Position numbers and translations under genes: made by a program. A DNA stretch of 64,000 nt from Terriglobia bacterium (GTDB lineage Bacteria > Acidobacteriota > Terriglobia > Acidiferrales > UBA7541): the NCBI GenBank assembly GCA_020072805.1, contig JAIQGC010000003.1, forward strand, positions 1 through 64,000, read 5' to 3'. This document shows positions 1 through 64,000 of this stretch, one piece after another. Each line of letters opens with the position of its first letter. Positions within the stretch are counted from its first letter, which is position 1. The notes beneath the pieces are model-generated. The model had not been told where the DNA came from. It saw only the letters and a list, made by a program, of their open reading frames with translations, and did no database searches.

Positions 1-619
1 AGCCGCGGCGCACGTGAAAGAGGCAGAAGGCGGAGACGAAATAGGTGAGGCCGTCAATGAAGAGAATACCGCCGATGCCCAGGGAGTCGTAGATGAAGCC
101 GACGAAGGCGCCGGCGATGAGCATGCCGCTCTGCACGGCGATGAGCACGGAGGCGCTGGCGCCGGTGTACTGGCTGGGGGGAATCACTTCCTGCACGAGG
201 GCGTTGACGCTGGCCCAGTACATGGCCGAGCCGATGCCGTTGACCAGGGTCATGGCGTAGAGATGCCAGAGCTGGAGATGGCCCGCGTGGGCCAGGGCGG
301 CGGTGGTCAGCACAGTGCAGCCGCGCACGAGGTCGAGGGCGATGCCCAGATAGCGGCGGTCGAAGCGGTCGATGAGCACTCCGCCGAGGAAGGGGACGAG
401 CATGCCGGGGAGGGTGACGACGATGACCTGCAGGCTAACTTTGACGGTGGAATGAGTGGTGGCGAGGATGTGCCAGCTCACGCCAGTGAAGTTCATGCCG
501 CTGCCGAAGAGCGAGACGAACATGGCGATGAAGAAAAAGCGGAAGCCGCGCTGGGCGAAGATGAGTTTCCAGTCTGTTTGGGCGGGGGTGGGCGGTGGGG
601 CTGGCGTGGGCGTGCTCAT
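1..619 (-). CDS. MFS transporter, N-terminal part (truncated by window edge)
   Basis: Reading the minus strand from an ATG at 619 gives about 206 residues of a major facilitator superfamily exporter. A cytoplasmic Pro/Thr-rich start is followed by hydrophobic helices. A loop with GGVLIDRFDRR between helices 2 and 3 matches the MFS motif-A type G-x-L-x-DR-x-x-RR. Later helices contain LVNGIGSAMYWASVNALVQE and GFIYDSLGIGGILFIDG, typical of the EntS/MFS_3 multidrug or siderophore exporter subgroup. The substrate cannot be told. The C-terminal half lies outside the window. No clear Shine-Dalgarno sequence precedes the ATG. The gene is divergent from the repeat-bearing spacer at 620-854. Confidence 0.85.
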   Translation of the reverse strand, partial: MSTPTPAPPPTPAQTDWKLIFAQRGFRFFFIAMFVSLFGSGMNFTGVSWHILATTHSTVKVSLQVIVVTLPGMLVPFLGGVLIDRFDRRYLGIALDLVRGCTVLTTAALAHAGHLQLWHLYAMTLVNGIGSAMYWASVNALVQEVIPPSQYTGASASVLIAVQSGMLIAGAFVGFIYDSLGIGGILFIDGLTYFVSAFCLFHVRRG

Positions 620-709
620 GGAAGGAATTGTCGCGTGACTATTCTACCGGAGTTGGGCGCGGGTTGCTGGCGGGACGTTTTTTGGCGAACGGCGGAAAGG
701 AACGACGTT

Positions 710-826
710 GTCATTCTGAGGCCCGGTGGTTTTTGCCGGGACGAAGAATCTCAACTTAGCGTGTTGCCGATCGTTTCAGTTGAGATCCTTCGGCCCCGAT
801 TAAAAACATCGGGGCCTCAGGATGAC
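710..826. repeat. Dispersed intergenic inverted repeat, copy A
   Basis: The element opens with GTCATTCTGAGGCCC and closes with the near-exact inverse GGGCCTCAGGATGAC. A second nested pair (AGAATCTCAACT / AGTTGAGATCCT) lies inside, so the whole element can fold into a cruciform or long RNA hairpin. The same ends and the inner ATCTCAAC core recur at 2841-2953 and 56709-56821, and as a half element at 43213-43243. The inner sequence differs more from those two than they differ from each other. It occupies most of the spacer between the MFS gene and the zinc-ribbon gene. Confidence 0.85.
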
Positions 827-854
827 CGTGCGCAGTTAATGTTTCTACAAGCTG

Positions 855-1724
855 CTAGAACTCCACCAATTCGCAGGAGGCGGTTGCGAGGGCGACATTT
901 TCCAAGGGATTGTCCGGATTGTAGAAGACCGGGATTTCCATATCTTCATAAAGCAGGCGCGAATCATCCGTCCCCTCGCCCAGGGCCAACTTCCCTGCAG
1001 CGTCTCTGAATTGGAAATGTATCTCGCTTCGCCGGTGCTTCCCGCTGGTCAGCTCCTGGTGAGTAATGGTGGCCATGGCGAGGTCGCCTTCGGCCAGCAG
1101 CCTGCGGTCTCTGCGGGCGCTGCGGATAGTTGGTATTGCGATGAGAGCCCAGATAAAAGTGAACCATAAAAAAGCGGCAAGATTGCCAGAAGTGGAGAGC
1201 GCGCCTGAGGCCGCAATCTGGTCGCGGACGATGAGATAGCCGAAATAAACTATAAAGATCCACGAGATCGGAAAAGCGAACGCAATTGCGCGAGGTACTG
1301 ACTTTAGGCGTACCTGACGCGGCTTCAATAGAATCTGCAGGTGCTGATAGGGATCCCTGCGGGCCTGTTTGGCTTTGTCCTGCGCTGCTTTAACCGAAGG
1401 CAGTACATTCGTGTAGGCTTCCTCTGGATGTGAGGTTTTCAGGAGTTTCAGTCTCCGCCAGGAAACAATCGCGCCGAAAATCAAAAATACGCATGCAATG
1501 AGAACAAAAAAGAAAGGGAATTCTATTTTAAAGACGTAGCGAAGTGCAGCATAGAAAGAAGTAATGAACAGGAAGCCCCATGGCAATTGCTTCAACGACT
1601 TCCGCTCGATTCCCCTTGCGAGGTTCAGGTTCCAGCCGCAGAAGGAGCAGTAGGGCTTCGGGGTGCTCCAAAAGCCAGACCCACTGATTGCTTCCAATCC
1701 GCATTTCGGACAGAGAATTTTCAT
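855..1724 (-). CDS. Zinc-ribbon membrane protein with DUF3592-like C-terminus
   Basis: A 289-residue protein of unknown function. The N-terminus carries a zinc ribbon (CPKCG near residue 4, CSFCGW near residue 35). Two hydrophobic segments follow near residues 55-95, and two more near 175-230. The soluble C-terminal part (ATITHQELTSGKHRRSEIHF ... VFYNPDNPLENV) resembles the DUF3592 fold, which commonly has a variable-strand domain ending in Y-x-P-x-x-P. I chose the ATG at 1724 because the zinc ribbon begins there; a longer upstream reading is low-complexity proline-rich sequence overlapping the divergent ABC gene. Base composition is less GC-rich than its neighbours. Confidence 0.7.
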   Translation of the reverse strand: MKILCPKCGLEAISGSGFWSTPKPYCSFCGWNLNLARGIERKSLKQLPWGFLFITSFYAALRYVFKIEFPFFFVLIACVFLIFGAIVSWRRLKLLKTSHPEEAYTNVLPSVKAAQDKAKQARRDPYQHLQILLKPRQVRLKSVPRAIAFAFPISWIFIVYFGYLIVRDQIAASGALSTSGNLAAFLWFTFIWALIAIPTIRSARRDRRLLAEGDLAMATITHQELTSGKHRRSEIHFQFRDAAGKLALGEGTDDSRLLYEDMEIPVFYNPDNPLENVALATASCELVEF

Positions 1725-1795
1725 CTTCTTCAGAATGTATACGGCCTTTGTAGTTTTTTTGCGAGAGAAAGTTTTCGTGATTTGGAATTCCTGCG

Positions 1796-1801
1796 TATGA
1801 T
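1796..1801 (+). promoter_or_regulatory. TATGAT -10-like hexamer 6 nt before dppD start
   Basis: TATGAT ends exactly 6 nt before the ATG at 1808 and no Shine-Dalgarno sequence lies between. Transcription would start at or next to the ATG, giving a leaderless mRNA. No convincing -35 is visible. The same spacing is seen before several other genes here. Confidence 0.4.
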
Positions 1802-1807
1802 GCAGGC

Positions 1808-2812
1808 ATGCAGCAGTTGCTCGATGTGCGGGGACTGACGGTGGAGCTGGCGACGGCGGCGGGCGTGGTGCGGCCGGTGGACGGGGTGTCGCTGCGGATT
1901 GCGGCGGGGGAGACGGTAGGGTTGGTGGGGGAGTCGGGAAGCGGGAAGACGATGCTGGCGCTGGCGCTGATGGGATTGCTGCCCACCGGGGCGCGGGTGG
2001 GTGGTGAGGCGTGGCTGGGCGGGGAGGCGGGAGCCGCGGGCGGAGCAAGCCCGGCCCCTACGGAGGGAGTAAGGAGAAATTTGGTGGGGATGGGCGAACG
2101 GGAGCTGCGGGGCGTGCGCGGGCGGGAAGTGGCCATGATATTTCAGGAGCCGATGACGTCGCTGAATCCGGTACTGCGGGCGGGGGAGCAGATTGCGGAG
2201 GCGATTCGCGCGCATGAGCCGGGATTGCCGCGCGCGGAGGTGCGGCGGCGAGTGATTGCGGCGCTGGAGCGCGCGGCGGTGCCGGAGGCTGGGGAGCGGG
2301 CGCGGCAGTATCCGCACCAGTTGTCGGGCGGGTTGCGGCAGCGGGTGATGATCGCGATGGCGCTGGCGTGCGGGCCGCGCCTCTTGATTGCGGACGAGCC
2401 GACGACGGCGCTGGACGTGACGGTGCAGCGGCAGATTCTGGATTTGCTGGATGAGTTGCGGCGCGGGCTGGGGCTGGGGATGCTGTTCATCACGCATGAT
2501 TTGGGAGTGGTGGCGCGGGTGGCGGAGCGCGTGGCGGTGCTGTACGCGGGGCGGATTGTGGAGGAGGGTCCGGCGCGGGAGGTGCTGGGGCGGCCACGGC
2601 ATCCGTATACGCAGGGATTGCTGGCGGCTTCGCCGCGCATGGAGCGCGGGAAGCTGGAGCCGATACCGGGGACGGTGCCGCGGTTGACGGCGCTGCCGCC
2701 GGGTTGCGCTTTCGAGCCGCGGTGTTCGCAGCGGCGGGCAGAATGCGCGGCGGGGATGCCGGAGCTGCGCGCGGTGACGGGGGAGCACGCGGCGCGGTGC
2801 GTGCTGGTCTAA
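1808..2812 (+). CDS. dppD: Oligopeptide/dipeptide ABC transporter ATP-binding protein (DppD/OppD type)
   Basis: A 334-residue ATPase that would power import of peptides or another small solute at the inner membrane. Visible motifs are Walker A GESGSGKT (about residues 41-48), signature LSGGLRQRV, Walker B LLIADEPTTALD and the switch histidine in FITHDLG. The C-terminal oligo_HPY tail with CAFEPRCSQRRAEC, typical of OppD/DppD-type subunits, is present. A low-complexity insert of about 25 residues follows the Walker A helix. The stop codon directly abuts repeat copy B. No permease or binding-protein gene is in the window, so the substrate is unknown. Its partner ATPase begins at 3733, with an antisense gene in between. 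Confidence 0.92.
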   Translation: MQQLLDVRGLTVELATAAGVVRPVDGVSLRIAAGETVGLVGESGSGKTMLALALMGLLPTGARVGGEAWLGGEAGAAGGASPAPTEGVRRNLVGMGERELRGVRGREVAMIFQEPMTSLNPVLRAGEQIAEAIRAHEPGLPRAEVRRRVIAALERAAVPEAGERARQYPHQLSGGLRQRVMIAMALACGPRLLIADEPTTALDVTVQRQILDLLDELRRGLGLGMLFITHDLGVVARVAERVAVLYAGRIVEEGPAREVLGRPRHPYTQGLLAASPRMERGKLEPIPGTVPRLTALPPGCAFEPRCSQRRAECAAGMPELRAVTGEHAARCVLV

Positions 2813-2953
2813 CAGGCTGCGGAAAAACTCAATTACGGGTGTCATGCTGAGGCGAACCGATGAGGTTCGCCGAAGCATCTCAACGGTAAGTGTCTGTAGC
2901 ACATGAAGTTGAGATTCTTCGTCCCGGTAAAAGACACCGGGACTCAGAATGAC
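2813..2953. repeat. Dispersed intergenic inverted repeat, copy B (with 28-nt 5' flank)
   Basis: The core 2841-2953 (113 nt) runs from GTCATGCTGAGG to CTCAGAATGAC. It is preceded by a 28-nt flank starting CAGGCTGCGGAAAAACTC. The same 141-nt arrangement, of identical length and with most positions identical, occurs at 56681-56821. The repeat starts on the base after the dppD stop codon. It contains the inner pair ATCTCAAC / GTTGAGAT and a CCCGG...CCGGG hairpin near its 3' end. Confidence 0.9.
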
Positions 2954-2997
2954 AGCTTCGTTTTTTTGCGGCCCGTAGAAGTATTCGGGAAAGCGGT

Positions 2998-3660
2998 TCA
3001 GGGTTTGCGCTGGAAACCCAGCGCGGCCATTTTCTTTTCGTCCGCGACCATTCGTTTTGCGGAATATTCCAGTTGAAAATCGTGCCTGGCGAACTCGGCG
3101 ACAATTTCGTCCGGGGAAATCAGTTGCGAATGGATTTGTTTGAAGACGTTCATGGTGCCGGGGATGGCGCGCGTTTCGGTCATGGATGTGGGCGCGTTCG
3201 CTGGATTTTCCTGAGTGACGATGAAAATGCTTCCGGCCGTGAGCGCGCAGAACGTGGCCACGGCCTTCCTCCAGTCCACATGCTCGAGGACGAGGACGGC
3301 GAGGATTAATTCGAAACCCGGGGATAGTTTGCTCTGCTCGACGTCGTCAACGACGGTGGTGAAGCGCAGGCCGGAGACTCCGGCGAGACGCGCTGAGAGA
3401 CGCTCGAGATAGCCGGGATTGATATCGGCGAAGGTGATGCGATAGGGAAGCAGGAACGAGGGCGAGACGAAGTCGAACATTTGCCCGGCGCCGGCGCCTG
3501 CGAAAAGCACCGTGGCATCCGGCTGCGGCGGGCGAGCGCGGAAATAATCGGCGACGAGCGTGGCATTGGCCTGGGCTTGGCCGATAGCGGCCATGTGGGC
3601 TTCGTAATCTTCGGCGCGAATTGCGGAGGTCCAGGCATCGCGCAGGGGGTTTTGCGGCAT
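2998..3660 (-). CDS. Class I SAM-dependent methyltransferase-like protein
   Basis: A 220-residue protein with a Rossmann methyltransferase fold. The glycine-rich SAM loop is VLFAGAGAGQM (about residues 51-61), followed by an acidic strand end FADINPG and a post-III region LILAVLVLEHVDWRKA. The substrate is not evident. The ATG at 3660 is taken because the conserved region starts soon after it; upstream readings run antisense into the ABC ATPase gene. The gene lies on the opposite strand between the two peptide-ABC ATPase genes, an unusual interruption of a normally co-transcribed pair. Repeat copy B lies just beyond its 3' end. Confidence 0.75.
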   Translation of the reverse strand: MPQNPLRDAWTSAIRAEDYEAHMAAIGQAQANATLVADYFRARPPQPDATVLFAGAGAGQMFDFVSPSFLLPYRITFADINPGYLERLSARLAGVSGLRFTTVVDDVEQSKLSPGFELILAVLVLEHVDWRKAVATFCALTAGSIFIVTQENPANAPTSMTETRAIPGTMNVFKQIHSQLISPDEIVAEFARHDFQLEYSAKRMVADEKKMAALGFQRKP

Positions 3661-3732
3661 GGGATGCCCTCCGCCTGAAATTGTAATGGAAAGCGGCGTG
3701 CAAAACAGGCCTTCCGTGCGAAGATACGGGCC

Positions 3733-4533
3733 ATGGGGACGGCGGAAAATTTGCTTGAGGTGCGCGGGCTGAAGAAGAGTTATGCGCGCGGCGGCGGGGT
3801 GTTTGCGGAGGGCGGCGGGGTGCGGTTTGCGGCGGTAGATGGAGTGAGCTTCGATCTGGCGCGGGGGGAGACGCTGGCCATCGTGGGGGAATCGGGTTGC
3901 GGGAAGACGACGCTGGCGCGGATGGTGTTGCGGCTGATCGAAGCGGACGCGGGAGAGATGCGTTTTGCGGGAGAGGATTTGCGCGCTGCGGGCGGAGAAA
4001 AATTGCGCGCGCTGCGGCGGCGGATGCAGATGGTCTTTCAGGATCCGTTTGCGTCGCTGAATCCGCGCATGCGGATCGGGGAGATTGTGGGCGAGCCGCT
4101 GGCGATTCACGAGGCGCGGCTTGCGAGCGGGGAGCGGCGCGAGCGCGTCGCGGCGATGCTGGGGCGGGTGGGGCTGGAGGCGGACGCGATGCGGCGGTAT
4201 GCGCACGAATTTTCCGGCGGCCAGCGGCAGCGCATCGGGATTGCGCGGGCGCTGATCCTGCGGCCGCAACTGGTGGTGGCGGACGAGCCGGTTTCGGCGC
4301 TGGACGTTTCGGTGGGGGCGCAGGTGCTGTTGCTCTTGCAGGAGTTGCAGAGCGAACTAGGTCTGACGTATCTGTTTATTTCGCACAGCCTGCCGGTGGT
4401 GGCGCAGATTGCCACGCGCGTGGCGGTGATGCGCGCGGGGCGGTTCGTGGAGGTGGGCGCGGCGGAGCAGGTGCTGGCGCGGCCGGAGCATGCGTACACG
4501 AAGGAGTTGGTGGCGGCGGTGCCAGCCGGGTGA
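3733..4533 (+). CDS. dppF: Oligopeptide/dipeptide ABC transporter ATP-binding protein (DppF/OppF type)
   Basis: A 266-residue ABC ATPase. Motifs are Walker A GESGCGKT, signature [15 protein letters not shown], Walker [13 protein letters not shown] and FISHSLP carrying the H-loop. The Q-loop region [13 protein letters not shown] is characteristic of the OppF/DppF class. The protein stops right after the conserved [14 protein letters not shown] and lacks the usual C-terminal oligo_HPY extension, so it is shorter than typical DppF (about 320-330 residues). It probably forms a heterodimer with the product of 1808-2812, although a methyltransferase gene on the other strand separates them. No permease or binding-protein genes follow. 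Confidence 0.9.
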
Positions 4534-4603
4534 AATTTGGTTGCGGATGATGCGTAGGATAGGAACGGGGCCCTTGCGGTAATTTTTTCGTGAGGAGGAT
4601 GCG

Positions 4604-5344
4604 ATGGAAACGATTCCTATGCCGGGGGAAGAAACTCCGGCGGCGGTGAACCACCTGGGGCGGTTGATTGGCGTGCTGTTTAATCCCAAAGAGACATTTG
4701 CGGAGATTGCGCGGCGGCCGAGCTGGATTGCTCCGCTGGCGCTGCTGGTGATTCTGGGCACGGGCGTGGGCGTGCTGCTGAACGCGAAGATGGACTGGCA
4801 TGCCTACATTCGCCAGGAAGCGGACAAGAATCCGCGCTTTGAGCAGCTTTCCGAAGAGCAGAAGGAGAACGCTATTTCCAAACAGGTGGGGATCACGCCG
4901 TACTTTGTCTATGGCGCGGGGGTGCTCAACGTTCCCATCCTGCTGCTGGTGTTTGCGCTGATCTATTGGGGAGCCATGAACCTGTTTCACGGCGCGGGGT
5001 TGCGCTATGGGACGGCCTTTGCGGTGACCGCGCACGCGATGACGCCGCTGGCGATCCTGAACATCCTGGCGCTGGTTGTCTTGCCAATGAAGGGGCGCGG
5101 GGAGGTGGACCCGCAGAACATCGTGGCGGCGAATGTAGGAGCGTTTTTGGGCGCGGACGCGCCGAAGTGGTTTTCCTCGCTGGGCGGTTCGCTGGACCTG
5201 TTCTGGATCTGGTGCCTGGCGCTGGCGGCAGTGGGATTTTCGGCGGCGGTGCCGAAGAAGATCAAGCCGGGAGCGGCGTTCGGCACGGTGTTCGGGTTGT
5301 GGGCGGTGTGGGTGGCATGCAAGGTGGCCTGGGCGGCGCTGTGA
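4604..5344 (+). CDS. Yip1-family integral membrane protein
   Basis: A 246-residue membrane protein. The start LGRLIGVLFNPKETFAEIARRPSW is the hallmark of bacterial YIP1-domain proteins (Pfam Yip1). About five hydrophobic helices follow, roughly residues 43-62, 108-128, 140-165, 195-215 and 225-245. The biochemical role of bacterial Yip1 proteins is not known. The ATG is preceded by a good ribosome binding site (GAGGAGG with a short spacer). It lies between the ABC ATPase gene and tgt, in the same direction as both. Confidence 0.8.
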   Translation: METIPMPGEETPAAVNHLGRLIGVLFNPKETFAEIARRPSWIAPLALLVILGTGVGVLLNAKMDWHAYIRQEADKNPRFEQLSEEQKENAISKQVGITPYFVYGAGVLNVPILLLVFALIYWGAMNLFHGAGLRYGTAFAVTAHAMTPLAILNILALVVLPMKGRGEVDPQNIVAANVGAFLGADAPKWFSSLGGSLDLFWIWCLALAAVGFSAAVPKKIKPGAAFGTVFGLWAVWVACKVAWAAL

Positions 5345-5391
5345 GGAAGGCAGCAGACCGGCGGGAATCGCGGAGTTCAGGCGGCTCCTGC

Positions 5392-5397
5392 TACACT
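5392..5397 (+). promoter_or_regulatory. TACACT -10-like hexamer 6 nt before tgt start
   Basis: TACACT is separated from the GTG at 5404 by the six bases TAGAGC, with no Shine-Dalgarno sequence. This fits a leaderless transcript starting near the GTG. No good -35 is visible. Confidence 0.35.
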
Positions 5398-5403
5398 TAG
5401 AGC

Positions 5404-6540
5404 GTGGGCATTTCCTTTACAGTTGAGAAAACGGATCCGACGGGAGCGCGGCTCGGGAAGCTGACCACGGCGCACGGGGTGATCGAGACGCCCGTGTTCA
5501 TGCCGGTGGGGACGCAGGCGACGGTGAAGAGCCTGCGGCAGGAGACCCTCGAGGAACTGGGCGCGGGAATTATTCTGGGCAACACCTATCACCTCTATCT
5601 GCGGCCGGGGCACGAGTTGGTGCGCAAGCTGGGCGGGCTGCACCAGTTCATGTCTTGGAAGGGCGCGATCCTGACGGATTCGGGCGGGTATCAGGTGTTC
5701 AGCCTGGCGAATTTGCGCAAGATGACGGATGAGGGAGTGCGGTTTCGTTCGCATCTGGACGGTTCGGAACATCTGCTGACGCCGGAGAAGGCAGCGGAGA
5801 TACAGTTGGCGCTGGGCTCGGACATTGCCATGGTCCTGGATGAGTGCATCGAGACGCCGGCGCCGCGGGCGGCGGCGGAAGCGGCGCTGCGGCGGACCAG
5901 CGCATGGGCGCGGCGAGCGCGGGATTTTTTTCAGGATTACGCGCGCCGTAACGGGGAAGCGCAGCAGGCGCAATTCGGGATTGTGCAGGGGGCCACGTTC
6001 GCGGATTTGCGCCGGGAGAGCGCGAAACAGTTGCTGGAGTTGGATTTTCCGGGGTACGCGGTGGGCGGGCTGGCGGTGGGCGAGCCGCACGCGATGACCT
6101 GCGAGATGACGGGAGAAGTGACGGCGCTGCTGCCGGGGGGCCGCCCGCGGTATTTGATGGGAGTGGGGCGGCCGGAACAATTGGCGGACTACGTGGCGCT
6201 GGGAATCGACATGATGGACTGCGTGCTGCCGACGCGCGCGGCGCGGCATGCCTGCCTGTATACGAGCGCGGGGCGGGTGCTGATCCGCAAGGCGCAATAC
6301 GCGGATGACCAGCGCCCGATTGATGAGAAGTGCAGTTGCCCGGTGTGCCAGAGATATACTCGGGCGTACATGAGACACCTGTTTGCGTCGGGCGAAATGC
6401 TGGCGGCAATATTGGCCACCCACCATAACGTCCATTTTTACCTTGACATAATGCGCCAAATCCGCGAGGCTATCGCGTTCGGGGCCTTGGCGCCGTTCTC
6501 AGCGGAGATGCATGCGCGCTATGCGGAGGGACCGGGATAA
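5404..6540 (+). CDS. tgt: Queuine/preQ1 tRNA-guanine transglycosylase
   Basis: A 378-residue tRNA-guanine(34) transglycosylase. In bacteria it exchanges guanine for preQ1 at the wobble position of GUN-anticodon tRNAs, an early step to queuosine. Visible motifs are TDSGGYQVFSL with the general acid/base Asp, GIVQGA, GGLAVGEP, LMGVGRPEQL and GIDMMDCVLPTR with the nucleophilic Asp. The zinc site is C-S-C-P-V-C ... HH near the C-terminus. Length is normal for the family. The start is GTG. It precedes yajC-secD-secF, a common bacterial arrangement (also seen in E. coli as tgt-yajC-secD-secF). Confidence 0.96.
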   Translation: MGISFTVEKTDPTGARLGKLTTAHGVIETPVFMPVGTQATVKSLRQETLEELGAGIILGNTYHLYLRPGHELVRKLGGLHQFMSWKGAILTDSGGYQVFSLANLRKMTDEGVRFRSHLDGSEHLLTPEKAAEIQLALGSDIAMVLDECIETPAPRAAAEAALRRTSAWARRARDFFQDYARRNGEAQQAQFGIVQGATFADLRRESAKQLLELDFPGYAVGGLAVGEPHAMTCEMTGEVTALLPGGRPRYLMGVGRPEQLADYVALGIDMMDCVLPTRAARHACLYTSAGRVLIRKAQYADDQRPIDEKCSCPVCQRYTRAYMRHLFASGEMLAAILATHHNVHFYLDIMRQIREAIAFGALAPFSAEMHARYAEGPG

Positions 6541-6706
6541 AAGCCGGAACCGGGTGAGGCGCGCTGTTCGCGTGGCAAGCCGAGAAGCGCATCCAGAGAA
6601 TTGATTCGGCGGGAGTTAGGTTCGCCGAGGTTGTGATTTTCCTGGCGAAGGGCCGCAGAGCGCCGGGAAGCGGTACAATCGAAGAGTTCCGGGGAAGACG
6701 AGGACT

Positions 6707-7027
6707 ATGACGCTGTTGGGGACAATTTTGTGGCAGGCGCAGCCGGCGGGCGGGGCGGGATTGTCCGGTTTGCTGGTGCCATTCCTTCTGATGCTGGGAA
6801 TCATGTACTTCATCGTATTTCTGCCGCAGCAGCGCTTTAAGAAGCGGCAGCAGGCCATGCTGGAAGCGCTGAAAACCGGGGACAAGGTCATTACCAACAG
6901 CGGGATATACGGATCGGTAGCCGGGATTGACGGAAACACCCTGATTTTGAAAATCGCGGATCAGGTCAAAATACGAATCGCGCGGTCAGCGATCGCCCAG
7001 GTGGAGTCTTCCGAAGATGCCAAATAA
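6707..7027 (+). CDS. yajC: Sec translocase accessory subunit YajC
   Basis: A 106-residue single-pass inner-membrane protein of the SecDF-YajC complex, which assists SecYEG-dependent export. One hydrophobic helix lies at about residues 22-42, followed by the family signature FLPQQRFKKRQQAMLEAL. The soluble domain contains GDKVITNSGIYGSVAGI, close to the YajC consensus GD.V.T.GGI.G.V. The ATG at 6707 follows a purine-rich GACGAGGAC. It sits 166 bp after tgt and 39 bp before secD. Confidence 0.95.
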   Translation: MTLLGTILWQAQPAGGAGLSGLLVPFLLMLGIMYFIVFLPQQRFKKRQQAMLEALKTGDKVITNSGIYGSVAGIDGNTLILKIADQVKIRIARSAIAQVESSEDAK

Positions 7028-7066
7028 AAACCTGGGCCGCTTACTGGCGCCGCAAGCCTTCTAATC

Positions 7067-8695
7067 ATGAACCCAAACCTGAAGTGGAAAGCGCTGTTTA
7101 TCCTGGGAGTTATCCTGATTTGCCTGTTCGGGCTGGTGGGGCTGCCTTCCTTCCCCACGTCGCTGGACAAGGTGAAGGACAACTTCGCGCATCAGATCAA
7201 GCTGGGCCTGGACCTGCAGGGCGGGACGCACTTGATCCTGCAAGTGCAGGTGCAGGAGGCCATCAGCCAGGAGACGGACCAGACGGCGGGGCGGCTGACG
7301 TCGCAACTGCGGGCGAAGAACATTCGCTACGAAGAGATTCGGCGCGTGGACGATACGCACATTCAGGTGCGCGGCGTGGCCGCGGAGAATGCCGCGCAGT
7401 TCCGCGACCTGGTGAAGGATCAGGTTTCGCGGGATTGGGATTGGGCGCCGGCGGCCGGGGAAGCGGGCGGCTATGTGCTGACGGTGCGGCCGAGCGCGAT
7501 TGTGGCCATCCAGCAGCAGACCATGCAGCAGTCGCTGGAAACCATCGAGCGGCGCATCAACGCGCTGGGATTGACCGAGCCGACGATTCAGTTTCACGGG
7601 CGGGACGACCGGGAAATTTTGGTGCAGTTGCCGGGCGAAGGGGACCCCACGCGGGCCAAGGAAGTGATTTCCCAGGGCGGGCAGCTGGAACTGAAGCTGG
7701 TGGAAGATACGACGGCTTATTCCTCTGAAATTGCGGCGCTTACGGCGCATAATGGGATTCTGCCGGTGGGCACGGAACTAGTACGGGGCAAGAATGAGGC
7801 GAACGCGGCCCCTGGCGCGAGCGGGGAGACCTGGTACATCCTGCAGCGCGTTCCGGTGGTCACCGGGCGGGATCTGCGCAACGCGCAGGAGAACCGGGAT
7901 ACGCGGAATCCGAGCCAGTGGCAAGTGAATTTCAGCCTGTCCACGGAGGCGGCGCCGCGCTTTGGCGCTTTTACCGAGCAAAATATAGGCCGGCAGATGG
8001 CCATTGTGCTCGATCACAGGGTGACCACCGCGCCGCGCATCAATGGACGGATTGAGGATTCCGGGGTGATCGAGGGCACCTTCACGCAGCAGGAAGCCCA
8101 CGATTTGACGCTGGTGCTGCGGGCGGGAGCGCTGCCGGCTTCGATCAAGTATCTGGAAGAGCGCACGGTGGGGCCGTCGCTGGGAGCGGATTCGATTCGC
8201 CACGGGATGCAGGCCTCGATCCTGAGCCTGATCGTGGTGATGATTTTCATGCTGATCTATTACCGGCTCTCGGGAGCCAACGCGATTGTGGCGCTAGTGC
8301 TGAACCTGGTGATTTTGCTGGCCGCGCTGGCCTATTTTGGAGCGGTGCTGACGTTGCCGGGCATTGCCGGGGTCATTCTGACCATCGGCATGGGCGTGGA
8401 CTCGAACGTCCTGGTGTTTGAGCGCATCCGCGAAGAGTTGCGTAACGGCAAGGCTGCGGTTTCGGCGGTCGAAGCCGGGTTCAGCAAGGCTTTCCTGACC
8501 ATCGTGGATACGCACGTTACGACGGTGGTTTCCGCGGTGTTTCTGTTTTTCTTCGGGACGGGGACGATCAAGGGGTTTGCCATTACCCTGACGATCGGGT
8601 TGCTTGCCAACCTGTTTACGGCGATCTATGTGTCTAAGACGATTTTCAGCTATCACCTGGGGAAAATGGACCGGCAGTCGGAATTGAGCATTTAG
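7067..8695 (+). CDS. secD: Protein translocase subunit SecD
   Basis: A 542-residue inner-membrane RND-type protein that uses the proton motive force to help complete protein export. Helix 1 is at about residues 8-26. The next segment, KLGLDLQGGTHLILQV, is the SecD D1 signature. A large periplasmic P1 region follows (about 35-375), then five C-terminal helices. GMGVDSNVLVFERIREE in the fourth helix region holds the conserved Asp implicated in proton flow. Length is typical for SecD. It is followed by secF after a spacer of about 180 bp. Confidence 0.96.
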   Translation: MNPNLKWKALFILGVILICLFGLVGLPSFPTSLDKVKDNFAHQIKLGLDLQGGTHLILQVQVQEAISQETDQTAGRLTSQLRAKNIRYEEIRRVDDTHIQVRGVAAENAAQFRDLVKDQVSRDWDWAPAAGEAGGYVLTVRPSAIVAIQQQTMQQSLETIERRINALGLTEPTIQFHGRDDREILVQLPGEGDPTRAKEVISQGGQLELKLVEDTTAYSSEIAALTAHNGILPVGTELVRGKNEANAAPGASGETWYILQRVPVVTGRDLRNAQENRDTRNPSQWQVNFSLSTEAAPRFGAFTEQNIGRQMAIVLDHRVTTAPRINGRIEDSGVIEGTFTQQEAHDLTLVLRAGALPASIKYLEERTVGPSLGADSIRHGMQASILSLIVVMIFMLIYYRLSGANAIVALVLNLVILLAALAYFGAVLTLPGIAGVILTIGMGVDSNVLVFERIREELRNGKAAVSAVEAGFSKAFLTIVDTHVTTVVSAVFLFFFGTGTIKGFAITLTIGLLANLFTAIYVSKTIFSYHLGKMDRQSELSI

Positions 8696-8872
8696 AGAGC
8701 CTGGCTCGTCCGGGTGTTAGTTGTAACGTATTGTAAAATAGTGAGTTAGGTTGCTGTCCTGGACCGGGAGACGGGCCGAAACGAGGGCCGTCGAGACGGG
8801 GCGGGAAGAGCGGTTCATTCGGGAACATTTTCTACCCGGGTGGAGTCTAAAAAGGGGACAAGAATCAGGCGT

Positions 8873-10078
8873 ATGGAATTCTTTAAACAGCCGAACATAG
8901 ATTGGATGGGCAAGGCGAAGTACTTCTTCGCGCTCTCCGGCGTACTCCTGCTTCTGGGCGTGATTTCGGTGGTGAACAAGGGCGGGCTGAAATACGGGAT
9001 CGATTTCAAGGGCGGCACGCTGGTGTATGTGCGCTTTGCGCAGGCGCCGGACCTGGACAAGATTCGCGCGGGGCTTTCCGCGCAGGGATTGGGCACCAGC
9101 GAGATTCAGAAGATCGGCGACATCGCCAACCAGAATGCAAATGAAGTGGTGATCGGGCTGGAGCAGAAGGGCGAAGGGGATGAAGCGCTGGATACGGGGA
9201 AGGCGCAGATCTTGAAGGCGCTGAGCGTCACGTACGGGGTCACGACCGCGGGCAAGGCGGATTTCAATTCGGCCACGCCTTCGGCGCTGGCGCAGTATCT
9301 GACGCAGAAAGATCCGCTGGCGGCGGGAACGGATGCCGCCGCGCGGTATAAGGATCTGGCGGGAAAATTGGCCGGGTACCGGGACAAGGAAGGGAACGGC
9401 ATCCTGACCAGCTTCGACGATTTGCAGAAGGTGGCGGGAGCGACGCCGGGAGTGGTGAGCGCGCTGAAGGAAGGTTACGGGCTGGGAGTATTCACGATCC
9501 GTAACGTGGAGATCGTGGGACCCAAGGTGGGAGCGGACCTCCGGCGGCAGGCGGTGTACGTCACCCTCTATGCTTTGGCGGGAATGTTGGTGTATATTGC
9601 TTTCCGATTCGAGTGGATCTACGGGGCGGCCGCGGTACTGGCGGTTTTCCACGACGTGCTGATTACCCTGGGGTTCTTTTCGCTGTTCGGGTTTGAGATT
9701 TCGCTGACGGTGATTGCGGCGCTGCTGACGCTGGTGGGCTACTCGATGAACGACACCATCGTGATTTTTGACCGCATCCGGGAAAACAACCGTTTGTTGC
9801 GGAAGGAAGGGATCGCGGACGTGGTCAACGTCTCGATCAACCAGACGCTTTCGCGGACGATTTTGACCAGCGGGCTGACGTTTCTGACGGTGCTGGTGCT
9901 GTTCCTGATGGGCGGGCAGGTGCTGCGGGCCTTCTCTTTTGCCCTGACGGTGGGAATCGTGGTAGGAACGTATTCGAGTTTTGGAATTGCCGCACCCCTG
10001 GTGGTCGCCTGGAATCGCTGGCGCGGCCAGGGAGCGGAGGCAGGCAACGGCCGGCTGGCAGCAGCGGGCAGGAGGTAG
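8873..10078 (+). CDS. secF: Protein translocase subunit SecF, with enlarged periplasmic loop
   Basis: A 401-residue SecF. It has helix 1 (about 16-34), the family motif GIDFKGGTLV, and the VGPKVGADLRRQA segment before helix 2. The later SMNDTIVIFDRIREN motif carries the conserved Asp. The first periplasmic domain is longer than usual: residues about 130-205 add a helical, charged insert, whereas SecF is normally about 310-325 residues. I prefer the ATG at 8873 because MEFFKQPNIDW resembles other SecF starts; an in-frame GTG at 8840 would add 11 residues. The stop codon overlaps the ribosome binding site of tonB. Confidence 0.94.
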   Translation: MEFFKQPNIDWMGKAKYFFALSGVLLLLGVISVVNKGGLKYGIDFKGGTLVYVRFAQAPDLDKIRAGLSAQGLGTSEIQKIGDIANQNANEVVIGLEQKGEGDEALDTGKAQILKALSVTYGVTTAGKADFNSATPSALAQYLTQKDPLAAGTDAAARYKDLAGKLAGYRDKEGNGILTSFDDLQKVAGATPGVVSALKEGYGLGVFTIRNVEIVGPKVGADLRRQAVYVTLYALAGMLVYIAFRFEWIYGAAAVLAVFHDVLITLGFFSLFGFEISLTVIAALLTLVGYSMNDTIVIFDRIRENNRLLRKEGIADVVNVSINQTLSRTILTSGLTFLTVLVLFLMGGQVLRAFSFALTVGIVVGTYSSFGIAAPLVVAWNRWRGQGAEAGNGRLAAAGRR

Positions 10079-10083
10079 GACCC

Positions 10084-10800
10084 ATGTTTGAAGATTTGGT
10101 GGAGTGCAGTCCACAAGCCAAGAAGACGAACAAAAAATGGACGGTGCTGGTGTCCATGAGCGTGCAGTTGCTGTTCGTCGGGATTCTGGTGCTCATTCCG
10201 TTGATTTACACGGAAGCATTGCCGAAGACGATGATGGCGACATTGCTGGTGGCCCCGCCGCCTCCTCCGCCGCCCCCGCCGCCTCCGGCGGCTGCGCCGG
10301 TGGTGCGGGTGAAGCCGGTGCGCCTGATGGAGGCCGGGAAGCTGATGCAGCCCAAGGCCATCCCTAAGGAAGTAAAGATCATCAAAGAAGAAGAGCTTCC
10401 CGCGGATATGGGCGCGGTCGGGGGAGTGCCGGGCGGAGTGCCGGGCGGTTCCACCGGCGGAGTGATTGGCGGAGTGATTGGCGGAATGGCGCCGCCGCCG
10501 CCGAAGCAGAGCCGGATTCGCCAGGGCGGCAACGTGACCCAGGCGAACATCATTTACCGTGCGCAGCCGTCCTATCCGCCGCTGGCGCGGCAGACGCGAA
10601 TTCAGGGAACGGTCAAGCTGCACGCGATCATTTCCAAGACCGGGACAGTACAGCAACTGGAAGTGGTGTCGGGGCATCCGTTGCTGGTGCAGGCGGCCCT
10701 GGATGCCGTGCGGCAGTGGCGGTATCGTCCGACACTGCTCAACGGCGAGCCGGTTGAAGTGGATACAACGATTGACGTGGTTTTCTCTCTGAACCAGTAG
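10084..10800 (+). CDS. tonB: TonB family energy transducer
   Basis: A 238-residue periplasm-spanning transducer that carries ExbB-ExbD energy to outer-membrane receptors. One transmembrane helix lies at about residues 21-42. A run of 12 prolines (about 58-69) and a Gly/Val-rich tandem stretch (GGVPGG-type repeats near 116-140) follow. The C-terminal TonB domain (about 155-238) contains SYPPLARQTRIQGTVKLHA and VRQWRYRPTLLNGEPV, both canonical. The ATG is preceded by AGGAGGT, which overlaps the secF stop. exbB follows after 82 bp. Confidence 0.93.
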   Translation: MFEDLVECSPQAKKTNKKWTVLVSMSVQLLFVGILVLIPLIYTEALPKTMMATLLVAPPPPPPPPPPPAAAPVVRVKPVRLMEAGKLMQPKAIPKEVKIIKEEELPADMGAVGGVPGGVPGGSTGGVIGGVIGGMAPPPPKQSRIRQGGNVTQANIIYRAQPSYPPLARQTRIQGTVKLHAIISKTGTVQQLEVVSGHPLLVQAALDAVRQWRYRPTLLNGEPVEVDTTIDVVFSLNQ

Positions 10801-10882
10801 TTCGGGCGGATGCGCCGGGAGAAATACCCGGCGTGACGGCCAGCAGGACAGTTTTCGCAAACAAACTCTAAGGAGCAAACGA

Positions 10883-11602
10883 ATGGCAGCCAGTCTGTAT
10901 GTTTTCGGGGTGCTGCTCTTGCAGCACGCAGGGCAGTGGGATTTGGTCAACATCTTCAAGGCGATGGGCACGCTCGCACGTATCGTGGTGCTCATCCTCT
11001 TCATTCTTTCCATTTACTCCTTCGGCGTGATGATTGATCGCGCCCTGATGTATAGCGCGGCGCGCAAGCAGTCGCGCATCTTCGTGCAGCAGGTCGCCGG
11101 GGCATTGCGCGACGGCAAGCTGGACGAGGCGATTTCGATCGCGGAGCGGAACAAGAAGAGCCACATCGCCAAGGTCGTGGCGACGGGGCTGAGCGAGTTC
11201 CAGTCGGCATCGAACCAGGTAAGCGACAGCGAAGTGATCGAAGCGGCCAAGCGCGGACTCGAGCGTTCGGTGGCGATCGTGCACGCGGAAATGAAGCGTG
11301 GATTGTCGGCCCTGGCCACCATTGCCTCCACGGCGCCGTTCGTCGGACTGTTCGGCACGGTGGTCGGCATCATCAACGCGTTCAAGGGCATCGAAGCGGA
11401 AAAGGCCACGGGTCTGTCGGCGGTTGCCGGCGGTATCGCGGAAGCGCTGATCACCACGGCGTTCGGTCTGGTCGTGGCGGTGCCGGCGGTGTGGGCCTAC
11501 AACTACTTCACCAATAAGGTGGAAGCCTTCGACGTGGAGATGGACAACTCCTCGATGGAGCTGATCAACTACTTCCTCCTGCGGCGGGGCGGAAAGAAGT
11601 AA
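10883..11602 (+). CDS. exbB: ExbB/TolQ/MotA-type proton channel protein
   Basis: A 239-residue inner-membrane protein of the MotA/TolQ/ExbB family. It has three hydrophobic helices: about residues 32-54, 138-160 and 180-205. The family core ASTAPFVGLFGTVVGIINAF is present, followed by GGIAEALITTAFGLVVAVPAV. With ExbD it forms the proton-driven motor that energises TonB. The ATG lies 6 nt after a strong AAGGAG. Only three bases separate its stop from exbD1. Confidence 0.93.
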   Translation: MAASLYVFGVLLLQHAGQWDLVNIFKAMGTLARIVVLILFILSIYSFGVMIDRALMYSAARKQSRIFVQQVAGALRDGKLDEAISIAERNKKSHIAKVVATGLSEFQSASNQVSDSEVIEAAKRGLERSVAIVHAEMKRGLSALATIASTAPFVGLFGTVVGIINAFKGIEAEKATGLSAVAGGIAEALITTAFGLVVAVPAVWAYNYFTNKVEAFDVEMDNSSMELINYFLLRRGGKK

Positions 11603-11605
11603 CAC

Positions 11606-12058
11606 ATGGCCTATAAGCCACAATCCGGCCCGCAGATGGCCGCGCCCAACGTGATTCCGATGGCGGACATCATGTTGGTCCTGCTGATCATCTTCATGGT
11701 GATCACGCCCATGTTGTCCAAGGGCAAGCAGGTGGACATGGCGACGGTCAAGAACGCCCAGGACATGAAGGACGCCGACAAGGATGACGCCATCGTGGTG
11801 GCGGTCACCCGCAACGGCGACCTGTTTCTGGGGACCAACAAAATCAACAAGGAAGATCTGGCCAATCAGGTGAAGGACCGTCTCTCGGGCCGTCTGGATA
11901 AGACGGTGTTCGTGAAGAGCGACGCGCGGGCCCATTATGGCGACGTAGTCGGGGCGGTGGATGAAATCCGCTCGGCCGGCGTCGATATGCTGGGTTTGCT
12001 CACCGAGAGGGCGGAAAAACCCAAGGTCCCAGGCGCGGCAGTTCCTCCGGGAAATTAA
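11606..12058 (+). CDS. exbD: ExbD/TolR family protein 1
   Basis: A 150-residue single-pass protein. The short cytoplasmic start leads into VIPMADIMLVLLIIFMVITP (about residues 16-35), the ExbD/TolR helix with the essential Asp (about residue 21). The periplasmic domain ends with VDEIRSAGVDMLGLLTE, the conserved ExbD fold. It starts 3 bp after exbB and so is the most likely obligate partner. It is the first of three consecutive exbD-like genes. Confidence 0.92.
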   Translation: MAYKPQSGPQMAAPNVIPMADIMLVLLIIFMVITPMLSKGKQVDMATVKNAQDMKDADKDDAIVVAVTRNGDLFLGTNKINKEDLANQVKDRLSGRLDKTVFVKSDARAHYGDVVGAVDEIRSAGVDMLGLLTERAEKPKVPGAAVPPGN

Positions 12059-12192
12059 GTTTTTCCGGAAGCAGCCAGCCGCGGTAGCAGTCATTCGTTT
12101 GCGAAAACAGAAGGAGCCGCGCCGGTAACCCACTCCGGCGCGGCCATACAGCCGGCACGAGGAGCAGGGGGCCGGCTGACAGGAGACCGAGT

Positions 12193-12621
12193 ATGGGAAT
12201 GCATGTAGGAGGAAAGGCCGGAGGATCCGTCGTCGACGTGAACATCGTTCCGTTGATTGACATTCTTCTGGTGCTGATCATTATTTTCATGGTCATCACG
12301 CCGCTGACGCCCAAGGGACTGGAAGCACTGGTGCCGCAGCCGTCGAAGGACCAGCAGCAGACGCCGGACCTGGAGAACAAGACGGTGGTGGTGCAGGTGA
12401 TGACCCAGAACCAGCTGAAGATCAACAACGAGGACACGACCTGGGATACGATGCAGCCGCGTCTGGAAGAGATTTTCAAGGAGCGCGCCGAGAAAATCGC
12501 CTTTGTGAAGGGCGATGACAAGGTGCTGTTCCACGAAGTGGCGCGGGCCATTGACCTGATGCGGGCGGCGGGGATCGACAAGGTCGGATTGATGACCGCG
12601 AAGCTCGAGGCTGGGCAGTAG
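12193..12621 (+). CDS. exbD: ExbD/TolR family protein 2
   Basis: A 142-residue ExbD paralogue. The glycine-rich start (MHVGGKAGG) leads into NIVPLIDILLVLIIIFMVIT with the conserved Asp. The C-terminus ends LMRAAGIDKVGLMTAKLE, the usual ExbD ending. The ATG follows a CAGGAGACCGAGT ribosome binding site. A 134-bp spacer separates it from exbD1. Retention of the Asp argues that it can take part in a motor complex; whether it serves a different substrate system from exbD1 is unknown. Confidence 0.92.
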   Translation: MGMHVGGKAGGSVVDVNIVPLIDILLVLIIIFMVITPLTPKGLEALVPQPSKDQQQTPDLENKTVVVQVMTQNQLKINNEDTTWDTMQPRLEEIFKERAEKIAFVKGDDKVLFHEVARAIDLMRAAGIDKVGLMTAKLEAGQ

Positions 12622-12681
12622 GGATTTTCGCAGGGAAGTGAGGAGTCCTCTCGCAGGGAAATACGCAATGCGAGGTGACTC

Positions 12682-13113
12682 ATGGGCATGGCCGCCGGAG
12701 GAAATCGGCGAGGGACGATGGTGGAAGTAAATATCGTTCCGCTGATTGATGTACTGCTGGTGCTGCTGGTGATTTTTATGATTCTGATCCCGCCGAAGAC
12801 CGCGGGGCTGCCGGCGGAGATTCCGCAGCAAAGCACGGAACCGGAAGGAATACGTTCCGAGCCGGACCCCAGAATCATCGTGGTGGAAGTGCTGCGGGAC
12901 GGCGCGCTGCGGGTGAATCAGCAGGCGGTGGACGGAGAGGGACTGCGGGATTTGCTTCTGCGGGTATTTGCCCAGCGGGCTTCGCAGGCGGTGTTCGTGA
13001 AAGGCGATAAAGAAATAGAGTTTGCGCAGGTGGCCCGGGTGATTGACGTGATCCGGGGCTCGGGGGGCGAGCGGGTTGGATTGCTCACTCCGGAGCAGCA
13101 GCAAGAGCGGTAA
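12682..13113 (+). CDS. exbD: ExbD/TolR family protein 3
   Basis: A 143-residue ExbD paralogue with a start like that of exbD2 (AAGGNRRGTMVEV). The helix NIVPLIDVLLVLLVIFMILI keeps the essential Asp, but the next segment lacks the usual TP turn (IPPKTAG). The periplasmic domain ends with VIRGSGGERVGLLTPE. It starts 60 bp after exbD2 with GAGGTGACTC as ribosome binding site. It is closer to exbD2 than to exbD1 by eye, suggesting tandem duplication of the second type. Confidence 0.92.
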   Translation: MGMAAGGNRRGTMVEVNIVPLIDVLLVLLVIFMILIPPKTAGLPAEIPQQSTEPEGIRSEPDPRIIVVEVLRDGALRVNQQAVDGEGLRDLLLRVFAQRASQAVFVKGDKEIEFAQVARVIDVIRGSGGERVGLLTPEQQQER

Positions 13114-13171
13114 AGGTTTTGCCGTGACTTTGGCACGGCTGATTTGAATCTCTGCAGGGATGGTTGCCTCG

Positions 13172-14026
13172 ATGAAGCTTACAAATTCGCTACGGAATTA
13201 CCCCCGCGCGGCAGTGCTGGTGGCGCTGATACTGATGGTGGTCGGCACGGGAGGCTGCAAAAAATTGCAGGCTCGCGACCTCCTGAACAAGGGAGTGGCC
13301 GCCTTCAAGAACGCGCAGTATGACGCGGCCATTGAGGACTTCAAGAAGGCCAAGGAGCTCGATCCGGACCTCCTGAATGCGCGGCTGTATCTGGCCACGG
13401 CCTATGCCACGCAGTATATTCCCGGGGCGCCCTCGGCGGAGAATGTGAACCGCGGCACAGCCGCGATTCAGGAATACAAGGAAGTGCTGGCCAACGAGAA
13501 GACCAAGGACAGCCTCAACGCGATCGACGGCATCGGCTCGATCCTGTTCCAGATGTCCGGGGTGCCCTACGACCCCAAGAAATTCGAGGAATCGAAGACC
13601 TACCACAAGCGGCACATCGAACTGAAGCCGGACGATCCGGAGCCGTACTACTGGATCGGAGTGATCGACTGGACGCTGGCGTTCCGCGGAAACGCGGAAC
13701 TGCGCGCGGCCTACAACCGGGAAAGCACCAAGAAGCCGGTGAAGGACACCGAGCCGCTGCCCGCGCAACTGCGGCAGGATTACGCCGCCAAGTACGGCGA
13801 ACTGATTCAGGAAGGCGCGCAGAGCCTGGAGAAGGCCATCCAGTTGCGCCCGGACTATGATGACGCGATGGCCTATCTCAACCTGATCTACCGCCGCAAG
13901 GCCGACACCGTGGAAACCGAGCAGGAGCGCGAGCAGTTGCTGCAGAAGGCGGATGCGCTGGTGGACAAGGTGAAGGAGATCAAGCAGAAGAAGCTGGAAA
14001 AGCCCGCGGATCAGCCGAACGACTAA
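13172..14026 (+). CDS. TPR-repeat lipoprotein
   Basis: A predicted secreted TPR protein of 284 residues from the ATG at 13172; an in-frame ATG at 13160 would add four. A hydrophobic signal segment ends in GTGGC followed by KK, a plausible lipobox cleaved before Cys. TPR-like helices start with LLNKGVAAFKNAQYDAAIED and recur through the protein (LKPDDPEPYYWIGVIDW, LRPDYDDAMAYLNLIYR). It is the last gene before a strong terminator and probably belongs to the TonB/ExbD transcription unit. TPR lipoproteins often scaffold envelope complexes; the exact role here is unknown. Confidence 0.82.
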   Translation: MKLTNSLRNYPRAAVLVALILMVVGTGGCKKLQARDLLNKGVAAFKNAQYDAAIEDFKKAKELDPDLLNARLYLATAYATQYIPGAPSAENVNRGTAAIQEYKEVLANEKTKDSLNAIDGIGSILFQMSGVPYDPKKFEESKTYHKRHIELKPDDPEPYYWIGVIDWTLAFRGNAELRAAYNRESTKKPVKDTEPLPAQLRQDYAAKYGELIQEGAQSLEKAIQLRPDYDDAMAYLNLIYRRKADTVETEQEREQLLQKADALVDKVKEIKQKKLEKPADQPND

Positions 14027-14055
14027 GACTGCGCACGACAGGCAGGAAATTCCCA

Positions 14056-14088
14056 CCCGGAGCGCCGGCGAGCGCTCCGGGTTTTTTT
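14056..14088 (+). terminator. Intrinsic terminator after the TonB/ExbD/TPR unit
   Basis: A perfect 10-bp stem CCCGGAGCGC / GCGCTCCGGG with a 6-nt loop is followed by seven T. It lies 30 bp after the TPR lipoprotein stop and about 60 bp before rel. Confidence 0.92.
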
Positions 14089-14151
14089 GTTGTCTGGGGG
14101 GAAGCGGAAGTTTTCGCGAAGCTGCTTCCGGGCGTACAATAAAAGGAGACC

Positions 14152-16368
14152 ATGCCGGCGAATTCCAATCCGCTTGTGCCGTTCCACCGCGACCGTTCCG
14201 CGAGGCAGCTGGAAGTCCGTTTTGAAGAGCTGCTGAAGAAGCTGGAAAAGAACCGTCCCGGGGAGGACGCGGGGCTGGTGCGGCGGGCCTACGAAGTGGC
14301 CAGCCGGCAGCACAAGGAGCAGACCCGCCAGTCCGGCGAACCCTACCTTTCGCACCCGCTGGAGGTGGCGCACATTCTGGCGGATTTGCGCCTGGATGCG
14401 ACCACGCTTTCCGCGGCGCTGCTGCATGACGTGGTGGAAGACACGCGGATGAGCGCGGAGAAAGTGGCCGAGCTGCTGGGGGAAGAAACGGCGCGGCTGG
14501 TGGAGGGGGTCACCAAGATCAGCCGGATTGACCTGCTTTCGCCGGAAGTGCGGCAAGCCGAGAACGTGCGCAAGATGCTCCTGGCGATGGTGCACGACGT
14601 GCGCGTGGTGCTGGTGAAGCTGGCGGACCGGCTGCACAACATGCGCACACTGGAATATCTCGATCCGGAGCGGCAACTGCGCATCGCACGGGAGACGATG
14701 GACCTCTACGCGCCGATCGCGCACCGCCTGGGCATGGCGGTGTTGCGGGGAGAGCTGGAGGACTGGGCGTTTGAATATCTGGAGCCGGAGGCTTTTCTGC
14801 GGCTGCGGCAGGAAGTGGCGGAGAAGAGGCGGACGTACGAGAAGTTTCTGGAAGAGGTGCAGGACACCATCCGCAAGAAACTGGTGGCCAACAGCATCCC
14901 GGCGGAAGTGGAAGGGCGGATCAAGGGGCTGTATTCGATCCACGCCAAGTGCATGAGGCACGAGCGGCCGCTCGAGCAGATTTATGATCTGCTGGCGGTG
15001 CGCGTGGTGACGGACGTGGAACGCAGCTGTTACGCGGCGCTGGGCGTGGTCCACCAGATCTGGCGGCCGGTTCCCGGGCGCTTCAAGGATTACATCGCGA
15101 TTTCGCGGGCCAACCTGTATCAGTCCCTGCACACCACGCTGATTCATGGCGGGCAGCCCTTCGAGGTGCAAATCCGCACGCAGGAAATGCACCGGATCGC
15201 CGAAGAAGGCGTGGCCGCGCACTGGAAATACAAGGAAGGCATGCCGCTTTCCGATGCGGATGACCGGCGGATCGTGTGGATGCGGCAGCTCATCGAATGG
15301 TCGCAGGAGATGCAGGAGCCGGGCGAATTCCTTTCCACGCTAAAGATGGACCTGACTCCCATGGAAATTTATTCGTTTACTCCGAAGGGGCGGGTGCTGG
15401 AGTTGCCGCGGGGGGCCACGCCGGTGGATTTCGCCTACGCGGTGCACACGGAAGTGGGGCACCAGTGCGTGGGAGCCAAGGTCAACGGGCAGATGGTGTC
15501 GCTGCGCTATGAAATCGGCAACGGCGACATGGTGGAAATCCTGAGCCAGAAGGGGCACACGCCGAGCCGGGACTGGCTCAGCTTCGTGAAGACCTCACGG
15601 GCCAAAAGCAAGATCCGGCACTGGATCAACGTGCATGAGCGCGAGGAAGCGCTGAACATCGGGCGGAGGCTGCTGGAAAAAGAAGCGCGGCAGTCCGGGC
15701 ACAGCCTGAAGAGAATGAGCGGCGAGGAACTGGCGAAGGTGGCCGCGGACTACGGGCTGGCAGGGCGCGGGGAAGAGCTGCTGAGCGCGATCGGATTCGG
15801 AAAGATTTCGGCGAGGCAGGTGATCACGCGGCTGTTTGGCGCGGCGGGCGCGGGCCAGGCGGCGCCGGAGGATAGCTCACCGACGATCGTGAAGGCGGTC
15901 AAGCGCATGCTGGGGATGGCCGCGGCGCCATTGATTGTGCGCGGGCATGACGACCTGATGGTCTTCCGGGCGCAGTGCTGCAATCCGATTCCCGGCGACG
16001 AAATCACCGGATATGTCACGCGGGGCCGGGGGGTCGCGGTGCACACGCGGGCGTGTCCCAATGTGCAGAATCTGCTCTACCAGTCGGAGCGGCGCATCGA
16101 GGTGCAGTGGGGAACGGCGAGAGAGAACACTTTTCCGGTGCAACTGCGGCTGCGCACGAAGGACCGTCCGGGCATGCTGGCGGAGATTACCTCGGTCATC
16201 GGCGGGGCGGGAGCGAATATTCGCGAACTGGAAACGCGGCCGGAGGGGGCGGAAGCGCGCATCGACGCCAGTCTGGAAATTACCGATCGCCGGCACCTGG
16301 AGAGCATCCTCGCGGGAATTCGGAAAATCCCCGGTGTGCATCATGTGGAGCGCGTGTACCGAACCTGA
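14152..16368 (+). CDS. rel: Bifunctional (p)ppGpp synthetase/hydrolase (Rel/SpoT)
   Basis: A 738-residue RelA/SpoT homologue that makes and degrades the stringent-response alarmone (p)ppGpp. Domains in order: HD hydrolase (about 45-200) with intact HDVVED at 92-97; synthetase (about 240-390) with GRIKGLYSIHAK, FEVQIRT, and an RFKD motif matching the RXKD signature of bifunctional enzymes rather than the EXDD of RelA; TGS (about 400-465, IYSFTPKGRVLELPRGATPV); and a C-terminal ACT domain (RTKDRPGMLAEITSVIGGAG). The ATG follows AAAGGAGACC, and TACAAT stands 11 nt upstream. Length is typical. It is transcribed alone or with the next lipoprotein gene. Confidence 0.96.
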   Translation: MPANSNPLVPFHRDRSARQLEVRFEELLKKLEKNRPGEDAGLVRRAYEVASRQHKEQTRQSGEPYLSHPLEVAHILADLRLDATTLSAALLHDVVEDTRMSAEKVAELLGEETARLVEGVTKISRIDLLSPEVRQAENVRKMLLAMVHDVRVVLVKLADRLHNMRTLEYLDPERQLRIARETMDLYAPIAHRLGMAVLRGELEDWAFEYLEPEAFLRLRQEVAEKRRTYEKFLEEVQDTIRKKLVANSIPAEVEGRIKGLYSIHAKCMRHERPLEQIYDLLAVRVVTDVERSCYAALGVVHQIWRPVPGRFKDYIAISRANLYQSLHTTLIHGGQPFEVQIRTQEMHRIAEEGVAAHWKYKEGMPLSDADDRRIVWMRQLIEWSQEMQEPGEFLSTLKMDLTPMEIYSFTPKGRVLELPRGATPVDFAYAVHTEVGHQCVGAKVNGQMVSLRYEIGNGDMVEILSQKGHTPSRDWLSFVKTSRAKSKIRHWINVHEREEALNIGRRLLEKEARQSGHSLKRMSGEELAKVAADYGLAGRGEELLSAIGFGKISARQVITRLFGAAGAGQAAPEDSSPTIVKAVKRMLGMAAAPLIVRGHDDLMVFRAQCCNPIPGDEITGYVTRGRGVAVHTRACPNVQNLLYQSERRIEVQWGTARENTFPVQLRLRTKDRPGMLAEITSVIGGAGANIRELETRPEGAEARIDASLEITDRRHLESILAGIRKIPGVHHVERVYRT

Positions 16369-16423
16369 TTTGCCGGCGGTTGCTTGACTCGTCACAGGAG
16401 TTTCTATTCGGCGGGCCCGCCGC

Positions 16424-16429
16424 TACAAT
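16424..16429 (+). promoter_or_regulatory. TACAAT -10-like hexamer 6 nt before lipoprotein gene
   Basis: TACAAT is followed by GAGAAC and then the ATG at 16436, a 6-nt spacing compatible with a leaderless transcript. The -35 region is weak. Confidence 0.4.
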
Positions 16430-16435
16430 GAGAAC

Positions 16436-17041
16436 ATGCGAAAACTTCTTCTCATCCTGATTTGCGCGATCCTGCCGGTGATTCCCGGAGGCTGCAAGAA
16501 GGCCCCGACGAAGACGGACATCCTGCTGGACCAGGCGGGCCTGCCGTATGAGCGGATCCAGGAACTGCGCGAATTGAAAGTCAGCGACATGGAAGTGGAG
16601 GAAGTGGTCAAGCTGCGGCAGGCCGGGATTTCGGATGCCACGGTGGTCGCGCTGGTGCGGGAAGCGCATTCGCGGGTGCACCCGTTCAGCAGCGGAAATG
16701 CGGTGATCAACCTGTCGCATGCGGGATTCTCGGAGTCCGATATTCTGGAGCTGTCGGCCACCGACCGGATCGAGACGCTGAGCCTGGACGCGGTGACCCT
16801 GCGGCTCACCGGGCTCTCCAGCGCGATCGTGATCCGCGTGCTGCACCGGACGGCGCAAGGATTGCCGACGCTGAGCGGGCCGATGATCGGGGAGCTGAAA
16901 AACACCGGATTGAGCGACCCGCAGATTCTGGAACGGATCAACGGCGGGATGACCGATGCCGTCGCCGCGAAGGAAGTGGCCCAGCGCAAGCGCTCCCGCA
17001 ACAAGACGGGTTTTGTGCGGCACTCCGGGCGCGCGCGCTGA
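16436..17041 (+). CDS. Putative lipoprotein of unknown function
   Basis: A 201-residue protein. A short hydrophobic signal ends in PGGCKK, a plausible lipobox. The mature part is helical and charged, with two related stretches (LRELKVSDMEVEEVVKLRQAG and LSHAGFSESDILELSATDR) that look like short helical-hairpin repeats. It ends in a basic tail (RKRSRNKTGFVRHSGRAR). I do not recognise the family. A TACAAT hexamer directly upstream suggests its own promoter. Confidence 0.65.
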   Translation: MRKLLLILICAILPVIPGGCKKAPTKTDILLDQAGLPYERIQELRELKVSDMEVEEVVKLRQAGISDATVVALVREAHSRVHPFSSGNAVINLSHAGFSESDILELSATDRIETLSLDAVTLRLTGLSSAIVIRVLHRTAQGLPTLSGPMIGELKNTGLSDPQILERINGGMTDAVAAKEVAQRKRSRNKTGFVRHSGRAR

Positions 17042-17107
17042 GCCGCGCCGGCGGGAGCGCGCCCGCCGGGATTGTCCGCTGCCGCGGCGGGACGCGCTGG
17101 ATTGCTT

Positions 17108-17136
17108 TTGCTTCCGCTTCTTCCCCCCGCTACAAT
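17108..17136 (+). promoter_or_regulatory. Sigma-70-like promoter giving a leaderless start
   Basis: TTGCTT at 17108-17113 and TACAAT at 17131-17136 are separated by 17 nt. The -10 ends 6 nt before the ATG at 17143, so the mRNA would begin at or near the start codon. Confidence 0.5.
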
Positions 17137-17142
17137 CAGGGC

Positions 17143-18585
17143 ATGGTGCGGCGCCTTCCTGCCAGCCGTTTTTTTTCCGCGATGCTGATTTTCTGCGTCG
17201 CGGTCTGGGCGGCTTCCTGCGAAATCCCCGTCGGTCCCGGTTACAGTATCGAGCAGCAGAACGCCGTGGTGCGCTTGCTGGCCCAGGGAGCGGCCCGGGT
17301 GGAACTGCGCCTGGAATTCACACTGCGCAATAGCGGAGACGTACCGCTCCGGAGCTTGGAAATTCATCTTCCTCCCGGTGACGGCGCGCATCTCGAAGCG
17401 GTTACGGTTGCCTGGGAAGGGCAGCCGGTGGGATTTGCCCGGCAGCCCGATGCGCAGGGCGATATTCTGCGCATTCAATTGGGCGAAGCCTGGCCGATGA
17501 AAAAGTTGCGCACGCTGCGGATCGAGTACACGATCGCTTCCGGCGAAGCGGGAACAGGGCAGTTTGCGGTGACGCCCGATTTTCTCTATCTGCCGCCGGA
17601 CGGATGGCTGGCCGCGCCGGTGCCCCCGCGCGGCATGTATGCGCGGGGAGGCGCTCCGCCGAAGGAGTGGACGCTGGAGGTGCAGGTTCCGGGGAGCTTT
17701 GCGGTGCAGGCCGCAGGCGAGCGGAGCGGGCAGGAGAACAAGGGCGGCGAACAAATGACTCGGTTCCGGCAGCGCTTTCCGGGGATGAGCCCGTATGTGA
17801 TAGCCGGGCTCTACACCACGCGCGAATTCAAGCTCGCGCCCTATCCCGTGGAAATCTGGAGGAAGACCGTCCGCGAAGAAGGAGAAGAGCAGCGGCTGGC
17901 CGGGGAACTGTCCGTGGCAACAAAGACCTATGATGCGGTGTTCGGCGCGCGCGCGGATCGTTCGCGGCCGCTGTGGATTGCCGATGATCCCGCGGCGGGA
18001 AAGGAGCCAGCGCCGCCGGATTTTGCGTTCACCCCTGTTGCGGCGGAGGGGCGGGCGATCCTGGAAGGGGAAGCGGAGCGGCGGAAAATCGCGGAGTCGC
18101 TGTCCAAGGGCTGGCTGGGTTATGGACTGGGCCCCGATCCCCAGACGGCGCCGCAACCGATGGGCTCTCTGCCGGGATACGCGGGATGCCTGGCGCGGGA
18201 GGCGGCGCGGGGGCCGGGGGCGCGGCGGGAATTTATCGAGGAGGGATTGCGGAAATACGCGGAAGAGCAGACGACGATCTCGGAGAGCGGAGGAAGAGCG
18301 GAAGAAAAAAAGAAGGCCATGCAGGAAATGGACCGGCAGTCGCCGTGGAAAAATCTGCTGTTCTTCTTCGCACTCGAGGACCAATTTGGCCGTGACAAAT
18401 TGCATGCCGCCCTGCAGCATATGATTCAGGCGCGCCGGGGACGCGGTTATGATTTAAGGGACCTGCTCGCCGCGCTGGAACAGGAAACCAGCCGCAACGT
18501 CGGGGAATTCGTGCGCGGCTGGGTGAAACATCCGGGCATCGCCGGCGATTTTCGCGCGCGGTACGGAACGGGATCCGCGCAATAA
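17143..18585 (+). CDS. Secreted M1-peptidase-like protein lacking the zinc site
   Basis: A 480-residue protein with an N-terminal signal segment ending near VWAASC (residue 26, possible lipoprotein cysteine). Residues 35-230 form a beta-rich region like the N-terminal domain of M1 aminopeptidases (LRLEFTLRNSGDVPLRSLEI, LRIEYTIASG). Residues about 300-475 look like the catalytic and C-terminal helical part (IEEGLRKYAE; GEFVRGWVKHPGI, as at M1 C-termini). Where HExxH would stand, the sequence reads AESLS-KGWLGYG (about 317-327): both zinc histidines are missing. It is therefore probably not an active metallopeptidase. The M1 assignment is inference from pattern, not a search. Confidence 0.55.
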   Translation: MVRRLPASRFFSAMLIFCVAVWAASCEIPVGPGYSIEQQNAVVRLLAQGAARVELRLEFTLRNSGDVPLRSLEIHLPPGDGAHLEAVTVAWEGQPVGFARQPDAQGDILRIQLGEAWPMKKLRTLRIEYTIASGEAGTGQFAVTPDFLYLPPDGWLAAPVPPRGMYARGGAPPKEWTLEVQVPGSFAVQAAGERSGQENKGGEQMTRFRQRFPGMSPYVIAGLYTTREFKLAPYPVEIWRKTVREEGEEQRLAGELSVATKTYDAVFGARADRSRPLWIADDPAAGKEPAPPDFAFTPVAAEGRAILEGEAERRKIAESLSKGWLGYGLGPDPQTAPQPMGSLPGYAGCLAREAARGPGARREFIEEGLRKYAEEQTTISESGGRAEEKKKAMQEMDRQSPWKNLLFFFALEDQFGRDKLHAALQHMIQARRGRGYDLRDLLAALEQETSRNVGEFVRGWVKHPGIAGDFRARYGTGSAQ

Positions 18586-18614
18586 CAGCACGCTTTTCAT
18601 AAGGAGAATGCGCC

Positions 18615-18998
18615 ATGAAAGACGTTGTATTGACCAGCAAAGGACCGAAACCGATCGGGCCGTATTCGCAGGCCGTCAAGGCCAACGGACTCATTTATAT
18701 TTCCGGCCAGATTGCCCTGGATCCGGCGAGCGGGGAGATGGCGGGAAACGACATCCGCCAGCAGACCGAGCGGGTCATGGAGAATCTGAAGGGCATCCTG
18801 GGGGGCGCGGGAACGAACCTGAACAATGTGCTCAAGGCCACGGTGTTCCTGAAGGACCTCAACGATTTCGAGGGGATGAACGAAGTGTACGGGCGGTACT
18901 TCCAGCATGCGCCGCCGGCGCGCTCGACGGTGCAGGTGGCGCGGCTGCCCAAGGACGCCCTGGTGGAAATTGAAATGATTGCCAAGACCCTGTCGTAA
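18615..18998 (+). CDS. ridA: RidA family reactive intermediate deaminase
   Basis: A 127-residue member of the YjgF/YER057c/UK114 family, which hydrolyses reactive enamine/imine intermediates such as 2-aminoacrylate. Motifs: PIGPYSQAVKANGLIYISGQ near the start, NLKGILGGAGT, VLKATVFLKDLNDF and the C-terminal PPARSTVQVARLPKDALVEIE, including the conserved Arg that binds the substrate carboxylate and the terminal Glu. Length is exactly that of the family. The ATG follows AAGGAGAATGCGCC. Confidence 0.95.
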   Translation: MKDVVLTSKGPKPIGPYSQAVKANGLIYISGQIALDPASGEMAGNDIRQQTERVMENLKGILGGAGTNLNNVLKATVFLKDLNDFEGMNEVYGRYFQHAPPARSTVQVARLPKDALVEIEMIAKTLS

Positions 18999-19014
18999 TC
19001 CGGGGCGGGCCCGC

Positions 19015-19731
19015 TTACGGGCGGTTGGGACTTTCGAAAACTTCGTGCAGAACGAAAATGGTGGCCGCGCCGGCCACGGCGACGGGAATAATGTGCATGC
19101 GGTCACGGGCCGCCCTGCGGGGAAGCCTGTGCGGACCGGTGCCGGCGCCACGGGGCCCCTGCGGGACGGGAGCGGGTTCCGGTTCGGCCATGGGTTCGAG
19201 CAGGACACGGTAGGAAGCGGCTTCCGGCAGAATCTCGGTTTCTTCGCCCAGCGTGACGGTGAGGGCGCCCCGCCGGCTGGTAATCAGCAAAGCGTGCGGG
19301 CCATCGAAGGCTACCTGAGCGACGGTGTACGTGTCGCCCTGTGCGCGAATCCTGGCGGAACTGGCAATCAATTCAAACTCATTGGATTTGGATGTGGCGA
19401 AGATTGCGGTTCCCCGCGAAAGGGTTGCCGAAGGCATTCCGGCTTCATTGTGCAGAGTGGCCCCGCTGGATTCACCGAGGTAGAAGCGCGCGGCGCCGGC
19501 GCGGATCTGCACCTGGCCCTGCGCATCGGTGCTGATCGCATCGTCGTGGAAGACGGTGGTTCCGGCGGTCGCGGAAGCGTTGCGCAAAGCGGCTTTCTGC
19601 GCGGCGACGATGACTCCGGCTTGTGGCTTGGAACTGCCAAACGCCGGCGTCAGAAGGAGGCAGCTGGCCAGGAGCAGTGCCAGGGGCTTGCGCGTGCTCA
19701 CCGACACAAACCTCCAGAAGAAGGGCGACAT
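19015..19731 (-). CDS. FecR-domain-like exported protein
   Basis: A 238-residue protein with a signal segment (LALLLASCLLLTPAFG). A central beta-rich domain resembles the FecR fold: ISTDAQGQVQIRAGAARFYL, then LSRGTAIFA and SARIRAQGDTYTVAQV. A proline-rich linker follows, then a C-terminal hydrophobic segment (MHIIPVAVAGAATIFVL) that could anchor it. Unlike true FecR it has no sigma factor or receptor gene nearby. The ATG at 19731 sits 6 nt after a very good promoter on the same strand, which supports this start over an upstream in-frame ATG at 19866. It is convergent with ridA. Confidence 0.65.
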   Translation of the reverse strand: MSPFFWRFVSVSTRKPLALLLASCLLLTPAFGSSKPQAGVIVAAQKAALRNASATAGTTVFHDDAISTDAQGQVQIRAGAARFYLGESSGATLHNEAGMPSATLSRGTAIFATSKSNEFELIASSARIRAQGDTYTVAQVAFDGPHALLITSRRGALTVTLGEETEILPEAASYRVLLEPMAEPEPAPVPQGPRGAGTGPHRLPRRAARDRMHIIPVAVAGAATIFVLHEVFESPNRP

Positions 19732-19737
19732 GGAGCT

Positions 19738-19766
19738 AGCATACTGAGCGAGTTCAGGTGAGTCAA
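19738..19766 (-). promoter_or_regulatory. Strong sigma-70-like promoter, leaderless
   Basis: On the minus strand TTGACT and TATGCT are separated by exactly 17 nt. The -10 is followed by six bases (AGCTCC) and then the ATG at 19731. This is the clearest leaderless promoter in the window. Confidence 0.7.
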
Positions 19767-19838
19767 TAGGACTATGGGCCGATTGTGCCTTGTATGTTTC
19801 TGGCCTCAGAGGCTTTGCGCTGATACAATGCAAGCACC

Positions 19839-20897
19839 ATGGCCGATTGGAAGCAAATCCAGGCACGCATCCGCAGGGCCCGCACCAGCGCGGACCCCGC
19901 CGGTCAGCTGGAAAAACTCTTCGAGAAGACCCGAGACGCCATGGCTGCTTTTGAGCTGGCCCGTTATTTTGAAGCCGGAGGCAATGCTCCGGATGCCGTT
20001 CGCTGGTATGCAGCCGCCTCCGAGCATTTCCGCCGGTCCGATTGGAAAAAGAAGGCGGAAGAAGCCGCGGCGCGGCTCGCGGGCGTGCCTGCGACGATGC
20101 CTGCGGCGGGACCGGTGGAAGCCGGAGACGTTGCGGAAGAACCGCTGGGAAGCGCCGAGGGAGAGTCTGCTATGGAGTCTGAAGCATTGCCGGAACAAGA
20201 AGCGAATGAATCCGGCGAACCCGCCGGCGAAGCAGTCGCCGGGCCGCCGGTGGATTCCGCGTTACCCGGAGGAATCAGGAAGCGGAGGCGCGGCCGGCGC
20301 GGAGGAAGAAAGCACCGGCGCGGAAAGAGGGAAACCCCGGCGCTGGGTGCGGCGATGGAAACGCCCGCGGCTGCGGTGGAATCGCGAGTAGCGGAAATTC
20401 CCCCGGAAATCCGGCTGGCGCCGCCTCCGGTGCGCCTGCTGGCGCATGAATTGGCGCCGCTGGCCAGCGCGGAATCGACCGGCCCCGGAGTTCGCGCGCG
20501 CTCGGGCGACCCCGCCCTGTCCTCGCGCCTGGCGCGCCTGGAAATGCAACTGCGCCGGCTGCTGGCCGCGGCGCCGGTGCCCCTGGAACAGGCCGATCAC
20601 GCTCCGGCTGGCCCCGGTGTCTTCATCGTTACCGATGCGGACCAGACCACGTATTACTACGCGGAATCCTGCGCCACGCTGCGCATCGGCATCGGCAATC
20701 TGGTGCGTTCGGGGGCGGCCCGCCGCGAGGGGATTTCGCTGAAGTCGGGGCTGGCCAAACACCTGGGCATTCCGGAAGCGCGCGCGGGCAAGTACGTCAG
20801 CGAGCACTGCGTGGTGCGCTGGCTGCAGCTCGATGAGGGCGCCGGAGCCTTCGCGCACTTTATCATGGCCGTTCTCCGCCCCGTGCTGAACGAATAG
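19839..20897 (+). CDS. Protein of unknown function with possible GIY-YIG-like C-terminal domain
   Basis: A 352-residue protein in three parts. Residues 1-85 form an alpha-helical, TPR-like region (AAFELARYFEAGGNAPDAVRWYAAASEHFRR). Residues 85-250 are Ala/Glu/Pro-rich and disordered, with a very basic patch (KRRRGRRGGRKHRRGKRE). Residues 255-352 are ordered: GVFIVTDADQTTYYYAES, LRIGIGNL and the ending FAHFIMAVLRPVLNE. This C-terminal pattern recalls the GIY-YIG nuclease fold (opening strands, YxG-like segment, terminal P-x-LN), but the catalytic Arg and Glu are not clear. Function unknown; the basic patch hints at nucleic-acid binding. TACAAT lies 9 nt upstream of the ATG. Confidence 0.6.
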   Translation: MADWKQIQARIRRARTSADPAGQLEKLFEKTRDAMAAFELARYFEAGGNAPDAVRWYAAASEHFRRSDWKKKAEEAAARLAGVPATMPAAGPVEAGDVAEEPLGSAEGESAMESEALPEQEANESGEPAGEAVAGPPVDSALPGGIRKRRRGRRGGRKHRRGKRETPALGAAMETPAAAVESRVAEIPPEIRLAPPPVRLLAHELAPLASAESTGPGVRARSGDPALSSRLARLEMQLRRLLAAAPVPLEQADHAPAGPGVFIVTDADQTTYYYAESCATLRIGIGNLVRSGAARREGISLKSGLAKHLGIPEARAGKYVSEHCVVRWLQLDEGAGAFAHFIMAVLRPVLNE

Positions 20898-21223
20898 CAG
20901 GCTGCTGGAAGCTCAGGGCCAGGACCAAGGTTCCGCGGGTACTGCCCGGGAGTACACCGGGAGATGGCCCGTTCGCTGCAGCCAATCGCCGTTCGACCCT
21001 CGAAATCCCCCATTCGCCGTAACTCTCTGGATTTAATAGGGGTTAGCTGTCACGCTACAGCCGTCCAAGAACCCGCAGTGGGTCTCTGAACGTGCGTGAT
21101 AGAGTTTGACATTGCATCATGCGCGGGGGGATCGCACCGGGTTGGTGGGGAATTTCTTCCGGGATTTTAGGCGCATGGGGCGCAAGCGGAGAAAAGAATT
21201 TTCGAAAGCGAGGGGCAGCAGTT
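20898..21223. other. Intergenic region upstream of the Tes/MSS-like gene; nothing certain found
   Basis: This 326-bp spacer has no convincing ORF. A TTGACA stands at 21106-21111, but no -10 hexamer lies 16-18 nt downstream. A GAGGGG ribosome binding site at 21210-21215 precedes the ATG at 21224. No riboswitch or repeat copy was recognised. Confidence 0.5.
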
Positions 21224-23365
21224 ATGTCGAATATCACAGTGAATCTGATGCGGGTCGCGGACACGCTCATCTGCAAGGCCGCCGGGATCACCTTTAACAC
21301 CTTCCAGTATTTCAATAAGCGCAATCCCAATCCGTCGGTCACTCCGCAGTGGTCGGATAAGCCGCTGCTGAAGTCCTGGGAGAAGACCAAGCCGACGCTG
21401 GGGTTCCCCCGGCAGACGGACTCGCTCTGCCCGGACTGCGTGCGCGAAGCGCGGCAGGACATTATCGAAGGGAAGAAGGACTGGCGCGACCTGATGCACG
21501 AGAAGGTCGGGGAGATCAAGGCGCAGATCATCGAGCGCGACGGCCAGGTGTGGATGGTCAAGGACTGCCCGCAGCACGGCCACTACGAAGACCTGATGGC
21601 CTATGATTCGAAATTCCTGGGATGGATTGAAAAGCAGTTCCCCTGCCGGGACATTCCCGCGCACAACGACGAAGGTCTGCACAAGCATGGCTCGAGCAAC
21701 GTCCTCTACGGCCGCGGCTCGGTGCTCACCGTGGACCTGACCAACCGCTGCAACATGATGTGCGACCCCTGCTTCATGGACGCCAACCAGGTCGGCTACG
21801 TGCACGAACTGTCCTGGGAGGAAGTCCAGGAAGTGCTGGACAACGCGCTGAAGATCAAGCCGCGGCGGCAGATGTCCGTGCAGTTCTCCGGCGGCGAGCC
21901 GACCATGAGCCCGTACTTCCTGGACGCGGTGGCCTATGCGCGCAAGGTGGGCTACAACTCGGTGCAGGCGGCCACCAACGGAATCGAATTCGCCAAGAGC
22001 AAGGAGTTCTGCAAAAAAGCCTTCGAGGCGGGCATGCGCTACGCCTACTTGCAGTTCGACGGCATCGGCAATGACGCCAACAGCCACCGCCAGGTGGGCA
22101 ACCTGTTTGACGTGAAACTGCGCGCCATCGAAAACATGCACGAAGCGGGCATCGAGATCGTGCTGGTGGTGACCATCGTCAACAACGTGAACAACGATCA
22201 GGTGGGCTCGATCGTGAAGTTCGCCATGGAAAACCCCAAGAAGATCGCTTTCGTGAGCTTCCAGCCGGTTTCCTTCACCGGCCGCGACGAGGAGATCACC
22301 CCGGAGCGGCGGCTGCGCCAGCGTTACACGCTTTCGCATCTGGCCAGCGACGTGAGCAAGCAGGTGGGCAAGGTCGAGCCCACCCGCGACTGGTTCCCCA
22401 TCTCCTTCATCAGCACGTTTGCGGGCTTTGCCGACATGGTCAAGGGCACGGAATCGCAGTGGGGTTCGCTCTCCTGCGGCTGCCACCCCAATTGCGGCGT
22501 GGGCACGGCGCTGATGATCAACAAGGAGACCAAGGAGTGGGCCCCGGTGCCGCGCTTCCTGGACGCCCAGCAACTGGTTCGGGACGTCACCGCCATCACC
22601 GACGCGGCCCGCGGCAAGAACTTCTCCAACTTCATGATGGCCATGGCCCTGCTCAAGAACTACAAGCCTTTCCAGGGACCCAAGGGCTTGACCCTCATGG
22701 ACCTGTTCAAGAAATTCGACAAGACCTGGGCGCTGACCAAGAAGTCCGACGTGAAGTACGGACGCACCTCGCCCGAGCGCACCTACGAAGACGCCATGAA
22801 GCGCCGCCAGAGCGACCCCTGGAACTTCCTGTTCATCGCGGGAATGTGGTTTCAGGATCTTTTCAACTACGATTTCCGCCGCACAGAGATGTGCATCATC
22901 CCCTACGCGACGCAGCAGGGCGAGATCTCCTTCTGCGCCTACAATACGGGCATCGGCTGGCGGCAGATCATCGAAAACATGCACAAGAACGCGACCGTGG
23001 CCCAATGGTACAAAGAACACGGCAAGCACGAGATCTACGCCAAGGGCAAGAACGTGGACCTGGCCACCTACGAGCATTCGCTCAAGATCGACGCCGACGA
23101 TGCCGCGCGCGTGCGCCACGTCGAGCACGACATCCCGGTGACCGCGGCCGAGGAAGAGCGCCAGCGCCGTAAGAAGGCCTACGAAGAGCAGGCCAAGGTC
23201 CGCGCCATCTACGAGGAACTGGTGCTCAAGAAGCCCCAGCCGACGGTGGTGCAGATCGGCAACGTCAGCGACTTCGCCAAGGCCGTTCCGGCGGACTTCA
23301 GCAAGGCCAACGGCGGAGCCAAGAAGAAGAGCGAACCGGCCGCCGAACCTGTCGCGGGCGACTAA
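21224..23365 (+). CDS. Radical SAM enzyme, Tes/MSS-like (candidate membrane-spanning lipid synthase)
   Basis: A 713-residue radical SAM protein. The SAM-cluster motif is CNMMCDPC (C176, C180, C183), followed by the SAM-binding SGGEP at 222-226. Extra cysteines lie N-terminally (C69, C72, C115, C141) and C-terminally (C418, C420, C424, C557, C571), enough for auxiliary Fe-S or rubredoxin-type sites. Size, CPDC/CPQHG start and cysteine layout match the tetraether synthase (Tes) family of archaea and its bacterial homologues (MSS). These couple two lipid tails to make membrane-spanning lipids; Acidobacteriota make iso-diabolic acid of this kind. The tail (640-713) is charged and low-complexity. 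The ATG at 21224 follows GAGGGG. It is monocistronic, with its own terminator. The family call is from memory, without a search. Confidence 0.75.
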   Translation: MSNITVNLMRVADTLICKAAGITFNTFQYFNKRNPNPSVTPQWSDKPLLKSWEKTKPTLGFPRQTDSLCPDCVREARQDIIEGKKDWRDLMHEKVGEIKAQIIERDGQVWMVKDCPQHGHYEDLMAYDSKFLGWIEKQFPCRDIPAHNDEGLHKHGSSNVLYGRGSVLTVDLTNRCNMMCDPCFMDANQVGYVHELSWEEVQEVLDNALKIKPRRQMSVQFSGGEPTMSPYFLDAVAYARKVGYNSVQAATNGIEFAKSKEFCKKAFEAGMRYAYLQFDGIGNDANSHRQVGNLFDVKLRAIENMHEAGIEIVLVVTIVNNVNNDQVGSIVKFAMENPKKIAFVSFQPVSFTGRDEEITPERRLRQRYTLSHLASDVSKQVGKVEPTRDWFPISFISTFAGFADMVKGTESQWGSLSCGCHPNCGVGTALMINKETKEWAPVPRFLDAQQLVRDVTAITDAARGKNFSNFMMAMALLKNYKPFQGPKGLTLMDLFKKFDKTWALTKKSDVKYGRTSPERTYEDAMKRRQSDPWNFLFIAGMWFQDLFNYDFRRTEMCIIPYATQQGEISFCAYNTGIGWRQIIENMHKNATVAQWYKEHGKHEIYAKGKNVDLATYEHSLKIDADDAARVRHVEHDIPVTAAEEERQRRKKAYEEQAKVRAIYEELVLKKPQPTVVQIGNVSDFAKAVPADFSKANGGAKKKSEPAAEPVAGD

Positions 23366-23398
23366 GCAAACTGTTTAACCGCTTACGGGAAATGATTC

Positions 23399-23436
23399 CG
23401 GCTGCCCCGGGTTTTCACCGGGGCAGCCGCTTTTTT
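23399..23436 (+). terminator. Intrinsic terminator after the Tes/MSS-like gene
   Basis: A perfect 12-bp stem CGGCTGCCCCGG / CCGGGGCAGCCG with a 7-nt loop is followed by C and six T. It closes the radical SAM gene as a separate unit. Confidence 0.92.
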
Positions 23437-23499
23437 GAGCGCTTCGCTGCCGCGGGGCGCGAATGATAGAATTGATAGAGTGGAAGAGAGGCAGGGACC

Positions 23500-23739
23500 A
23501 TGCCGATTTATGAATACGCCTGCGACGACTGCGGGACGCAATTTGAAAAGCTGGTGTTGAAAAAGTCCGAGGAGATTGCCTGCCCCAAGTGCGCGGGCAA
23601 GAAGAATACCATGCAGTTGTCCGTCTTCAGCGCCAATACCGGCGCCGGCAAGGCCGCCGCGGACCGCGCCAACGCCATTGCCTGCACCCCGCCCAGTAGC
23701 GGCGGATGCTGCGGCGGCGGGCGCTGCGGCGTGAACTAG
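23500..23739 (+). CDS. FmdB-type zinc-ribbon protein
   Basis: A 79-residue small protein beginning MPIYEYACDDCG, with a second pair CPKCAGK, which is the FmdB/CxxC_CXXC_SSSS zinc-ribbon signature. The C-terminus is Gly/Cys-rich (SGGCCGGGRCG), also usual for the family. FmdB-like proteins were named from a formamidase operon and are thought to be regulatory or metal-handling; the role here is unknown. A purine-rich GGCAGGGACC precedes the ATG. It lies downstream of the radical SAM gene but beyond a terminator. Confidence 0.88.
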   Translation: MPIYEYACDDCGTQFEKLVLKKSEEIACPKCAGKKNTMQLSVFSANTGAGKAAADRANAIACTPPSSGGCCGGGRCGVN

Positions 23740-23841
23740 GCTTCGCTTTCCAGTCCATCCCCAGCACAAAAGAACATTGAGAAGCGGCACCCCTGCAGGT
23801 AAGCCGCGTGCGCGCCGTTGGGCGGACTGCCTCTTTCTGCC

Positions 23842-24492
23842 TCAGCGGGAATAGTTGCGCACGTACTCCGGCACTGGTATGGAAACCTTGCCGCGCGGGT
23901 CGGGTAGCGGCGCGCCGGGCGTCAATTTCAGCGGGAGCACGCCGGTCCATACGTCGCGGGCATACTCAGCTTCGTCGTCAATCGGCGGGCCGGTGCGCAC
24001 CTTGGCGGAGAGTTCGTTCAGCGGCACCGCCAGGACCATCGTGGCCTTCAGCTCCTGCTCGCTGGGCGGGCGCACGCCGGGCCAGCGCCCGGGAATCACC
24101 CGCTCGACGAAAGCGCGCATGGCCGCGAATTTTTCCTGCGCGTCTTCGATGGGTTGGGCTTTGCCCAGGACCATCACGGAGCGGTAATTGATGGAGTGGC
24201 CGGTGGCCGTGGGCGCGAGCACCAGGCCGTCAATTAGCATCACGCTGAGGCACAGCGGCGTGCCGGCGGCCAGCGCGCGAAACATGCGGCTGGCGGCCGA
24301 GCCGTGGAGAAACAGGCGCTTGCCCACGCGCACATAGTTGGTGGGGATGACGTAGGGCTGGCCTTCCATCGCGAAGCCGATCTGGCAGACAAAGGCTTCG
24401 TCGAGAATGGCGTGAATCGCGGCTTCGTCATAAACGGCGCGATTGGGCTTGCGCCGGATTTTGGTGCGCTCGGTGGGAGTGTAGTCGCTCAT
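23842..24492 (-). CDS. Pyridoxamine 5'-phosphate oxidase-family flavin-binding protein
   Basis: A 216-residue protein of the COG3467 type (nitroimidazole-resistance/PNPOx-like split barrel). Typical pieces are RRKPNRAVYDEAAIHAILDE, the beta strands CQIGFAMEGQPYVIPTNYVR and KRLFLHGSAASRMFRAL, and YRSVMVLGKAQPIEDAQEK. Such proteins bind FMN or F420; the substrate cannot be told. The reading start at 24492 has TAGGCT six bases upstream on the minus strand, a weak match to the leaderless pattern. The gene is co-directional with the serine hydrolase gene that lies upstream of it (24546-26462). Confidence 0.85.
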   Translation of the reverse strand: MSDYTPTERTKIRRKPNRAVYDEAAIHAILDEAFVCQIGFAMEGQPYVIPTNYVRVGKRLFLHGSAASRMFRALAAGTPLCLSVMLIDGLVLAPTATGHSINYRSVMVLGKAQPIEDAQEKFAAMRAFVERVIPGRWPGVRPPSEQELKATMVLAVPLNELSAKVRTGPPIDDEAEYARDVWTGVLPLKLTPGAPLPDPRGKVSIPVPEYVRNYSR

Positions 24493-24545
24493 GGACGCAG
24501 CCTACGCCGGAGCGGGCGCGCGCGGCAAGAGCCAATCTGGCGGCG

Positions 24546-26462
24546 TCAGGAAGCCCACAGGCGCAGGCCGATGAGTCCCCAGGAGGACAGCAGGAGCGTG
24601 AGGGCGCAGCAGGCCCCGGAGACCAGCAGCGAGTGAATGCGCACGGCGGGATGCATCTCCTCGCGCGGCACGCGCAGCGCCAGCCACAGCCCGTAGAACG
24701 AGAGAAGCGCGAAGAGCAGCGTCCCGGCGCAGACCAGCAGTGACCAGGAATCCAGTTCCCCGATTGTGGGCATGGCCATGGCCCCGGCCGCGAAGGCGGC
24801 AGCTAGCGCGAGGATCGCGGCGATGGGTACGGCGCGCACGCGCAGGTGGCGCGCTTCTTTCATCTTCCCGAGCGCCCAGAGCGGGGCCCACACCAGCGCG
24901 AAGAGCAGCGAACTGGCCAGCAGCGCGGCACAGACGGCCAGGAGGGCCAGTGTTGTGTAAAGCCCGGAAATATCGCCGCGCTGCGCATAACTCAATCCTG
25001 AAATGCCCGCGTCAGCAGAGACGATCTTTCCGTTTTCATCGGTAAAAAAAACGCTGGTCGCTTCCGGCTCGGTTTCGCCGCGGAAAAGCCCGTTTCCCAG
25101 GGGCAGGAGCGTTTCTTTCTTTCCGCCGAAGATTTTCTTGCGCACCAGACGCCCGTTTTCCAGGCGCACCTGCACGCCGCCGGCGAGCGTTCCCAGGAAC
25201 GCGAGAAGCTGCATGCGCGGAGCGGCCGGCGTGTAATAGCCTTCCAGCTTGCGCAGTTCTTCCGCGGGAACTTCGGCCAGCGGCTGCTGCGGCTTGGGAA
25301 AATCCTTGGATAGAAAATCGATGGCCAGGCGGTTCATCTCGCGGAGGGTCTGCGGCGATGCGGCGCTGTTCAGCAGGATGACATAGCCCCAGTTCTGTTC
25401 CGGCATGTAGCGGTAGGTGGAAATGAATCCGTCAATGCCGCCGTCGTGTCCGTGGGTGACCACGCCGCCCTCGGCCGCCGTGTAGTTGCCCAGGCCGTAG
25501 CCCAGGCGCAGTCCGTGGCGCGCCGAGGACGGAGTTTCCGGATATTCCATCCGCCCGATACTCTCCGGCTTGAGCAGAGGAGTGGTCCCGGCGATTCCGC
25601 GGCGTAGAAAAAATTGCACCAGCTTGGCCAGTTCTTCCGGCGAAGCTTTCAGGTCTCCCGCCGGGCGCAAATAAATGTTCTTATAGGGCGCCGGCACGGG
25701 CGGATTGTGTTCGTAGCCCTGTGCGAGCAGGCCGCGGTTGCCGTCGCCCAGGCGGAAATCTCCATGGGTGATCCCGATGGGTTCGAGTATTTCTTTTTGA
25801 ATGTAGGCGTCGAAGGGCTGCCCGGTGATTTTCTCGATGACGTAGCCGGCCGCTCCGTAACCCGGATTGGAATAGGAGAAGCGCGTTCCTGGAGCCCAGC
25901 GCGTCTTCTGCGGCCCGGGAAAGCGCCGGAAAACATCGAGCAGGGGAAAATCCGGCGGGTCATTGCGGTTATAGATTTCGCTGAAGCGCATGTCGTCAAA
26001 CCCGGCGGTGTGTTCCAGCAGGTTGACGATGCGCACCGGATGGGTTTCCCCCCAGCGATTTTCGAGAGGCAGTTCGGGGGCCACGTCCTGCAGCCGGGCG
26101 TAGAGATTCAGGCGGCCTTGCTCGGCAAGCTTCATCAGGCCCAGGGCCACAAAAGTCTTGCTGACGGAGCCAGCGCGGAATTCGGTGTGGCAGGTGACAT
26201 CGTGCCCGCTGGCCAGGTCGGCCTTGCCGATTCCCCCGCACCAGAGCAGTTCGCCGCGCGCGATGAGGGCCACGCCCGCTCCGGGCACGTGATTTTTTTC
26301 GATGACGTTTTTGAACGCATTCTGCAGCTCTTCGAGGGTTTTGGGATGCGGCAATCCCTCCTGCTGGGGAGGCTTCTGTTGCGCTCGCGCCGCCGCGGAG
26401 GAAAGCAGCAGGGCGGTGCAGACAATACGGGCAATGGCGCGGCGAATCCGCTGGGCTGGCAT
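24546..26462 (-). CDS. Membrane-anchored serine hydrolase (beta-lactamase/PBP4* family)
   Basis: A 638-residue exported protein. A signal peptide lies at residues 1-28. The class C beta-lactamase-like domain (about 40-400) shows SVSK (99-102, the S-x-x-K nucleophile motif), YSNPGYG (Y-x-N motif near 203) and HGHDGGIDG as the third (KTG-equivalent) box. A beta-rich linker domain follows, and about four transmembrane helices fill residues 480-638. Such proteins act on D-amino-acid peptides or esters in the envelope; the substrate is not known. The ATG follows GGGAGGACGTC, and TAGAAT lies upstream on the same strand. It is divergent from the S10 peptidase gene. Confidence 0.88.
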   Translation of the reverse strand: MPAQRIRRAIARIVCTALLLSSAAARAQQKPPQQEGLPHPKTLEELQNAFKNVIEKNHVPGAGVALIARGELLWCGGIGKADLASGHDVTCHTEFRAGSVSKTFVALGLMKLAEQGRLNLYARLQDVAPELPLENRWGETHPVRIVNLLEHTAGFDDMRFSEIYNRNDPPDFPLLDVFRRFPGPQKTRWAPGTRFSYSNPGYGAAGYVIEKITGQPFDAYIQKEILEPIGITHGDFRLGDGNRGLLAQGYEHNPPVPAPYKNIYLRPAGDLKASPEELAKLVQFFLRRGIAGTTPLLKPESIGRMEYPETPSSARHGLRLGYGLGNYTAAEGGVVTHGHDGGIDGFISTYRYMPEQNWGYVILLNSAASPQTLREMNRLAIDFLSKDFPKPQQPLAEVPAEELRKLEGYYTPAAPRMQLLAFLGTLAGGVQVRLENGRLVRKKIFGGKKETLLPLGNGLFRGETEPEATSVFFTDENGKIVSADAGISGLSYAQRGDISGLYTTLALLAVCAALLASSLLFALVWAPLWALGKMKEARHLRVRAVPIAAILALAAAFAAGAMAMPTIGELDSWSLLVCAGTLLFALLSFYGLWLALRVPREEMHPAVRIHSLLVSGACCALTLLLSSWGLIGLRLWAS

Positions 26463-26681
26463 GACGTCCTCCCGCTGGCAGGTCTGGAATCGGGCTACAA
26501 AGATTCTACCGTGCCGCCATCGCCGCGCAAGACGTCATCTGCGCGTGTTGCGCATGCCCGTCACCGTGGCATCCTTGTGATTGACGCTGGGCGCGGAGTC
26601 GCATACGATTTCCGCCGTAGCTTTCCGTACACGCGGACGAGCCGTCCGGCAGGACATCCTCGGTCTGGAGAGAGTGAACCC

Positions 26682-28232
26682 ATGGCACGCATGCTTCGCA
26701 GCATCTTTTTCGTGATGGTCTTCGGCTTGGCCGGAGCGGCCGCATTGGCCCAGCCGCCGCAGGGCGCTCCACCGCCAGCGGATAAGCCCAAAGAGGAAAA
26801 GAAGACCCCGCCGGCGCCGGAGGAAAAATCCGTTTCCACCAAGCACAGCATGCGCATCGGCGGCCAGGAGATCAAATACACCGCGACCACCGGCACGCTG
26901 CTGCTCAAGCTGGAGGACGGCACGCCCAAGGCCAGCGTCTTCTACATCGCCTACACCCGCGACGACGTGGCCGACCCCGCTCAGCGGCCCATCACCTTCA
27001 CCTTTAACGGCGGGCCGGGCTCTTCGTCGGTGTGGCTGCATCTTGGGGCCTTCGGCCCGCGCCGCGTGCAAATGGGCGACGCCGGGGCGCTGCTCCCGCC
27101 GCCGTACAAGCTGGTGGACAACGAGTCCTCGCTCCTGGACGTCACCGATCTCATCTTCATCGATCCCGTCTCGACGGGCTACAGCCGCGCTGTTCCCGGC
27201 GAGGCTCCCAAGCAGTTTCACGGCATTGAAGAGGATGTGCAGTCGGTGGGCGATTTCATCCGGCTTTACACCACGCGCAATAAACGCTGGGCCTCGCCGA
27301 AATTTCTCGCCGGGGAAAGCTACGGAACGACGCGCGCCGCGGGGCTTTCCGGCTACCTGCAGAGCCGTCACGGGATGTATCTGAACGGCATTGTGCTGAT
27401 CTCCTCGATTCTGAACTTCGAAACGGCGGAGTTCGATCCCGGCAATGACCTGCCCTACGTTCTCTATCTGCCGACCTACACGGCGATTGCCTGGTATCAC
27501 AAGCGCCTGCCAGCGGACCTTCAAGGGGACTTGCAGAAGGCCCTGGCGGAGTCTAAGCAGTTTGCCGCCCACGACTATTTGGACGCGCTCATGGCGGGCG
27601 ACCGCCTGCCCGATGCGCGCCGCGCGGAGATCACCCGCGAGCTGGCGCGGCTCACCGGCCTGACCGCGCAGTTCATCGAGGAGAAAAGCGAGCGCATCCG
27701 CATCTCGGACTTCACCCGCGAACTGCTGCGCGCCGACCGGCGCATCGCCGGGCGGCTGGACGGGCGCTTCACCGGCCCCGTGCTGCAGAATCCGGACAGT
27801 TACGCCGCTTCCGACCCCAGCTACGCGGCGATTCTCGGGCCGTATGCCGGCGTCTTCAACGATTACGTGCGCGGCGAGCTGAAATTCGAAAGCGATCTGC
27901 CGTATGAAATCCTCACCGGGCGCGTGCAGCCGTGGAGCTTTGCGCCCTACGAAAACCGCTACGTCAACGTGGCGGAAACGCTGCACACCGCGATGACCCT
28001 CAACCCCTATCTGCACGTCTTCGTGGCCAAGGGCTATTACGACCTGGCCACGCCCTTCTTCGCCGCGGATTACACCTTCGATCATCTCGGGCTGGACCCC
28101 AGTCTGCGCGGCAATCTTTCCGGCGCGTACTATGAAGCCGGGCACATGGTCTACGTGCACATGCCGTCGCTGCAGAAGCTCAAACAGGATGTCGCGCAAT
28201 TCATGCGCGCCAGCGTCAGCGCCGCAAAATGA
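26682..28232 (+). CDS. Secreted S10 serine carboxypeptidase-like protein
   Basis: A 516-residue exported hydrolase. A signal peptide (about 1-23) leads to a Pro/Lys-rich linker. The alpha/beta-hydrolase domain has NGGPGSSS (109-116, oxyanion region) and GESYGT with the catalytic Ser at 213. A C-terminal Asp in FVAKGYYDLATP and a His in EAGHMVYVH complete the triad, as in carboxypeptidase Y-like family S10. It would trim residues from the C-termini of peptides outside the inner membrane. The ATG at 26682 was chosen because the signal peptide begins there; the reading frame stays open far upstream but only antisense to the serine hydrolase gene. Its stop overlaps the cstA start (ATGA). Confidence 0.9.
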   Translation: MARMLRSIFFVMVFGLAGAAALAQPPQGAPPPADKPKEEKKTPPAPEEKSVSTKHSMRIGGQEIKYTATTGTLLLKLEDGTPKASVFYIAYTRDDVADPAQRPITFTFNGGPGSSSVWLHLGAFGPRRVQMGDAGALLPPPYKLVDNESSLLDVTDLIFIDPVSTGYSRAVPGEAPKQFHGIEEDVQSVGDFIRLYTTRNKRWASPKFLAGESYGTTRAAGLSGYLQSRHGMYLNGIVLISSILNFETAEFDPGNDLPYVLYLPTYTAIAWYHKRLPADLQGDLQKALAESKQFAAHDYLDALMAGDRLPDARRAEITRELARLTGLTAQFIEEKSERIRISDFTRELLRADRRIAGRLDGRFTGPVLQNPDSYAASDPSYAAILGPYAGVFNDYVRGELKFESDLPYEILTGRVQPWSFAPYENRYVNVAETLHTAMTLNPYLHVFVAKGYYDLATPFFAADYTFDHLGLDPSLRGNLSGAYYEAGHMVYVHMPSLQKLKQDVAQFMRASVSAAK

Positions 28233-30292
28233 AGCGGCTCCTTTCGATTGTTCTCTGGTTCGTGATTTCGGTTGCCGGAGCCGCCGCGCTCGGCGCCATT
28301 GCCCTGCATCGCGGTGAGCGCATCAACGCCACGTGGTTCGTTCTCGCGGCCGGCTGCTGCTACCTGGTGGCCTACCGCTTCTATTCCGCGTTTATCGCCG
28401 CGCACATTCTGGCGCTGGATGACTCGCGCGCCACGCCCGCCGAACGCTTCGACGATGGGCGCGACTTCGTTCCCACCAACAAGTGGGTTCTCCTGGGTCA
28501 TCATTTCGCCGCCATCGCCGGTCCGGGCCCGCTCGTCGGTCCCACGCTGGCCGCGCAGTTTGGCTACCTCCCCGGCACGCTCTGGCTCATCGCCGGTTCG
28601 GTGCTGGGCGGCTGCGTGCAGGACTTCGTCATCCTATTCTGCTCCATCCGCCGCGACGGAAAATCGCTGGGGCAGATGGCCCGAGAGGAGGTCGGGCGCT
28701 GGGGCGGCTTCCTGGCGCAACTGGCCATTCTGGCCATCATGGTGATTCTGCTGGCGGTGATCGCGCTGGTGGTGGTCAACGCCCTGAAATCGTCACCGTG
28801 GGCCACGTTCACCCTGGCCATGACCATTCCCATTGCGCTGCTCATGGGCATTTATTTGCGTTACTGGCGCGTCGGCCGCGTGCTGGAAGCGTCCCTGTTC
28901 GGCTTCGCGCTGGTGCTGTTCGTGGTCGTCGCGGGGCAGTGGGTGGCCGATTCGCCTTCCTGGGCCCGCGTGTTCAGTCTCGGCGGCACTACGCTGGCCG
29001 GGGCCATCATCGTGTATGGTTTTGCGGCCTCGGCGCTGCCCGTGTGGCTGTTGCTGGCTCCGCGGGACTACCTCAGCGCGTTCATCAAGGTCGGCGCAAT
29101 CCTGGCCCTGGCCGGAGGAATCCTGCTGGTTCGCCCGGATGTACAGATGCCCGCGCTCACGCGCTTCATTGACGGCACCGGCCCGGTCTTTGCCGGAAAA
29201 ATCTTCCCCTTCTGCTTCATCACCATTGCCTGCGGAGCGGTCAGCGGATTTCATTCCCTGGTTTCCAGTGGCACCACTCCGAAAATGATTCTGCGCGAAG
29301 GCCATGCGCGGCTCATCGGCTACGGCGCCATGCTGATGGAGTCCTTCGTCGGAGTTATGGCCATGGTGGCCGCCTGCTCCATGCCGCCGGGCGTCTATTT
29401 CGCCATCAATAGCCCCGCCGCCATCGTTGGCTCGACGGCCGAAGCCGCCTCCGTCACCATCACCGCGTGGGGCTTTCCGCTGCTCCCAGGGACAATGCAC
29501 GAACTGGCCCGCTCGGTGGGCGAGCAGACCCTGCTCAACCGCGCCGGCGGCGCACCTTCGCTGGCCGTGGGCATGGCCCAGATTTTCTCCAGCACCATTG
29601 GCGGCCCCCGCCTGATGAGCATCTGGTATCACTTCGCCATCATGTTCGAAGCGCTTTTCATTCTCACCGTGCTGGACGCCGGGACGCGCGTGGGCCGCTT
29701 CATGATTCAGGATTTGAGCGGCCATTTCTGGAAGCCCTTCGGGCGCACCGGATGGATGCCCGGGATTCTGCTCTCGAGCGGGCTGATCGTCGGCCTGTGG
29801 GGCTATTTTCTCTATCAGGGCGTGCTGGACCCGCTCGGCGGAATCAACTCGCTCTGGCCGTTGTTTGGCATCGCCAACCAGTTACTGGCGGCGGTGGCCC
29901 TGGTCGTGGCCACCACCATCCTGATGAAGATGGGCCGCTGGCGCTGGCTGTGGGTCACGCTGGCGCCCATGGCGGCGCTGGTGGCCGTCACCATGACGGC
30001 GGCCTGGCAGAAGATCTTCAGCGCCGATCCGCGGCTCGGCTTTCTCTCCTACGCCTCCTCCCTGGCCGCGCAGATCGCTTCCGGCGCGGTCCCCGCCGCA
30101 AAAATCGCGCAAACGCAGCGGCTGATCTTCAACCAGCGGCTGGACGCAACCGTTACCGCCGTCCTGGCGCTGATGATTCTGGCGCTGCTGGCGGACGCCC
30201 TGCGCCACTGGTACGCGCTGATCGTGCACCGCCGTGAGCCGCTCCTGCACGAATCTCCCTACGTGGCCACGCAATGGGCGGATGGCGACTGA
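28229..30292 (+). CDS. cstA: CstA family peptide/pyruvate transporter
   Basis: A 687-residue inner-membrane carrier of the carbon starvation protein family with about 16-18 helices. The family motifs TNKWVLLGHHFAAIAGPGPLVG and FHSLVSSGTTPKMI (about residues 92-112 and 345-360) are present. E. coli CstA and BtsT take up peptides and pyruvate. The gene overlaps the S10 peptidase by 4 bp and the YbdD-like gene by 1 bp (TGATG), so the three are almost certainly co-translated. This suggests extracellular peptide trimming coupled to uptake. Length is normal. Confidence 0.95.
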   Translation: MKRLLSIVLWFVISVAGAAALGAIALHRGERINATWFVLAAGCCYLVAYRFYSAFIAAHILALDDSRATPAERFDDGRDFVPTNKWVLLGHHFAAIAGPGPLVGPTLAAQFGYLPGTLWLIAGSVLGGCVQDFVILFCSIRRDGKSLGQMAREEVGRWGGFLAQLAILAIMVILLAVIALVVVNALKSSPWATFTLAMTIPIALLMGIYLRYWRVGRVLEASLFGFALVLFVVVAGQWVADSPSWARVFSLGGTTLAGAIIVYGFAASALPVWLLLAPRDYLSAFIKVGAILALAGGILLVRPDVQMPALTRFIDGTGPVFAGKIFPFCFITIACGAVSGFHSLVSSGTTPKMILREGHARLIGYGAMLMESFVGVMAMVAACSMPPGVYFAINSPAAIVGSTAEAASVTITAWGFPLLPGTMHELARSVGEQTLLNRAGGAPSLAVGMAQIFSSTIGGPRLMSIWYHFAIMFEALFILTVLDAGTRVGRFMIQDLSGHFWKPFGRTGWMPGILLSSGLIVGLWGYFLYQGVLDPLGGINSLWPLFGIANQLLAAVALVVATTILMKMGRWRWLWVTLAPMAALVAVTMTAAWQKIFSADPRLGFLSYASSLAAQIASGAVPAAKIAQTQRLIFNQRLDATVTAVLALMILALLADALRHWYALIVHRREPLLHESPYVATQWADGD

Positions 30293-30549
30293 TGCGCCGC
30301 GCGGAAAAGCTGCCGACCGGCATGCAGAGGAATCCCTCTTCGCATTTCGTGTTCCGAGTTTCGATTGTGGCGATTTCCCGCCTGGCGGGCGCCGCCTGGC
30401 AGTCCCTGCGCGAATGGTCCGGCGACGCCGCCTACGACCGCTACCTGCTCATCGCCGGAACCCGGCCCGGCGCAGCGCCGCTCTCGCGCAGCGACTTCTA
30501 CGTCGAACACCTGCAGCGCCGCTACTCCCGTCCCTCGCGATGCTGCTGA
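30292..30549 (+). CDS. YbdD/YjiX-family small protein
   Basis: An 85-residue protein from the ATG at 30292, which overlaps the cstA stop as TGATG; an in-frame ATG at 30274 is possible but lies inside cstA. The core LAGAAWQSLREWSGDAAYDRY and SRSDFYVEHLQRRY, ending in RCC, match the YbdD/YjiX family (DUF466), which is encoded next to CstA-type carriers in many bacteria and is thought to be needed for transport. The N-terminus is about 20 residues longer than E. coli YbdD. Its 3' neighbour is convergent. Confidence 0.88.
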   Translation: MRRAEKLPTGMQRNPSSHFVFRVSIVAISRLAGAAWQSLREWSGDAAYDRYLLIAGTRPGAAPLSRSDFYVEHLQRRYSRPSRCC

Positions 30550-30624
30550 ACGCACCAGGTGAAAAGTCAGCAGGGATAATTCCCGCAGCTCCAAAGACCG
30601 CCAGGTTATTCTGATCGTTCGGCG

Positions 30625-32643
30625 CTAGGCCGCCGGCAAGTGCGCAAGCGCTTTTTGCACCGCCGCCCCCGCGTCCAGGGGCGGGGAGAAAAAGTATCCC
30701 TGGGCATAATCGCAACCCAGTGTTTTGAGGTAGTCCACTTGCCCGGCGGTTTCCAGGCCTTCCGCCACGACTTCCATCCCCAGGGTGCGTCCCAGGTTCA
30801 CGATCATCTCCACGATCTGACGGCTTGCTTTGTCGTGTTCCACGGTGGAGATGAAGGATCGGTCAATCTTGAGTGTGTCCAGCGGAAATCGCCGCAAGTA
30901 ACCCAGGGACGAATATCCCGTGCCGAAATCGTCGATGCTCAGGGAAATTCCGAGGGCTTTGAGTTCGGCGAAAACTCCGCAGGTCTTTTCCGCGTCCGCC
31001 ATGAGGACGCTTTCGGTGATCTCCAGTTTTAAAGCGCGCGGAACAAGGCTCGTCTCATGCAGAATTCCGCGCACCTGCGCCGCCAGATCCCGCTGTGAAA
31101 ATTCCCTGGCCGAGAGGTTCACGGCCATGGTCAGCGAATAAGTGGAAGGGAATTGCAGATTCCAGGCGCGCATTTGCCGGCACGCCTCCCGCAGCACCCA
31201 TTTCCCGATCAGGACCAGCAGTCCCGTTTCCTCCGCCACCGCGAGAAACTCCGCCGGCAGGAGCAGTCCCGCTCCCGGCCGCTGCCAGCGCACCAATGCC
31301 TCGAAGCCGGTGGCGCGGCCATCCTGCAGGGAGAAAATGGGCTGATAGTGGACGCGGAATTGTTCGCGGAGAACGGCACGATGCAGCTCGGCCTCCAGCT
31401 CCATGCGGGCCGCCGAACTGGCATGCATGGCCGCATCAAAGATTTCGTAGCGCGCCTTGCCTCGAGCTTTGGCCCGGTGCAAGGCCGTGCGCGCACTGCG
31501 CAGCAGATCTTCCGCCGCGCTGTAGCCGCTGGTGCTGATCGCTATTCCGATACTGGCCGTGATGAACACCTCCTGGCCGTTGATCCGGAAAGGGGGCGTA
31601 AGGATTCGCTGGGTCCGCTCGGCCACCCGCAAGCTGTCACTGGAATCGCGGAGGTCTTCCAGCAGGATGGCGAACTCGTCGCCGTGCATCTGGGCCAGCA
31701 GGTGCCCGTCCTCTTGCCGTGGTGGCGTGCCGTCGTTTGCCGGACGGGCGACCATATCCTCGCTGCGGACCGAGCGGCGCAGCCGCTCGGCAATCGCCAC
31801 AATCAGCCGGTCCCCGGAATCATCCCCCAGGCTGTCATTCACGATCCTGAAGCAATCGATGTTCAGGGTCAGGACCGCGAACATGTGGTCTGGATGGCGC
31901 AGGGCGCGCGCGGCGCACTGAGTCAGCCGCTCCAGAAACAGCGCGCGATTCGGCAGTTGAGTGAGCGGGTCATGGAAGGCATCGTAGAACAGTTTGTCCT
32001 GGTAACGCCTGCGTTCCAGGACGCGCCCCAATTGAATGCCCAGCAGCCGCATGACCCGCAACAACGGCGCATCCGGTTCCACGGGCTCCCGCGAGAAGAA
32101 CTCCAGCACCGCGGCAATGTCTTTCCCCGCCAGCACCGGGAAAGCCAGAACAGATTGCACTCCGCACTCCCGCACTGCGGCCGTTCCGGCGCAGTCTTCC
32201 ACCTGCGCGATGTTGCTGATCCACGCCGGTTCTCCGCTGGCGAGTACGCGTTTTGGCAGTTCGCTTTTCAGGAGAAGGGAAGTCTGCGCGAAGAGCAGGC
32301 CCAGGCGATCCTCTAAGGCAGGCTCGGAGACATGCCAGACGGCTGCCGGGACGGGTGTTTTCGAGGCTTCGCCGTCCCTGCAGAAATAGAGCCGTCCCGC
32401 CATCCATCCCGTGTACGCGCACACGCGAACGAGGGCGAAGTGCAGCGCGTTCTCGGGCGAAGATTGCTCGTTGGCTGCCAATGCAATCTCTTGTATCAGA
32501 TGGGCTTCTTTTTGCGCCTCCTGCAGGCTGTGCCGCAATCCTTCCGCGAGAGTCTCCGTCTCCAGGCGTGACTGGTGCTCTTGACTCAGCAGTTCTCTGA
32601 GCCGTTCGAACTCGGTGGAGTTTGGCGCTGTGGAGGATGTCAT
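30625..32643 (-). CDS. GAF-GGDEF-EAL protein with degenerate GGDEF, probable c-di-GMP phosphodiesterase
   Basis: A 672-residue cytoplasmic signalling protein: coiled coil (about 10-58), GAF domain (about 65-212), GGDEF domain (about 220-400) and EAL domain (about 415-668). The cyclase motif is altered: an extra stretch (301-319) is inserted after RSEDMVAR, and the signature reads HGDEF (320-324), so synthesis of c-di-GMP is doubtful. The EAL part keeps EALVRW (448-453), NLSAREF, LEITES, SIDDFGTGYSSLGYL, LKIDRSFI and VAEGLET, all needed for hydrolysis. It likely degrades c-di-GMP under GAF control. The start ATG at 32643 follows AGAGAGAAGG. It stands alone between convergent and co-directional neighbours. 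Confidence 0.92.
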   Translation of the reverse strand: MTSSTAPNSTEFERLRELLSQEHQSRLETETLAEGLRHSLQEAQKEAHLIQEIALAANEQSSPENALHFALVRVCAYTGWMAGRLYFCRDGEASKTPVPAAVWHVSEPALEDRLGLLFAQTSLLLKSELPKRVLASGEPAWISNIAQVEDCAGTAAVRECGVQSVLAFPVLAGKDIAAVLEFFSREPVEPDAPLLRVMRLLGIQLGRVLERRRYQDKLFYDAFHDPLTQLPNRALFLERLTQCAARALRHPDHMFAVLTLNIDCFRIVNDSLGDDSGDRLIVAIAERLRRSVRSEDMVARPANDGTPPRQEDGHLLAQMHGDEFAILLEDLRDSSDSLRVAERTQRILTPPFRINGQEVFITASIGIAISTSGYSAAEDLLRSARTALHRAKARGKARYEIFDAAMHASSAARMELEAELHRAVLREQFRVHYQPIFSLQDGRATGFEALVRWQRPGAGLLLPAEFLAVAEETGLLVLIGKWVLREACRQMRAWNLQFPSTYSLTMAVNLSAREFSQRDLAAQVRGILHETSLVPRALKLEITESVLMADAEKTCGVFAELKALGISLSIDDFGTGYSSLGYLRRFPLDTLKIDRSFISTVEHDKASRQIVEMIVNLGRTLGMEVVAEGLETAGQVDYLKTLGCDYAQGYFFSPPLDAGAAVQKALAHLPAA

Positions 32644-32996
32644 TTCGTCAGGCCTTCTCTCTGAGCGTCAGCTTGCATGCTCATTTGCCCGGACCCTGAT
32701 GCATGCGCGATCTCTGCTCCAATCCGCTGGTTTCGCCGCACTGCATTGCGGTTGCTGTTCCTCGAATTGTTGCGTGGCCGCGGTTGTGCCTGCGACATGG
32801 GACAAGTGGGAATTCCCATGGGGTTAGGGCTTTGTGAGTGCCCGTAAGGAAGGGGGCGGACGCCCAGTGCCGTCTAAACTGCCAGTGTTGTTATATCACA
32901 TATCTACAGATACTGTCTATTGAGGTTATAGTACAAAGTTCAAAATGCTTATATCAACCCGGCGGCGAGCGGACGGCCCGCCGCCGGCCAGCTTAC
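32644..32996. other. Intergenic region with AT-rich patch and a GC hairpin
   Basis: A 353-bp spacer. Around 32890-32957 it is AT-rich and contains the inverted repeat TATCTACAGATA (32901-32912), which could be an operator. A hairpin CCGGCGGCG / CGCCGCCGG (32959-32987) lies just past the DUF4197 stop on the minus strand but is followed by TTGAT rather than a T run, so it is at best a weak terminator. No gene was recognised. Confidence 0.5.
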
Positions 32997-33734
32997 TCAC
33001 TGCTTGCCGAAGACTTCCTTCAGCAGGCTGGTGACCTGCGCCGCGGGGTCCTTGCGAATCTTGCGTTCTTCCTCGCTGAGCATGAAGAAAAGCCCGTTGA
33101 GCGCCTGCGTCACCACGTATTCCTTGATGTCCACCGTCTGCGCCTTCAGAAACGGAATGGTGCGCGCTTTTCCGGTCAGCGCATCGTACTTGCGCGTGAC
33201 TTCGTGCTTCTGCAGCGCGTCCTCGACGATGGGAGTGAACGCCGCGGTCAGCGCTGGCGTGGTCTTGTCCTGAAAATATTCGGTGATGGATGTGTCCCCG
33301 CCCTTGAGCAGCTTGCGCGCGTCTTCAAAGGTCATGGCCAGGATTGCGTCAATGAAAATCTTGCGCGCTTCCGGCGCGGCCTGCTCCGCCGCGCGGTTCA
33401 TGCTTAGGACGAACTCCTCGACCTTGGGGCCGAATCCCGCCAGGCGCAGTCCGTTTTCAAGTTTCTGCAAATTCTTGGGCAGAGGAATCTTGATGTCTGG
33501 ATTACCGAAGTAGCCGTCCTCGCGCCCGGTCAGTTTTACCGCGTTCTCCGTGCCCACCTGCAAGGCTTCCTTCAAGCCAGCGACAATTTTGTCGTCGGTG
33601 AGCGCGGGGGTGAGCAGTGTGGAGAGCGGATTCTTGAACTTTTTCTTCTTGGCGGGTTTGGCGGTGGTCTGTGCGGCAACGGGAATGCCCGCAAGCAAAG
33701 CGAAAATAATGATCCAGCAGCGCAGCGATTTCAT
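32997..33734 (-). CDS. DUF4197 family exported protein
   Basis: A 245-residue protein with a signal peptide (about 1-21, cleavage after VAAQ). A Lys-rich linker leads to an all-helical domain: LSTLLTPALTDDKIVAGLKEALQVGTENAVKLTGREDGYFGNP, then KIPLPKNLQKLENGLR, and the ending LNGLFFMLSEEERKIRKDP. These match DUF4197, a periplasmic family of unknown function. The length fits. The ATG follows AAGGAGAACTCC. It is co-directional with the metallophosphoesterase gene upstream and may be its operon partner. Confidence 0.88.
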   Translation of the reverse strand: MKSLRCWIIIFALLAGIPVAAQTTAKPAKKKKFKNPLSTLLTPALTDDKIVAGLKEALQVGTENAVKLTGREDGYFGNPDIKIPLPKNLQKLENGLRLAGFGPKVEEFVLSMNRAAEQAAPEARKIFIDAILAMTFEDARKLLKGGDTSITEYFQDKTTPALTAAFTPIVEDALQKHEVTRKYDALTGKARTIPFLKAQTVDIKEYVVTQALNGLFFMLSEEERKIRKDPAAQVTSLLKEVFGKQ

Positions 33735-33802
33735 GGAGTTCTCCTTAAGCAGCGGCAGTCCTGTAAAACACGAATGGGCGGCGCGCCCGCGGGGCGAAGC
33801 CG

Positions 33803-35140
33803 TTATCCGGAACGGCGCAGAGTGAGCAGAGTGATCTCCGGCGGGACGCCCAGGCGCACCGGCGCTCCCACGGTGCCCAGCCCGCGGTTCACGTAGAGGT
33901 TGGCGATTCCCGGCTGCAAATTCAGGGCAATATGGCGCTCGCCCATGCCCGGCTCGGCAGGAGCAAACAGCGGCCGGTGGAACAGCCCGGAAATGTAATC
34001 AGTGATAAAACGCGCCGGGCTGAAGCGCCGGTCCAGAATTTCCACCTGCACCTGCCCTCCGTGCGTGTGCCCGGATAGCGTCAACTCGATGCCCAATTCG
34101 GCGGCGCGGCGGAAGGAATTGGGATTGTGCGAAAGCAGGATGTTGGGCATGTCCCCGCGAACCAGCGGGTCCAGCCCCTCGATCATCTGCATCTTGCGTC
34201 CCTTGGGCGAACGCTCGCGCTGGTAATCCACGCCGATCAGGTTGAACTTGGCCCCGCGCCAGGTGAGTTCCTTGCTTTCCTGGCGCAGCAGCTTCATGCC
34301 GGCCTGCGCGAAAAGGGTCTGCGCGGAATCTTCCGCGCGCGCGTAAATTTCGTGATTCCCGTTGCAGCCCCACGTGCCCAGAGGCGCGCGCAGCTGCCGC
34401 AGTTCGTCCACGCAGTCAGCCAGGGGATCGTTGACCCCGGTGATGAAATCGCCGGTGACCACGGCCAGATCCGCGGAAAGATCGTTGGCCATGTCCACGG
34501 CGCGGCGGACGTTCTCGCGGGTCATGTAGCCGCTGAGGTGAATGTCGCTGAGCTGCACGATGCGCAGGCCGTCCAGCGCGGCAGGAAGGCTGGTGATGGG
34601 AACTTCCACGCGGCGCACCTGATAACGCAGGCGCTCTCCGGCAAATCCATACACCGCGCCGAGGAAGGGCATAGCCCCGGCCGCGACCGTGGCGGTTTGA
34701 AAAAGATAGCGGCGGCTGGGATTGACCAGCACGTCGGGAGCGGGTTCGCCGTGCGCAACCGGCGCCGCTGCCTGGGCGGCGGATGTTTGCCGGGCGCGGC
34801 GCCGGCCCATCCAGCGCCAGCCGCGGTCCAGGCCATGCACGGACTTGACGGAAACGTAGGCAAACAGCGCGCTGGCGAACCACAACCCGGCCAGGCCGGA
34901 GACCAGCGAAAAGTGCCGCAGAAAATGATTCTGATTGCTGCGCATGCTGCTCGCGGCCGCGGCCACCACCACCAGCAAGGCCGCCACATAAATCAGCCGC
35001 GCGGACACGCGCAGCCAGGTGCGGCCCCAGTTCGAGGTGACCCGCCACAGTCCGCGGTACCAGAATCGCTGCGAAAGATACAGCAGCGTGACGATAGAAA
35101 TCAGAATTGCGCTGCGCAGGAGCAGCCAGCCCCAGTCCAT
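33803..35140 (-). CDS. Membrane-anchored metallophosphoesterase (YkuE-like)
   Basis: A 445-residue protein with about four N-terminal helices (residues 1-110), a basic linker and a calcineurin-like phosphoesterase domain (about 170-445). Metal-binding motifs are in the correct order: SDIHLSGY, VVTGDFI, GNHEIY, LLSHNPN and SGHTHGGQ. Homologues such as YkuE/YpbG hydrolyse lipid-linked or nucleotide pyrophosphates at the membrane; the true substrate is unknown. A segment before the domain (NPSRRYLFQ followed by a hydrophobic stretch) resembles an internal Tat-like or anchor region. I prefer the ATG at 35140, preceded by GGGAGA, over an ATG nine codons upstream. Confidence 0.88.
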   Translation of the reverse strand: MDWGWLLLRSAILISIVTLLYLSQRFWYRGLWRVTSNWGRTWLRVSARLIYVAALLVVVAAAASSMRSNQNHFLRHFSLVSGLAGLWFASALFAYVSVKSVHGLDRGWRWMGRRRARQTSAAQAAAPVAHGEPAPDVLVNPSRRYLFQTATVAAGAMPFLGAVYGFAGERLRYQVRRVEVPITSLPAALDGLRIVQLSDIHLSGYMTRENVRRAVDMANDLSADLAVVTGDFITGVNDPLADCVDELRQLRAPLGTWGCNGNHEIYARAEDSAQTLFAQAGMKLLRQESKELTWRGAKFNLIGVDYQRERSPKGRKMQMIEGLDPLVRGDMPNILLSHNPNSFRRAAELGIELTLSGHTHGGQVQVEILDRRFSPARFITDYISGLFHRPLFAPAEPGMGERHIALNLQPGIANLYVNRGLGTVGAPVRLGVPPEITLLTLRRSG

Positions 35141-35237
35141 CAGAATGATTTCTCCCTTTAAGAACAATCCATTTTAGCATGCGGAGGCTGGGAACTACCG
35201 CTTTGCCATCGCTTGTTTCGTAAGTATGATGAGACTG

Positions 35238-35284
35238 TCCGAAAGTACAGGTGCAGCGCTTTCGGATCGTCCCGCTACGGGACG
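35238..35284. repeat. Two consecutive hairpins in the divergent spacer
   Basis: TCCGAAAG (35238-35245) pairs with CTTTCGGA (35259-35266). Two bases later CGTCCCG pairs with CGGGACG across a 3-nt loop (35268-35284). They lie between the metallophosphoesterase and DinB genes. There is no T run. Role unknown: attenuator, operator or palindromic repeat. Confidence 0.5.
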
Positions 35285-35339
35285 AGCGGTTCACCAGGAA
35301 AAGCGATTCTGAATTCAGACGGTAAGGAGAAAAGAAACC

Positions 35340-35912
35340 ATGAAGAGCACACGATTCCTGTTTTTGGGTGCGTTGATGGCCGGACTGCTGGCGGCGCCGG
35401 CGCTCGCGCAGGAAGCGGCCAAGAAGGAAGAGGCTCCCAAACCGGCGGCCAGCGCTTCCCAAGCCGTTCTGGAGCGCTGGAACGAGGCCGGAAGCAAACT
35501 CATCGCCATGGCCGAGGATTTCCCCGAGGACAAACTCGATTACAAGCCCACGCCGGAAGTGCGCACCTTCGCCGAACAACTGCTGCATGTGGCCGGAGTG
35601 AACAACCTGCTGGGGGCAAGCGTGCGGGGCGAAAAAGTGGCCGAAGCCGATCTGCCGCGCGATAAATACAAAACCCGCGCGGACATCGTGGCCGCGGTGA
35701 AAAAATCCTTCGCCGACGGCGCGGAAATCATCAAAGCCAAGGGCGACGCCGGACTTTCCGTTGCGGTGAAGCATCCCTTCGCCAACTCCATGATCCGCGT
35801 GGCCGATCTCGCCGATATGCTCTCGGCGCACGCGCAGGAGCACTACGGCCAATTGGTCGTCTATTACCGCCTGAACAAGCTGGTGCCCCCGGCCTCCCGC
35901 CCGCGCAAGTAG
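35340..35912 (+). CDS. Secreted DinB-family protein
   Basis: A 190-residue protein with a signal peptide (about 1-23, cleavage after ALAQ) and a DinB/YfiT-like four-helix bundle. Metal-ligand-type histidines stand in EQLLHVAGVNN and at the C-terminus in LSAHAQEHYGQLVVYYR, as in DinB-like putative metal-dependent hydrolases. Exported DinB proteins are common in Acidobacteriota; their substrate is unknown. The ATG follows AAGGAGAAAAGAAACC. Confidence 0.85.
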   Translation: MKSTRFLFLGALMAGLLAAPALAQEAAKKEEAPKPAASASQAVLERWNEAGSKLIAMAEDFPEDKLDYKPTPEVRTFAEQLLHVAGVNNLLGASVRGEKVAEADLPRDKYKTRADIVAAVKKSFADGAEIIKAKGDAGLSVAVKHPFANSMIRVADLADMLSAHAQEHYGQLVVYYRLNKLVPPASRPRK

Positions 35913-36002
35913 CCGCGCCGGGCAGTTACATTGCAGTTGCAAACCGGCCGGCGGCAGGCCCCACAGGCTGCTTCCGGCTGGTTTCTATTCTGGGAGGACA
36001 AG

Positions 36003-36608
36003 ATGAAACATAAATTTCTTTTTTTGGCCGTACTTGGACTTGCAACGGCATTGATGAGCTGCGAGCCGCAGATGGCCCTGTATCCGCTCCACACTGCTGA
36101 AGACAAGATATTTGATGAACAGCTGCTGGGAGAATGGCGCCAAGTGGATCCGGAAGAGAAAACGGTGAAAGACAACGAATCCAGTTTGAGCATTGTCCGG
36201 GCAGAAGACGGCCTGAGTTATATCGTGACCTTGCCCGTCCCGAAGGGCAAGGATGAGGCTGGGCTTGCCAGCACTGCCAGACTGGTCAAATTGGGTGATT
36301 TCCTTTTTCTTGATTTCAAAGCGCCTGATGACAAGGACTTAAAATTCAACTTTTATCCCTACCCTGTGGTCGAATCGCACGTGTTTGCCCGCGTGCGTGC
36401 GGACAAAAAGAACCTTCGTCTGGATTTCCTCAGCGACGACTGGGTCAAGAAGCAGCTCAAAGACGGCAAGTCCGCTCTCGCAACGCTGGCTGTCGATAGC
36501 GGCTTATTGGTCACTGCTACGACTGCGGAACTGCGAAAATTCGCTTTGGCCCACGCGGAAGATGAAGAAGCGTTCTCGGAGAGATTTGAATTCGCGCGGG
36601 CGAAGTAG
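36003..36608 (+). CDS. Putative lipoprotein of unknown function
   Basis: A 201-residue protein. The signal peptide ends in LMSC, a good lipobox, followed by EPQM. The mature part opens with YPLHTAEDKIFDEQLLGEWRQVD, similar to lipocalin-like or DUF-type small envelope lipoproteins that begin with a LxGxW motif. The rest is mixed beta. The ATG follows GGGAGGACAAG. Base composition is lower in GC than neighbouring genes. The family is not recognised with certainty. Confidence 0.7.
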   Translation: MKHKFLFLAVLGLATALMSCEPQMALYPLHTAEDKIFDEQLLGEWRQVDPEEKTVKDNESSLSIVRAEDGLSYIVTLPVPKGKDEAGLASTARLVKLGDFLFLDFKAPDDKDLKFNFYPYPVVESHVFARVRADKKNLRLDFLSDDWVKKQLKDGKSALATLAVDSGLLVTATTAELRKFALAHAEDEEAFSERFEFARAK

Positions 36609-36616
36609 TCGGCTGA

Positions 36617-36641
36617 CAACAAAAACGCCGCCTCAGGCGGT
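36617..36641 (-). terminator. Terminator overlapping the stop codon of the YyaL-like gene
   Basis: On the minus strand CCGCC-TGA-GGCGG is followed by CG and five T. The TGA in the loop is the stop codon of the gene read from 38750 (stop at 36633-36635). The stem is short (5-6 bp). Confidence 0.5.
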
Positions 36642-38750
36642 GGCCGCTCCCGCAGGCGCGCCTTCCAGCAGCGCGCGCAACTGCTCGGGATCTCCCGTGG
36701 GCGGCAGGCAGGTCTGCCCGGCACACACGATAGCCAGCGGCTTCTCCGCCAGGAGATGCGGCAGGGTCAGGCGCAGCGCCCCGGCCAGATTTTCGAGCGC
36801 AGCGCCGGGAGTAAGGCGCAGGACGCTCTTGCCCAGGCGGTAGACGCCATTGACGGCGTCGAGCAACTCATCGGCAGCCACGTCGCCGGCCGCGCCGGTG
36901 ACCACCACCTGCATGGGGTGGCGGGTAAAAAGCGTGGCGGCCAGGCCGTAGGTGGCCGCGAACATCCCGTATTGCGCGGCAACTCCCGCAAAAGTTTCCA
37001 AAGTCCTTTCCGCAAAGCTCCGATAGCGTTCCTCGCCGGTGTAGGCGTGCAGGCGCACGAGCGCGATAACTGCGAGGGAATTCGCGCCGGGCATGGGCGA
37101 ATCCTGAAACGGTTTGCGGCGCACGTCCAGCCCGCCCAGCGGCGGCGCGTCGGAAGCGCGGTCGAAGAATCCCCCGCCTTCGCCGTCGGCGTAGCGTTCC
37201 AGCGCAAAATCCAGCGTGCGCTGCGCCGCGCGGAAATAGCGCGCATCGAGCGTGGCCTCATAGGCATCCAGCAGGGCCAAGGCGCCGGTGATCTGGTCGT
37301 CGAGCGAGCCATCCAGCGCCGGGCCGCCGATGCGGTGGCGGAATCCGCGCGCCTCGCTCCAGGCTTCCCGCAGAATGCGCTCGGCGCTCTTGAGCGCGAA
37401 GGCGCGGCAGCGCTGCCCCGCCGGCCCGCCCAGCACGCGCGCGGCTTCCAGATACGCGGAGACAAACATCGAATTCCAGGCCGTGTACATGGTCTGGTCC
37501 ACGAACGGCGTGGGACGCTCCAGGCGCGCGGCCAGCATTTTTCCGGAAGCTTGAACGATGACGGACTCGATCTCCGCTTCGTGCTTGCCTAGCGTGGCGG
37601 CGATTTCCGCCGCGTCCCGCGCAATCCATAAAACATTCTTCGCCGGATTATGGTGCATCTCCCCATGTGCCTCGACGTCGAAGTGCAGCTCCATCACCCG
37701 CGCTTCTTCGGCGGAAAGTGCCGCGCGCAGTTCCTCCTGCGTCCAGGTGAAATAGTCGCCGTCGTCGTCGAGCGTCACGTCCGCGTCCTGGCTACCGTAA
37801 AATCCGCCATTCTGCTGGTCGGAGAGCACTTCGTTCACCCAGTCGATGATGCCTTCGGCGGCCTCGCGTAAAACCGGATTGCGCGTGATCTGCCAGCCGT
37901 GCAGATAATTACGCAGCAGCTCGGAATTGTCGTAACTCATCTTTTCGAAATGCGGCACGAGCCAGCGTTCGTCCACCGAATAGCGGTGAAATCCCCCGGC
38001 CAGCTGGTCGTACACGCCGCCGCGGGCCATCTTCACCAGCGTGGTTTCCGCGAGCGCCAGCAGGTGTTTTTCCTGCGTCTGCTGGTAGCGCTCCAGCACC
38101 AGGTCCATCGCCGAAGTGTGCGGAAATTTCGGCGAGCGCCCGAAGCCCCCGTTCTTGATGTCGAAGAGCTGCACGATCGAAGCGATTTGTGCATCCACCA
38201 CTGCCGGGTCGAATCCCGCGCGGGCGGTGGAATAACTTTCCGCCTGGGCCACGGCCGCCGCCAGCGAATTCGCCGCGGTTTCCAGTTCCGCGCGCTTCCC
38301 CCGGTACGCCTCGGCCACGCTCATCAGGATGCGCCGGAAGCCGGGGCGGCCCATGGCGTCCTCGGGCGGAAAATACGTCCCGCCGAAAAACGGTTTGCCG
38401 TCGGGCAGGAGAAATCCGGTGAGCGGCCAGCCGCCCTGCCCGGAAATGGCGCTGATGGCGGCCTGATAGCGCGCGTCCACGTCGGGGCGCTCGTCGCGGT
38501 CCACCTTCACGGCGATGAAATGTTCGTTGATCAGCGCGGCGATGGACGGATTTTCGTAGCTCTCGCGGTCAATCACGTGGCACCAGTGGCACCACACCGC
38601 GCCGATATCCAGCAGAATGGGCTTGTCCTCGGCCCGCGCACGGTCCAGTGCGGCCTCGCCCCATTCATGCCAGTCAATGGGCTGGTGCGAAGCGGAGCGG
38701 AGATACGGGCTGGCGGAATCCTTCAGGCGGTTTTCCGGATGAGCGGACAA
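36633..38750 (-). CDS. YyaL-type thioredoxin-domain protein (DUF255/Spermatogenesis-associated protein 20 family)
   Basis: A 705-residue protein. The N-terminal thioredoxin-like domain (about 1-170) contains SPYLRSASHQPIDWHEWGEA and the redox-like motif VWCHWCHVI, then FGGTYFPPE. The remainder is an alpha/alpha barrel like glycoside hydrolase or N-acylglucosamine 2-epimerase folds (QLAGGFHRYSVDERWLVPHFEKMSYD, YTAWNSMFVSAYLEA). The family is widely conserved but its reaction is not established. The start is TTG at 38750 preceded by AAGGGA at good distance. It is convergent with the lipoprotein gene at 36003. Confidence 0.92.
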   Translation of the reverse strand: MSAHPENRLKDSASPYLRSASHQPIDWHEWGEAALDRARAEDKPILLDIGAVWCHWCHVIDRESYENPSIAALINEHFIAVKVDRDERPDVDARYQAAISAISGQGGWPLTGFLLPDGKPFFGGTYFPPEDAMGRPGFRRILMSVAEAYRGKRAELETAANSLAAAVAQAESYSTARAGFDPAVVDAQIASIVQLFDIKNGGFGRSPKFPHTSAMDLVLERYQQTQEKHLLALAETTLVKMARGGVYDQLAGGFHRYSVDERWLVPHFEKMSYDNSELLRNYLHGWQITRNPVLREAAEGIIDWVNEVLSDQQNGGFYGSQDADVTLDDDGDYFTWTQEELRAALSAEEARVMELHFDVEAHGEMHHNPAKNVLWIARDAAEIAATLGKHEAEIESVIVQASGKMLAARLERPTPFVDQTMYTAWNSMFVSAYLEAARVLGGPAGQRCRAFALKSAERILREAWSEARGFRHRIGGPALDGSLDDQITGALALLDAYEATLDARYFRAAQRTLDFALERYADGEGGGFFDRASDAPPLGGLDVRRKPFQDSPMPGANSLAVIALVRLHAYTGEERYRSFAERTLETFAGVAAQYGMFAATYGLAATLFTRHPMQVVVTGAAGDVAADELLDAVNGVYRLGKSVLRLTPGAALENLAGALRLTLPHLLAEKPLAIVCAGQTCLPPTGDPEQLRALLEGAPAGAATA

Positions 38751-38780
38751 GTGGTTTCCCTTCTGTGGATGGAAGACTCG

Positions 38781-39257
38781 TTACTGCAGGAAATCGCCGG
38801 AGCCAAGATCGCGCGGGTCAATGGGCTTGCGTCCCCCGAAGCCTTCGTCCCGCCGGTGATAGTAGCGGATGCGGTCCTCGCCCACCTTCCAGCACAGGTA
38901 GACCTCCTCGTTGTGCAGGATGGCAGGGAAGTCCAGCAGGCCCACGTCGAGGTCCTTGACCACGCAGCCGGCGGAATCGATGCGTTCCAGAGCGGCCCGG
39001 AAAATCTTGGAAATCTGGATATGTTCGAGGCGCTGCCCGGCCAGCTTCTCGTACGGGACGGTGACGCCGCCCATCATCATGATGCGCGTGGCGACGGTGG
39101 TGAGATCCTCTTCGAGCGGAGCGAGCTTGCGGCGGCACTCCATGGCCTCCATCAGCACGGGCTCAAGTTCCTGGCGGGCGTGCTCGGCTTCGGTGAGCGT
39201 GAAGAAACGCTGCGGCTGTTCCGGAGCGTCCTTGTCCTTGTCGTCGTCATCCATCAT
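38781..39257 (-). CDS. DUF2203 family protein
   Basis: A 158-residue cytoplasmic protein. An acidic start (MMDDDDKDKD) leads to FFTLTEAEHARQELEPVL and the hallmark DLDVGLLDFPAILHNEEVYL followed by CWKVGED and YYHRRDEGFGGRKPI. These match DUF2203, a small helical family of unknown function. It starts 21 bp after nadA and ends 30 bp before the YyaL-like gene, so the three are probably an operon with nadA first. Confidence 0.88.
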   Translation of the reverse strand: MMDDDDKDKDAPEQPQRFFTLTEAEHARQELEPVLMEAMECRRKLAPLEEDLTTVATRIMMMGGVTVPYEKLAGQRLEHIQISKIFRAALERIDSAGCVVKDLDVGLLDFPAILHNEEVYLCWKVGEDRIRYYHRRDEGFGGRKPIDPRDLGSGDFLQ

Positions 39258-39278
39258 GGGGTTCCGTTTCGTTCTCGT

Positions 39279-40442
39279 TTAGCGCAACGCCAGCATGCGC
39301 TCCAGGGCCACGCGCGCATAGTGGCGCGTGCGCTCGTTCACCTCGATGCGGTTGACCACCTTGCCCGCCACCAGGTTCTCCAGCGCCCACAGCAGATGCT
39401 GCGGCGTGATCCGGAACATGGTCGTGCACACGCACACATTGGGGTCCAGCGAAATCACCAGACGATCCTTCAGTTCCGTGCTCAGCCGGTGCACCAGATG
39501 CACTTCGGTGGCCACCGCCCACTGCGAACCCGGCGCGCCCGCGCTCACCGTTTTGATGATCTGCTCGGTGGACCCAACGTGGTCGGCGGCCTGCACCACT
39601 TCAAAGCGGCATTCGGGATGCGCGATCACCTGAATTCCAGGATGCTCCCGCCGCACTTTGGCGATGTGCTCCGGCAGGAAGCGCTGGTGCACGGAGCAAT
39701 AGCCCTTCCATAGAATCACTTTCGCGCCGTGGATGGCTTCCGGCGTATTCCCGCCGAACTCCTGATGCGGATCCCAGACGATCATTTTGTCCAGGGGAAT
39801 GCCCATTTTGTAAGCGGTGTTGCGCCCGAGGTGCTCGTCGGGGAGGAACAGCACGCGCTCGCCTTGCTTGAAGGCCCAGCGCATCACCGCGGCCGCGTTC
39901 GAACTGGTGCACACCGCGCCGCCCTGCTCGCCCGTAAACGCCTTGATGGCCGCCGTGGAGTTCATGTATGTCACCGGGACGGTCCCGCTCACGCCCAGGG
40001 ACTGCAGTTCCCTCCAGCACGTCTCCACCTGCCCGATTTCGGCCATGTCCGCCATCGAGCAGCCCGCGCTCAAGTCCGGCAGGATCACCACCTGCTCGCC
40101 CTGGCGCAGGATGTCCGCGCTTTCGGCCATGAAGTGCACGCCGCAGAAGACGATGTAGCGCCCCCCGGCCGCGGCCGCCTGCTGCGAAAGCTTGAGGGAA
40201 TCGCCGCGAAAATCGGCGAACTGGATGACTTCATCGCGCTGGTAATGGTGCCCGAGAATCACCAGGTCGGAGCCGAGTTTGGCCTTGGCCGCGGCAATGC
40301 GCTCGCTGCACGAAGTGTCCGGCGTCAGCAGGTAGCTGTCGAAATCGCAGGCCACGCCGGGCTCGATTTCCGGCGCGCGCAGCGAAGCCGGCTGGCTCGT
40401 GCCGGCCAGCGGGCCGCTCGATATTTTCAATAGGCTGGGCAT
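39279..40442 (-). CDS. nadA: Quinolinate synthase A
   Basis: A 387-residue [4Fe-4S] enzyme that condenses iminoaspartate with dihydroxyacetone phosphate to quinolinate in de novo NAD synthesis. Family motifs: GHHYQRDEVIQFADFRGDSL, FCGVHFMAESADIL, YMNSTAAIKA, TSSNAAAVM and HPECRFEVVQAADHVGST. The three cluster cysteines fit FCGVHF, VCTSSN or CVCTTM, and HPEC. The C-terminus NLVAGKVVNRIEV is also typical. The ATG follows GAGGAGCTGAGAC. No nadB or nadC lies in the window. Confidence 0.95.
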   Translation of the reverse strand: MPSLLKISSGPLAGTSQPASLRAPEIEPGVACDFDSYLLTPDTSCSERIAAAKAKLGSDLVILGHHYQRDEVIQFADFRGDSLKLSQQAAAAGGRYIVFCGVHFMAESADILRQGEQVVILPDLSAGCSMADMAEIGQVETCWRELQSLGVSGTVPVTYMNSTAAIKAFTGEQGGAVCTSSNAAAVMRWAFKQGERVLFLPDEHLGRNTAYKMGIPLDKMIVWDPHQEFGGNTPEAIHGAKVILWKGYCSVHQRFLPEHIAKVRREHPGIQVIAHPECRFEVVQAADHVGSTEQIIKTVSAGAPGSQWAVATEVHLVHRLSTELKDRLVISLDPNVCVCTTMFRITPQHLLWALENLVAGKVVNRIEVNERTRHYARVALERMLALR

Positions 40443-40717
40443 GGTCCGGTTCGTCTCAGCTCCTCAATAAGCTCCTGTTCATTGGATGAATCTTGCCCCT
40501 TTTTGGTTTGATCCGCCACTATCCGCATTTCTCACAAGAGTCGGGTCTTGCCCTGCCCGTTCCTGCAATTGCACGGTTTCCTGTTTTGCCGTGCGCCTAA
40601 GACTGCTGTCTTTCTCCCACCAGCAAAATTGGCGCGAACTCTGTAGCCGCCCTCTTCAGAGGGCGGGCTTTTCCACTCCACCCACCCACACCCGCTCCTC
40701 CTGGTGAGAAATGCGGA

Positions 40718-41704
40718 CTATCCGCCGATGGAAACCATGGTTCGCCCGGGCGGCGCGAAATCGGGTTCGTTGATGCGGTGGCCCGGCTCCTTCTCGTGCA
40801 CCACGGAGCGAATGAAGAAAGCCAGGTCGTCGTCGGAGGCGCCGTCACGCAGCAAGGGCCGCAGGTCATGCTCGTCCTTGCTGAAGAGGCAGGTGCGAAT
40901 CTTGCCGTCGGCGGTCATGCGGATGCGCGAGCAATGCCCGCAGAAGGGCTGCGTGACCGAAGCAATCAGCCCGATCTCCCCGGCAGCCCCGTCGGCGAAG
41001 CGGTATTTCCGCGCCGTTTCGCTGGGCTCGTTGGGGATGGCCTCCAGCTTCCATTGCGCATCAATGCGCCGGTGCACTTCCGCCGCCGGAACCACCGACT
41101 CGCGCGTCCACGAGCGGTCCGCGTCCAGCGGCATGAACTCGATAAAGCGCATGATGATGCCGCGCTCGCGGGCGAAGGCCGCAAACGCCTCCACCTCGCC
41201 GTCGTTGATCCCCCGCACCAGCACCGCGTTGACCTTCACCGGCGCCATGCTTGTGCGCTGCACCGCTTCGATGCCCGCAATCACGTCAGCGTAGGAGTGC
41301 GTGCGCGTAAGCTGCTCGAACTTCACCGGGTCCAGCGAATCCAGGCTGATATTGATGCGCCGCAGCCCCGCGCGCACCAGCCGCTCGCAGCGCCCCGCCA
41401 GCAGGTGCCCGTTGGTGGTCATCGAAATATCCTCGAAGCCCACTCCATGCAGCCTCTCGATGAACTCCTCGACGCCCTTGCGCACCAACGGCTCGCCGCC
41501 CGTGACCCGAATCTTGCGGATGCCCAGCCCGTGGTAGACCCGTCCCAGCCGTTCCAGTTCGTCCCAGGAGAGCAGTTCGCTTTCCGGGCGGTAGTTTTCC
41601 GGGTCGGCGGAACGGCAATAGACGCAGCGGAAATTGCAGCGGTCGGTGACCGAAATGCGCAGGTCAGTGATCTGGCGGCCGAATTTGTCGTGCAGCAGGC
41701 TCAC
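40718..41704 (-). CDS. moaA: GTP 3',8-cyclase MoaA
   Basis: A 328-residue radical SAM enzyme for the first step of molybdenum cofactor synthesis. The N-terminal cluster motif is CNFRCVYC (C23, C27, C30), with TGGEPLVRKG as SAM site. The second cluster uses C255, C258 and C272 (CGHC ... C). The C-terminal Gly-Gly that MoaA needs is present (SIGG). I take the GTG at 41704, preceded by AGGGG at 8 nt, because the family start is normally about 20 residues before the cluster. No other moa gene is adjacent. A long structured leader lies upstream. Confidence 0.95.
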   Translation of the reverse strand: MSLLHDKFGRQITDLRISVTDRCNFRCVYCRSADPENYRPESELLSWDELERLGRVYHGLGIRKIRVTGGEPLVRKGVEEFIERLHGVGFEDISMTTNGHLLAGRCERLVRAGLRRINISLDSLDPVKFEQLTRTHSYADVIAGIEAVQRTSMAPVKVNAVLVRGINDGEVEAFAAFARERGIIMRFIEFMPLDADRSWTRESVVPAAEVHRRIDAQWKLEAIPNEPSETARKYRFADGAAGEIGLIASVTQPFCGHCSRIRMTADGKIRTCLFSKDEHDLRPLLRDGASDDDLAFFIRSVVHEKEPGHRINEPDFAPPGRTMVSIGG

Positions 41705-42018
41705 GCGCGTGACCCCTGAAAACACGAACGCCCGAATCCGGCCTGGAATCGGGCGATACGCCCCAAAGGTCGCGGCCTTTGAAGCTCTCCTTTCCAAGCG
41801 CGGGAGGCCCGGGCGTTTCCGCCCGAACCCTCGGCAGCGGAGTTCTCGCCAAATTCCCGGCAAAAACCGCCTCTGCGTCGCCCCCTCGTCCTTAGGTTTT
41901 CTCGCCTGTAGGCGCCGGGGGTCGGAGTTCTCCCCTATTCTACCCCCGTACCCACCCCTGCGCAATCGGGAGCTGACCGGGTCGGCAAGGCGCTGGAATG
42001 TGATACAGTTTTTTCCGC
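41705..42018 (-). other. Long, hairpin-rich leader region upstream of moaA
   Basis: This 314-bp divergent spacer holds five strong hairpins. In minus-strand order: CGCCT/AGGCG (41903-41914); CGGGCG-GAAA-CGCCCG with a GNRA tetraloop (41810-41825); CAAAGG/CCTTTG (41764-41781); GGGCG-TAT-CGCCC (41751-41763); CCCGATTCC/GGATTCGGG (41731-41753, one mismatch). The last two share three bases and are mutually exclusive, as expected of a switch. It ends 27 nt before the moaA start. I could not match it to the Moco (moaA) riboswitch or a c-di-GMP aptamer from memory. TACAGT (42004-42009) lies 9 nt before the divergent gene at 42019. Confidence 0.5.
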
Positions 42019-43185
42019 ATGCGCATCTTCGTCCTGGGGGCGGGGGCCACCGGCTCCCTGCTGGCACAACTGCTCGAACGGCAAGGGCACACCGTCTGGT
42101 GCGGCGACCGCGACCCGCAGCGGGCCAGGCGATTTCTGGGCAAAAAGTCCAAAATTCCCCTGGTCGAGGTCAACGCCCGCAATCTGCGCGGCATCGTCCG
42201 CGCCGGCAAGGGCTGCCAGCTCCTGATCAACGCTTCCGCTTCCGTCTTCAACGAAATCGTGATGCGCGCCGCGCTGCGCCTGCGCGTCCACTATCTCGAC
42301 CTCAGCTCCCACCTCACCCGCCACCCCTTCAAATCCGAACAGCTCCGCTTCGCCAAAAAATTCCAGGATAAAAACCGCGCCGCGCTCATCAACGCCGGCG
42401 TGGCCCCCGGCCTCACCAACCTGCTCGTGCGACGCGCCGCCGATTCTCTCGACCGCGTCGATGCCGTGCACATCCGCCTCTATGAAAGCTCGGAGAGCGG
42501 CGACCCCATCTCCCAGTGGTCCCCCGAAGTCTCCTTCGACGAAGCCGTCTCCCACCCGCGCGTCTATCGCGCCGGAAAATTTTCCTTCGGCAAACGCTTC
42601 GCCGAACTCGAAAAATTCCGCTTTCCCGCTCCCGTGGGACTCGCGCGCGTCGTCCTGGCCGCGCAGGACGAAGTCGCCACCCTCCCTCACTTCATCCCCA
42701 TGCGCGAACTCGACGTCAAAATCGGCGGCAACGAAATCGATCGCCTGCGCCGCTGGCACAAGCAAGGAAAGCTTTCGAAATCCCGCGGCATGCCCCGCCG
42801 CCATTTCCCGGAAACGCTCACTCCCCGCCAGGTGGCCAAGCTTATCCGCAAGGGCATCCTGCAGAACGCCCGTTTCGCCGCGGCCGTCCTCGTGCGCGGT
42901 GAAAAAAAGGAAAAACCCCTGCTCCTCCGCGCCGACTGCACCTTCCCCACGCTCTTCCAGATCCGCCAGCACGGCTTCTTCACCACCCCCGTGGCCTACG
43001 GCACCGCCCACATGGCCGCCCTCTTCGTCAAACATTTCCCCCGCGAACTCGCCGGCGTTTTCGCCCCGGAATCCCTCCCCGCCGAACTCCGCCGCGCCAT
43101 CCTCGCCGCCGTGAAGAACCACAAGATCAAGCTCTCCGTAAAGACCACCGAACTGAAGCCCAACGACGACGAAGACGAATTCTAG
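42019..43185 (+). CDS. Saccharopine dehydrogenase-like NAD(P)-binding protein
   Basis: A 388-residue protein with an N-terminal Rossmann fold: MRIFVLGAGATGSLLAQLL carries G-x-G-x-x-G, and the acidic strand end is CGDRDPQRA. The conserved ALINAGVAPGLTNLLVRRAA is a signature of saccharopine dehydrogenase/homospermidine synthase-like proteins. The C-terminal half is basic and beta-rich. Substrate unknown; similar genes in many bacteria are annotated only by fold. Divergent from moaA. Confidence 0.85.
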   Translation: MRIFVLGAGATGSLLAQLLERQGHTVWCGDRDPQRARRFLGKKSKIPLVEVNARNLRGIVRAGKGCQLLINASASVFNEIVMRAALRLRVHYLDLSSHLTRHPFKSEQLRFAKKFQDKNRAALINAGVAPGLTNLLVRRAADSLDRVDAVHIRLYESSESGDPISQWSPEVSFDEAVSHPRVYRAGKFSFGKRFAELEKFRFPAPVGLARVVLAAQDEVATLPHFIPMRELDVKIGGNEIDRLRRWHKQGKLSKSRGMPRRHFPETLTPRQVAKLIRKGILQNARFAAAVLVRGEKKEKPLLLRADCTFPTLFQIRQHGFFTTPVAYGTAHMAALFVKHFPRELAGVFAPESLPAELRRAILAAVKNHKIKLSVKTTELKPNDDEDEF

Positions 43186-43212
43186 CCCCCAGTCCAAACT
43201 TCCCGGTACGCG

Positions 43213-43243
43213 GTCATCCTGAGCGCAGCGAAGGATCTCAACT
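43213..43243. repeat. Half copy of the dispersed repeat (copy D)
   Basis: GTCATCCTGAGCGCAGCGAAGGATCTCAACTGT matches the left half of the repeat family (end sequence plus ATCTCAAC core) without the inverse right half. It lies between the saccharopine-dehydrogenase-like gene and thiC. Confidence 0.7.
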
Positions 43244-43286
43244 GTCCGTGTCGTCACCGCCTAAACCAGTGCGCAAAACCCTCCGG

Positions 43287-44790
<1,504 letters not shown>

Positions 44791-44794
44791 CTTT

Positions 44795-45058
44795 ATGCAT
44801 TTCCTTCACTTTCTGATGAGGATCGCCGACGCGCTGCCCGACAGCACGCGTTTGGGAGTAAGCCTTTGCTTGCTGGGGGGAGGCACCCTGGCCGGAGTGG
44901 TTCTTTCGCCTGCTTTCACGGGAATTTGGCGCGAGCGAATCTATTGGATGTCGCTGGCTTGCCTTGCGCTCGGGTTGTTCATTTTTTTTCGGCGCGGCGT
45001 TCTGGCTTGGCAGGAAAAGCGCGCGAAATCGAGAGACCTCTCGATGTTCGCGAAGTGA
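44795..45058 (+). CDS. Small membrane protein of unknown function
   Basis: An 87-residue protein starting 4 bp after thiC, so possibly co-transcribed. It has two hydrophobic helices (about residues 20-42 and 48-66) and a basic C-terminal tail (WQEKRAKSRD). No family recognised and no clear ribosome binding site. Base use is less GC-biased than in thiC, so it may be real but recent, or spurious. Confidence 0.45.
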   Translation: MHFLHFLMRIADALPDSTRLGVSLCLLGGGTLAGVVLSPAFTGIWRERIYWMSLACLALGLFIFFRRGVLAWQEKRAKSRDLSMFAK

Positions 45059-45115
45059 CCGAGTCACCATGCCCCTTGCAGAAATTAGACCGGGAAATCT
45101 CTATTCCATCTCTCT

Positions 45116-45817
45116 ATGCCTGAACTGAATCCCAACGAAGCGCTGCGCGAAGAATTCAACCGCTGGGCCGAAGACGGTCGCGCCGAGGGCATGGAGCGCG
45201 ACCATCTCCCCATCACCCTGCCCGTCCTCGAAAAAATGCGCCTCGCCCCTACGGACAACCTCCTCGACGTCGGCTGCGGCGCCGGCTGGCTCGCCCGCCG
45301 CCTCGCGGCTGCAGTCCCCGAAGGCCGCGTCGTCGGCATTGACGTTTCCGATGAAATGGTCCGCCGCGCCCGCCGCGCTTCCCCCGATCACGAAAATCTT
45401 CTCTTCGCCGCGGGCGATGCCGCCGAAATTCCCTGGGACGCCAATTTCTTCTCCCACGCCATCTCCGTCGAATCTTCCTACTACTGGCCCGACCCCGCCG
45501 CCGGCCTCCGCGAAATCTTCCGCGTCCTCCGCGAAGACGGCGCCGCCTGGCTGCTCATCAACTATTACCGCGACAATCCCCACTGCCATCAGTGGGCCCA
45601 GCACTACGCCGTCCCCACTCATCTTCTTTCTGCTGATGATTGGGCCCAACTCTTCCGCGCCTCCGGCTTCCGCGACGTGGCCCACGAACGCATCCCCGAC
45701 CCTTCCCCTTCGCCCGACGTCTACACCGGCCGCTGGTTCCGCGACGCCGCCCAACTGCGTGCCTTCAAATCCGAAGGCGCCCTACTGGTCAGGGGCTACA
45801 AGCCAGCAAGTGAATAA
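45116..45817 (+). CDS. Class I SAM-dependent methyltransferase (UbiE/COQ5-like)
   Basis: A 233-residue methyltransferase with the SAM-binding motif LLDVGCGAGWLARRLA (about residues 43-58), the acidic GIDVSDEMVRRARR, AAGDAAEIPWD, and the post-III ISVESSYYWPDPAAGLREIFRVL with LREDGAAWLLINYY. This is the Methyltransf_11 pattern. The substrate cannot be predicted. It stands alone between thiC and the REC-GGDEF gene. Confidence 0.88.
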   Translation: MPELNPNEALREEFNRWAEDGRAEGMERDHLPITLPVLEKMRLAPTDNLLDVGCGAGWLARRLAAAVPEGRVVGIDVSDEMVRRARRASPDHENLLFAAGDAAEIPWDANFFSHAISVESSYYWPDPAAGLREIFRVLREDGAAWLLINYYRDNPHCHQWAQHYAVPTHLLSADDWAQLFRASGFRDVAHERIPDPSPSPDVYTGRWFRDAAQLRAFKSEGALLVRGYKPASE

Positions 45818-45967
45818 TTTAGAACGCCCGTTCTATTCAGGAACACCAGTACCTTAGTTCTGTTATCGCCTTTCTCCTGCCATGCTAGAGTCCTCTCATT
45901 CGCCCTGTGGATCGTTCGCTTGCCGCTTGGCAAAGCTCGTGTTTCTAAATCCGAAGTTGGAGTTGCT

Positions 45968-46906
45968 ATGAAGTTTCCTGGAAAAGATTTCCAGGTTCTG
46001 GTTGTGGACGATTCCCTGGCCTCGCGCCAGACCGTGGAAGCGGCCCTCAAGGGCCAGCCCTACACGGTTCATTTCGCCGAAAACGGCCGCCAGGCCCTGC
46101 AACTCTACGCCGAGCACCTGCCCCATCTGGTCATCACCGACTGGATCATGCCGGACATCGCCGGGCCGGACCTCTGCCGCCGCATCCGCCGCGAATTTCA
46201 CGGCTCCTACACCTATCTCATTCTGCTGACCTGCAAGACGGCCAAGACCAGCGTCGTCGAAGGCCTCGAGAGCGGCGCCGACGACTATCTCAGCAAGCCC
46301 TTCGATCCCGCCGAACTCCTCGCCCGCATTGCCGCCGGCCGCCGCATCGCCCAGATGAACCGCGAAATGGAGCAGCGCAACCGCGTCCTCGAACAGATCG
46401 CCCACACCGACCAGCTCACTCTCCTCCCCAACCGCCGCGCCGTCGAGATCTGGACCGACCGCCAGCTGCAGGGCGCCCTGCGCCACGGCTTTCCCCTCTG
46501 GCTGGTCCTCTCCGATCTCGACCAGTTCAAGCAGGTCAACGACAGCCACGGTCACGCTGCCGGCGACTTGGTCCTCAAGAAATACGCGGAACTGCTCAAG
46601 CACAACACCCGCTCGGCGGACATCTGCGGCCGCCTCGGCGGCGACGAGTTCATTCACGTGATCACCCACGTCCCCCGCGGCGGCATCGTCGTCGTGGTGG
46701 AGAATCTGCGCCGCCAGCTCGAAGAGCTGGAATTCACTTTCGGCGGAGAACTCGTGAAAGTCACCGCCAGCTTCGGCATCGCCGGCCTCGACGGCCGCAA
46801 AACCCTGAAATTCGGCGACCTCCTGGTGGCCGCCGATGACGCCCTCTACGCCGTCAAGCGCTCCGGCCGCAACCAAATCAAGCTCGAAGAGCCCGTGAAA
46901 ATATAA
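45968..46906 (+). CDS. Response regulator diguanylate cyclase (REC-GGDEF)
   Basis: A 312-residue two-domain regulator. The receiver domain (about 8-122) has VVDDS, the phospho-acceptor Asp at 58 (VITDWIMPD) and the Lys in SKPF (110). After a short coiled linker the GGDEF domain (about 145-305) has an intact GGDEF (224-228) and an inhibitory I-site RSAD (215-218). It should make c-di-GMP when phosphorylated and be product-inhibited, like PleD or WspR. No histidine kinase gene is adjacent. The ATG at 45968 is chosen since the receiver domain starts there. Confidence 0.92.
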   Translation: MKFPGKDFQVLVVDDSLASRQTVEAALKGQPYTVHFAENGRQALQLYAEHLPHLVITDWIMPDIAGPDLCRRIRREFHGSYTYLILLTCKTAKTSVVEGLESGADDYLSKPFDPAELLARIAAGRRIAQMNREMEQRNRVLEQIAHTDQLTLLPNRRAVEIWTDRQLQGALRHGFPLWLVLSDLDQFKQVNDSHGHAAGDLVLKKYAELLKHNTRSADICGRLGGDEFIHVITHVPRGGIVVVVENLRRQLEELEFTFGGELVKVTASFGIAGLDGRKTLKFGDLLVAADDALYAVKRSGRNQIKLEEPVKI

Positions 46907-47247
46907 AATTTGCGCCAGTCCCGGCCCGCAAAGCAGCAGGGGTGCCGGACCCTTTGCCTTATAAGGCTCCGGGTTTAGATGGAACCTCCCGCACAGCCCA
47001 GCAAAGCCCTCCAGTGCCTCTCCCGCCCTGATTTTTCCCTCCGCCTCTCTGCGTCTGTTCCCCTCTTGCAGGGGTCACCCGGATCCATGAAAAGCAACTG
47101 TCCGGCGCCCGGGTGGTGCTTGGCGGTGCGCTTTTGTTCACGGAGGGTTGCGAGGGCGCGGACGGGGGATGCGGGGCGTGATTCAATTTGGACGCCGGGT
47201 TATCTGATGTGGTTGAATTGGTGGAGTCTTGTCGAGGAGGAAACCCT
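46907..47247. other. Intergenic region with a palindromic hairpin
   Basis: This 341-bp spacer contains GCCTTATAAGGC (46956-46967), a perfect 12-bp palindrome that is part of a larger hairpin closed by CCGGA / TCCGG (46945-46972). It may act as a poor terminator or binding site. The rest shows no convincing gene; short open frames present lack family resemblance. Confidence 0.45.
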
Positions 47248-47751
47248 TTGAGCTATGTGGATGAGAATTTGATAGCGGGAGAGAAGGTGGAATACCGCAC
47301 GAGGCTGCATTGGGTGGTGATGCGGTGGATGTGGCTGGCCGGAGCGCTGGCCGGAGTGCTGGCGGTGGGTCTGCTGGGCGGCTCGATTTCGATGATCGGG
47401 GGGAAGAGCGGGCACACGGAAGCGGTGGCGGTGACGGGATTATTTCTGGTGCTGGTGGCGGGCGGGTGTTTCGCCTTCGGGATAATTCTGAGGAACGCGA
47501 CGGAATTGGCGGTGACCAGCCGGCGAGTCATGGTGAAATCGGGAATTTTTGAACGGAAGACCTTCGAGATGCCGCTCACGAGGGTGGAGAGCGTGAGCGT
47601 GGCGGAGACGATGATGGGGCGGATGCTGGGATACGGGACGGTGGTGGTGCGGGGGACGGGCGGAACGCCGGAGTCGTTTGATCTGGTGGGGAATCCGCTG
47701 GAGTTTCAGAAGCATGTGCAGCAGCAGATTGGGAGAGGGACGGAAAGTTGA
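47248..47751 (+). CDS. PH-domain (bPH2/YdbT-like) membrane protein
   Basis: A 167-residue protein. It begins MSYVDENLIAGEKVEYRTRLHW, typical of bacterial PH-domain membrane proteins (YdbS/YdbT-like, Pfam bPH_2). Two transmembrane helices lie at about residues 29-52 and 66-88, followed by the PH fold: NATELAVTSRRVMVKSGIFE, RKTFEMPLTRVESVSV, LGYGTVVVRGTGG. I propose a TTG start at 47248 because GAGGAGG stands 7 nt upstream; the frame extends further 5' without domain content. Codon third positions are strongly G-biased, unlike the C-biased genes just upstream. Confidence 0.78.
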   Translation: MSYVDENLIAGEKVEYRTRLHWVVMRWMWLAGALAGVLAVGLLGGSISMIGGKSGHTEAVAVTGLFLVLVAGGCFAFGIILRNATELAVTSRRVMVKSGIFERKTFEMPLTRVESVSVAETMMGRMLGYGTVVVRGTGGTPESFDLVGNPLEFQKHVQQQIGRGTES

Positions 47752-47752
47752 G

Positions 47753-47839
47753 AGTTTTCAGTTGTCAGTTTTCAGTTCAGAGAAGCCTTCTCCGGGACAG
47801 ATTTATTTTATTACTGAAAACTGATCACTGATAACTGAA
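47753..47839. repeat. TCAGTT-type inverted repeat
   Basis: The left arm (47753-47777) is three tandem versions of (A)GTTTTCAGTT. The right arm (47813-47839) contains ACTGAAAACTGATCACTGATAACTG, the approximate inverse. Together they can form an imperfect 25-bp stem directly after the PH-domain gene. The pattern is like intergenic TCAGTT repeats of many bacterial genomes. It may also serve as a terminator. Confidence 0.65.
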
Positions 47840-47926
47840 TGCTATTGACAGTGCATGCCCAGTGCCCGGCCGGGGCAACGAGAACGGTGGAAGGAAAAGT
47901 TTCTAAGGAGTTCGAGGGAGGGTTCG

Positions 47927-49543
47927 ATGAGGGTGCGAATTGCGGTCCTTGGCGTGATGTCCCTCTTGGGGGTGTGCAGTGTTGGGGCGGACGAGGGGCA
48001 CCAGCACGGGGATGGGGAGGTGCTGGGGACGGTGACGTTTCCGGTGACGTGCGCGAGCGCGGTGCAGAAGCCGTTTGAGCGCGGGGTGGCGCTGCTGCAT
48101 TCGTTCTGGTACGAGGAGTCGGAGAAGCAGTTCCGCGCGGTGGCGGAGAAAGATCCGGCGTGCGCGATGGCGCATTGGGGCGTGGCGATGAGCCTTTACC
48201 ACCAATTGTGGGAGCGGCCGGACGCGGCGACGCTGAAGACGGGCTGGGAGGAAATACAGAAGGCCCAGGCGCTGGGGACCAGGAGCGAGAGGGAAAAGGG
48301 GTACATTGCGGCCGCGGCGGCGTTTTACGCGGATGCGGACACGAAGGACTATTTGGCGCGGGCGACAACGTACTCGCAGGGAATGGAGAAAGTGTACCGG
48401 GAGAATCCGGGGGATGTGGAAGCGGCGGCGTTTTATGCGTTGTCGCTGCTGGCGGCGGAGCCGCCCAAGGATGCGACATTTGAAAACCGGAAGAAGGCTA
48501 TTCCCATCCTGAACGAGATCTTCCGGAAAAATCCGAGGCATCCGGGAATTGCGCACTATTTGATCCACAGCTGCGACAAGCCGCAACTGGCGGCGATGGG
48601 ACTGGCGGCGGCGCGGGGTTATGGAAAGATCGCCTCGTCGGCGCCGCATGCGCTGCACATGCCGTCGCACATTTTTATCCGCCTGGGGCTGTGGCCGGAG
48701 GCGGTGCAGTCGAATCTGGCGTCAATCGCGGCGACGAAGAGAGCCGCGGCGATGCATCTGGACGGGGCGGGGCACCAGTTTCACGCCATGGATTTTCTGC
48801 AATACGCCTATTTGCAGATGGGCGAGGATGCCCGGGCCAGGAAACTTCTGGACGAAGTGATGTCCATGAAGCCGCCGGAGGATCACGCGCATGCCATGGC
48901 CGATCACCAGATGCTGGCCTTCGGCCGGGCGCAATTCGCGGCGCGTTACGCTCTCGAGCGGCGCGAGTGGAAAGAGGCGGCCGGGCTGCCGCGCGTGACG
49001 GATGCCGACGCGGAGGTGCGGACGATCACGATTTACGCGCGGGGGATCGGAGCGGCGAGAAGCGGGAACGCGGCGGGAGCCCGTAAGGCGCTCGAGGAGT
49101 TCCAGGCCACGGTGGAAGAGATCCGCAAGTCCAGCCAGGCCTACGTGGCCGAGGAGATGGATGTTCCGGCGGAGGCGCTGGAAGCGTGGGTGGCGTTCGC
49201 GGAAAAGGATACGGAGAAGGCGCTGGCGAAGATGCGGGCCGCGGCAGACAAGCAGACGGCGCGGGGACTGGCGGAGGTGGAGGTGCCGTCGCGGGAGATG
49301 CTGGCGGACATGCTGCTGGAGCTGAAGCGGCCGAAGGAGGCGCTGGCGGAGTATGAAGCGTCGCTCAAAGAAGCGCCCGGGCGGTTCAACGGATTGTACG
49401 GGGCGGGGAGGGCGGCGGAGCTGAGCGGGGAGAGCGGCAAGGCGAAGGAATTTTATGCGCAACTGGCGAAGAACTGCGAGGGCGCGGGACATTCCGACCG
49501 GGAGGAACTGCGCTACGCGCGGAAACAGGCGGGAGAGAAATAG
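47927..49543 (+). CDS. Exported TPR-repeat protein
   Basis: A 538-residue protein with a signal peptide (about 1-21). A conserved opening HSFWYEESEKQFRAVAEKDP then CAMAHWGVAMS is common to a family of large secreted TPR proteins in soil bacteria. HPGIAHYLIHSCDKPQLA and PHALHMPSHIFIRLGLW in the middle, rich in His, recur in that family. C-terminal TPR units follow (ALAEYEASLKEAPGRFNGLYGAGRAAELSG). Function unknown; a protein-interaction scaffold or a metal site formed by the histidines are possibilities. The ATG at 47927 is chosen for the signal peptide. Coding strand is G-rich, like the preceding PH gene. Confidence 0.8.
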   Translation: MRVRIAVLGVMSLLGVCSVGADEGHQHGDGEVLGTVTFPVTCASAVQKPFERGVALLHSFWYEESEKQFRAVAEKDPACAMAHWGVAMSLYHQLWERPDAATLKTGWEEIQKAQALGTRSEREKGYIAAAAAFYADADTKDYLARATTYSQGMEKVYRENPGDVEAAAFYALSLLAAEPPKDATFENRKKAIPILNEIFRKNPRHPGIAHYLIHSCDKPQLAAMGLAAARGYGKIASSAPHALHMPSHIFIRLGLWPEAVQSNLASIAATKRAAAMHLDGAGHQFHAMDFLQYAYLQMGEDARARKLLDEVMSMKPPEDHAHAMADHQMLAFGRAQFAARYALERREWKEAAGLPRVTDADAEVRTITIYARGIGAARSGNAAGARKALEEFQATVEEIRKSSQAYVAEEMDVPAEALEAWVAFAEKDTEKALAKMRAAADKQTARGLAEVEVPSREMLADMLLELKRPKEALAEYEASLKEAPGRFNGLYGAGRAAELSGESGKAKEFYAQLAKNCEGAGHSDREELRYARKQAGEK

Positions 49544-49599
49544 AGGAAAGACGCGGCTCCCGAGCGAGCCGGGCTAAATTCCGCCAGGGCGGCGGAAAC

Positions 49600-50043
49600 T
49601 CAGTGGCCGCTGCCGGTTCCGTGCACGCCGACGGTTTCGTCGGGGACCGCTCCCGGGCGGCCCTTCACGCGGTCATAGACCGAAATCTGGCTCACCGAGC
49701 CGAGGCTTTCGTTGTAATACGTGGGAACGCCCAGCGCCGTGCGCAGTTCCTCGTTGAACTTGCGCAGATTGGCCAGATGGTGGGCCATCGCGGGAACCTT
49801 GTGGCCGTCATCGGTCAGCAGAAATTTCTGGTAGCCCGCGTCCCACAGCCGCGTGAACTGCCCGCGCAGCATCACCGTGGGAATAATCGTAATCTGATAT
49901 TGGCTGTCGGAGGCGATGCGGAATTCCACCCCGCAGCCGTACTTTTCCGCGCGCACCACTCCGCGTGTGCTGCCCACCGAAAATCCCAGCGCGGCCAGGC
50001 TGTCGATTGCCGTTTTCCTGAAGCGTTCGTTGATGTTCCACAT
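49600..50043 (-). CDS. Hypothetical protein
   Basis: A 147-residue protein starting at the ATG at 50043. It shows mixed alpha/beta sequence: MWNINERFRKTAIDSLAALG, then YGCGVEFRIASDSQYQITII, and VPAMAHHLANLRKFNEELR. The C-terminus is Gly/His-rich and polar. No signal peptide or membrane segment. Not recognised. Divergent from the JAMM protease gene. Confidence 0.6.
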   Translation of the reverse strand: MWNINERFRKTAIDSLAALGFSVGSTRGVVRAEKYGCGVEFRIASDSQYQITIIPTVMLRGQFTRLWDAGYQKFLLTDDGHKVPAMAHHLANLRKFNEELRTALGVPTYYNESLGSVSQISVYDRVKGRPGAVPDETVGVHGTGSGH

Positions 50044-50134
50044 GGTGCTTTCAGGATACGGCGGCTGCGCGCACCTGTAAAGTCCCTCCGCGGGCACTAT
50101 ACTGGTGCTGCCCGAATCGAGGCGGAGCGAACAC

Positions 50135-50620
50135 ATGAGCGCGACAGGCAGCCTGCGCATCGGCAGGGAACTGGCGGAGCAGATGGCCCGCCACGCCGTG
50201 GAAGACTACCCGCGCGAATGCTGCGGTGCTCTCCTCGGCAGGGAAGCCGCGGACGAACCGGGCGCGGGAGCGGCTCGCGAAGTCCTGCGCGTGGTTCCGC
50301 TGGCCAATCGCCAGGACTCCCCGCGCAACCGCTTCCTGCTGGCCGCCGAGGACGTGCGCGAGGCGGAGCGCTTCGCCCGCGAGGCCCGCTGCGAACTTCT
50401 CGGCTGGTACCATTCGCATCCGGATTCTCCCGCGCGCCCCAGCGAATACGACCGCGAAAACGCCTGGCCCTGGTACAGCTACGTGATCGTTAGCGTCGCA
50501 AGAGGCGCTCCCGGCGAGATGGCCTCCTGGCGCCTGGCCGATGACCGCTCGGCTTTTCTCCCCGAAAAAATCGAAGCGAGCGGCGCGGACCCGCATCTTC
50601 CCGCTTCGATTCCGCGCTGA
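50135..50620 (+). CDS. JAMM/MPN+ (Mov34/PAD-1) metalloprotease
   Basis: A 161-residue zinc isopeptidase-like protein. The JAMM motif is complete: Glu28 in PRECCGALL, then H93-x-H95-x7-S103-x2-D106 (HSHPDSPARPSEYD). Bacterial stand-alone JAMM proteins such as Mec+ of mycobacteria cleave after the C-terminal Gly-Gly of sulfur-carrier (ubiquitin-like) proteins. The next gene encodes an E1-like MoeZ, which activates such carriers, so a sulfur-carrier pathway is likely. No ThiS/CysO-like carrier or CysM gene is in the immediate neighbourhood. The ATG at 50135 is internal to a slightly longer frame. Confidence 0.88.
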   Translation: MSATGSLRIGRELAEQMARHAVEDYPRECCGALLGREAADEPGAGAAREVLRVVPLANRQDSPRNRFLLAAEDVREAERFAREARCELLGWYHSHPDSPARPSEYDRENAWPWYSYVIVSVARGAPGEMASWRLADDRSAFLPEKIEASGADPHLPASIPR

Positions 50621-50658
50621 TTCCAGTTAGAATTATAGAGGGAGCAAGCGAACCACTC

Positions 50659-51843
50659 ATGGCCACCATATCTCAGTCCCCGGCGGGCAGCGCCGGCTCG
50701 GCGAAACTTTCCAAGGAAGAAATCCTGCGCTATAGCCGCCACCTGATCATGCCGGAAGTCGGCATGGAGGGGCAGCTCAAGCTTAAGCAGGCCCGCGTCC
50801 TGTGCATCGGCACGGGCGGTCTGGGCGCGCCGCTGGGCCTCTATCTGGCCGCCGCTGGAATCGGCACGCTCGGCCTGATGGATTTCGACGTGGTGGATTT
50901 CACCAACCTCCAGCGCCAGGTCACCTTCGGCACCAGCGATGTGGGCCGTCCCAAGATCGCCGCCGCCGCCGAACGCCTGCGCAACATGAATCCCAATATC
51001 GAAATCAAAACTTTCGAAACCATGCTGACCAGCGAAAACGCCTTGGAACTCTTCAAGGATTTCGACGTCATCGTGGACGGCACCGACAATTTTCCCACAC
51101 GCTATCTGGTCAACGACGCCTGCGTGCTTCTCGGCAAGCCCAACGTTTACGGCTCCATCTTCCGCTTCGAAGGCCAGGCCACCATCTTCGGCGCTTCCGG
51201 CGGCCCCTGCTACCGCTGCCTCTATCCCGAACCGCCTCCTCCGGGCCTGGTGCCCTCCTGCGCCGAAGGCGGAGTCCTGGGCGTTCTCCCCGGCATCGTC
51301 GGCTCCATCCAGGCCATGGAGACCATCAAGCTGATTCTGGGCAGCGGCGATTCCCTCGCCGGGCGCCTGCTGCTCTTCGACGCCCTGGGCATGAAGTTCC
51401 GCGAGCTGAAATTGCGCAAGAATCCCGCCTGCCCCATGTGCGGCGAAAATCGCACCATCACCAAACTCATCGACTACTACGAATTCTGCGGCATTCGCGG
51501 CGAAGAGGCTCCCGCGCCGGTCACGCAGGTTCCGGAGATGACTCCGCGCGAGTTGAAAGCCCGCCTCGATCGCGGCGACGACCTCTTTGTGCTGGACGTG
51601 CGCGAACTCCACGAATATCAGATCTGCCATCTCAACGGCCACCTTATCCCCCTCGGCGAAATCCCCCGCCGCGTTCAGGAGCTGGACTCCTCCAGGGAGA
51701 TCGTGGTCCATTGCAAGGGCGGCAAGCGCTCCGCCGAAGCCGCCGAGTTCCTCAGCAAGGCCGGCTTTCGCAAACTCTGGAACCTCAAGGGCGGCATTCT
51801 GGCCTGGTCGGATGAAGTGGACTCGTCCGTCCCGAAGTATTAA
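50659..51843 (+). CDS. moeZ: MoeB/ThiF adenylyltransferase-rhodanese fusion (MoeZ type)
   Basis: A 394-residue fusion. The E1-like domain (about 20-275) has the nucleotide loop IGTGGLGAPLG (50-60), DFDVVDFTNLQRQ, the zinc pairs C184/C187 and C258/C261, and the MoeB-type cysteine C201. The C-terminal rhodanese (about 295-390) has the active loop HCKGGKRS with C352. It adenylates and sulfurates the C-terminus of ubiquitin-like sulfur carriers (MoaD, ThiS, CysO). It follows the JAMM gene by 38 bp and is followed directly by the carbonic anhydrase gene. Confidence 0.94.
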   Translation: MATISQSPAGSAGSAKLSKEEILRYSRHLIMPEVGMEGQLKLKQARVLCIGTGGLGAPLGLYLAAAGIGTLGLMDFDVVDFTNLQRQVTFGTSDVGRPKIAAAAERLRNMNPNIEIKTFETMLTSENALELFKDFDVIVDGTDNFPTRYLVNDACVLLGKPNVYGSIFRFEGQATIFGASGGPCYRCLYPEPPPPGLVPSCAEGGVLGVLPGIVGSIQAMETIKLILGSGDSLAGRLLLFDALGMKFRELKLRKNPACPMCGENRTITKLIDYYEFCGIRGEEAPAPVTQVPEMTPRELKARLDRGDDLFVLDVRELHEYQICHLNGHLIPLGEIPRRVQELDSSREIVVHCKGGKRSAEAAEFLSKAGFRKLWNLKGGILAWSDEVDSSVPKY

Positions 51844-52351
51844 GACCTTGCCGGCAAATAATAAATACGGGAAGCGATTCAAGTCGGGCAATGCGCCCTT
51901 GCCTCCGGGGCGCAGGCTGGCCGTCGTCGCCTGCATGGATTCCCGCCTGACCGTCGAGCAGGTGCTCGGCCTTTCCCCCGGCGACGCCCACATCATCCGC
52001 AACGCCGGCGGACTCATCACCGAAGATGCCGTGCGCTCGCTCATCATCTCCACGCAACTGCTCGGCACCCGCACCATCTACGTCATCCAGCACACCGATT
52101 GCGGCATGCTCACCTTCCGCGACCAGGAACTGCGCGACCGCCTAGCCCAGCAGACCGGCAAGGACGCCTCCCACCTGCACTTTCACTCTTTCACCGATTT
52201 GCAATCCAGCGTGGCCCGGCAGATCCAGCTCATCCGCGAAATCCCCTTTCTGCCCAAGGATATCGACGTCCACGGCTTCCTCTTCGACGTGCGCACCGGC
52301 AAGCTCCAGGAAATCGGCCTCGAAGCCGGCAAAGCCGCCGTGCGGGGTTGA
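51812..52351 (+). CDS. Beta-class carbonic anhydrase-like protein
   Basis: A 179-residue protein if the ATG at 51812 is used, overlapping moeZ by 32 bp. A TTG at 51848, just after the moeZ stop, is an alternative giving 167 residues. Zinc-site motifs of beta-carbonic anhydrases are present: CMDSR (C41, D43, R45) and HTDCG (H94, C97). HIIRNAGG follows as in the family. These interconvert CO2 and bicarbonate. The small size and RIYVIQHTDCGML-like core match the short (type II-like) group. Translational coupling to moeZ is likely. Confidence 0.88.
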   Translation: MKWTRPSRSIKTLPANNKYGKRFKSGNAPLPPGRRLAVVACMDSRLTVEQVLGLSPGDAHIIRNAGGLITEDAVRSLIISTQLLGTRTIYVIQHTDCGMLTFRDQELRDRLAQQTGKDASHLHFHSFTDLQSSVARQIQLIREIPFLPKDIDVHGFLFDVRTGKLQEIGLEAGKAAVRG

Positions 52352-52376
52352 GTTCCGGCCCCACTCAGGCTATGGT
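52348..52376 (+). promoter_or_regulatory. Candidate promoter of the CDGSH gene
   Basis: TTGAGT (52348-52353) and TATGGT (52371-52376) are 17 nt apart, about 60 bp before the CDGSH start. The -35 overlaps the carbonic anhydrase stop codon. Confidence 0.45.
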
Positions 52377-52439
52377 AGAACGGCGGTTCCCAGAGGATGC
52401 TGGAAACCGCTGATCTCGTCCTTTCGGAGGTACCGCGCA

Positions 52440-52667
52440 ATGTCCGCCACAAAAGTGATCGTGAAACACAACGGCCCCATCCGCATCGAGGGCGACTTTG
52501 AGCTTCTCGACGGCGACGGAAAGCCTTACGGCCTCGGCGGACGCGCCTCCATCGGTCTCTGCCGCTGCGGCCATTCCGCCAACAAGCCTTTCTGCGACGG
52601 CGCCCACAACAAGGCCCTCTTCAAGGATCAGGCCTGCGCCCGCGAACTGCCTCCACCGAAAGCGTAA
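52440..52667 (+). CDS. CDGSH iron-sulfur domain protein
   Basis: A 75-residue protein. The [2Fe-2S] motif is CRCGHSANKPFCDGAH (C-x-C-x-x-S-x3-P-x-C-D-G-x2-H), the mitoNEET/CDGSH signature with 3 Cys and 1 His ligand. An N-terminal beta stretch (VIVKHNGPIRIEGDFELLD) is the usual extension in bacterial forms. These are redox or cluster-transfer proteins. GGAGGTACCGCGCA precedes the ATG. Confidence 0.92.
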   Translation: MSATKVIVKHNGPIRIEGDFELLDGDGKPYGLGGRASIGLCRCGHSANKPFCDGAHNKALFKDQACARELPPPKA

Positions 52668-52978
52668 AGGAATATCTACATCATAGGCTCATCTCATCGT
52701 GAGACTGTCTCAACCTGATACAATTGAGCCGTCTCGGTCCATTCTTGCCTCATTCCCTAGTAACTGATACATAACAAAAGCGATGATGTCCGTATTTGTG
52801 TCTCAACACTAACGATGTGGGCGTCTCACTGCATCTCCTTCTTCTGCCATAATTTGCGCCCATCTCTGTAACTGACTGTTTCCTATAGACTTAAAAAAAT
52901 AAAATTTTGCGACGAAAAAGGTCACTGACGTGCATATTCCCTGACTTGTTTGGCTTTCTTTGAGTTTGGAGGGATTGC
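52668..52978. other. Lower-GC intergenic region with repeated GTCTCA motifs
   Basis: This 311-bp spacer is clearly richer in AT than its surroundings. It contains the inverted repeat TGAGAC-T-GTCTCA (52700-52712), and further half-sites GTCTC(A/G) near 52731, 52800 and 52823, a pattern fitting a repressor or activator binding cluster. An A/T run near 52890-52905 may carry a promoter for the downstream GGDEF gene. No gene was recognised. Confidence 0.45.
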
Positions 52979-54295
52979 TTGCGACGTTGGTCCAATTTCG
53001 TCGGGTCTTGCCGGGATAGGCACTCGTGCCTGCTGCTTTTGGCCTCTGTCGTCCTGTTGAGCCTGCTGGTGGGTGGCGCGCTGTGGTCGCGGTCCCTGGG
53101 GGTCTCCAGTCAGCCTCAGACCTGCCTCTATCTCGATATCTGCGGCACCCTGCTCAGCTTTTTCTATACCGCCAACGCCCTCATGCGTTTCCGCACCACC
53201 CATGACCGCACCACGCTGCTGATCGCCGCGGGCTTCGCCCTCGCGGGTGTTTTGGAAATGGCCGGCTCGTTCGGCGTTGCCGAACGCATCGCGGCGGATT
53301 CCCCGATTGCTTCTCAAGTACCGGCAAGCTGGCTGGCCGGCGGAACGCTCCTCGGCCTGTTTTTCCTCGTGGCCATCGCCACCGAGCGCTGGATGCCGGC
53401 TTCACGCCAGCCCGGCCGGGAAATTGCCGCCGTGCTCCTGCTGGTGGGGGTTGCCGGTTACTTGGCGAGCGCCATTTCCCCGGTGGCCCCTGCGGCTCCG
53501 GCGCAGTCCGCCAGTCTTTTCGTTCATCCTGTCGAGCTGATTCCCGCTGCGCTCTTCCTGGGCGCGTCTTTCCTTTGTCTGCGCCGTCTGCGGCGCTCCG
53601 CCCGGGCCTACGACTACGCTCTGTTCGCTGTCGCCCTGCTCAATGCCGGCAGCCATGCTTCCGCCGGTTTCTCCCTCGGCTTCTTCGATGGACCGTTTTT
53701 CGTGGCCGAAACCTGCAAGACCCTGAGCTACGGCGTGATGCTGATTGGCGCGATGCTTGAGCAGGAACGCCTCTTTGAGCAGGCTCAGGCTCAGGCCATC
53801 TGCGATTCGCTCACCGGCCTGGCCAATTACCGCCGCCTTCTTTCCGTTCTTCCGGCCGAACTCGACCGCGCCCGCCGCTCGGAAAAGCCCTTCAGCGTGG
53901 TCCTTCTGGATATGGACGGCCTCAAGGCCATCAACGACGAGTTTGGACATCTGACCGGAAGCCGCGCCCTGGTCCGCCTCGGCAGCGTGCTGCGCATGAA
54001 CTCCCGCGCGATTGACACCGCGGCCCGCTATGGCGGCGACGAGTTCGCCCTGGTCCTGCCCGAAGCCGGCCTGGAGATTGCCACGCGCGTTGTCGAGCGC
54101 ATCCGCGAGCGCCTGCAGCGCGACGGCGAAATGCCGCGCCTCTCGGTCAGCGCCGGAATCGCCATCTTCCCGCAAGACGGCGCCACCCCCGATGAACTTC
54201 TGGCCGCCGCCGACCGCTCTCTCTATGGAATGAAAAATCGCCGCTCCGCCGCGGGACATTTGCAGTCCATCGCGCGCATCGCCGCGTGCTTGTGA
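52979..54295 (+). CDS. Membrane-bound diguanylate cyclase (GGDEF)
   Basis: A 438-residue protein with seven or eight hydrophobic helices (about residues 16-260) forming a MASE-like sensor region. The C-terminal GGDEF domain (about 268-430) has intact GGDEF (352-356) and an I-site RAID (343-346), so it should be an active, product-inhibited cyclase. The start is TTG at 52979 behind GGAGGG. The PilZ gene begins 8 bp after its stop codon. Ligand of the sensor region is unknown. Confidence 0.9.
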   Translation: MRRWSNFVGSCRDRHSCLLLLASVVLLSLLVGGALWSRSLGVSSQPQTCLYLDICGTLLSFFYTANALMRFRTTHDRTTLLIAAGFALAGVLEMAGSFGVAERIAADSPIASQVPASWLAGGTLLGLFFLVAIATERWMPASRQPGREIAAVLLLVGVAGYLASAISPVAPAAPAQSASLFVHPVELIPAALFLGASFLCLRRLRRSARAYDYALFAVALLNAGSHASAGFSLGFFDGPFFVAETCKTLSYGVMLIGAMLEQERLFEQAQAQAICDSLTGLANYRRLLSVLPAELDRARRSEKPFSVVLLDMDGLKAINDEFGHLTGSRALVRLGSVLRMNSRAIDTAARYGGDEFALVLPEAGLEIATRVVERIRERLQRDGEMPRLSVSAGIAIFPQDGATPDELLAAADRSLYGMKNRRSAAGHLQSIARIAACL

Positions 54296-54303
54296 GGATG
54301 GGA

Positions 54304-54615
54304 ATGAACGCCGCCAATACCAATTCCCCTTCCTACAGAGCCCCGCGCATCCCCATGGAAGTGGCCGTGGTGCTGGAAGGCCATGCGGAATTGCCCGGCG
54401 CGGAACGCACCTTTACGGAAAACGTAAGCGCGCGCGGCGCACGAATTGTTTCGGTTCGCCGCTGGGCGCCGAATGACCGCCTGACGGTTCTTGCTCCGGC
54501 GGGAAAGTTTCGCTCCAAGGCTCGAGTCGCCTACTGTCAATCCCTGCGTGGCGAAGGCTACGCGATTGGCGTCGAGTTTCTCGATCCGGCTGGGCGATGG
54601 GTTGTTCAATCATAA
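54304..54615 (+). CDS. PilZ-domain protein
   Basis: A 103-residue protein consisting of one PilZ domain, the c-di-GMP receptor fold. The second motif (D/N)-x-S-x-x-G appears as NVSARGARI. The first is YRAPRIP, spaced as R-x-x-R rather than R-x-x-x-R, so binding may be altered. ATG at 54304 with GAGG 7 nt upstream; an ATG at 54298 is also possible. It is directly behind the membrane diguanylate cyclase gene and ends before a terminator, suggesting a cyclase-receptor pair. Confidence 0.85.
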   Translation: MNAANTNSPSYRAPRIPMEVAVVLEGHAELPGAERTFTENVSARGARIVSVRRWAPNDRLTVLAPAGKFRSKARVAYCQSLRGEGYAIGVEFLDPAGRWVVQS

Positions 54616-54693
54616 GAAAGCTGGACTTCGCGTCCGACGGATAGGAGGGAACGCCTGGAAAAGGAATCTGAAACTAGCGCAAGTTGTCGTTAG

Positions 54694-54728
54694 AAGCGCC
54701 GTGCGGAGAGAAATCCGCCGGCGCTTTT
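54694..54728 (+). terminator. Intrinsic terminator after the GGDEF-PilZ pair
   Basis: AAGCGCCG-T-GCGGA pairs with TCCGC-CGGCGCTT (one bulged T), followed by TTTTGACTTTT. It separates the plus-strand PilZ gene from the convergent glycosyltransferase gene. Confidence 0.75.
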
Positions 54729-54742
54729 GACTTTTCCGGCCC

Positions 54743-55840
54743 TCACCCCGCCCGGCCCCCGCCCGCTTGCAGTTCCTCATACAGCCGCAGCGTCTCTTCC
54801 ACCATGCGCTCCGCGGAAAACATCTCTTGCACTCGCGCCCGCCCCGCCCGCCCCAGCCGCCTCGCAAGCTCCCGCTCCTTCAGCAGGCGCTCGACCGCTC
54901 CGCGAATCTCGCCCACGTCCGGGCCGGAGACCAGCAGCCCGCTGCGTTCGTGCTCGATGATTTCCGGCAGGGCCCCCTTGGCAAAAGCGATCGAGGGAAT
55001 CTCTATGGCCATGGCGGCGATCAGCGAATTATTGAGCGCCTCGAAAAACGAGGGCAGCAGAAAAATATCCAACGCCGCATACACGTTCTCCACGTCCTTC
55101 ACGAAGCCGGGAAAGAGCACCGCCTCGCCCACGCCCAATTCTTGCGCCAGACTCTCCAGTTGCCCGCGCAGCGGTCCGTCGCCCGCCAGCAGCAGCCGGC
55201 AATTCGGAAATTCCGGCCGCAGCGCGGCCAGTGCGCGAATCAGCCATTCCTGCCCCTTGTCCGCAAGAAACACTCCCGCGCAGCCCAGCAGCGGCGCATC
55301 GTCCGTGATCCCCCAGCGCGTCCGCGCTTGCCTCCGCTGCTCCGCCGTGGGTAGCGCGGCAATCTCCGTGCCCTCGTAAATGACGCTGATCTTCTCCCGC
55401 GGAATTCCGCAGCCCGCCACCTGCGCGGCCACCCATTGCGAATTGGCGATGATGCGCCGCGCCGCGAGGTAGCGCGCCTGGGCCAGTCTCCCCTTCGTCA
55501 GCGGGTAGCCCACCCGCCGCGAAATCACCAGCGCCGTCTTCCGGCTGGCTCCCGCCAACCACGCCGCGGTCAGCGCGTGCGGTTCGTTCACGTGCACCAC
55601 TTCCGGCACGCGCTCGGCCAGGAGGCTCCGCAACTTGCGGTACGCATGAAAGGTGGAAAAACGCGCCGCAACCGTATGCACTCGCACGCCGCATGCTGCC
55701 GCACGCTGGCCCAGCTCCGATCCCTCCGCCGCCAGCAGCTCCGCGGCGTGCCCCCGCGCGTGCAGCCCGCGCAGCAGCAGCAGTGCCTGATTCTGCCCCC
55801 CGCGCCATTCCCGCTCGAGGTCCACCAGCAGCGGCTTCAT
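54743..55840 (-). CDS. Glycosyltransferase family 4 protein
   Basis: A 365-residue GT-B transferase. N-terminal part: LEREWRGGQNQALLLLRGL (acceptor domain with GG-x-x loop) and HVNEPHALTAAWLAG. Nucleotide-sugar domain: LLGCAGVFLADKGQEWLIRA, LLLAGDGPLRGQLE, VLFPGFVKDVENVYAALDIFLLPS. The usual E-x7-E motif reads FFEALNNSLIAAMA, with the second Glu replaced by Ala. Role is probably in lipopolysaccharide or other surface glycan assembly; donor and acceptor unknown. Start overlaps the stop of the upstream GT2 gene by 4 bp (ATGA). The coding strand is G-rich. Confidence 0.9.
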   Translation of the reverse strand: MKPLLVDLEREWRGGQNQALLLLRGLHARGHAAELLAAEGSELGQRAAACGVRVHTVAARFSTFHAYRKLRSLLAERVPEVVHVNEPHALTAAWLAGASRKTALVISRRVGYPLTKGRLAQARYLAARRIIANSQWVAAQVAGCGIPREKISVIYEGTEIAALPTAEQRRQARTRWGITDDAPLLGCAGVFLADKGQEWLIRALAALRPEFPNCRLLLAGDGPLRGQLESLAQELGVGEAVLFPGFVKDVENVYAALDIFLLPSFFEALNNSLIAAMAIEIPSIAFAKGALPEIIEHERSGLLVSGPDVGEIRGAVERLLKERELARRLGRAGRARVQEMFSAERMVEETLRLYEELQAGGGRAG

Positions 55841-56613
55841 GCGGATGCTCCGCGCCCGCCTTGCTCAATCAGCCGTCCCAGCTTGGCGAATTTCAGCCGC
55901 ACCCCCCGCGCCGCCATGCGCGCAATCATCGCACCGCGCGCGCCGTCCAGAAATCCCCCTTGCAGCACGTAGCTGCGCAACCACGCCCACGGCGCCGCCA
56001 CCCGCATGGCTCCGCGCCATTTCCGCCGACCCGCCCGGTACAACTGCTCCGCCGCCAGCGTCGTGTAGTGCTCCACGTTGGCCTCGTGCTCGGCAAATGA
56101 CCGCACCGTGTAGTGCAGCAGGTCACCCGCCAGCCGCCCCACCCGCGCATTCGCCTGCGCCGGCTGCAGTGATTCGTGCACCAGCCCTGCAAAGCGCGCG
56201 GCGTCCCGCCGGAACAGCCGCCGCTGATAATCCGGATACCACCCCGAATGCCTGATCCATGCCCCCAAATACCACGTTCGCCGCGAAACTTCGTACACCA
56301 CCGCGCTGGGCTCGCCCGCCTTCCATTTCAGCAGCGCTCCTTGCAGCGCCGTGCTCAGCTCCTCATCCGCATCCAGCGAGAGGACCCACTCGTGCGTGGC
56401 CTGCTCCGCCGCATAATTCTTCTGCTCCGCGTAGCCGCTCCACGCCCGCGAAAGCACTCTGGCCCCGGCCGCGCGCGCGATCTCCACCGTGCGGTCCGTG
56501 CTTCCTGAATCCACCACGAGTATCTCCTCCACGATGCCCTGCAGAGACGCCAGGGCCCGCGGAAGATTATGTTCTTCGTTGAGCGTGATCAGGCAGGCGG
56601 AGATGGGAATCAT
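55837..56613 (-). CDS. Glycosyltransferase family 2 protein (WaaE/KdtX-like)
   Basis: A 258-residue GT-A transferase. Motifs: ACLITLNEEHNLPRALASL, ILVVDSGSTDRTVEIA, YAEQKNYAAEQATHEWVLSLDADEELS with the DxD metal site, and RHSGWYPDYQRRLFRRD plus HESL. These are typical of the WaaE/KdtX subgroup that adds a sugar to LPS core heptose. A C-terminal amphipathic region (about 195-258) may contact the membrane. It is first in a two-gene operon with the GT4 gene. Confidence 0.9.
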   Translation of the reverse strand: MIPISACLITLNEEHNLPRALASLQGIVEEILVVDSGSTDRTVEIARAAGARVLSRAWSGYAEQKNYAAEQATHEWVLSLDADEELSTALQGALLKWKAGEPSAVVYEVSRRTWYLGAWIRHSGWYPDYQRRLFRRDAARFAGLVHESLQPAQANARVGRLAGDLLHYTVRSFAEHEANVEHYTTLAAEQLYRAGRRKWRGAMRVAAPWAWLRSYVLQGGFLDGARGAMIARMAARGVRLKFAKLGRLIEQGGRGASA

Positions 56614-56680
56614 ACGGGGAACGCGGAGAGTATCTCACAAAAACAGGGGAACTGGATTGGTCAGGAAGGTAGCAGCCGAG

Positions 56681-56821
56681 CAGGCTGCGGAAAAACTCAG
56701 TTACGGGTGTCATGCTGAGGCGAACCGATGAGGTTCGCCGAAGCATCTCAACTGTAAATATATGCAGCGCATGGAGTTGAGATTCCTCGTCCCGGTGAAG
56801 GGCACCGGGACGAGGAATGAC
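56681..56821. repeat. Dispersed intergenic inverted repeat, copy C (with 28-nt 5' flank)
   Basis: Same 141-nt length and layout as copy B at 2813-2953: flank CAGGCTGCGGAAAAACTC, then core 56709-56821 from GTCATGCTGAGG to GAGGAATGAC. Differences from copy B are clustered in the central loop (about 56751-56775) and in the last 25 nt. It occupies the spacer between the GT2 gene and the zinc-ribbon/FHA gene. Confidence 0.9.
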
Positions 56822-56843
56822 AAATTCCACCTTTTTCAACCTG

Positions 56844-57377
56844 CTACAGCGCCTCGAAGCTCACCCGGATGTTGCTCGACCCGATGCGGAATTCCGTCCC
56901 GTCAAACAGGAACGCCGCCCGCGTGCGCTCCTCGTCGTAGAACGTTCCGTTGGTCGAATCCAGGTCGCGCAGGCTGATGGCGTTTTCCTTCACCTCCAGC
57001 ATGCAGTGGTGCCGCGAGATCTCCGGATCTTCCAGGGCCAGGTCGGCGCCTTTGCGCCCGATGATCATGCGCGGCTTGGTGAACTGATACACCATGCCTT
57101 TGGACGGGCCGGTGGTCACCGTCAGCAGCACCTTTTTCCCAGCCGGCAGGCTCAGCCCCGAGTAATCGTCCTTCTGCATCAGATTCGAATGCGTGCCTTC
57201 GGCCCGTGCAAAAGACGGCAGCGGGGTCATCACCACGGTGCTGTCCATCTTGCGGCGGATTTCGATCACCGTGGCCTTGCCGCACTTCGAGCAGTTGAAC
57301 TGCACCTTGTTGTGCGCGCCGAGATCGGCGTCGTTGAGCATGTGCTCCATTCCGCAGTGCACGCAAGCCGCTTTCAT
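56844..57377 (-). CDS. Zinc-ribbon/FHA-domain protein
   Basis: A 177-residue protein. N-terminal zinc ribbon of the MJ0042 type (C5, C8, C29, C32), a disordered Ser/Met linker, and a C-terminal FHA domain (about 85-175) with the phosphothreonine-reading residues GRKGADL (107-113), SRHH (121-124) and STNGT (141-145). FHA domains bind phosphothreonine peptides, so it should act as a partner of a Ser/Thr kinase, none of which is in the window. TACCAT stands 6 nt before the ATG, with TG one base before it. Confidence 0.88.
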   Translation of the reverse strand: MKAACVHCGMEHMLNDADLGAHNKVQFNCSKCGKATVIEIRRKMDSTVVMTPLPSFARAEGTHSNLMQKDDYSGLSLPAGKKVLLTVTTGPSKGMVYQFTKPRMIIGRKGADLALEDPEISRHHCMLEVKENAISLRDLDSTNGTFYDEERTRAAFLFDGTEFRIGSSNIRVSFEAL

Positions 57378-57383
57378 GTCTTC

Positions 57384-57389
57384 ATGGTA
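57384..57389 (-). promoter_or_regulatory. TACCAT extended -10-like hexamer 6 nt before the FHA gene
   Basis: On the minus strand TGC-TACCAT is followed by GAAGAC and the ATG at 57377. It fits the leaderless spacing found before other genes here. No -35. Confidence 0.35.
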
Positions 57390-57537
57390 GCACCCGCCGT
57401 GCCGCGCGGGGAGAGGCCGGGCCCCGCCCGGTGCGGAAAGGGTAAAGCGCCGCGGGGGGGAGCGGTGCGCGGCAGCGGCGGAGGGGCAATTGTGCTAGCA
57501 TAGAAAACTCATTACTGCAGAGAAGGAGCTAAGAGCT

Positions 57538-58257
57538 GTGTCCGAGCATATCTCGCGCAAGGAATTGAAGCAGGACAAGTTCCGGGAATCCATCGAGCAT
57601 GGGGCCGAGGCGGTCGTCTCCCACAAGGCCTTCGCGGCGATTCTCCTCGCTCTCGTCGCCGCCGTCGTCCTGGGCGCCGGCGGCTGGCGCATTTATACCG
57701 AGCGCCGTGACCTGCAGGCTTCCGGGGCCCTGGACGAGGCCATGAAGGCCTATGCCGCCCGGGTGCGCATGCCCGGGCAGCCCGCCGATGCCGGGGAACT
57801 CACCTATCTCAACGACACCGAAAAAATGCAGGACGCCGCCGCGAAATTCGGCGAAGTGGGCGACAAGTATCCCAACAGCAATCCCGGCCGCCTGGCGCGC
57901 TACTACGCCGCGCTGAGCTATGAAGCGCTCGACCAGACCAACCAAGCCCTGGAAAGCCTGAGGAAACTCGATGGCACCAGCGACAAGGAACTTGCCGCCC
58001 TGGCCCGCTACCAGACCGCGCAGATCTACGGGCGCACCGGCAAAGCCGACGAGGCCATCAAAATCTACCGCGACCTCGCCGATAAGAATTCCGTCTTCGT
58101 TCCTCGCGGCCTGGTCCTGCTCGAACTCGCCGCCCAATTGCGCTCCAGCAATCCCAAGGAAGCCGCGGACGTCTATGCCCGCATCAAGCGCGAGTTTCCC
58201 GATACCCAGCTGGCCGAAGAGGCTGACCGCGGACTTGATCTGCTGCCCAAGTCCTGA
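57538..58257 (+). CDS. TPR membrane protein (YfgM-like)
   Basis: A 239-residue protein with a cytoplasmic start (SRKELKQDKFRESIEHGAEAV), one transmembrane helix (about 30-52) and a periplasmic helical-repeat domain with TPR pattern (LARYYAALSYEALDQTNQALES; RYQTAQIYGRTGKADEAIKIYRDL; SNPKEAADVYARIKREFPDTQ). It resembles YfgM, a SecYEG-associated periplasmic TPR protein, though no bamB is next to it. GTG start at 57538 behind GAAGGAGCTAAGAGCT. dgt follows in the same direction. Confidence 0.82.
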   Translation: MSEHISRKELKQDKFRESIEHGAEAVVSHKAFAAILLALVAAVVLGAGGWRIYTERRDLQASGALDEAMKAYAARVRMPGQPADAGELTYLNDTEKMQDAAAKFGEVGDKYPNSNPGRLARYYAALSYEALDQTNQALESLRKLDGTSDKELAALARYQTAQIYGRTGKADEAIKIYRDLADKNSVFVPRGLVLLELAAQLRSSNPKEAADVYARIKREFPDTQLAEEADRGLDLLPKS

Positions 58258-58334
58258 GTCGTCTTACGGAGGGCCTGCCCTCCGTATGGGAAAACCGGCA
58301 GCGCACCAAGCTTTTGCGGTTTCTTGAGCCCTGC

Positions 58335-59471
58335 ATGAATCTTGCTCCCTATGCGATGCACGCGGAGAACTCCCGGGGACGCCGTTTTTCCGAGCCGCCC
58401 CATCCTTATCGCAGCGAATACGCCCGCGACCGCGACCGCATCATCCATTCCCGCGCCTTCCGCCGTCTGGAAGCCAAAACCCAGGTCTTTACCACGCGCT
58501 TCTCCGATCACTTTCGCAACCGCCTCACCCACACCCTCGAAGTCTCCCAGATCGCCCGCACCGTCGCCGCCGCTCTCGGCTTGAATACCGAGCTCGCCGA
58601 AGCCCTGGCCCTGGCCCATGATGTCGGCCATCCGCCCTTCGGCCACGCCGGGGAAGAAAAGCTGGATGAACTCATGCGCGCCCACGGCGGATTCTTCGAC
58701 CATAATCTGCACGCCCTGCGCATCGTCGAGCAGTTCGAACAGCGCTATCTGGATTTTCCCGGCCTCAATCTCACCTTTGAAGTCCGCGAGGGCATCATCA
58801 AGCATTCCCGCGACTACCCCGGCGATAAATTTCCCCAGCTCGCCGAATACGATCTGGGCCTGTACCCGCCCCTCGAAGCTCAGATCATCGATTGGGTCGA
58901 CGAAATCGCCTACAACACCGCCGACCTCGACGATGCCCGCGAAGCCCGCCTGCTCTCCCTCGACGTTCTGCTCCGCGAAGTTCCGCTCTTCGCCGAACAC
59001 TACGCCGCGGTCTGCTCCGCCTATCCCGACGCTCCCGATAAATTGCGCTTCAACGAAGCCATCAAGCGCGTCCTGGACCTGCTGGCCACCGACCTCATCG
59101 AAACCACCGGCCAAAACGTGGCCCAATCCGCTGCGCAGTCCGCCGCCGAAATTCGCAAAGCCCCCAGCCGCCTGGCCGGCCTAAGCGCCGAAGCCGGCGC
59201 GCGCAACGCCGAACTGAAAAAATTCCTCCAGGCCCACATCTACCGCCACCCCGCCATTCTCGATGACCGCATCCGCTCCGTCCGCTGCCTCGAGGAACTC
59301 TTCGCCTTTTACCTCCTCACCCCCGACGCCATGCCCCCCTTCCATGCCCAGCTGGCCCGCAAGGAGACCCGCCACATTGTCGTCTGCGACTACATCGCCG
59401 GCATGACCGACCAGTTCCTTCTCCGCCAGCACCAGGAACGTTTCGGCGCTTCCCGCCGCAGCGTGAACTGA
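58335..59471 (+). CDS. dgt: dGTP triphosphohydrolase-like protein (HD domain)
   Basis: A 378-residue HD-domain hydrolase of the dGTPase type that removes triphosphate from dNTPs. Motifs: YRSEYARDRDRIIHSRAFRRLEAKTQV at the start, RLTHTLEVSQIARTVA, HDVGHPPFGHAGEEKL with the HD pair, LTFEVREGIIKHS and DWVDEIAYNTADLDD. The ATG at 58335 fits family starts; a few codons lie upstream in frame. It ends shortly before a bidirectional terminator. Confidence 0.93.
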   Translation: MNLAPYAMHAENSRGRRFSEPPHPYRSEYARDRDRIIHSRAFRRLEAKTQVFTTRFSDHFRNRLTHTLEVSQIARTVAAALGLNTELAEALALAHDVGHPPFGHAGEEKLDELMRAHGGFFDHNLHALRIVEQFEQRYLDFPGLNLTFEVREGIIKHSRDYPGDKFPQLAEYDLGLYPPLEAQIIDWVDEIAYNTADLDDAREARLLSLDVLLREVPLFAEHYAAVCSAYPDAPDKLRFNEAIKRVLDLLATDLIETTGQNVAQSAAQSAAEIRKAPSRLAGLSAEAGARNAELKKFLQAHIYRHPAILDDRIRSVRCLEELFAFYLLTPDAMPPFHAQLARKETRHIVVCDYIAGMTDQFLLRQHQERFGASRRSVN

Positions 59472-59566
59472 CCCGCAGTTCTGACAACTCTCATTGCGTA
59501 GGGGCCGGGCTTGCCCGGCCCGCTGCCGCACCGGCACGATTGCCTATTCGCTGCTCTTCACGCAAA

Positions 59567-59608
59567 ACGGGCCAGCGCCTTTTTCCGTCCGGGCGCTGGC
59601 CCGTTTTC
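59567..59608. terminator. Bidirectional terminator between dgt and the barrel gene
   Basis: A perfect 13-bp stem ACGGGCCAGCGCC / GGCGCTGGCCCGT with a 12-nt loop. Plus strand continues with TTTCC and a later T run; minus strand continues with TTTTG. The two flanking genes are convergent. Confidence 0.85.
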
Positions 59609-59660
59609 CTTGAATTTTTCTTCTCTTACGAAATGCCGTTCCGTTCGTCGCCGCCCCGCG

Positions 59661-60287
59661 CTACTGCCCGAAGGTGTAGCCCAGGTTGATGGTGTATTCC
59701 GGCACGATGTTGCGCCCGAACTGGAAAAAATTGGGCACGTAGCGCAGGTCCAGGCGCGGCTCCAGAAAAACATTTTTCTTGGGATACAGCCGCAATCCGC
59801 CCGCCGCGTGCAGTTGGAAGTGGCTGGAAGACCCCAGCAGGCCGCTGGACGACGAGCAGCCCAGAAACACGCTGCAGAATTGCTGGTTGAGGTAGTAGCT
59901 CACCTTCGTGCCCCCGATCCCGCCCTGTATCACCGGAACGATGCGCTCCTTCTTCGTCACCGGATGCCAGATCGCATTGAAATCGTAAAACGTCGGACGG
60001 TAGTCCAGTCCCGAGTAAAGTCCCTTGCCCCCGCGCCACGATGTCTCCACTCCAAATCCCAAGTGCTTCTTGAACATGAATTCGCCCCCGAGCGTGATGA
60101 ACAGCCCGGTCATCTTCGGCGTGGGCAGAAACGTGCCCGTGTTGAAGGTGTCAATCGCCAGCCCATTCGAGCTGTCCGTGGCGGTTCCGAAACCGATGTA
60201 AACGCTGGTGCTCTGGGCGCGCCCGGGTTGCACGGACACGAAGAGGAGAACGAGGACAAGCGCGAATGCAAGCAAAGTGTATTTCAA
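59661..60287 (-). CDS. Outer-membrane beta-barrel protein
   Basis: A 208-residue protein: signal peptide (about 1-25, ending PGRAQ), then about eight amphipathic strands (VYIGFGTA, GLFITLGGEFMF, LGFGVETSWR, VPVIQGGIGG, FQLHAAGGLRLY, VFLEPRLDLRYV) and a terminal aromatic strand INLGYTFGQ. This fits a small OmpW/OmpA-like eight-stranded barrel. I choose a TTG start at 60287 because GGAGGT stands 7 nt upstream and the signal peptide begins there. It carries a Cys/Ser-rich loop (CSVFLGCSSSSG). Confidence 0.8.
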   Translation of the reverse strand: MKYTLLAFALVLVLLFVSVQPGRAQSTSVYIGFGTATDSSNGLAIDTFNTGTFLPTPKMTGLFITLGGEFMFKKHLGFGVETSWRGGKGLYSGLDYRPTFYDFNAIWHPVTKKERIVPVIQGGIGGTKVSYYLNQQFCSVFLGCSSSSGLLGSSSHFQLHAAGGLRLYPKKNVFLEPRLDLRYVPNFFQFGRNIVPEYTINLGYTFGQ

Positions 60288-60536
60288 GGTCTGCACCTCC
60301 AGGAGATTTTGCGCCGCGTTCGCCGGGCAGCCCGCGGCGCGACCTTCAGCATAACACCTGCCTGCCATCCGGCGCACACGCTATGAGACGTTGTCGGGAA
60401 AGACTTTGGTTGCCCCGCTATTCTTTCGCACACCTTCCTTTTTGCTCTCTTCTGTCCGGCTCTCCACAGTGCTATGGTGGGATTTCATTCCCGCGGGCGC
60501 TGGCCCGCGCACGGCTTCGGCGAAGGGAGAGCGGCG

Positions 60537-61040
60537 ATGGCCAAACGAACGGCGGTGATGGTGCTTCTGCTCGTCTGCGGCATGGTCTTTGTGATTGTGG
60601 GAACTCCCCAGGGCGGCACCAAGTCCGCCGACCCCTCCGTCCTGCTACAGGCCGATGAAGCCTTTGACCGCGCCCGCGCCGAACACGGCGCTGAAGGCTT
60701 TGCCTCCTTCCTCGCCGACGATATCGTCACCATCCGCCCCAACCAGCCCCTCGTGCGCGGCAAAAAAGATTTCCTTGCCGGATGGAACTATTCCCCGGAA
60801 ATGTCCGTGCGCTGGAAGCCCGAATTCGCCCGCATCTCCGATGATGCCACCATGGGCTTCACCACCGGCTCCTACAAGGCCACCCTCACGGAAAACGGCG
60901 CGCCGAAAGTGGCCGCCACCGGAAGATACATCACCATCTGGGCCCGCCAGCCCGACGGCTCCTGGAAAGCCGTCTTCGATTCCGGCGTGCAGGACAAAGC
61001 CCCCGCGCCTCCCGCTCCCGCGGAAACCAAGAAGCCCTGA
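60537..61040 (+). CDS. Exported DUF4440/SnoaL-like (NTF2-fold) protein
   Basis: A 167-residue protein with a signal segment (about 8-24). The cone-like NTF2 fold is indicated by LLQADEAFDRARAEHGAEGFASFLADDIVTIRPNQPL, GKKDFLAGWN and the ending TGRYITIWARQPDGSWKAVFDSG, typical of DUF4440. Function is unknown; such proteins range from enzymes to binding modules. The ATG follows AAGGGAGAGCGGCG. The thioesterase gene begins 7 bp after its stop. Confidence 0.85.
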   Translation: MAKRTAVMVLLLVCGMVFVIVGTPQGGTKSADPSVLLQADEAFDRARAEHGAEGFASFLADDIVTIRPNQPLVRGKKDFLAGWNYSPEMSVRWKPEFARISDDATMGFTTGSYKATLTENGAPKVAATGRYITIWARQPDGSWKAVFDSGVQDKAPAPPAPAETKKP

Positions 61041-61047
61041 CTTCGCC

Positions 61048-61482
61048 ATGCCGCAGTCCCATTTCAGAAAGCTGGAAGCGATGTACCACGCCGCGCCCAT
61101 TAACCGGTGGTTCCTCCCGCGTCTGCACATCCCCGAAGCCGGCAGCGCCGAGATCTCCCTCGCCGTTCGCCCGGACTTCTTCCACGCCGCCGGCGCCTTG
61201 CACGGCTCGGTCTATTTCAAGGCCCTCGACGACGCCACTTTTTTCGCCGTGCAGTCCCTCATTACCGAAACTTTCGCCCTCACCGTCTCCTTCAATCTCT
61301 ATTTCCTCCGCCCCGTTCAGGACGGCACGCTCCTGGCCCGCGGCCGCGTCGTCAGCCGCAGCAAGCGCCTGTTCATCGCCGAAGGCACGCTCTTCGACGC
61401 CCGCGGCAAGGAAGCCGCCCGCGGCTCCGGCACCTTCATGCCCAGCGCCACCCCCCTCGGCGAACAACTCGGCTACCGCTGA
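61048..61482 (+). CDS. PaaI-type hotdog thioesterase
   Basis: A 144-residue acyl-CoA thioesterase-like protein. Hotdog motif FHAAGALHGSVYFKALDDATFFA holds the HG-x(n)-D catalytic area, followed by ALTVSFNLYFLRPVQDGTLLARG and RLFIAEGTLFDARGKEAARG. This is the PaaI/4HBT pattern; substrate unknown. It is 7 bp downstream of the DUF4440 gene, likely the same transcript. Confidence 0.88.
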   Translation: MPQSHFRKLEAMYHAAPINRWFLPRLHIPEAGSAEISLAVRPDFFHAAGALHGSVYFKALDDATFFAVQSLITETFALTVSFNLYFLRPVQDGTLLARGRVVSRSKRLFIAEGTLFDARGKEAARGSGTFMPSATPLGEQLGYR

Positions 61483-61530
61483 CCCCCTCTCCCCCCAGGT
61501 GACCACCCCGCCCACCTCCCGGCGCTTTTC

Positions 61531-61560
61531 TTGACTTACCCCCTCCCCGCCCTCGATAAT
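61531..61560 (+). promoter_or_regulatory. Promoter of the yceD-rpmF-plsX-fabD operon
   Basis: TTGACT (61531-61536) and GATAAT (61555-61560) are 18 nt apart, and the -10 ends 8 nt before the ATG at 61569. The transcript would have almost no leader. Confidence 0.65.
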
Positions 61561-61568
61561 GCTTAAGC

Positions 61569-62132
61569 ATGAGAGAGAGCGCCGGAGGCGCGGATTCGAT
61601 GTTTTTGGACGTCAAGGACCTGGCGGTCCGCAAGCTGCCAATCCGGAAGAGCTACGCTCCGGGCAGCCTGGACTATGGCTTGGCCGAGGTGAAGCAAATC
61701 GGCCCGCTCGAGGTCCGTGCCACCGCCGAGCTTCTCGAAGACCAGGTGCACATCGAGGGCAAGCTGGAGGTCCGCATCGAAATGGTCTGCGCGCGTTGCC
61801 TCGAACCGCTCGTCGAGGACGTTCACCGCGAGTTCGACCTGTACTACAGCCCGCTCCCCAAAGGCGCCAAGCCCGAGGAAGAGCGCCTGAAGTACGACGA
61901 TACCGAAATAGGTTTCTACCAGGGCGAAGGTCTTTTCCTCGCCGAGGTCCTCACCGAACAGGTTCTCTTGTCCCTGCCCATGAAGGCCATTTGCCGGAGT
62001 GATTGCCGGGGCTTGTGCTCGAATTGCGGCGCGAACCTCAATCACGAAGAGTGCCGATGTGAGACCCATGCGACCGACCCTCGCCTGGCTCCCCTCGCGC
62101 GCCTGAAGCAGGACTGGCTGAAAAAACAATAG
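61569..62132 (+). CDS. yceD: YceD/DUF177 family protein
   Basis: A 187-residue protein of the YceD family, encoded before rpmF in most bacteria and needed for 23S rRNA accumulation in plants and E. coli. Motifs: EVRIEMVCARCLEPL, then DLTEQVLLSLP-like FLAEVLTEQVLLSLPMKAIC, and the zinc-ribbon-like CRSDCRGLCSNCGANLN. The first ATG is used; a second at 61599 would remove ten residues. It is the first gene of the operon. Confidence 0.93.
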   Translation: MRESAGGADSMFLDVKDLAVRKLPIRKSYAPGSLDYGLAEVKQIGPLEVRATAELLEDQVHIEGKLEVRIEMVCARCLEPLVEDVHREFDLYYSPLPKGAKPEEERLKYDDTEIGFYQGEGLFLAEVLTEQVLLSLPMKAICRSDCRGLCSNCGANLNHEECRCETHATDPRLAPLARLKQDWLKKQ

Positions 62133-62195
62133 GTTCCAGGGCCAAAAGCCCTTCAAATTTGCGCCCCGTTGACCGGGGCCAAGAGGAGTAGTGTT

Positions 62196-62378
62196 ATGCC
62201 TAACCCAAAACGCCGCCATTCTCATCAGCGCAAGAACAAGCGCCGTTCTCATGATTTCCTGGAAGCCCCCGCTTCCGGCGGCACCTGCCCCAACTGCCAT
62301 GAAGTCAAGCAGCCGCACCGGGTGTGTCCGCAGTGCGGGCATTACAAGGGCCGTCAAGTTCAGGAAGTCAAAGCCTGA
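62196..62378 (+). CDS. rpmF: Large ribosomal subunit protein bL32
   Basis: A 60-residue ribosomal protein. Basic start MPNPKRRHSHQRKNKRRSHD, then zinc pairs CPNC and CPQCGHYKGRQV, as in C+ type bL32. The ATG at 62196 follows AAGAGGAGTAGTGTT. Gene order yceD-rpmF-plsX is conserved across bacteria. Confidence 0.96.
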   Translation: MPNPKRRHSHQRKNKRRSHDFLEAPASGGTCPNCHEVKQPHRVCPQCGHYKGRQVQEVKA

Positions 62379-62408
62379 CGATTTCCCGGCCGGTAGACCG
62401 GATTCCCC

Positions 62409-63416
62409 ATGATCACCATCGCAGTCGACGCCATGGGCGGAGACCAGGCGCCCCGCCCCGAGGTTGAAGGCAGCGTTCTGGCCGCGCGCGAATTTGGCGT
62501 GCGCGTCATGCTGGTGGGCCGTCCCGACGCCATCCGCGCGGAGCTTGCCCGGCACGCCGCGCCCAATCTACCCATCGAAGTCGTGGAAGCCTCCGAGGTC
62601 ATCACCATGGAGGATCATCCCGCGCAGGCCTTCCGCCGCAAGAAAAACAGCTCCGTGCACGTCGCCGCGCGCCTCGTTCATGACGGCAGGGCCGACGCCA
62701 TGGTCAGCTCCGGCAACACCGGCGCGGTCATGACCACCGCGCGCTTCATCCTGGGCACCCTGGCCGCCGTTGACCGCCTCGCCCTGGCCGCTCCGCTTCC
62801 CAACGCCAAGGGCGGCGTCACCGTTCTCCTCGACGTCGGCGCCAATGTCGATTCCAAGCCCGAGCACCTCGTGCAGTTCGCCGTCATGGGCGAAATCTAT
62901 TACCGCGCCGCTTTCGGCGCTCGCCGCCCCCGCCTGGGGCTTCTCTCCATCGGCGAAGAAGAAATGAAGGGCAACGAGCTCACCCGCGAGGTCAATAACC
63001 GCCTTAAAAACCTGCCCATTCATTTCATCGGCAACGTCGAAGGCGGCGAACTCTTTTCCGGCAAGGTCGACGTCGTGGTCTGCGACGGCTTCGTCGGCAA
63101 TATCGCCCTGAAGATCAGCGAGAGCCTGGCCATGGAAATTTTCGGCCTCCTCAAAAAGGCCCTGAAGAGTTCTATCTCCTCCCAGCTCGGCTATCTATTT
63201 TCTCGCAAAGCCTTTCGCGGCCTCAAAAAGCACATTGATTATTCCGAATACGGCGGCGCTCCTCTTCTGGGCGTTCGCGGCGTTTGCGTCATCGGCCACG
63301 GCCGCTCCGATGCTAATGCCGTGAAAAACGCCATTCGCGTGGCCGCCGGTCTGACCCGCGCTAAAATTAACGAAAAAATCGAACAGGAGCTTGCGGCCGT
63401 CCCAGTCAGCGTCTAA
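62409..63416 (+). CDS. plsX: Phosphate acyltransferase PlsX
   Basis: A 335-residue enzyme converting acyl-ACP to acyl-phosphate, the first step of phospholipid synthesis via PlsY. Motifs: IAVDAMGGDQAPRPEVEGS at the start, AMVSSGNTGAVM, LLDVGANVDSKPEHLVQFA, LLSIGEEEMKGN, FIGNVEGGELFSGKVDVVV and GGAPLLGVRGVCVIGHG. Length normal. It follows rpmF by 30 bp and precedes fabD by 30 bp. Confidence 0.97.
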   Translation: MITIAVDAMGGDQAPRPEVEGSVLAAREFGVRVMLVGRPDAIRAELARHAAPNLPIEVVEASEVITMEDHPAQAFRRKKNSSVHVAARLVHDGRADAMVSSGNTGAVMTTARFILGTLAAVDRLALAAPLPNAKGGVTVLLDVGANVDSKPEHLVQFAVMGEIYYRAAFGARRPRLGLLSIGEEEMKGNELTREVNNRLKNLPIHFIGNVEGGELFSGKVDVVVCDGFVGNIALKISESLAMEIFGLLKKALKSSISSQLGYLFSRKAFRGLKKHIDYSEYGGAPLLGVRGVCVIGHGRSDANAVKNAIRVAAGLTRAKINEKIEQELAAVPVSV

Positions 63417-63446
63417 GGGATTGCCAGGCGGAAAAGAGCAGTCATC

Positions 63447-64000
63447 ATGGGAAAAATCGCCTTCGTCTTTCCAGGACAGGCTTCACAATACCCCGGCATG
63501 GGCCGCGAACTCGCCGAGGCTTATCCTGCGGCGCGCCAGGTCTTTGACGCCGCCGACCACGCCCTGGGCTTTTCCATTTCCCGCATGTGCTTCGAGGGCA
63601 GCGAGGAAGAACTCAAGCAGACTGCCAACACCCAGCCCGCCATTCTCACCTGCTCCGTCGCCGTTCTCCGCGTCCTCGCCGAAAAGGGCATTCAGCCGGA
63701 CTTCGTCGCCGGCCACAGCCTCGGCGAATATTCCGCTCTCGTCGCCGCCGGCGCCCTCGATTTCACCGACGCCGTCCGCCTGGTCCGCAAACGCGGCACG
63801 TACATGCAGGAGGCCGTTCCTGCCGGAGAGGGCGCCATGGCCGCCATCCTCGGTCTCTCGCCCGCCGTGGTCGCCGATGTCTGCAAGCGCGCCGCGGAAA
63901 ACGAAGTCTGCTCCCCGGCCAATCTCAACTCCCCCGAGCAGACGGTCATCTCCGGCAGCGCCGCGGCGGTCAAGCGCGCCGTCGAAATCGCTTCCCAGAT
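63447..64000 (+). CDS. fabD: Malonyl-CoA:ACP transacylase FabD (truncated by window edge)
   Basis: About 184 residues of the N-terminal part. It opens GKIAFVFPGQASQYPGMGRE, with the nucleophile motif GHSLGEYSALVAAGAL and NLNSPEQTVISG, all FabD signatures. It transfers malonyl from CoA to ACP for fatty acid synthesis. Part of the yceD-rpmF-plsX-fabD operon, whose usual next members (fabG, acpP, fabF) would lie beyond the window. The remaining C-terminal third is missing. Confidence 0.96.
   Translation, partial: MGKIAFVFPGQASQYPGMGRELAEAYPAARQVFDAADHALGFSISRMCFEGSEEELKQTANTQPAILTCSVAVLRVLAEKGIQPDFVAGHSLGEYSALVAAGALDFTDAVRLVRKRGTYMQEAVPAGEGAMAAILGLSPAVVADVCKRAAENEVCSPANLNSPEQTVISGSAAAVKRAVEIASQ

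Follow-up and report, generated by a model that had tools for sequence, protein, structure and literature searches.

A Tes-clade radical SAM protein near-universal in Terriglobia as a candidate iso-diabolic acid synthase

Soil and lake palaeothermometers in wide use rest on brGDGTs and iso-diabolic acid. The locus described here raises the question of which enzyme joins the tails of such lipids in Acidobacteriota. The window, by which we mean the whole stretch of 64,000 nucleotides that was analyzed (contig JAIQGC010000003.1 of a Terriglobia bacterium), encodes a radical SAM protein for which a synthesis of membrane-spanning tails had been proposed from the sequence alone.

The gene and its surroundings

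The original prediction had described an open reading frame of 713 residues with the motifs CNMMCDPC (residues 176-183) and SGGEP (222-226) and nine additional cysteines, and all of these were recovered position by position (Table 1). The gene was also said to possess its own terminator, and a 12-pair hairpin with a T tract indeed lies directly 3' of it. This hairpin (23399-23429) has 11 G-C among its 12 pairs, is followed by CTTTTTT and was graded strong. An in-frame upstream ATG at 21119 would give 748 residues; the ATG at 21224 was preferred for its GAGGGG motif and its better fit to the homologues. When compared with a 90% identical relative, the frame showed 69, 42 and 250 differences at codon positions 1, 2 and 3, respectively, which indicates that it is under purifying selection.

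Table 1. Features of the gene and of the encoded protein, with positions in the window.
Feature	Position	Strand	Remark
Radical SAM enzyme of the Tes clade (713 aa), candidate synthase of iso-diabolic acid / membrane-spanning lipids	21224..23365	+	
Probable ribosome-binding site GAGGGG for ATG 21224	21209..21214	+	Read from sequence
Predicted N-terminal helix, residues 3-33, moderately amphipathic, upstream of the Tes-aligned part	21230..21322	+	
Rubredoxin-type iron site C69, C72, C115, H118	21428..21577	+	60/60 homologues; Pfam Zn_ribbon_HMPTM
H153-x-H155-G-S-S158 in place of Tes CPxxCGxCxxH	21680..21697	+	
Radical SAM motif CxxxCxxC (C176, C180, C183)	21749..21772	+	Kept as in Tes
SGGEPT, SAM-binding motif, residues 222-227	21887..21904	+	
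C418-G-C420-H-P-N-C424; C424 at the [Fe4S4]C ligand position as in Tes	22475..22495	+	
Met541, aligned with Met439, a labile ligand of [Fe4S4]C in GDGT-MAS	22844..22846	+	60/60; alignment with PMC9433317 numbering
C557, Tyr561 (aligned with Tyr459) and C571, all in the [Fe4S4]C domain	22892..22936	+	
Intrinsic terminator, 12-pair stem, T6 tail	23399..23436	+	

The gene stands alone, with RelA/SpoT and Rid-family genes upstream and an FmdB-type zinc ribbon downstream. Clustering of the neighbourhoods of 80 loci carrying this type of gene (the query type) revealed no fixed operon, the gene being mostly solitary; in some lineages, Tes, a DUF4440 lipoprotein or MutY is encoded nearby. The affinities of the matches point to Acidobacteriota, class Terriglobia, as the origin of the DNA. 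The source genome (4.0 Mb) holds a single homologue, and the sole other match to the query in this genome is a distant MoaA-like radical SAM protein, itself encoded in the window (40718-42067, minus strand). A plasmid search returned distant radical SAM matches only. Also, the protein encoded at 23842-24492 of the window (minus strand) shows a weak likeness to NimA-type nitroimidazole reductases (29-32 bits, far under the cut-off).

Relationship to Tes and metal sites

The best NCBIfam match of the protein was Tes (NF045702), with 321.4 bits and E=9e-96. The curated cut-off of this model is 450 bits, and the protein is thus not a canonical Tes. The best sequence match in the PDB was GDGT-MAS (7tol, 4e-60). 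In a Foldseek search with an AlphaFold model for which 60 homologues had been aligned (pTM 0.78; pLDDT 71 on average, under 50 in several of the cluster loops), 7tom/7tol came first (E=5e-25, TM 0.76 by target length, whole target covered) and the next fold was MoaA (3e-6). In a 55-row tree, the query clade formed one side of a branch supported at 100/100 and joined bacterial Tes, its nearest relatives being three acidobacterial Tes proteins (100/98). With midpoint rooting and a long stem (1.9), this tree places the query clade beside or within bacterial Tes. Profile, fold and tree therefore all have Tes as the closest family, as expected from the assignment to Tes-type radical SAM enzymes. 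This assignment is supported, with a qualification: as the protein falls under the Tes cut-off and lacks the ligands of the N-terminal cluster [Fe4S4]N, it is a derived relative of Tes, not a Tes.

A radical SAM protein of unrelated function, be it TrsS-like or peptide-modifying, might merely share the Tes fold, and the second NCBIfam match was indeed TrsS (NF045646), with 219 bits for a cut-off of 490. Nevertheless, the match to Tes extends over the full length and the fold, the gene may adjoin Tes, and it is near-universal in a class known for iso-diabolic acid, so that we regard an unrelated function as highly improbable.

Tes has four metal sites (PMC9433317), and the conservation of the corresponding residues was counted over the 60 aligned homologues. 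The extra cysteines, which had been suspected of forming auxiliary Fe-S or rubredoxin sites, are not scattered. C69, C72 and C115, together with H118, match the C-X2-C...C-X2-H rubredoxin site of Tes, which reads C9-X2-C12-X20-C33-X2-H36 in GDGT-MAS (PMC9433317). C424, C557 and C571 fall on the catalytic C-terminal cluster, and these three residues as well as Met541 and Tyr561 were invariant (60/60), so that the [Fe4S4]C ligands, the labile Met and the conserved Tyr of Tes all have counterparts. In Tes, [Fe4S4]C is the cluster whose sulfide bonds the substrate carbon, and Met439 and Tyr459 are fully conserved across 1000 archaeal homologues (PMC9433317). By analogy, we infer that these metal sites are filled as in Tes. 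The nine extra cysteines had been described as conserved-looking, which is true of eight, invariant in the 60 homologues, but not of C141: this position is Gly in 59 of 60, and we rejected C141 as a metal ligand and consider it a private residue. Elsewhere outside the SAM motif, C17 is not conserved and C263 is partly conserved. C418 and C420 are invariant beside C424 in query-type homologues; compared with Tes, C418 is extra in the query clade, and C420 is common to about half of the bacterial Tes aligned.

The [Fe4S4]N cluster of Tes is ligated by CX3CX2C and a His before the core, and these ligands are missing in the query clade. The CPxxCGxC motif was found in none of 27 aligned members, compared with all 20 Tes and MJ0619, and a conserved HxHG replaces it. 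Moreover, 58 of 60 homologues have no Cys whatever in this stretch, so that the absence of the motif is independent of the alignment. As for the predicted N-terminal helix, which is a feature of the clade, its hydrophobic moment is 0.45, a value exceeded by 3% of the other 18-mers, and a membrane contact is possible.

Distribution, lipids and gene links

A Tes-model match was obtained in 196 of 199 near-complete genomes of the class and in 85 of 85 genera, whereas canonical Tes, above the cut-off, was present in 20 of these 199 genomes (about 10%). In a sample of the phylum, 164 of 297 genomes had a match, 32 of them above the cut-off, and scores were bimodal, with acidobacterial Tes at 472-619 bits and the query type at or below 348. 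Some genomes encode two or three Tes-clade enzymes. A paralogue group with about 42% identity occurs in about ten same-genus genomes and is absent from the source genome (L095:3842-5713(-), L096:2140-4002(+), L097:3244-5178(+)); the members aligned keep the rubredoxin and SAM cysteines, have lost the [Fe4S4]C ligands and apparently hold the SAM cluster only. A second group, with about 53% identity, belongs to other families of the class and phylum (L092, L093, L094, L105, L264), and its aligned member keeps all catalytic residues. Contigs labelled Rhodanobacteraceae (L118, L129) carry a gene of acidobacterial type with about 90% identity; rather than gene transfer, we read these as probably misassigned bins.

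PMC13274423 cites a 2011 survey in which iso-diabolic acid was abundant (20-40%) in every one of 17 cultures from subdivisions 1 and 3; a subsequent survey detected the acid in subdivisions 1, 3, 4 and 6. A gene carried by 10% of the genomes cannot explain a compound so widespread in cultures, and a near-universal gene can. Iso-diabolic acid amounts to 30.4% in Edaphobacter modestus DSM 18101 and 25.0% in E. paludis JP48. With the Tes model, down to 1e-25, the E. modestus genome and the presumed E. paludis JP48 genome each gave one Tes-family match, of the query type. For Chloracidobacterium validum BV2-C, iso-diabolic acid is listed as one of the primary fatty acids, and the presumed genome of this strain contains the query type and no canonical Tes. 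Also, the single Tes homologue, 32% identical, noted in E. aggregans by Zeng et al. (PMC8941075) fits the query type.

These profiles bear on whether the 713-residue enzyme performs another radical step on the same lipids (C5/C6 methylation, ring closure or an H-shaped cross-link), the tails being coupled by another enzyme. Lipid radical SAM enzymes are functionally diverse (Grs, Gms; PMC11186832), the query clade has lost the N cluster and gained C418/C420, and Solibacter usitatus makes brGDGTs and no iso-diabolic acid (PMC10087280) while its relatives within the class carry the query type, a point which also speaks against coupling by the query type. On the other hand, the catalytic [Fe4S4]C site is intact, including the Met and Tyr counterparts, the two Edaphobacter producers have no further Tes-family match down to 1e-25, and methylated or ring-bearing forms have been reported from a subset of the strains, in contrast to a gene that almost all genomes of the class carry. 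We thus consider a different radical step rather unlikely.

The protein might otherwise be an acidobacterial member of the published Mss family, defined in Bacillota and Thermotogota, and not a Tes derivative. Mss homologues have been reported from some Acidobacteria MAGs (PMC11868695), and Mss has been linked to iso-diabolic acid in Bacillota (PMC13274423). However, as indirect evidence, Thermotoga maritima, a producer of diabolic acid, has no Tes-model match at 1e-25, a model which the 713-residue protein matches at about 1e-95, and membership of Mss is in our view quite unlikely. A local Mss was also sought among the short TrsS-like proteins that Acidobacteriota encode, but these were rejected, as most are devoid of the [Fe4S4]C cysteine pattern and nothing ties them to Mss.

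True Tes and the query type may be neighbours: the distance between them is 0.25 kb in G300, 0.8 kb in G037, 3-6 kb in G165 and G123, and 11 kb in G457, which has both types and is presumably Koribacter versatilis Ellin345. Of the 18 genera in the class that have Tes, 4 show such proximity, for which a simple model gives a chance probability of about 3e-6. In some lineages, the DUF4440 lipoprotein and MutY are neighbours common to both types, and the order query-type gene, Tes, DUF4440 lipoprotein, MutY is conserved at L241:6238-12001(-) and L245:8567-12367(+). The lipoprotein may belong to lipid handling.

It is true Tes, not the query type, which tracks the ether-forming Ger-type gene. Proteins with DUF2229, a domain of the Ger/PlsA family although not unique to it, were found in 24 of 32 Tes genomes and 49 of 265 others of the phylum sample (Fisher 2e-10, kinship ignored), and in 17 of 126 genomes with the query type and without Tes, the source genome being one of these 17. 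No DUF2229 match was obtained in E. modestus or in the presumed E. paludis genome, and neither species showed ethers of iso-diabolic acid (PMC13274423). A Ger-like gene adjoins Tes in two genomes (G222, G275). The two genes lie side by side in the same orientation at L239:5184-10183(-), where the Ger-like protein has two BcrAD_BadFG domains and DUF2229, and at L240:1301-6151(-); this pair is likely a tetraether lipid operon in Acidobacteriota. For the source organism, ether-forming partner genes had been expected outside the window, and contig C142 of the same genome does encode a Ger-like gene with two BcrAD_BadFG domains and DUF2229, a double activation-domain architecture reported for Ger (PMC13274423). 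There (L238:3765-8284(-)), the next ORF after the Ger/PlsA-like gene has 441 residues and no Pfam match, and it may encode a PlsR-like partner.

Proposed role and comparison with known enzymes

Near-universal in the class and of the Tes family, the query type is the best candidate maker of iso-diabolic acid, the signature lipid of these bacteria. We hypothesize, with a probability of roughly 0.7, that the protein is a membrane-spanning-lipid synthase descended from a Tes-type ancestor, which forms iso-diabolic acid from iso-C15 tails through the mechanism of Tes but has no [Fe4S4]N. SAM would be cleaved reductively and a first iso-C15 acyl chain would lose an H atom from its terminal methyl; the iso terminus of this chain is chemically the same as a phytanyl end (PMC8941075). 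The carbon radical would then be stored on the C-terminal [4Fe-4S] cluster, through a C-S bond to one of its sulfides, until another SAM turnover, now on the partner chain, forms the sp3-sp3 bond of iso-diabolic acid, the coupled product residing mainly in ester lipids. Coupling would proceed without the N-terminal auxiliary cluster of Tes. The residues needed for the Tes mechanism are present; the reaction, the substrate and each step are proposed by analogy. Besides the Solibacter lipids, three points argue against coupling: [Fe4S4]N is missing in spite of its presence in every Tes aligned, radical SAM paralogues shift function readily (those with about 42% identity lost the catalytic cluster), and the confidence of the AlphaFold model drops under 50 at several of the cluster loops.

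More broadly, Acidobacteriota might possess two couplers of Tes descent: the query type, near-universal and devoid of [Fe4S4]N, for ester-linked iso-diabolic acid, and a sporadic, Ger-tied canonical Tes for ether-linked brGDGTs. We give this scheme even chances. If it is true, one gene would mark iso-diabolic acid capacity across Acidobacteriota and the Tes and Ger pair would mark brGDGT producers, and with different marker genes the sources of the two could be separated in metagenomes. The query type would also demonstrate, as an experiment of nature, that sp3-sp3 coupling can do without [Fe4S4]N. The structure paper calls the roles of the other Tes metal sites unclear (PMC9433317), and a whole clade devoid of one site offers a ready-made test of its role. 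That bacteria have Tes homologues, for which a role in brGDGT synthesis has been proposed, is already known. In the literature searched, with the 2022 Mss paper outside its scope, we found neither a separation of the clade without [Fe4S4]N, nor its near-universality in Terriglobia, nor the contrast with Ger-linked Tes.

Compared with known systems, the 713-residue protein shares full-length homology, the fold and the motifs YLQFDG and FQPVSFTGR with Tes / GDGT-MAS (MJ0619, 7tol/7tom), from which it differs by the added N-terminal helix and a tail about 110 residues long. TrsS (NF045646) resembles it in the radical SAM core and over some of the N-terminal region; unlike it, the TrsS-like proteins found in Acidobacteriota retain CPxxCGxC and in most cases have no [Fe4S4]C cysteine pattern. 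Mss (Sahonero-Canavesi et al. 2022; PMC13274423) has the same proposed product, iso-diabolic acid; the indirect comparison by way of T. maritima showed no Tes-model match in that genome at 1e-25. The bacterial Tes of Acidobacteriota (Koribacter, Solibacter; Zeng et al. 2022, PMC8941075) falls in the same larger tree clade, sometimes adjoins the query-type gene and has a proposed role in brGDGT synthesis. Unlike the query type, the acidobacterial Tes examined score above the cut-off, keep [Fe4S4]N, are confined to about 10% of the class genomes and go with Ger-type genes.
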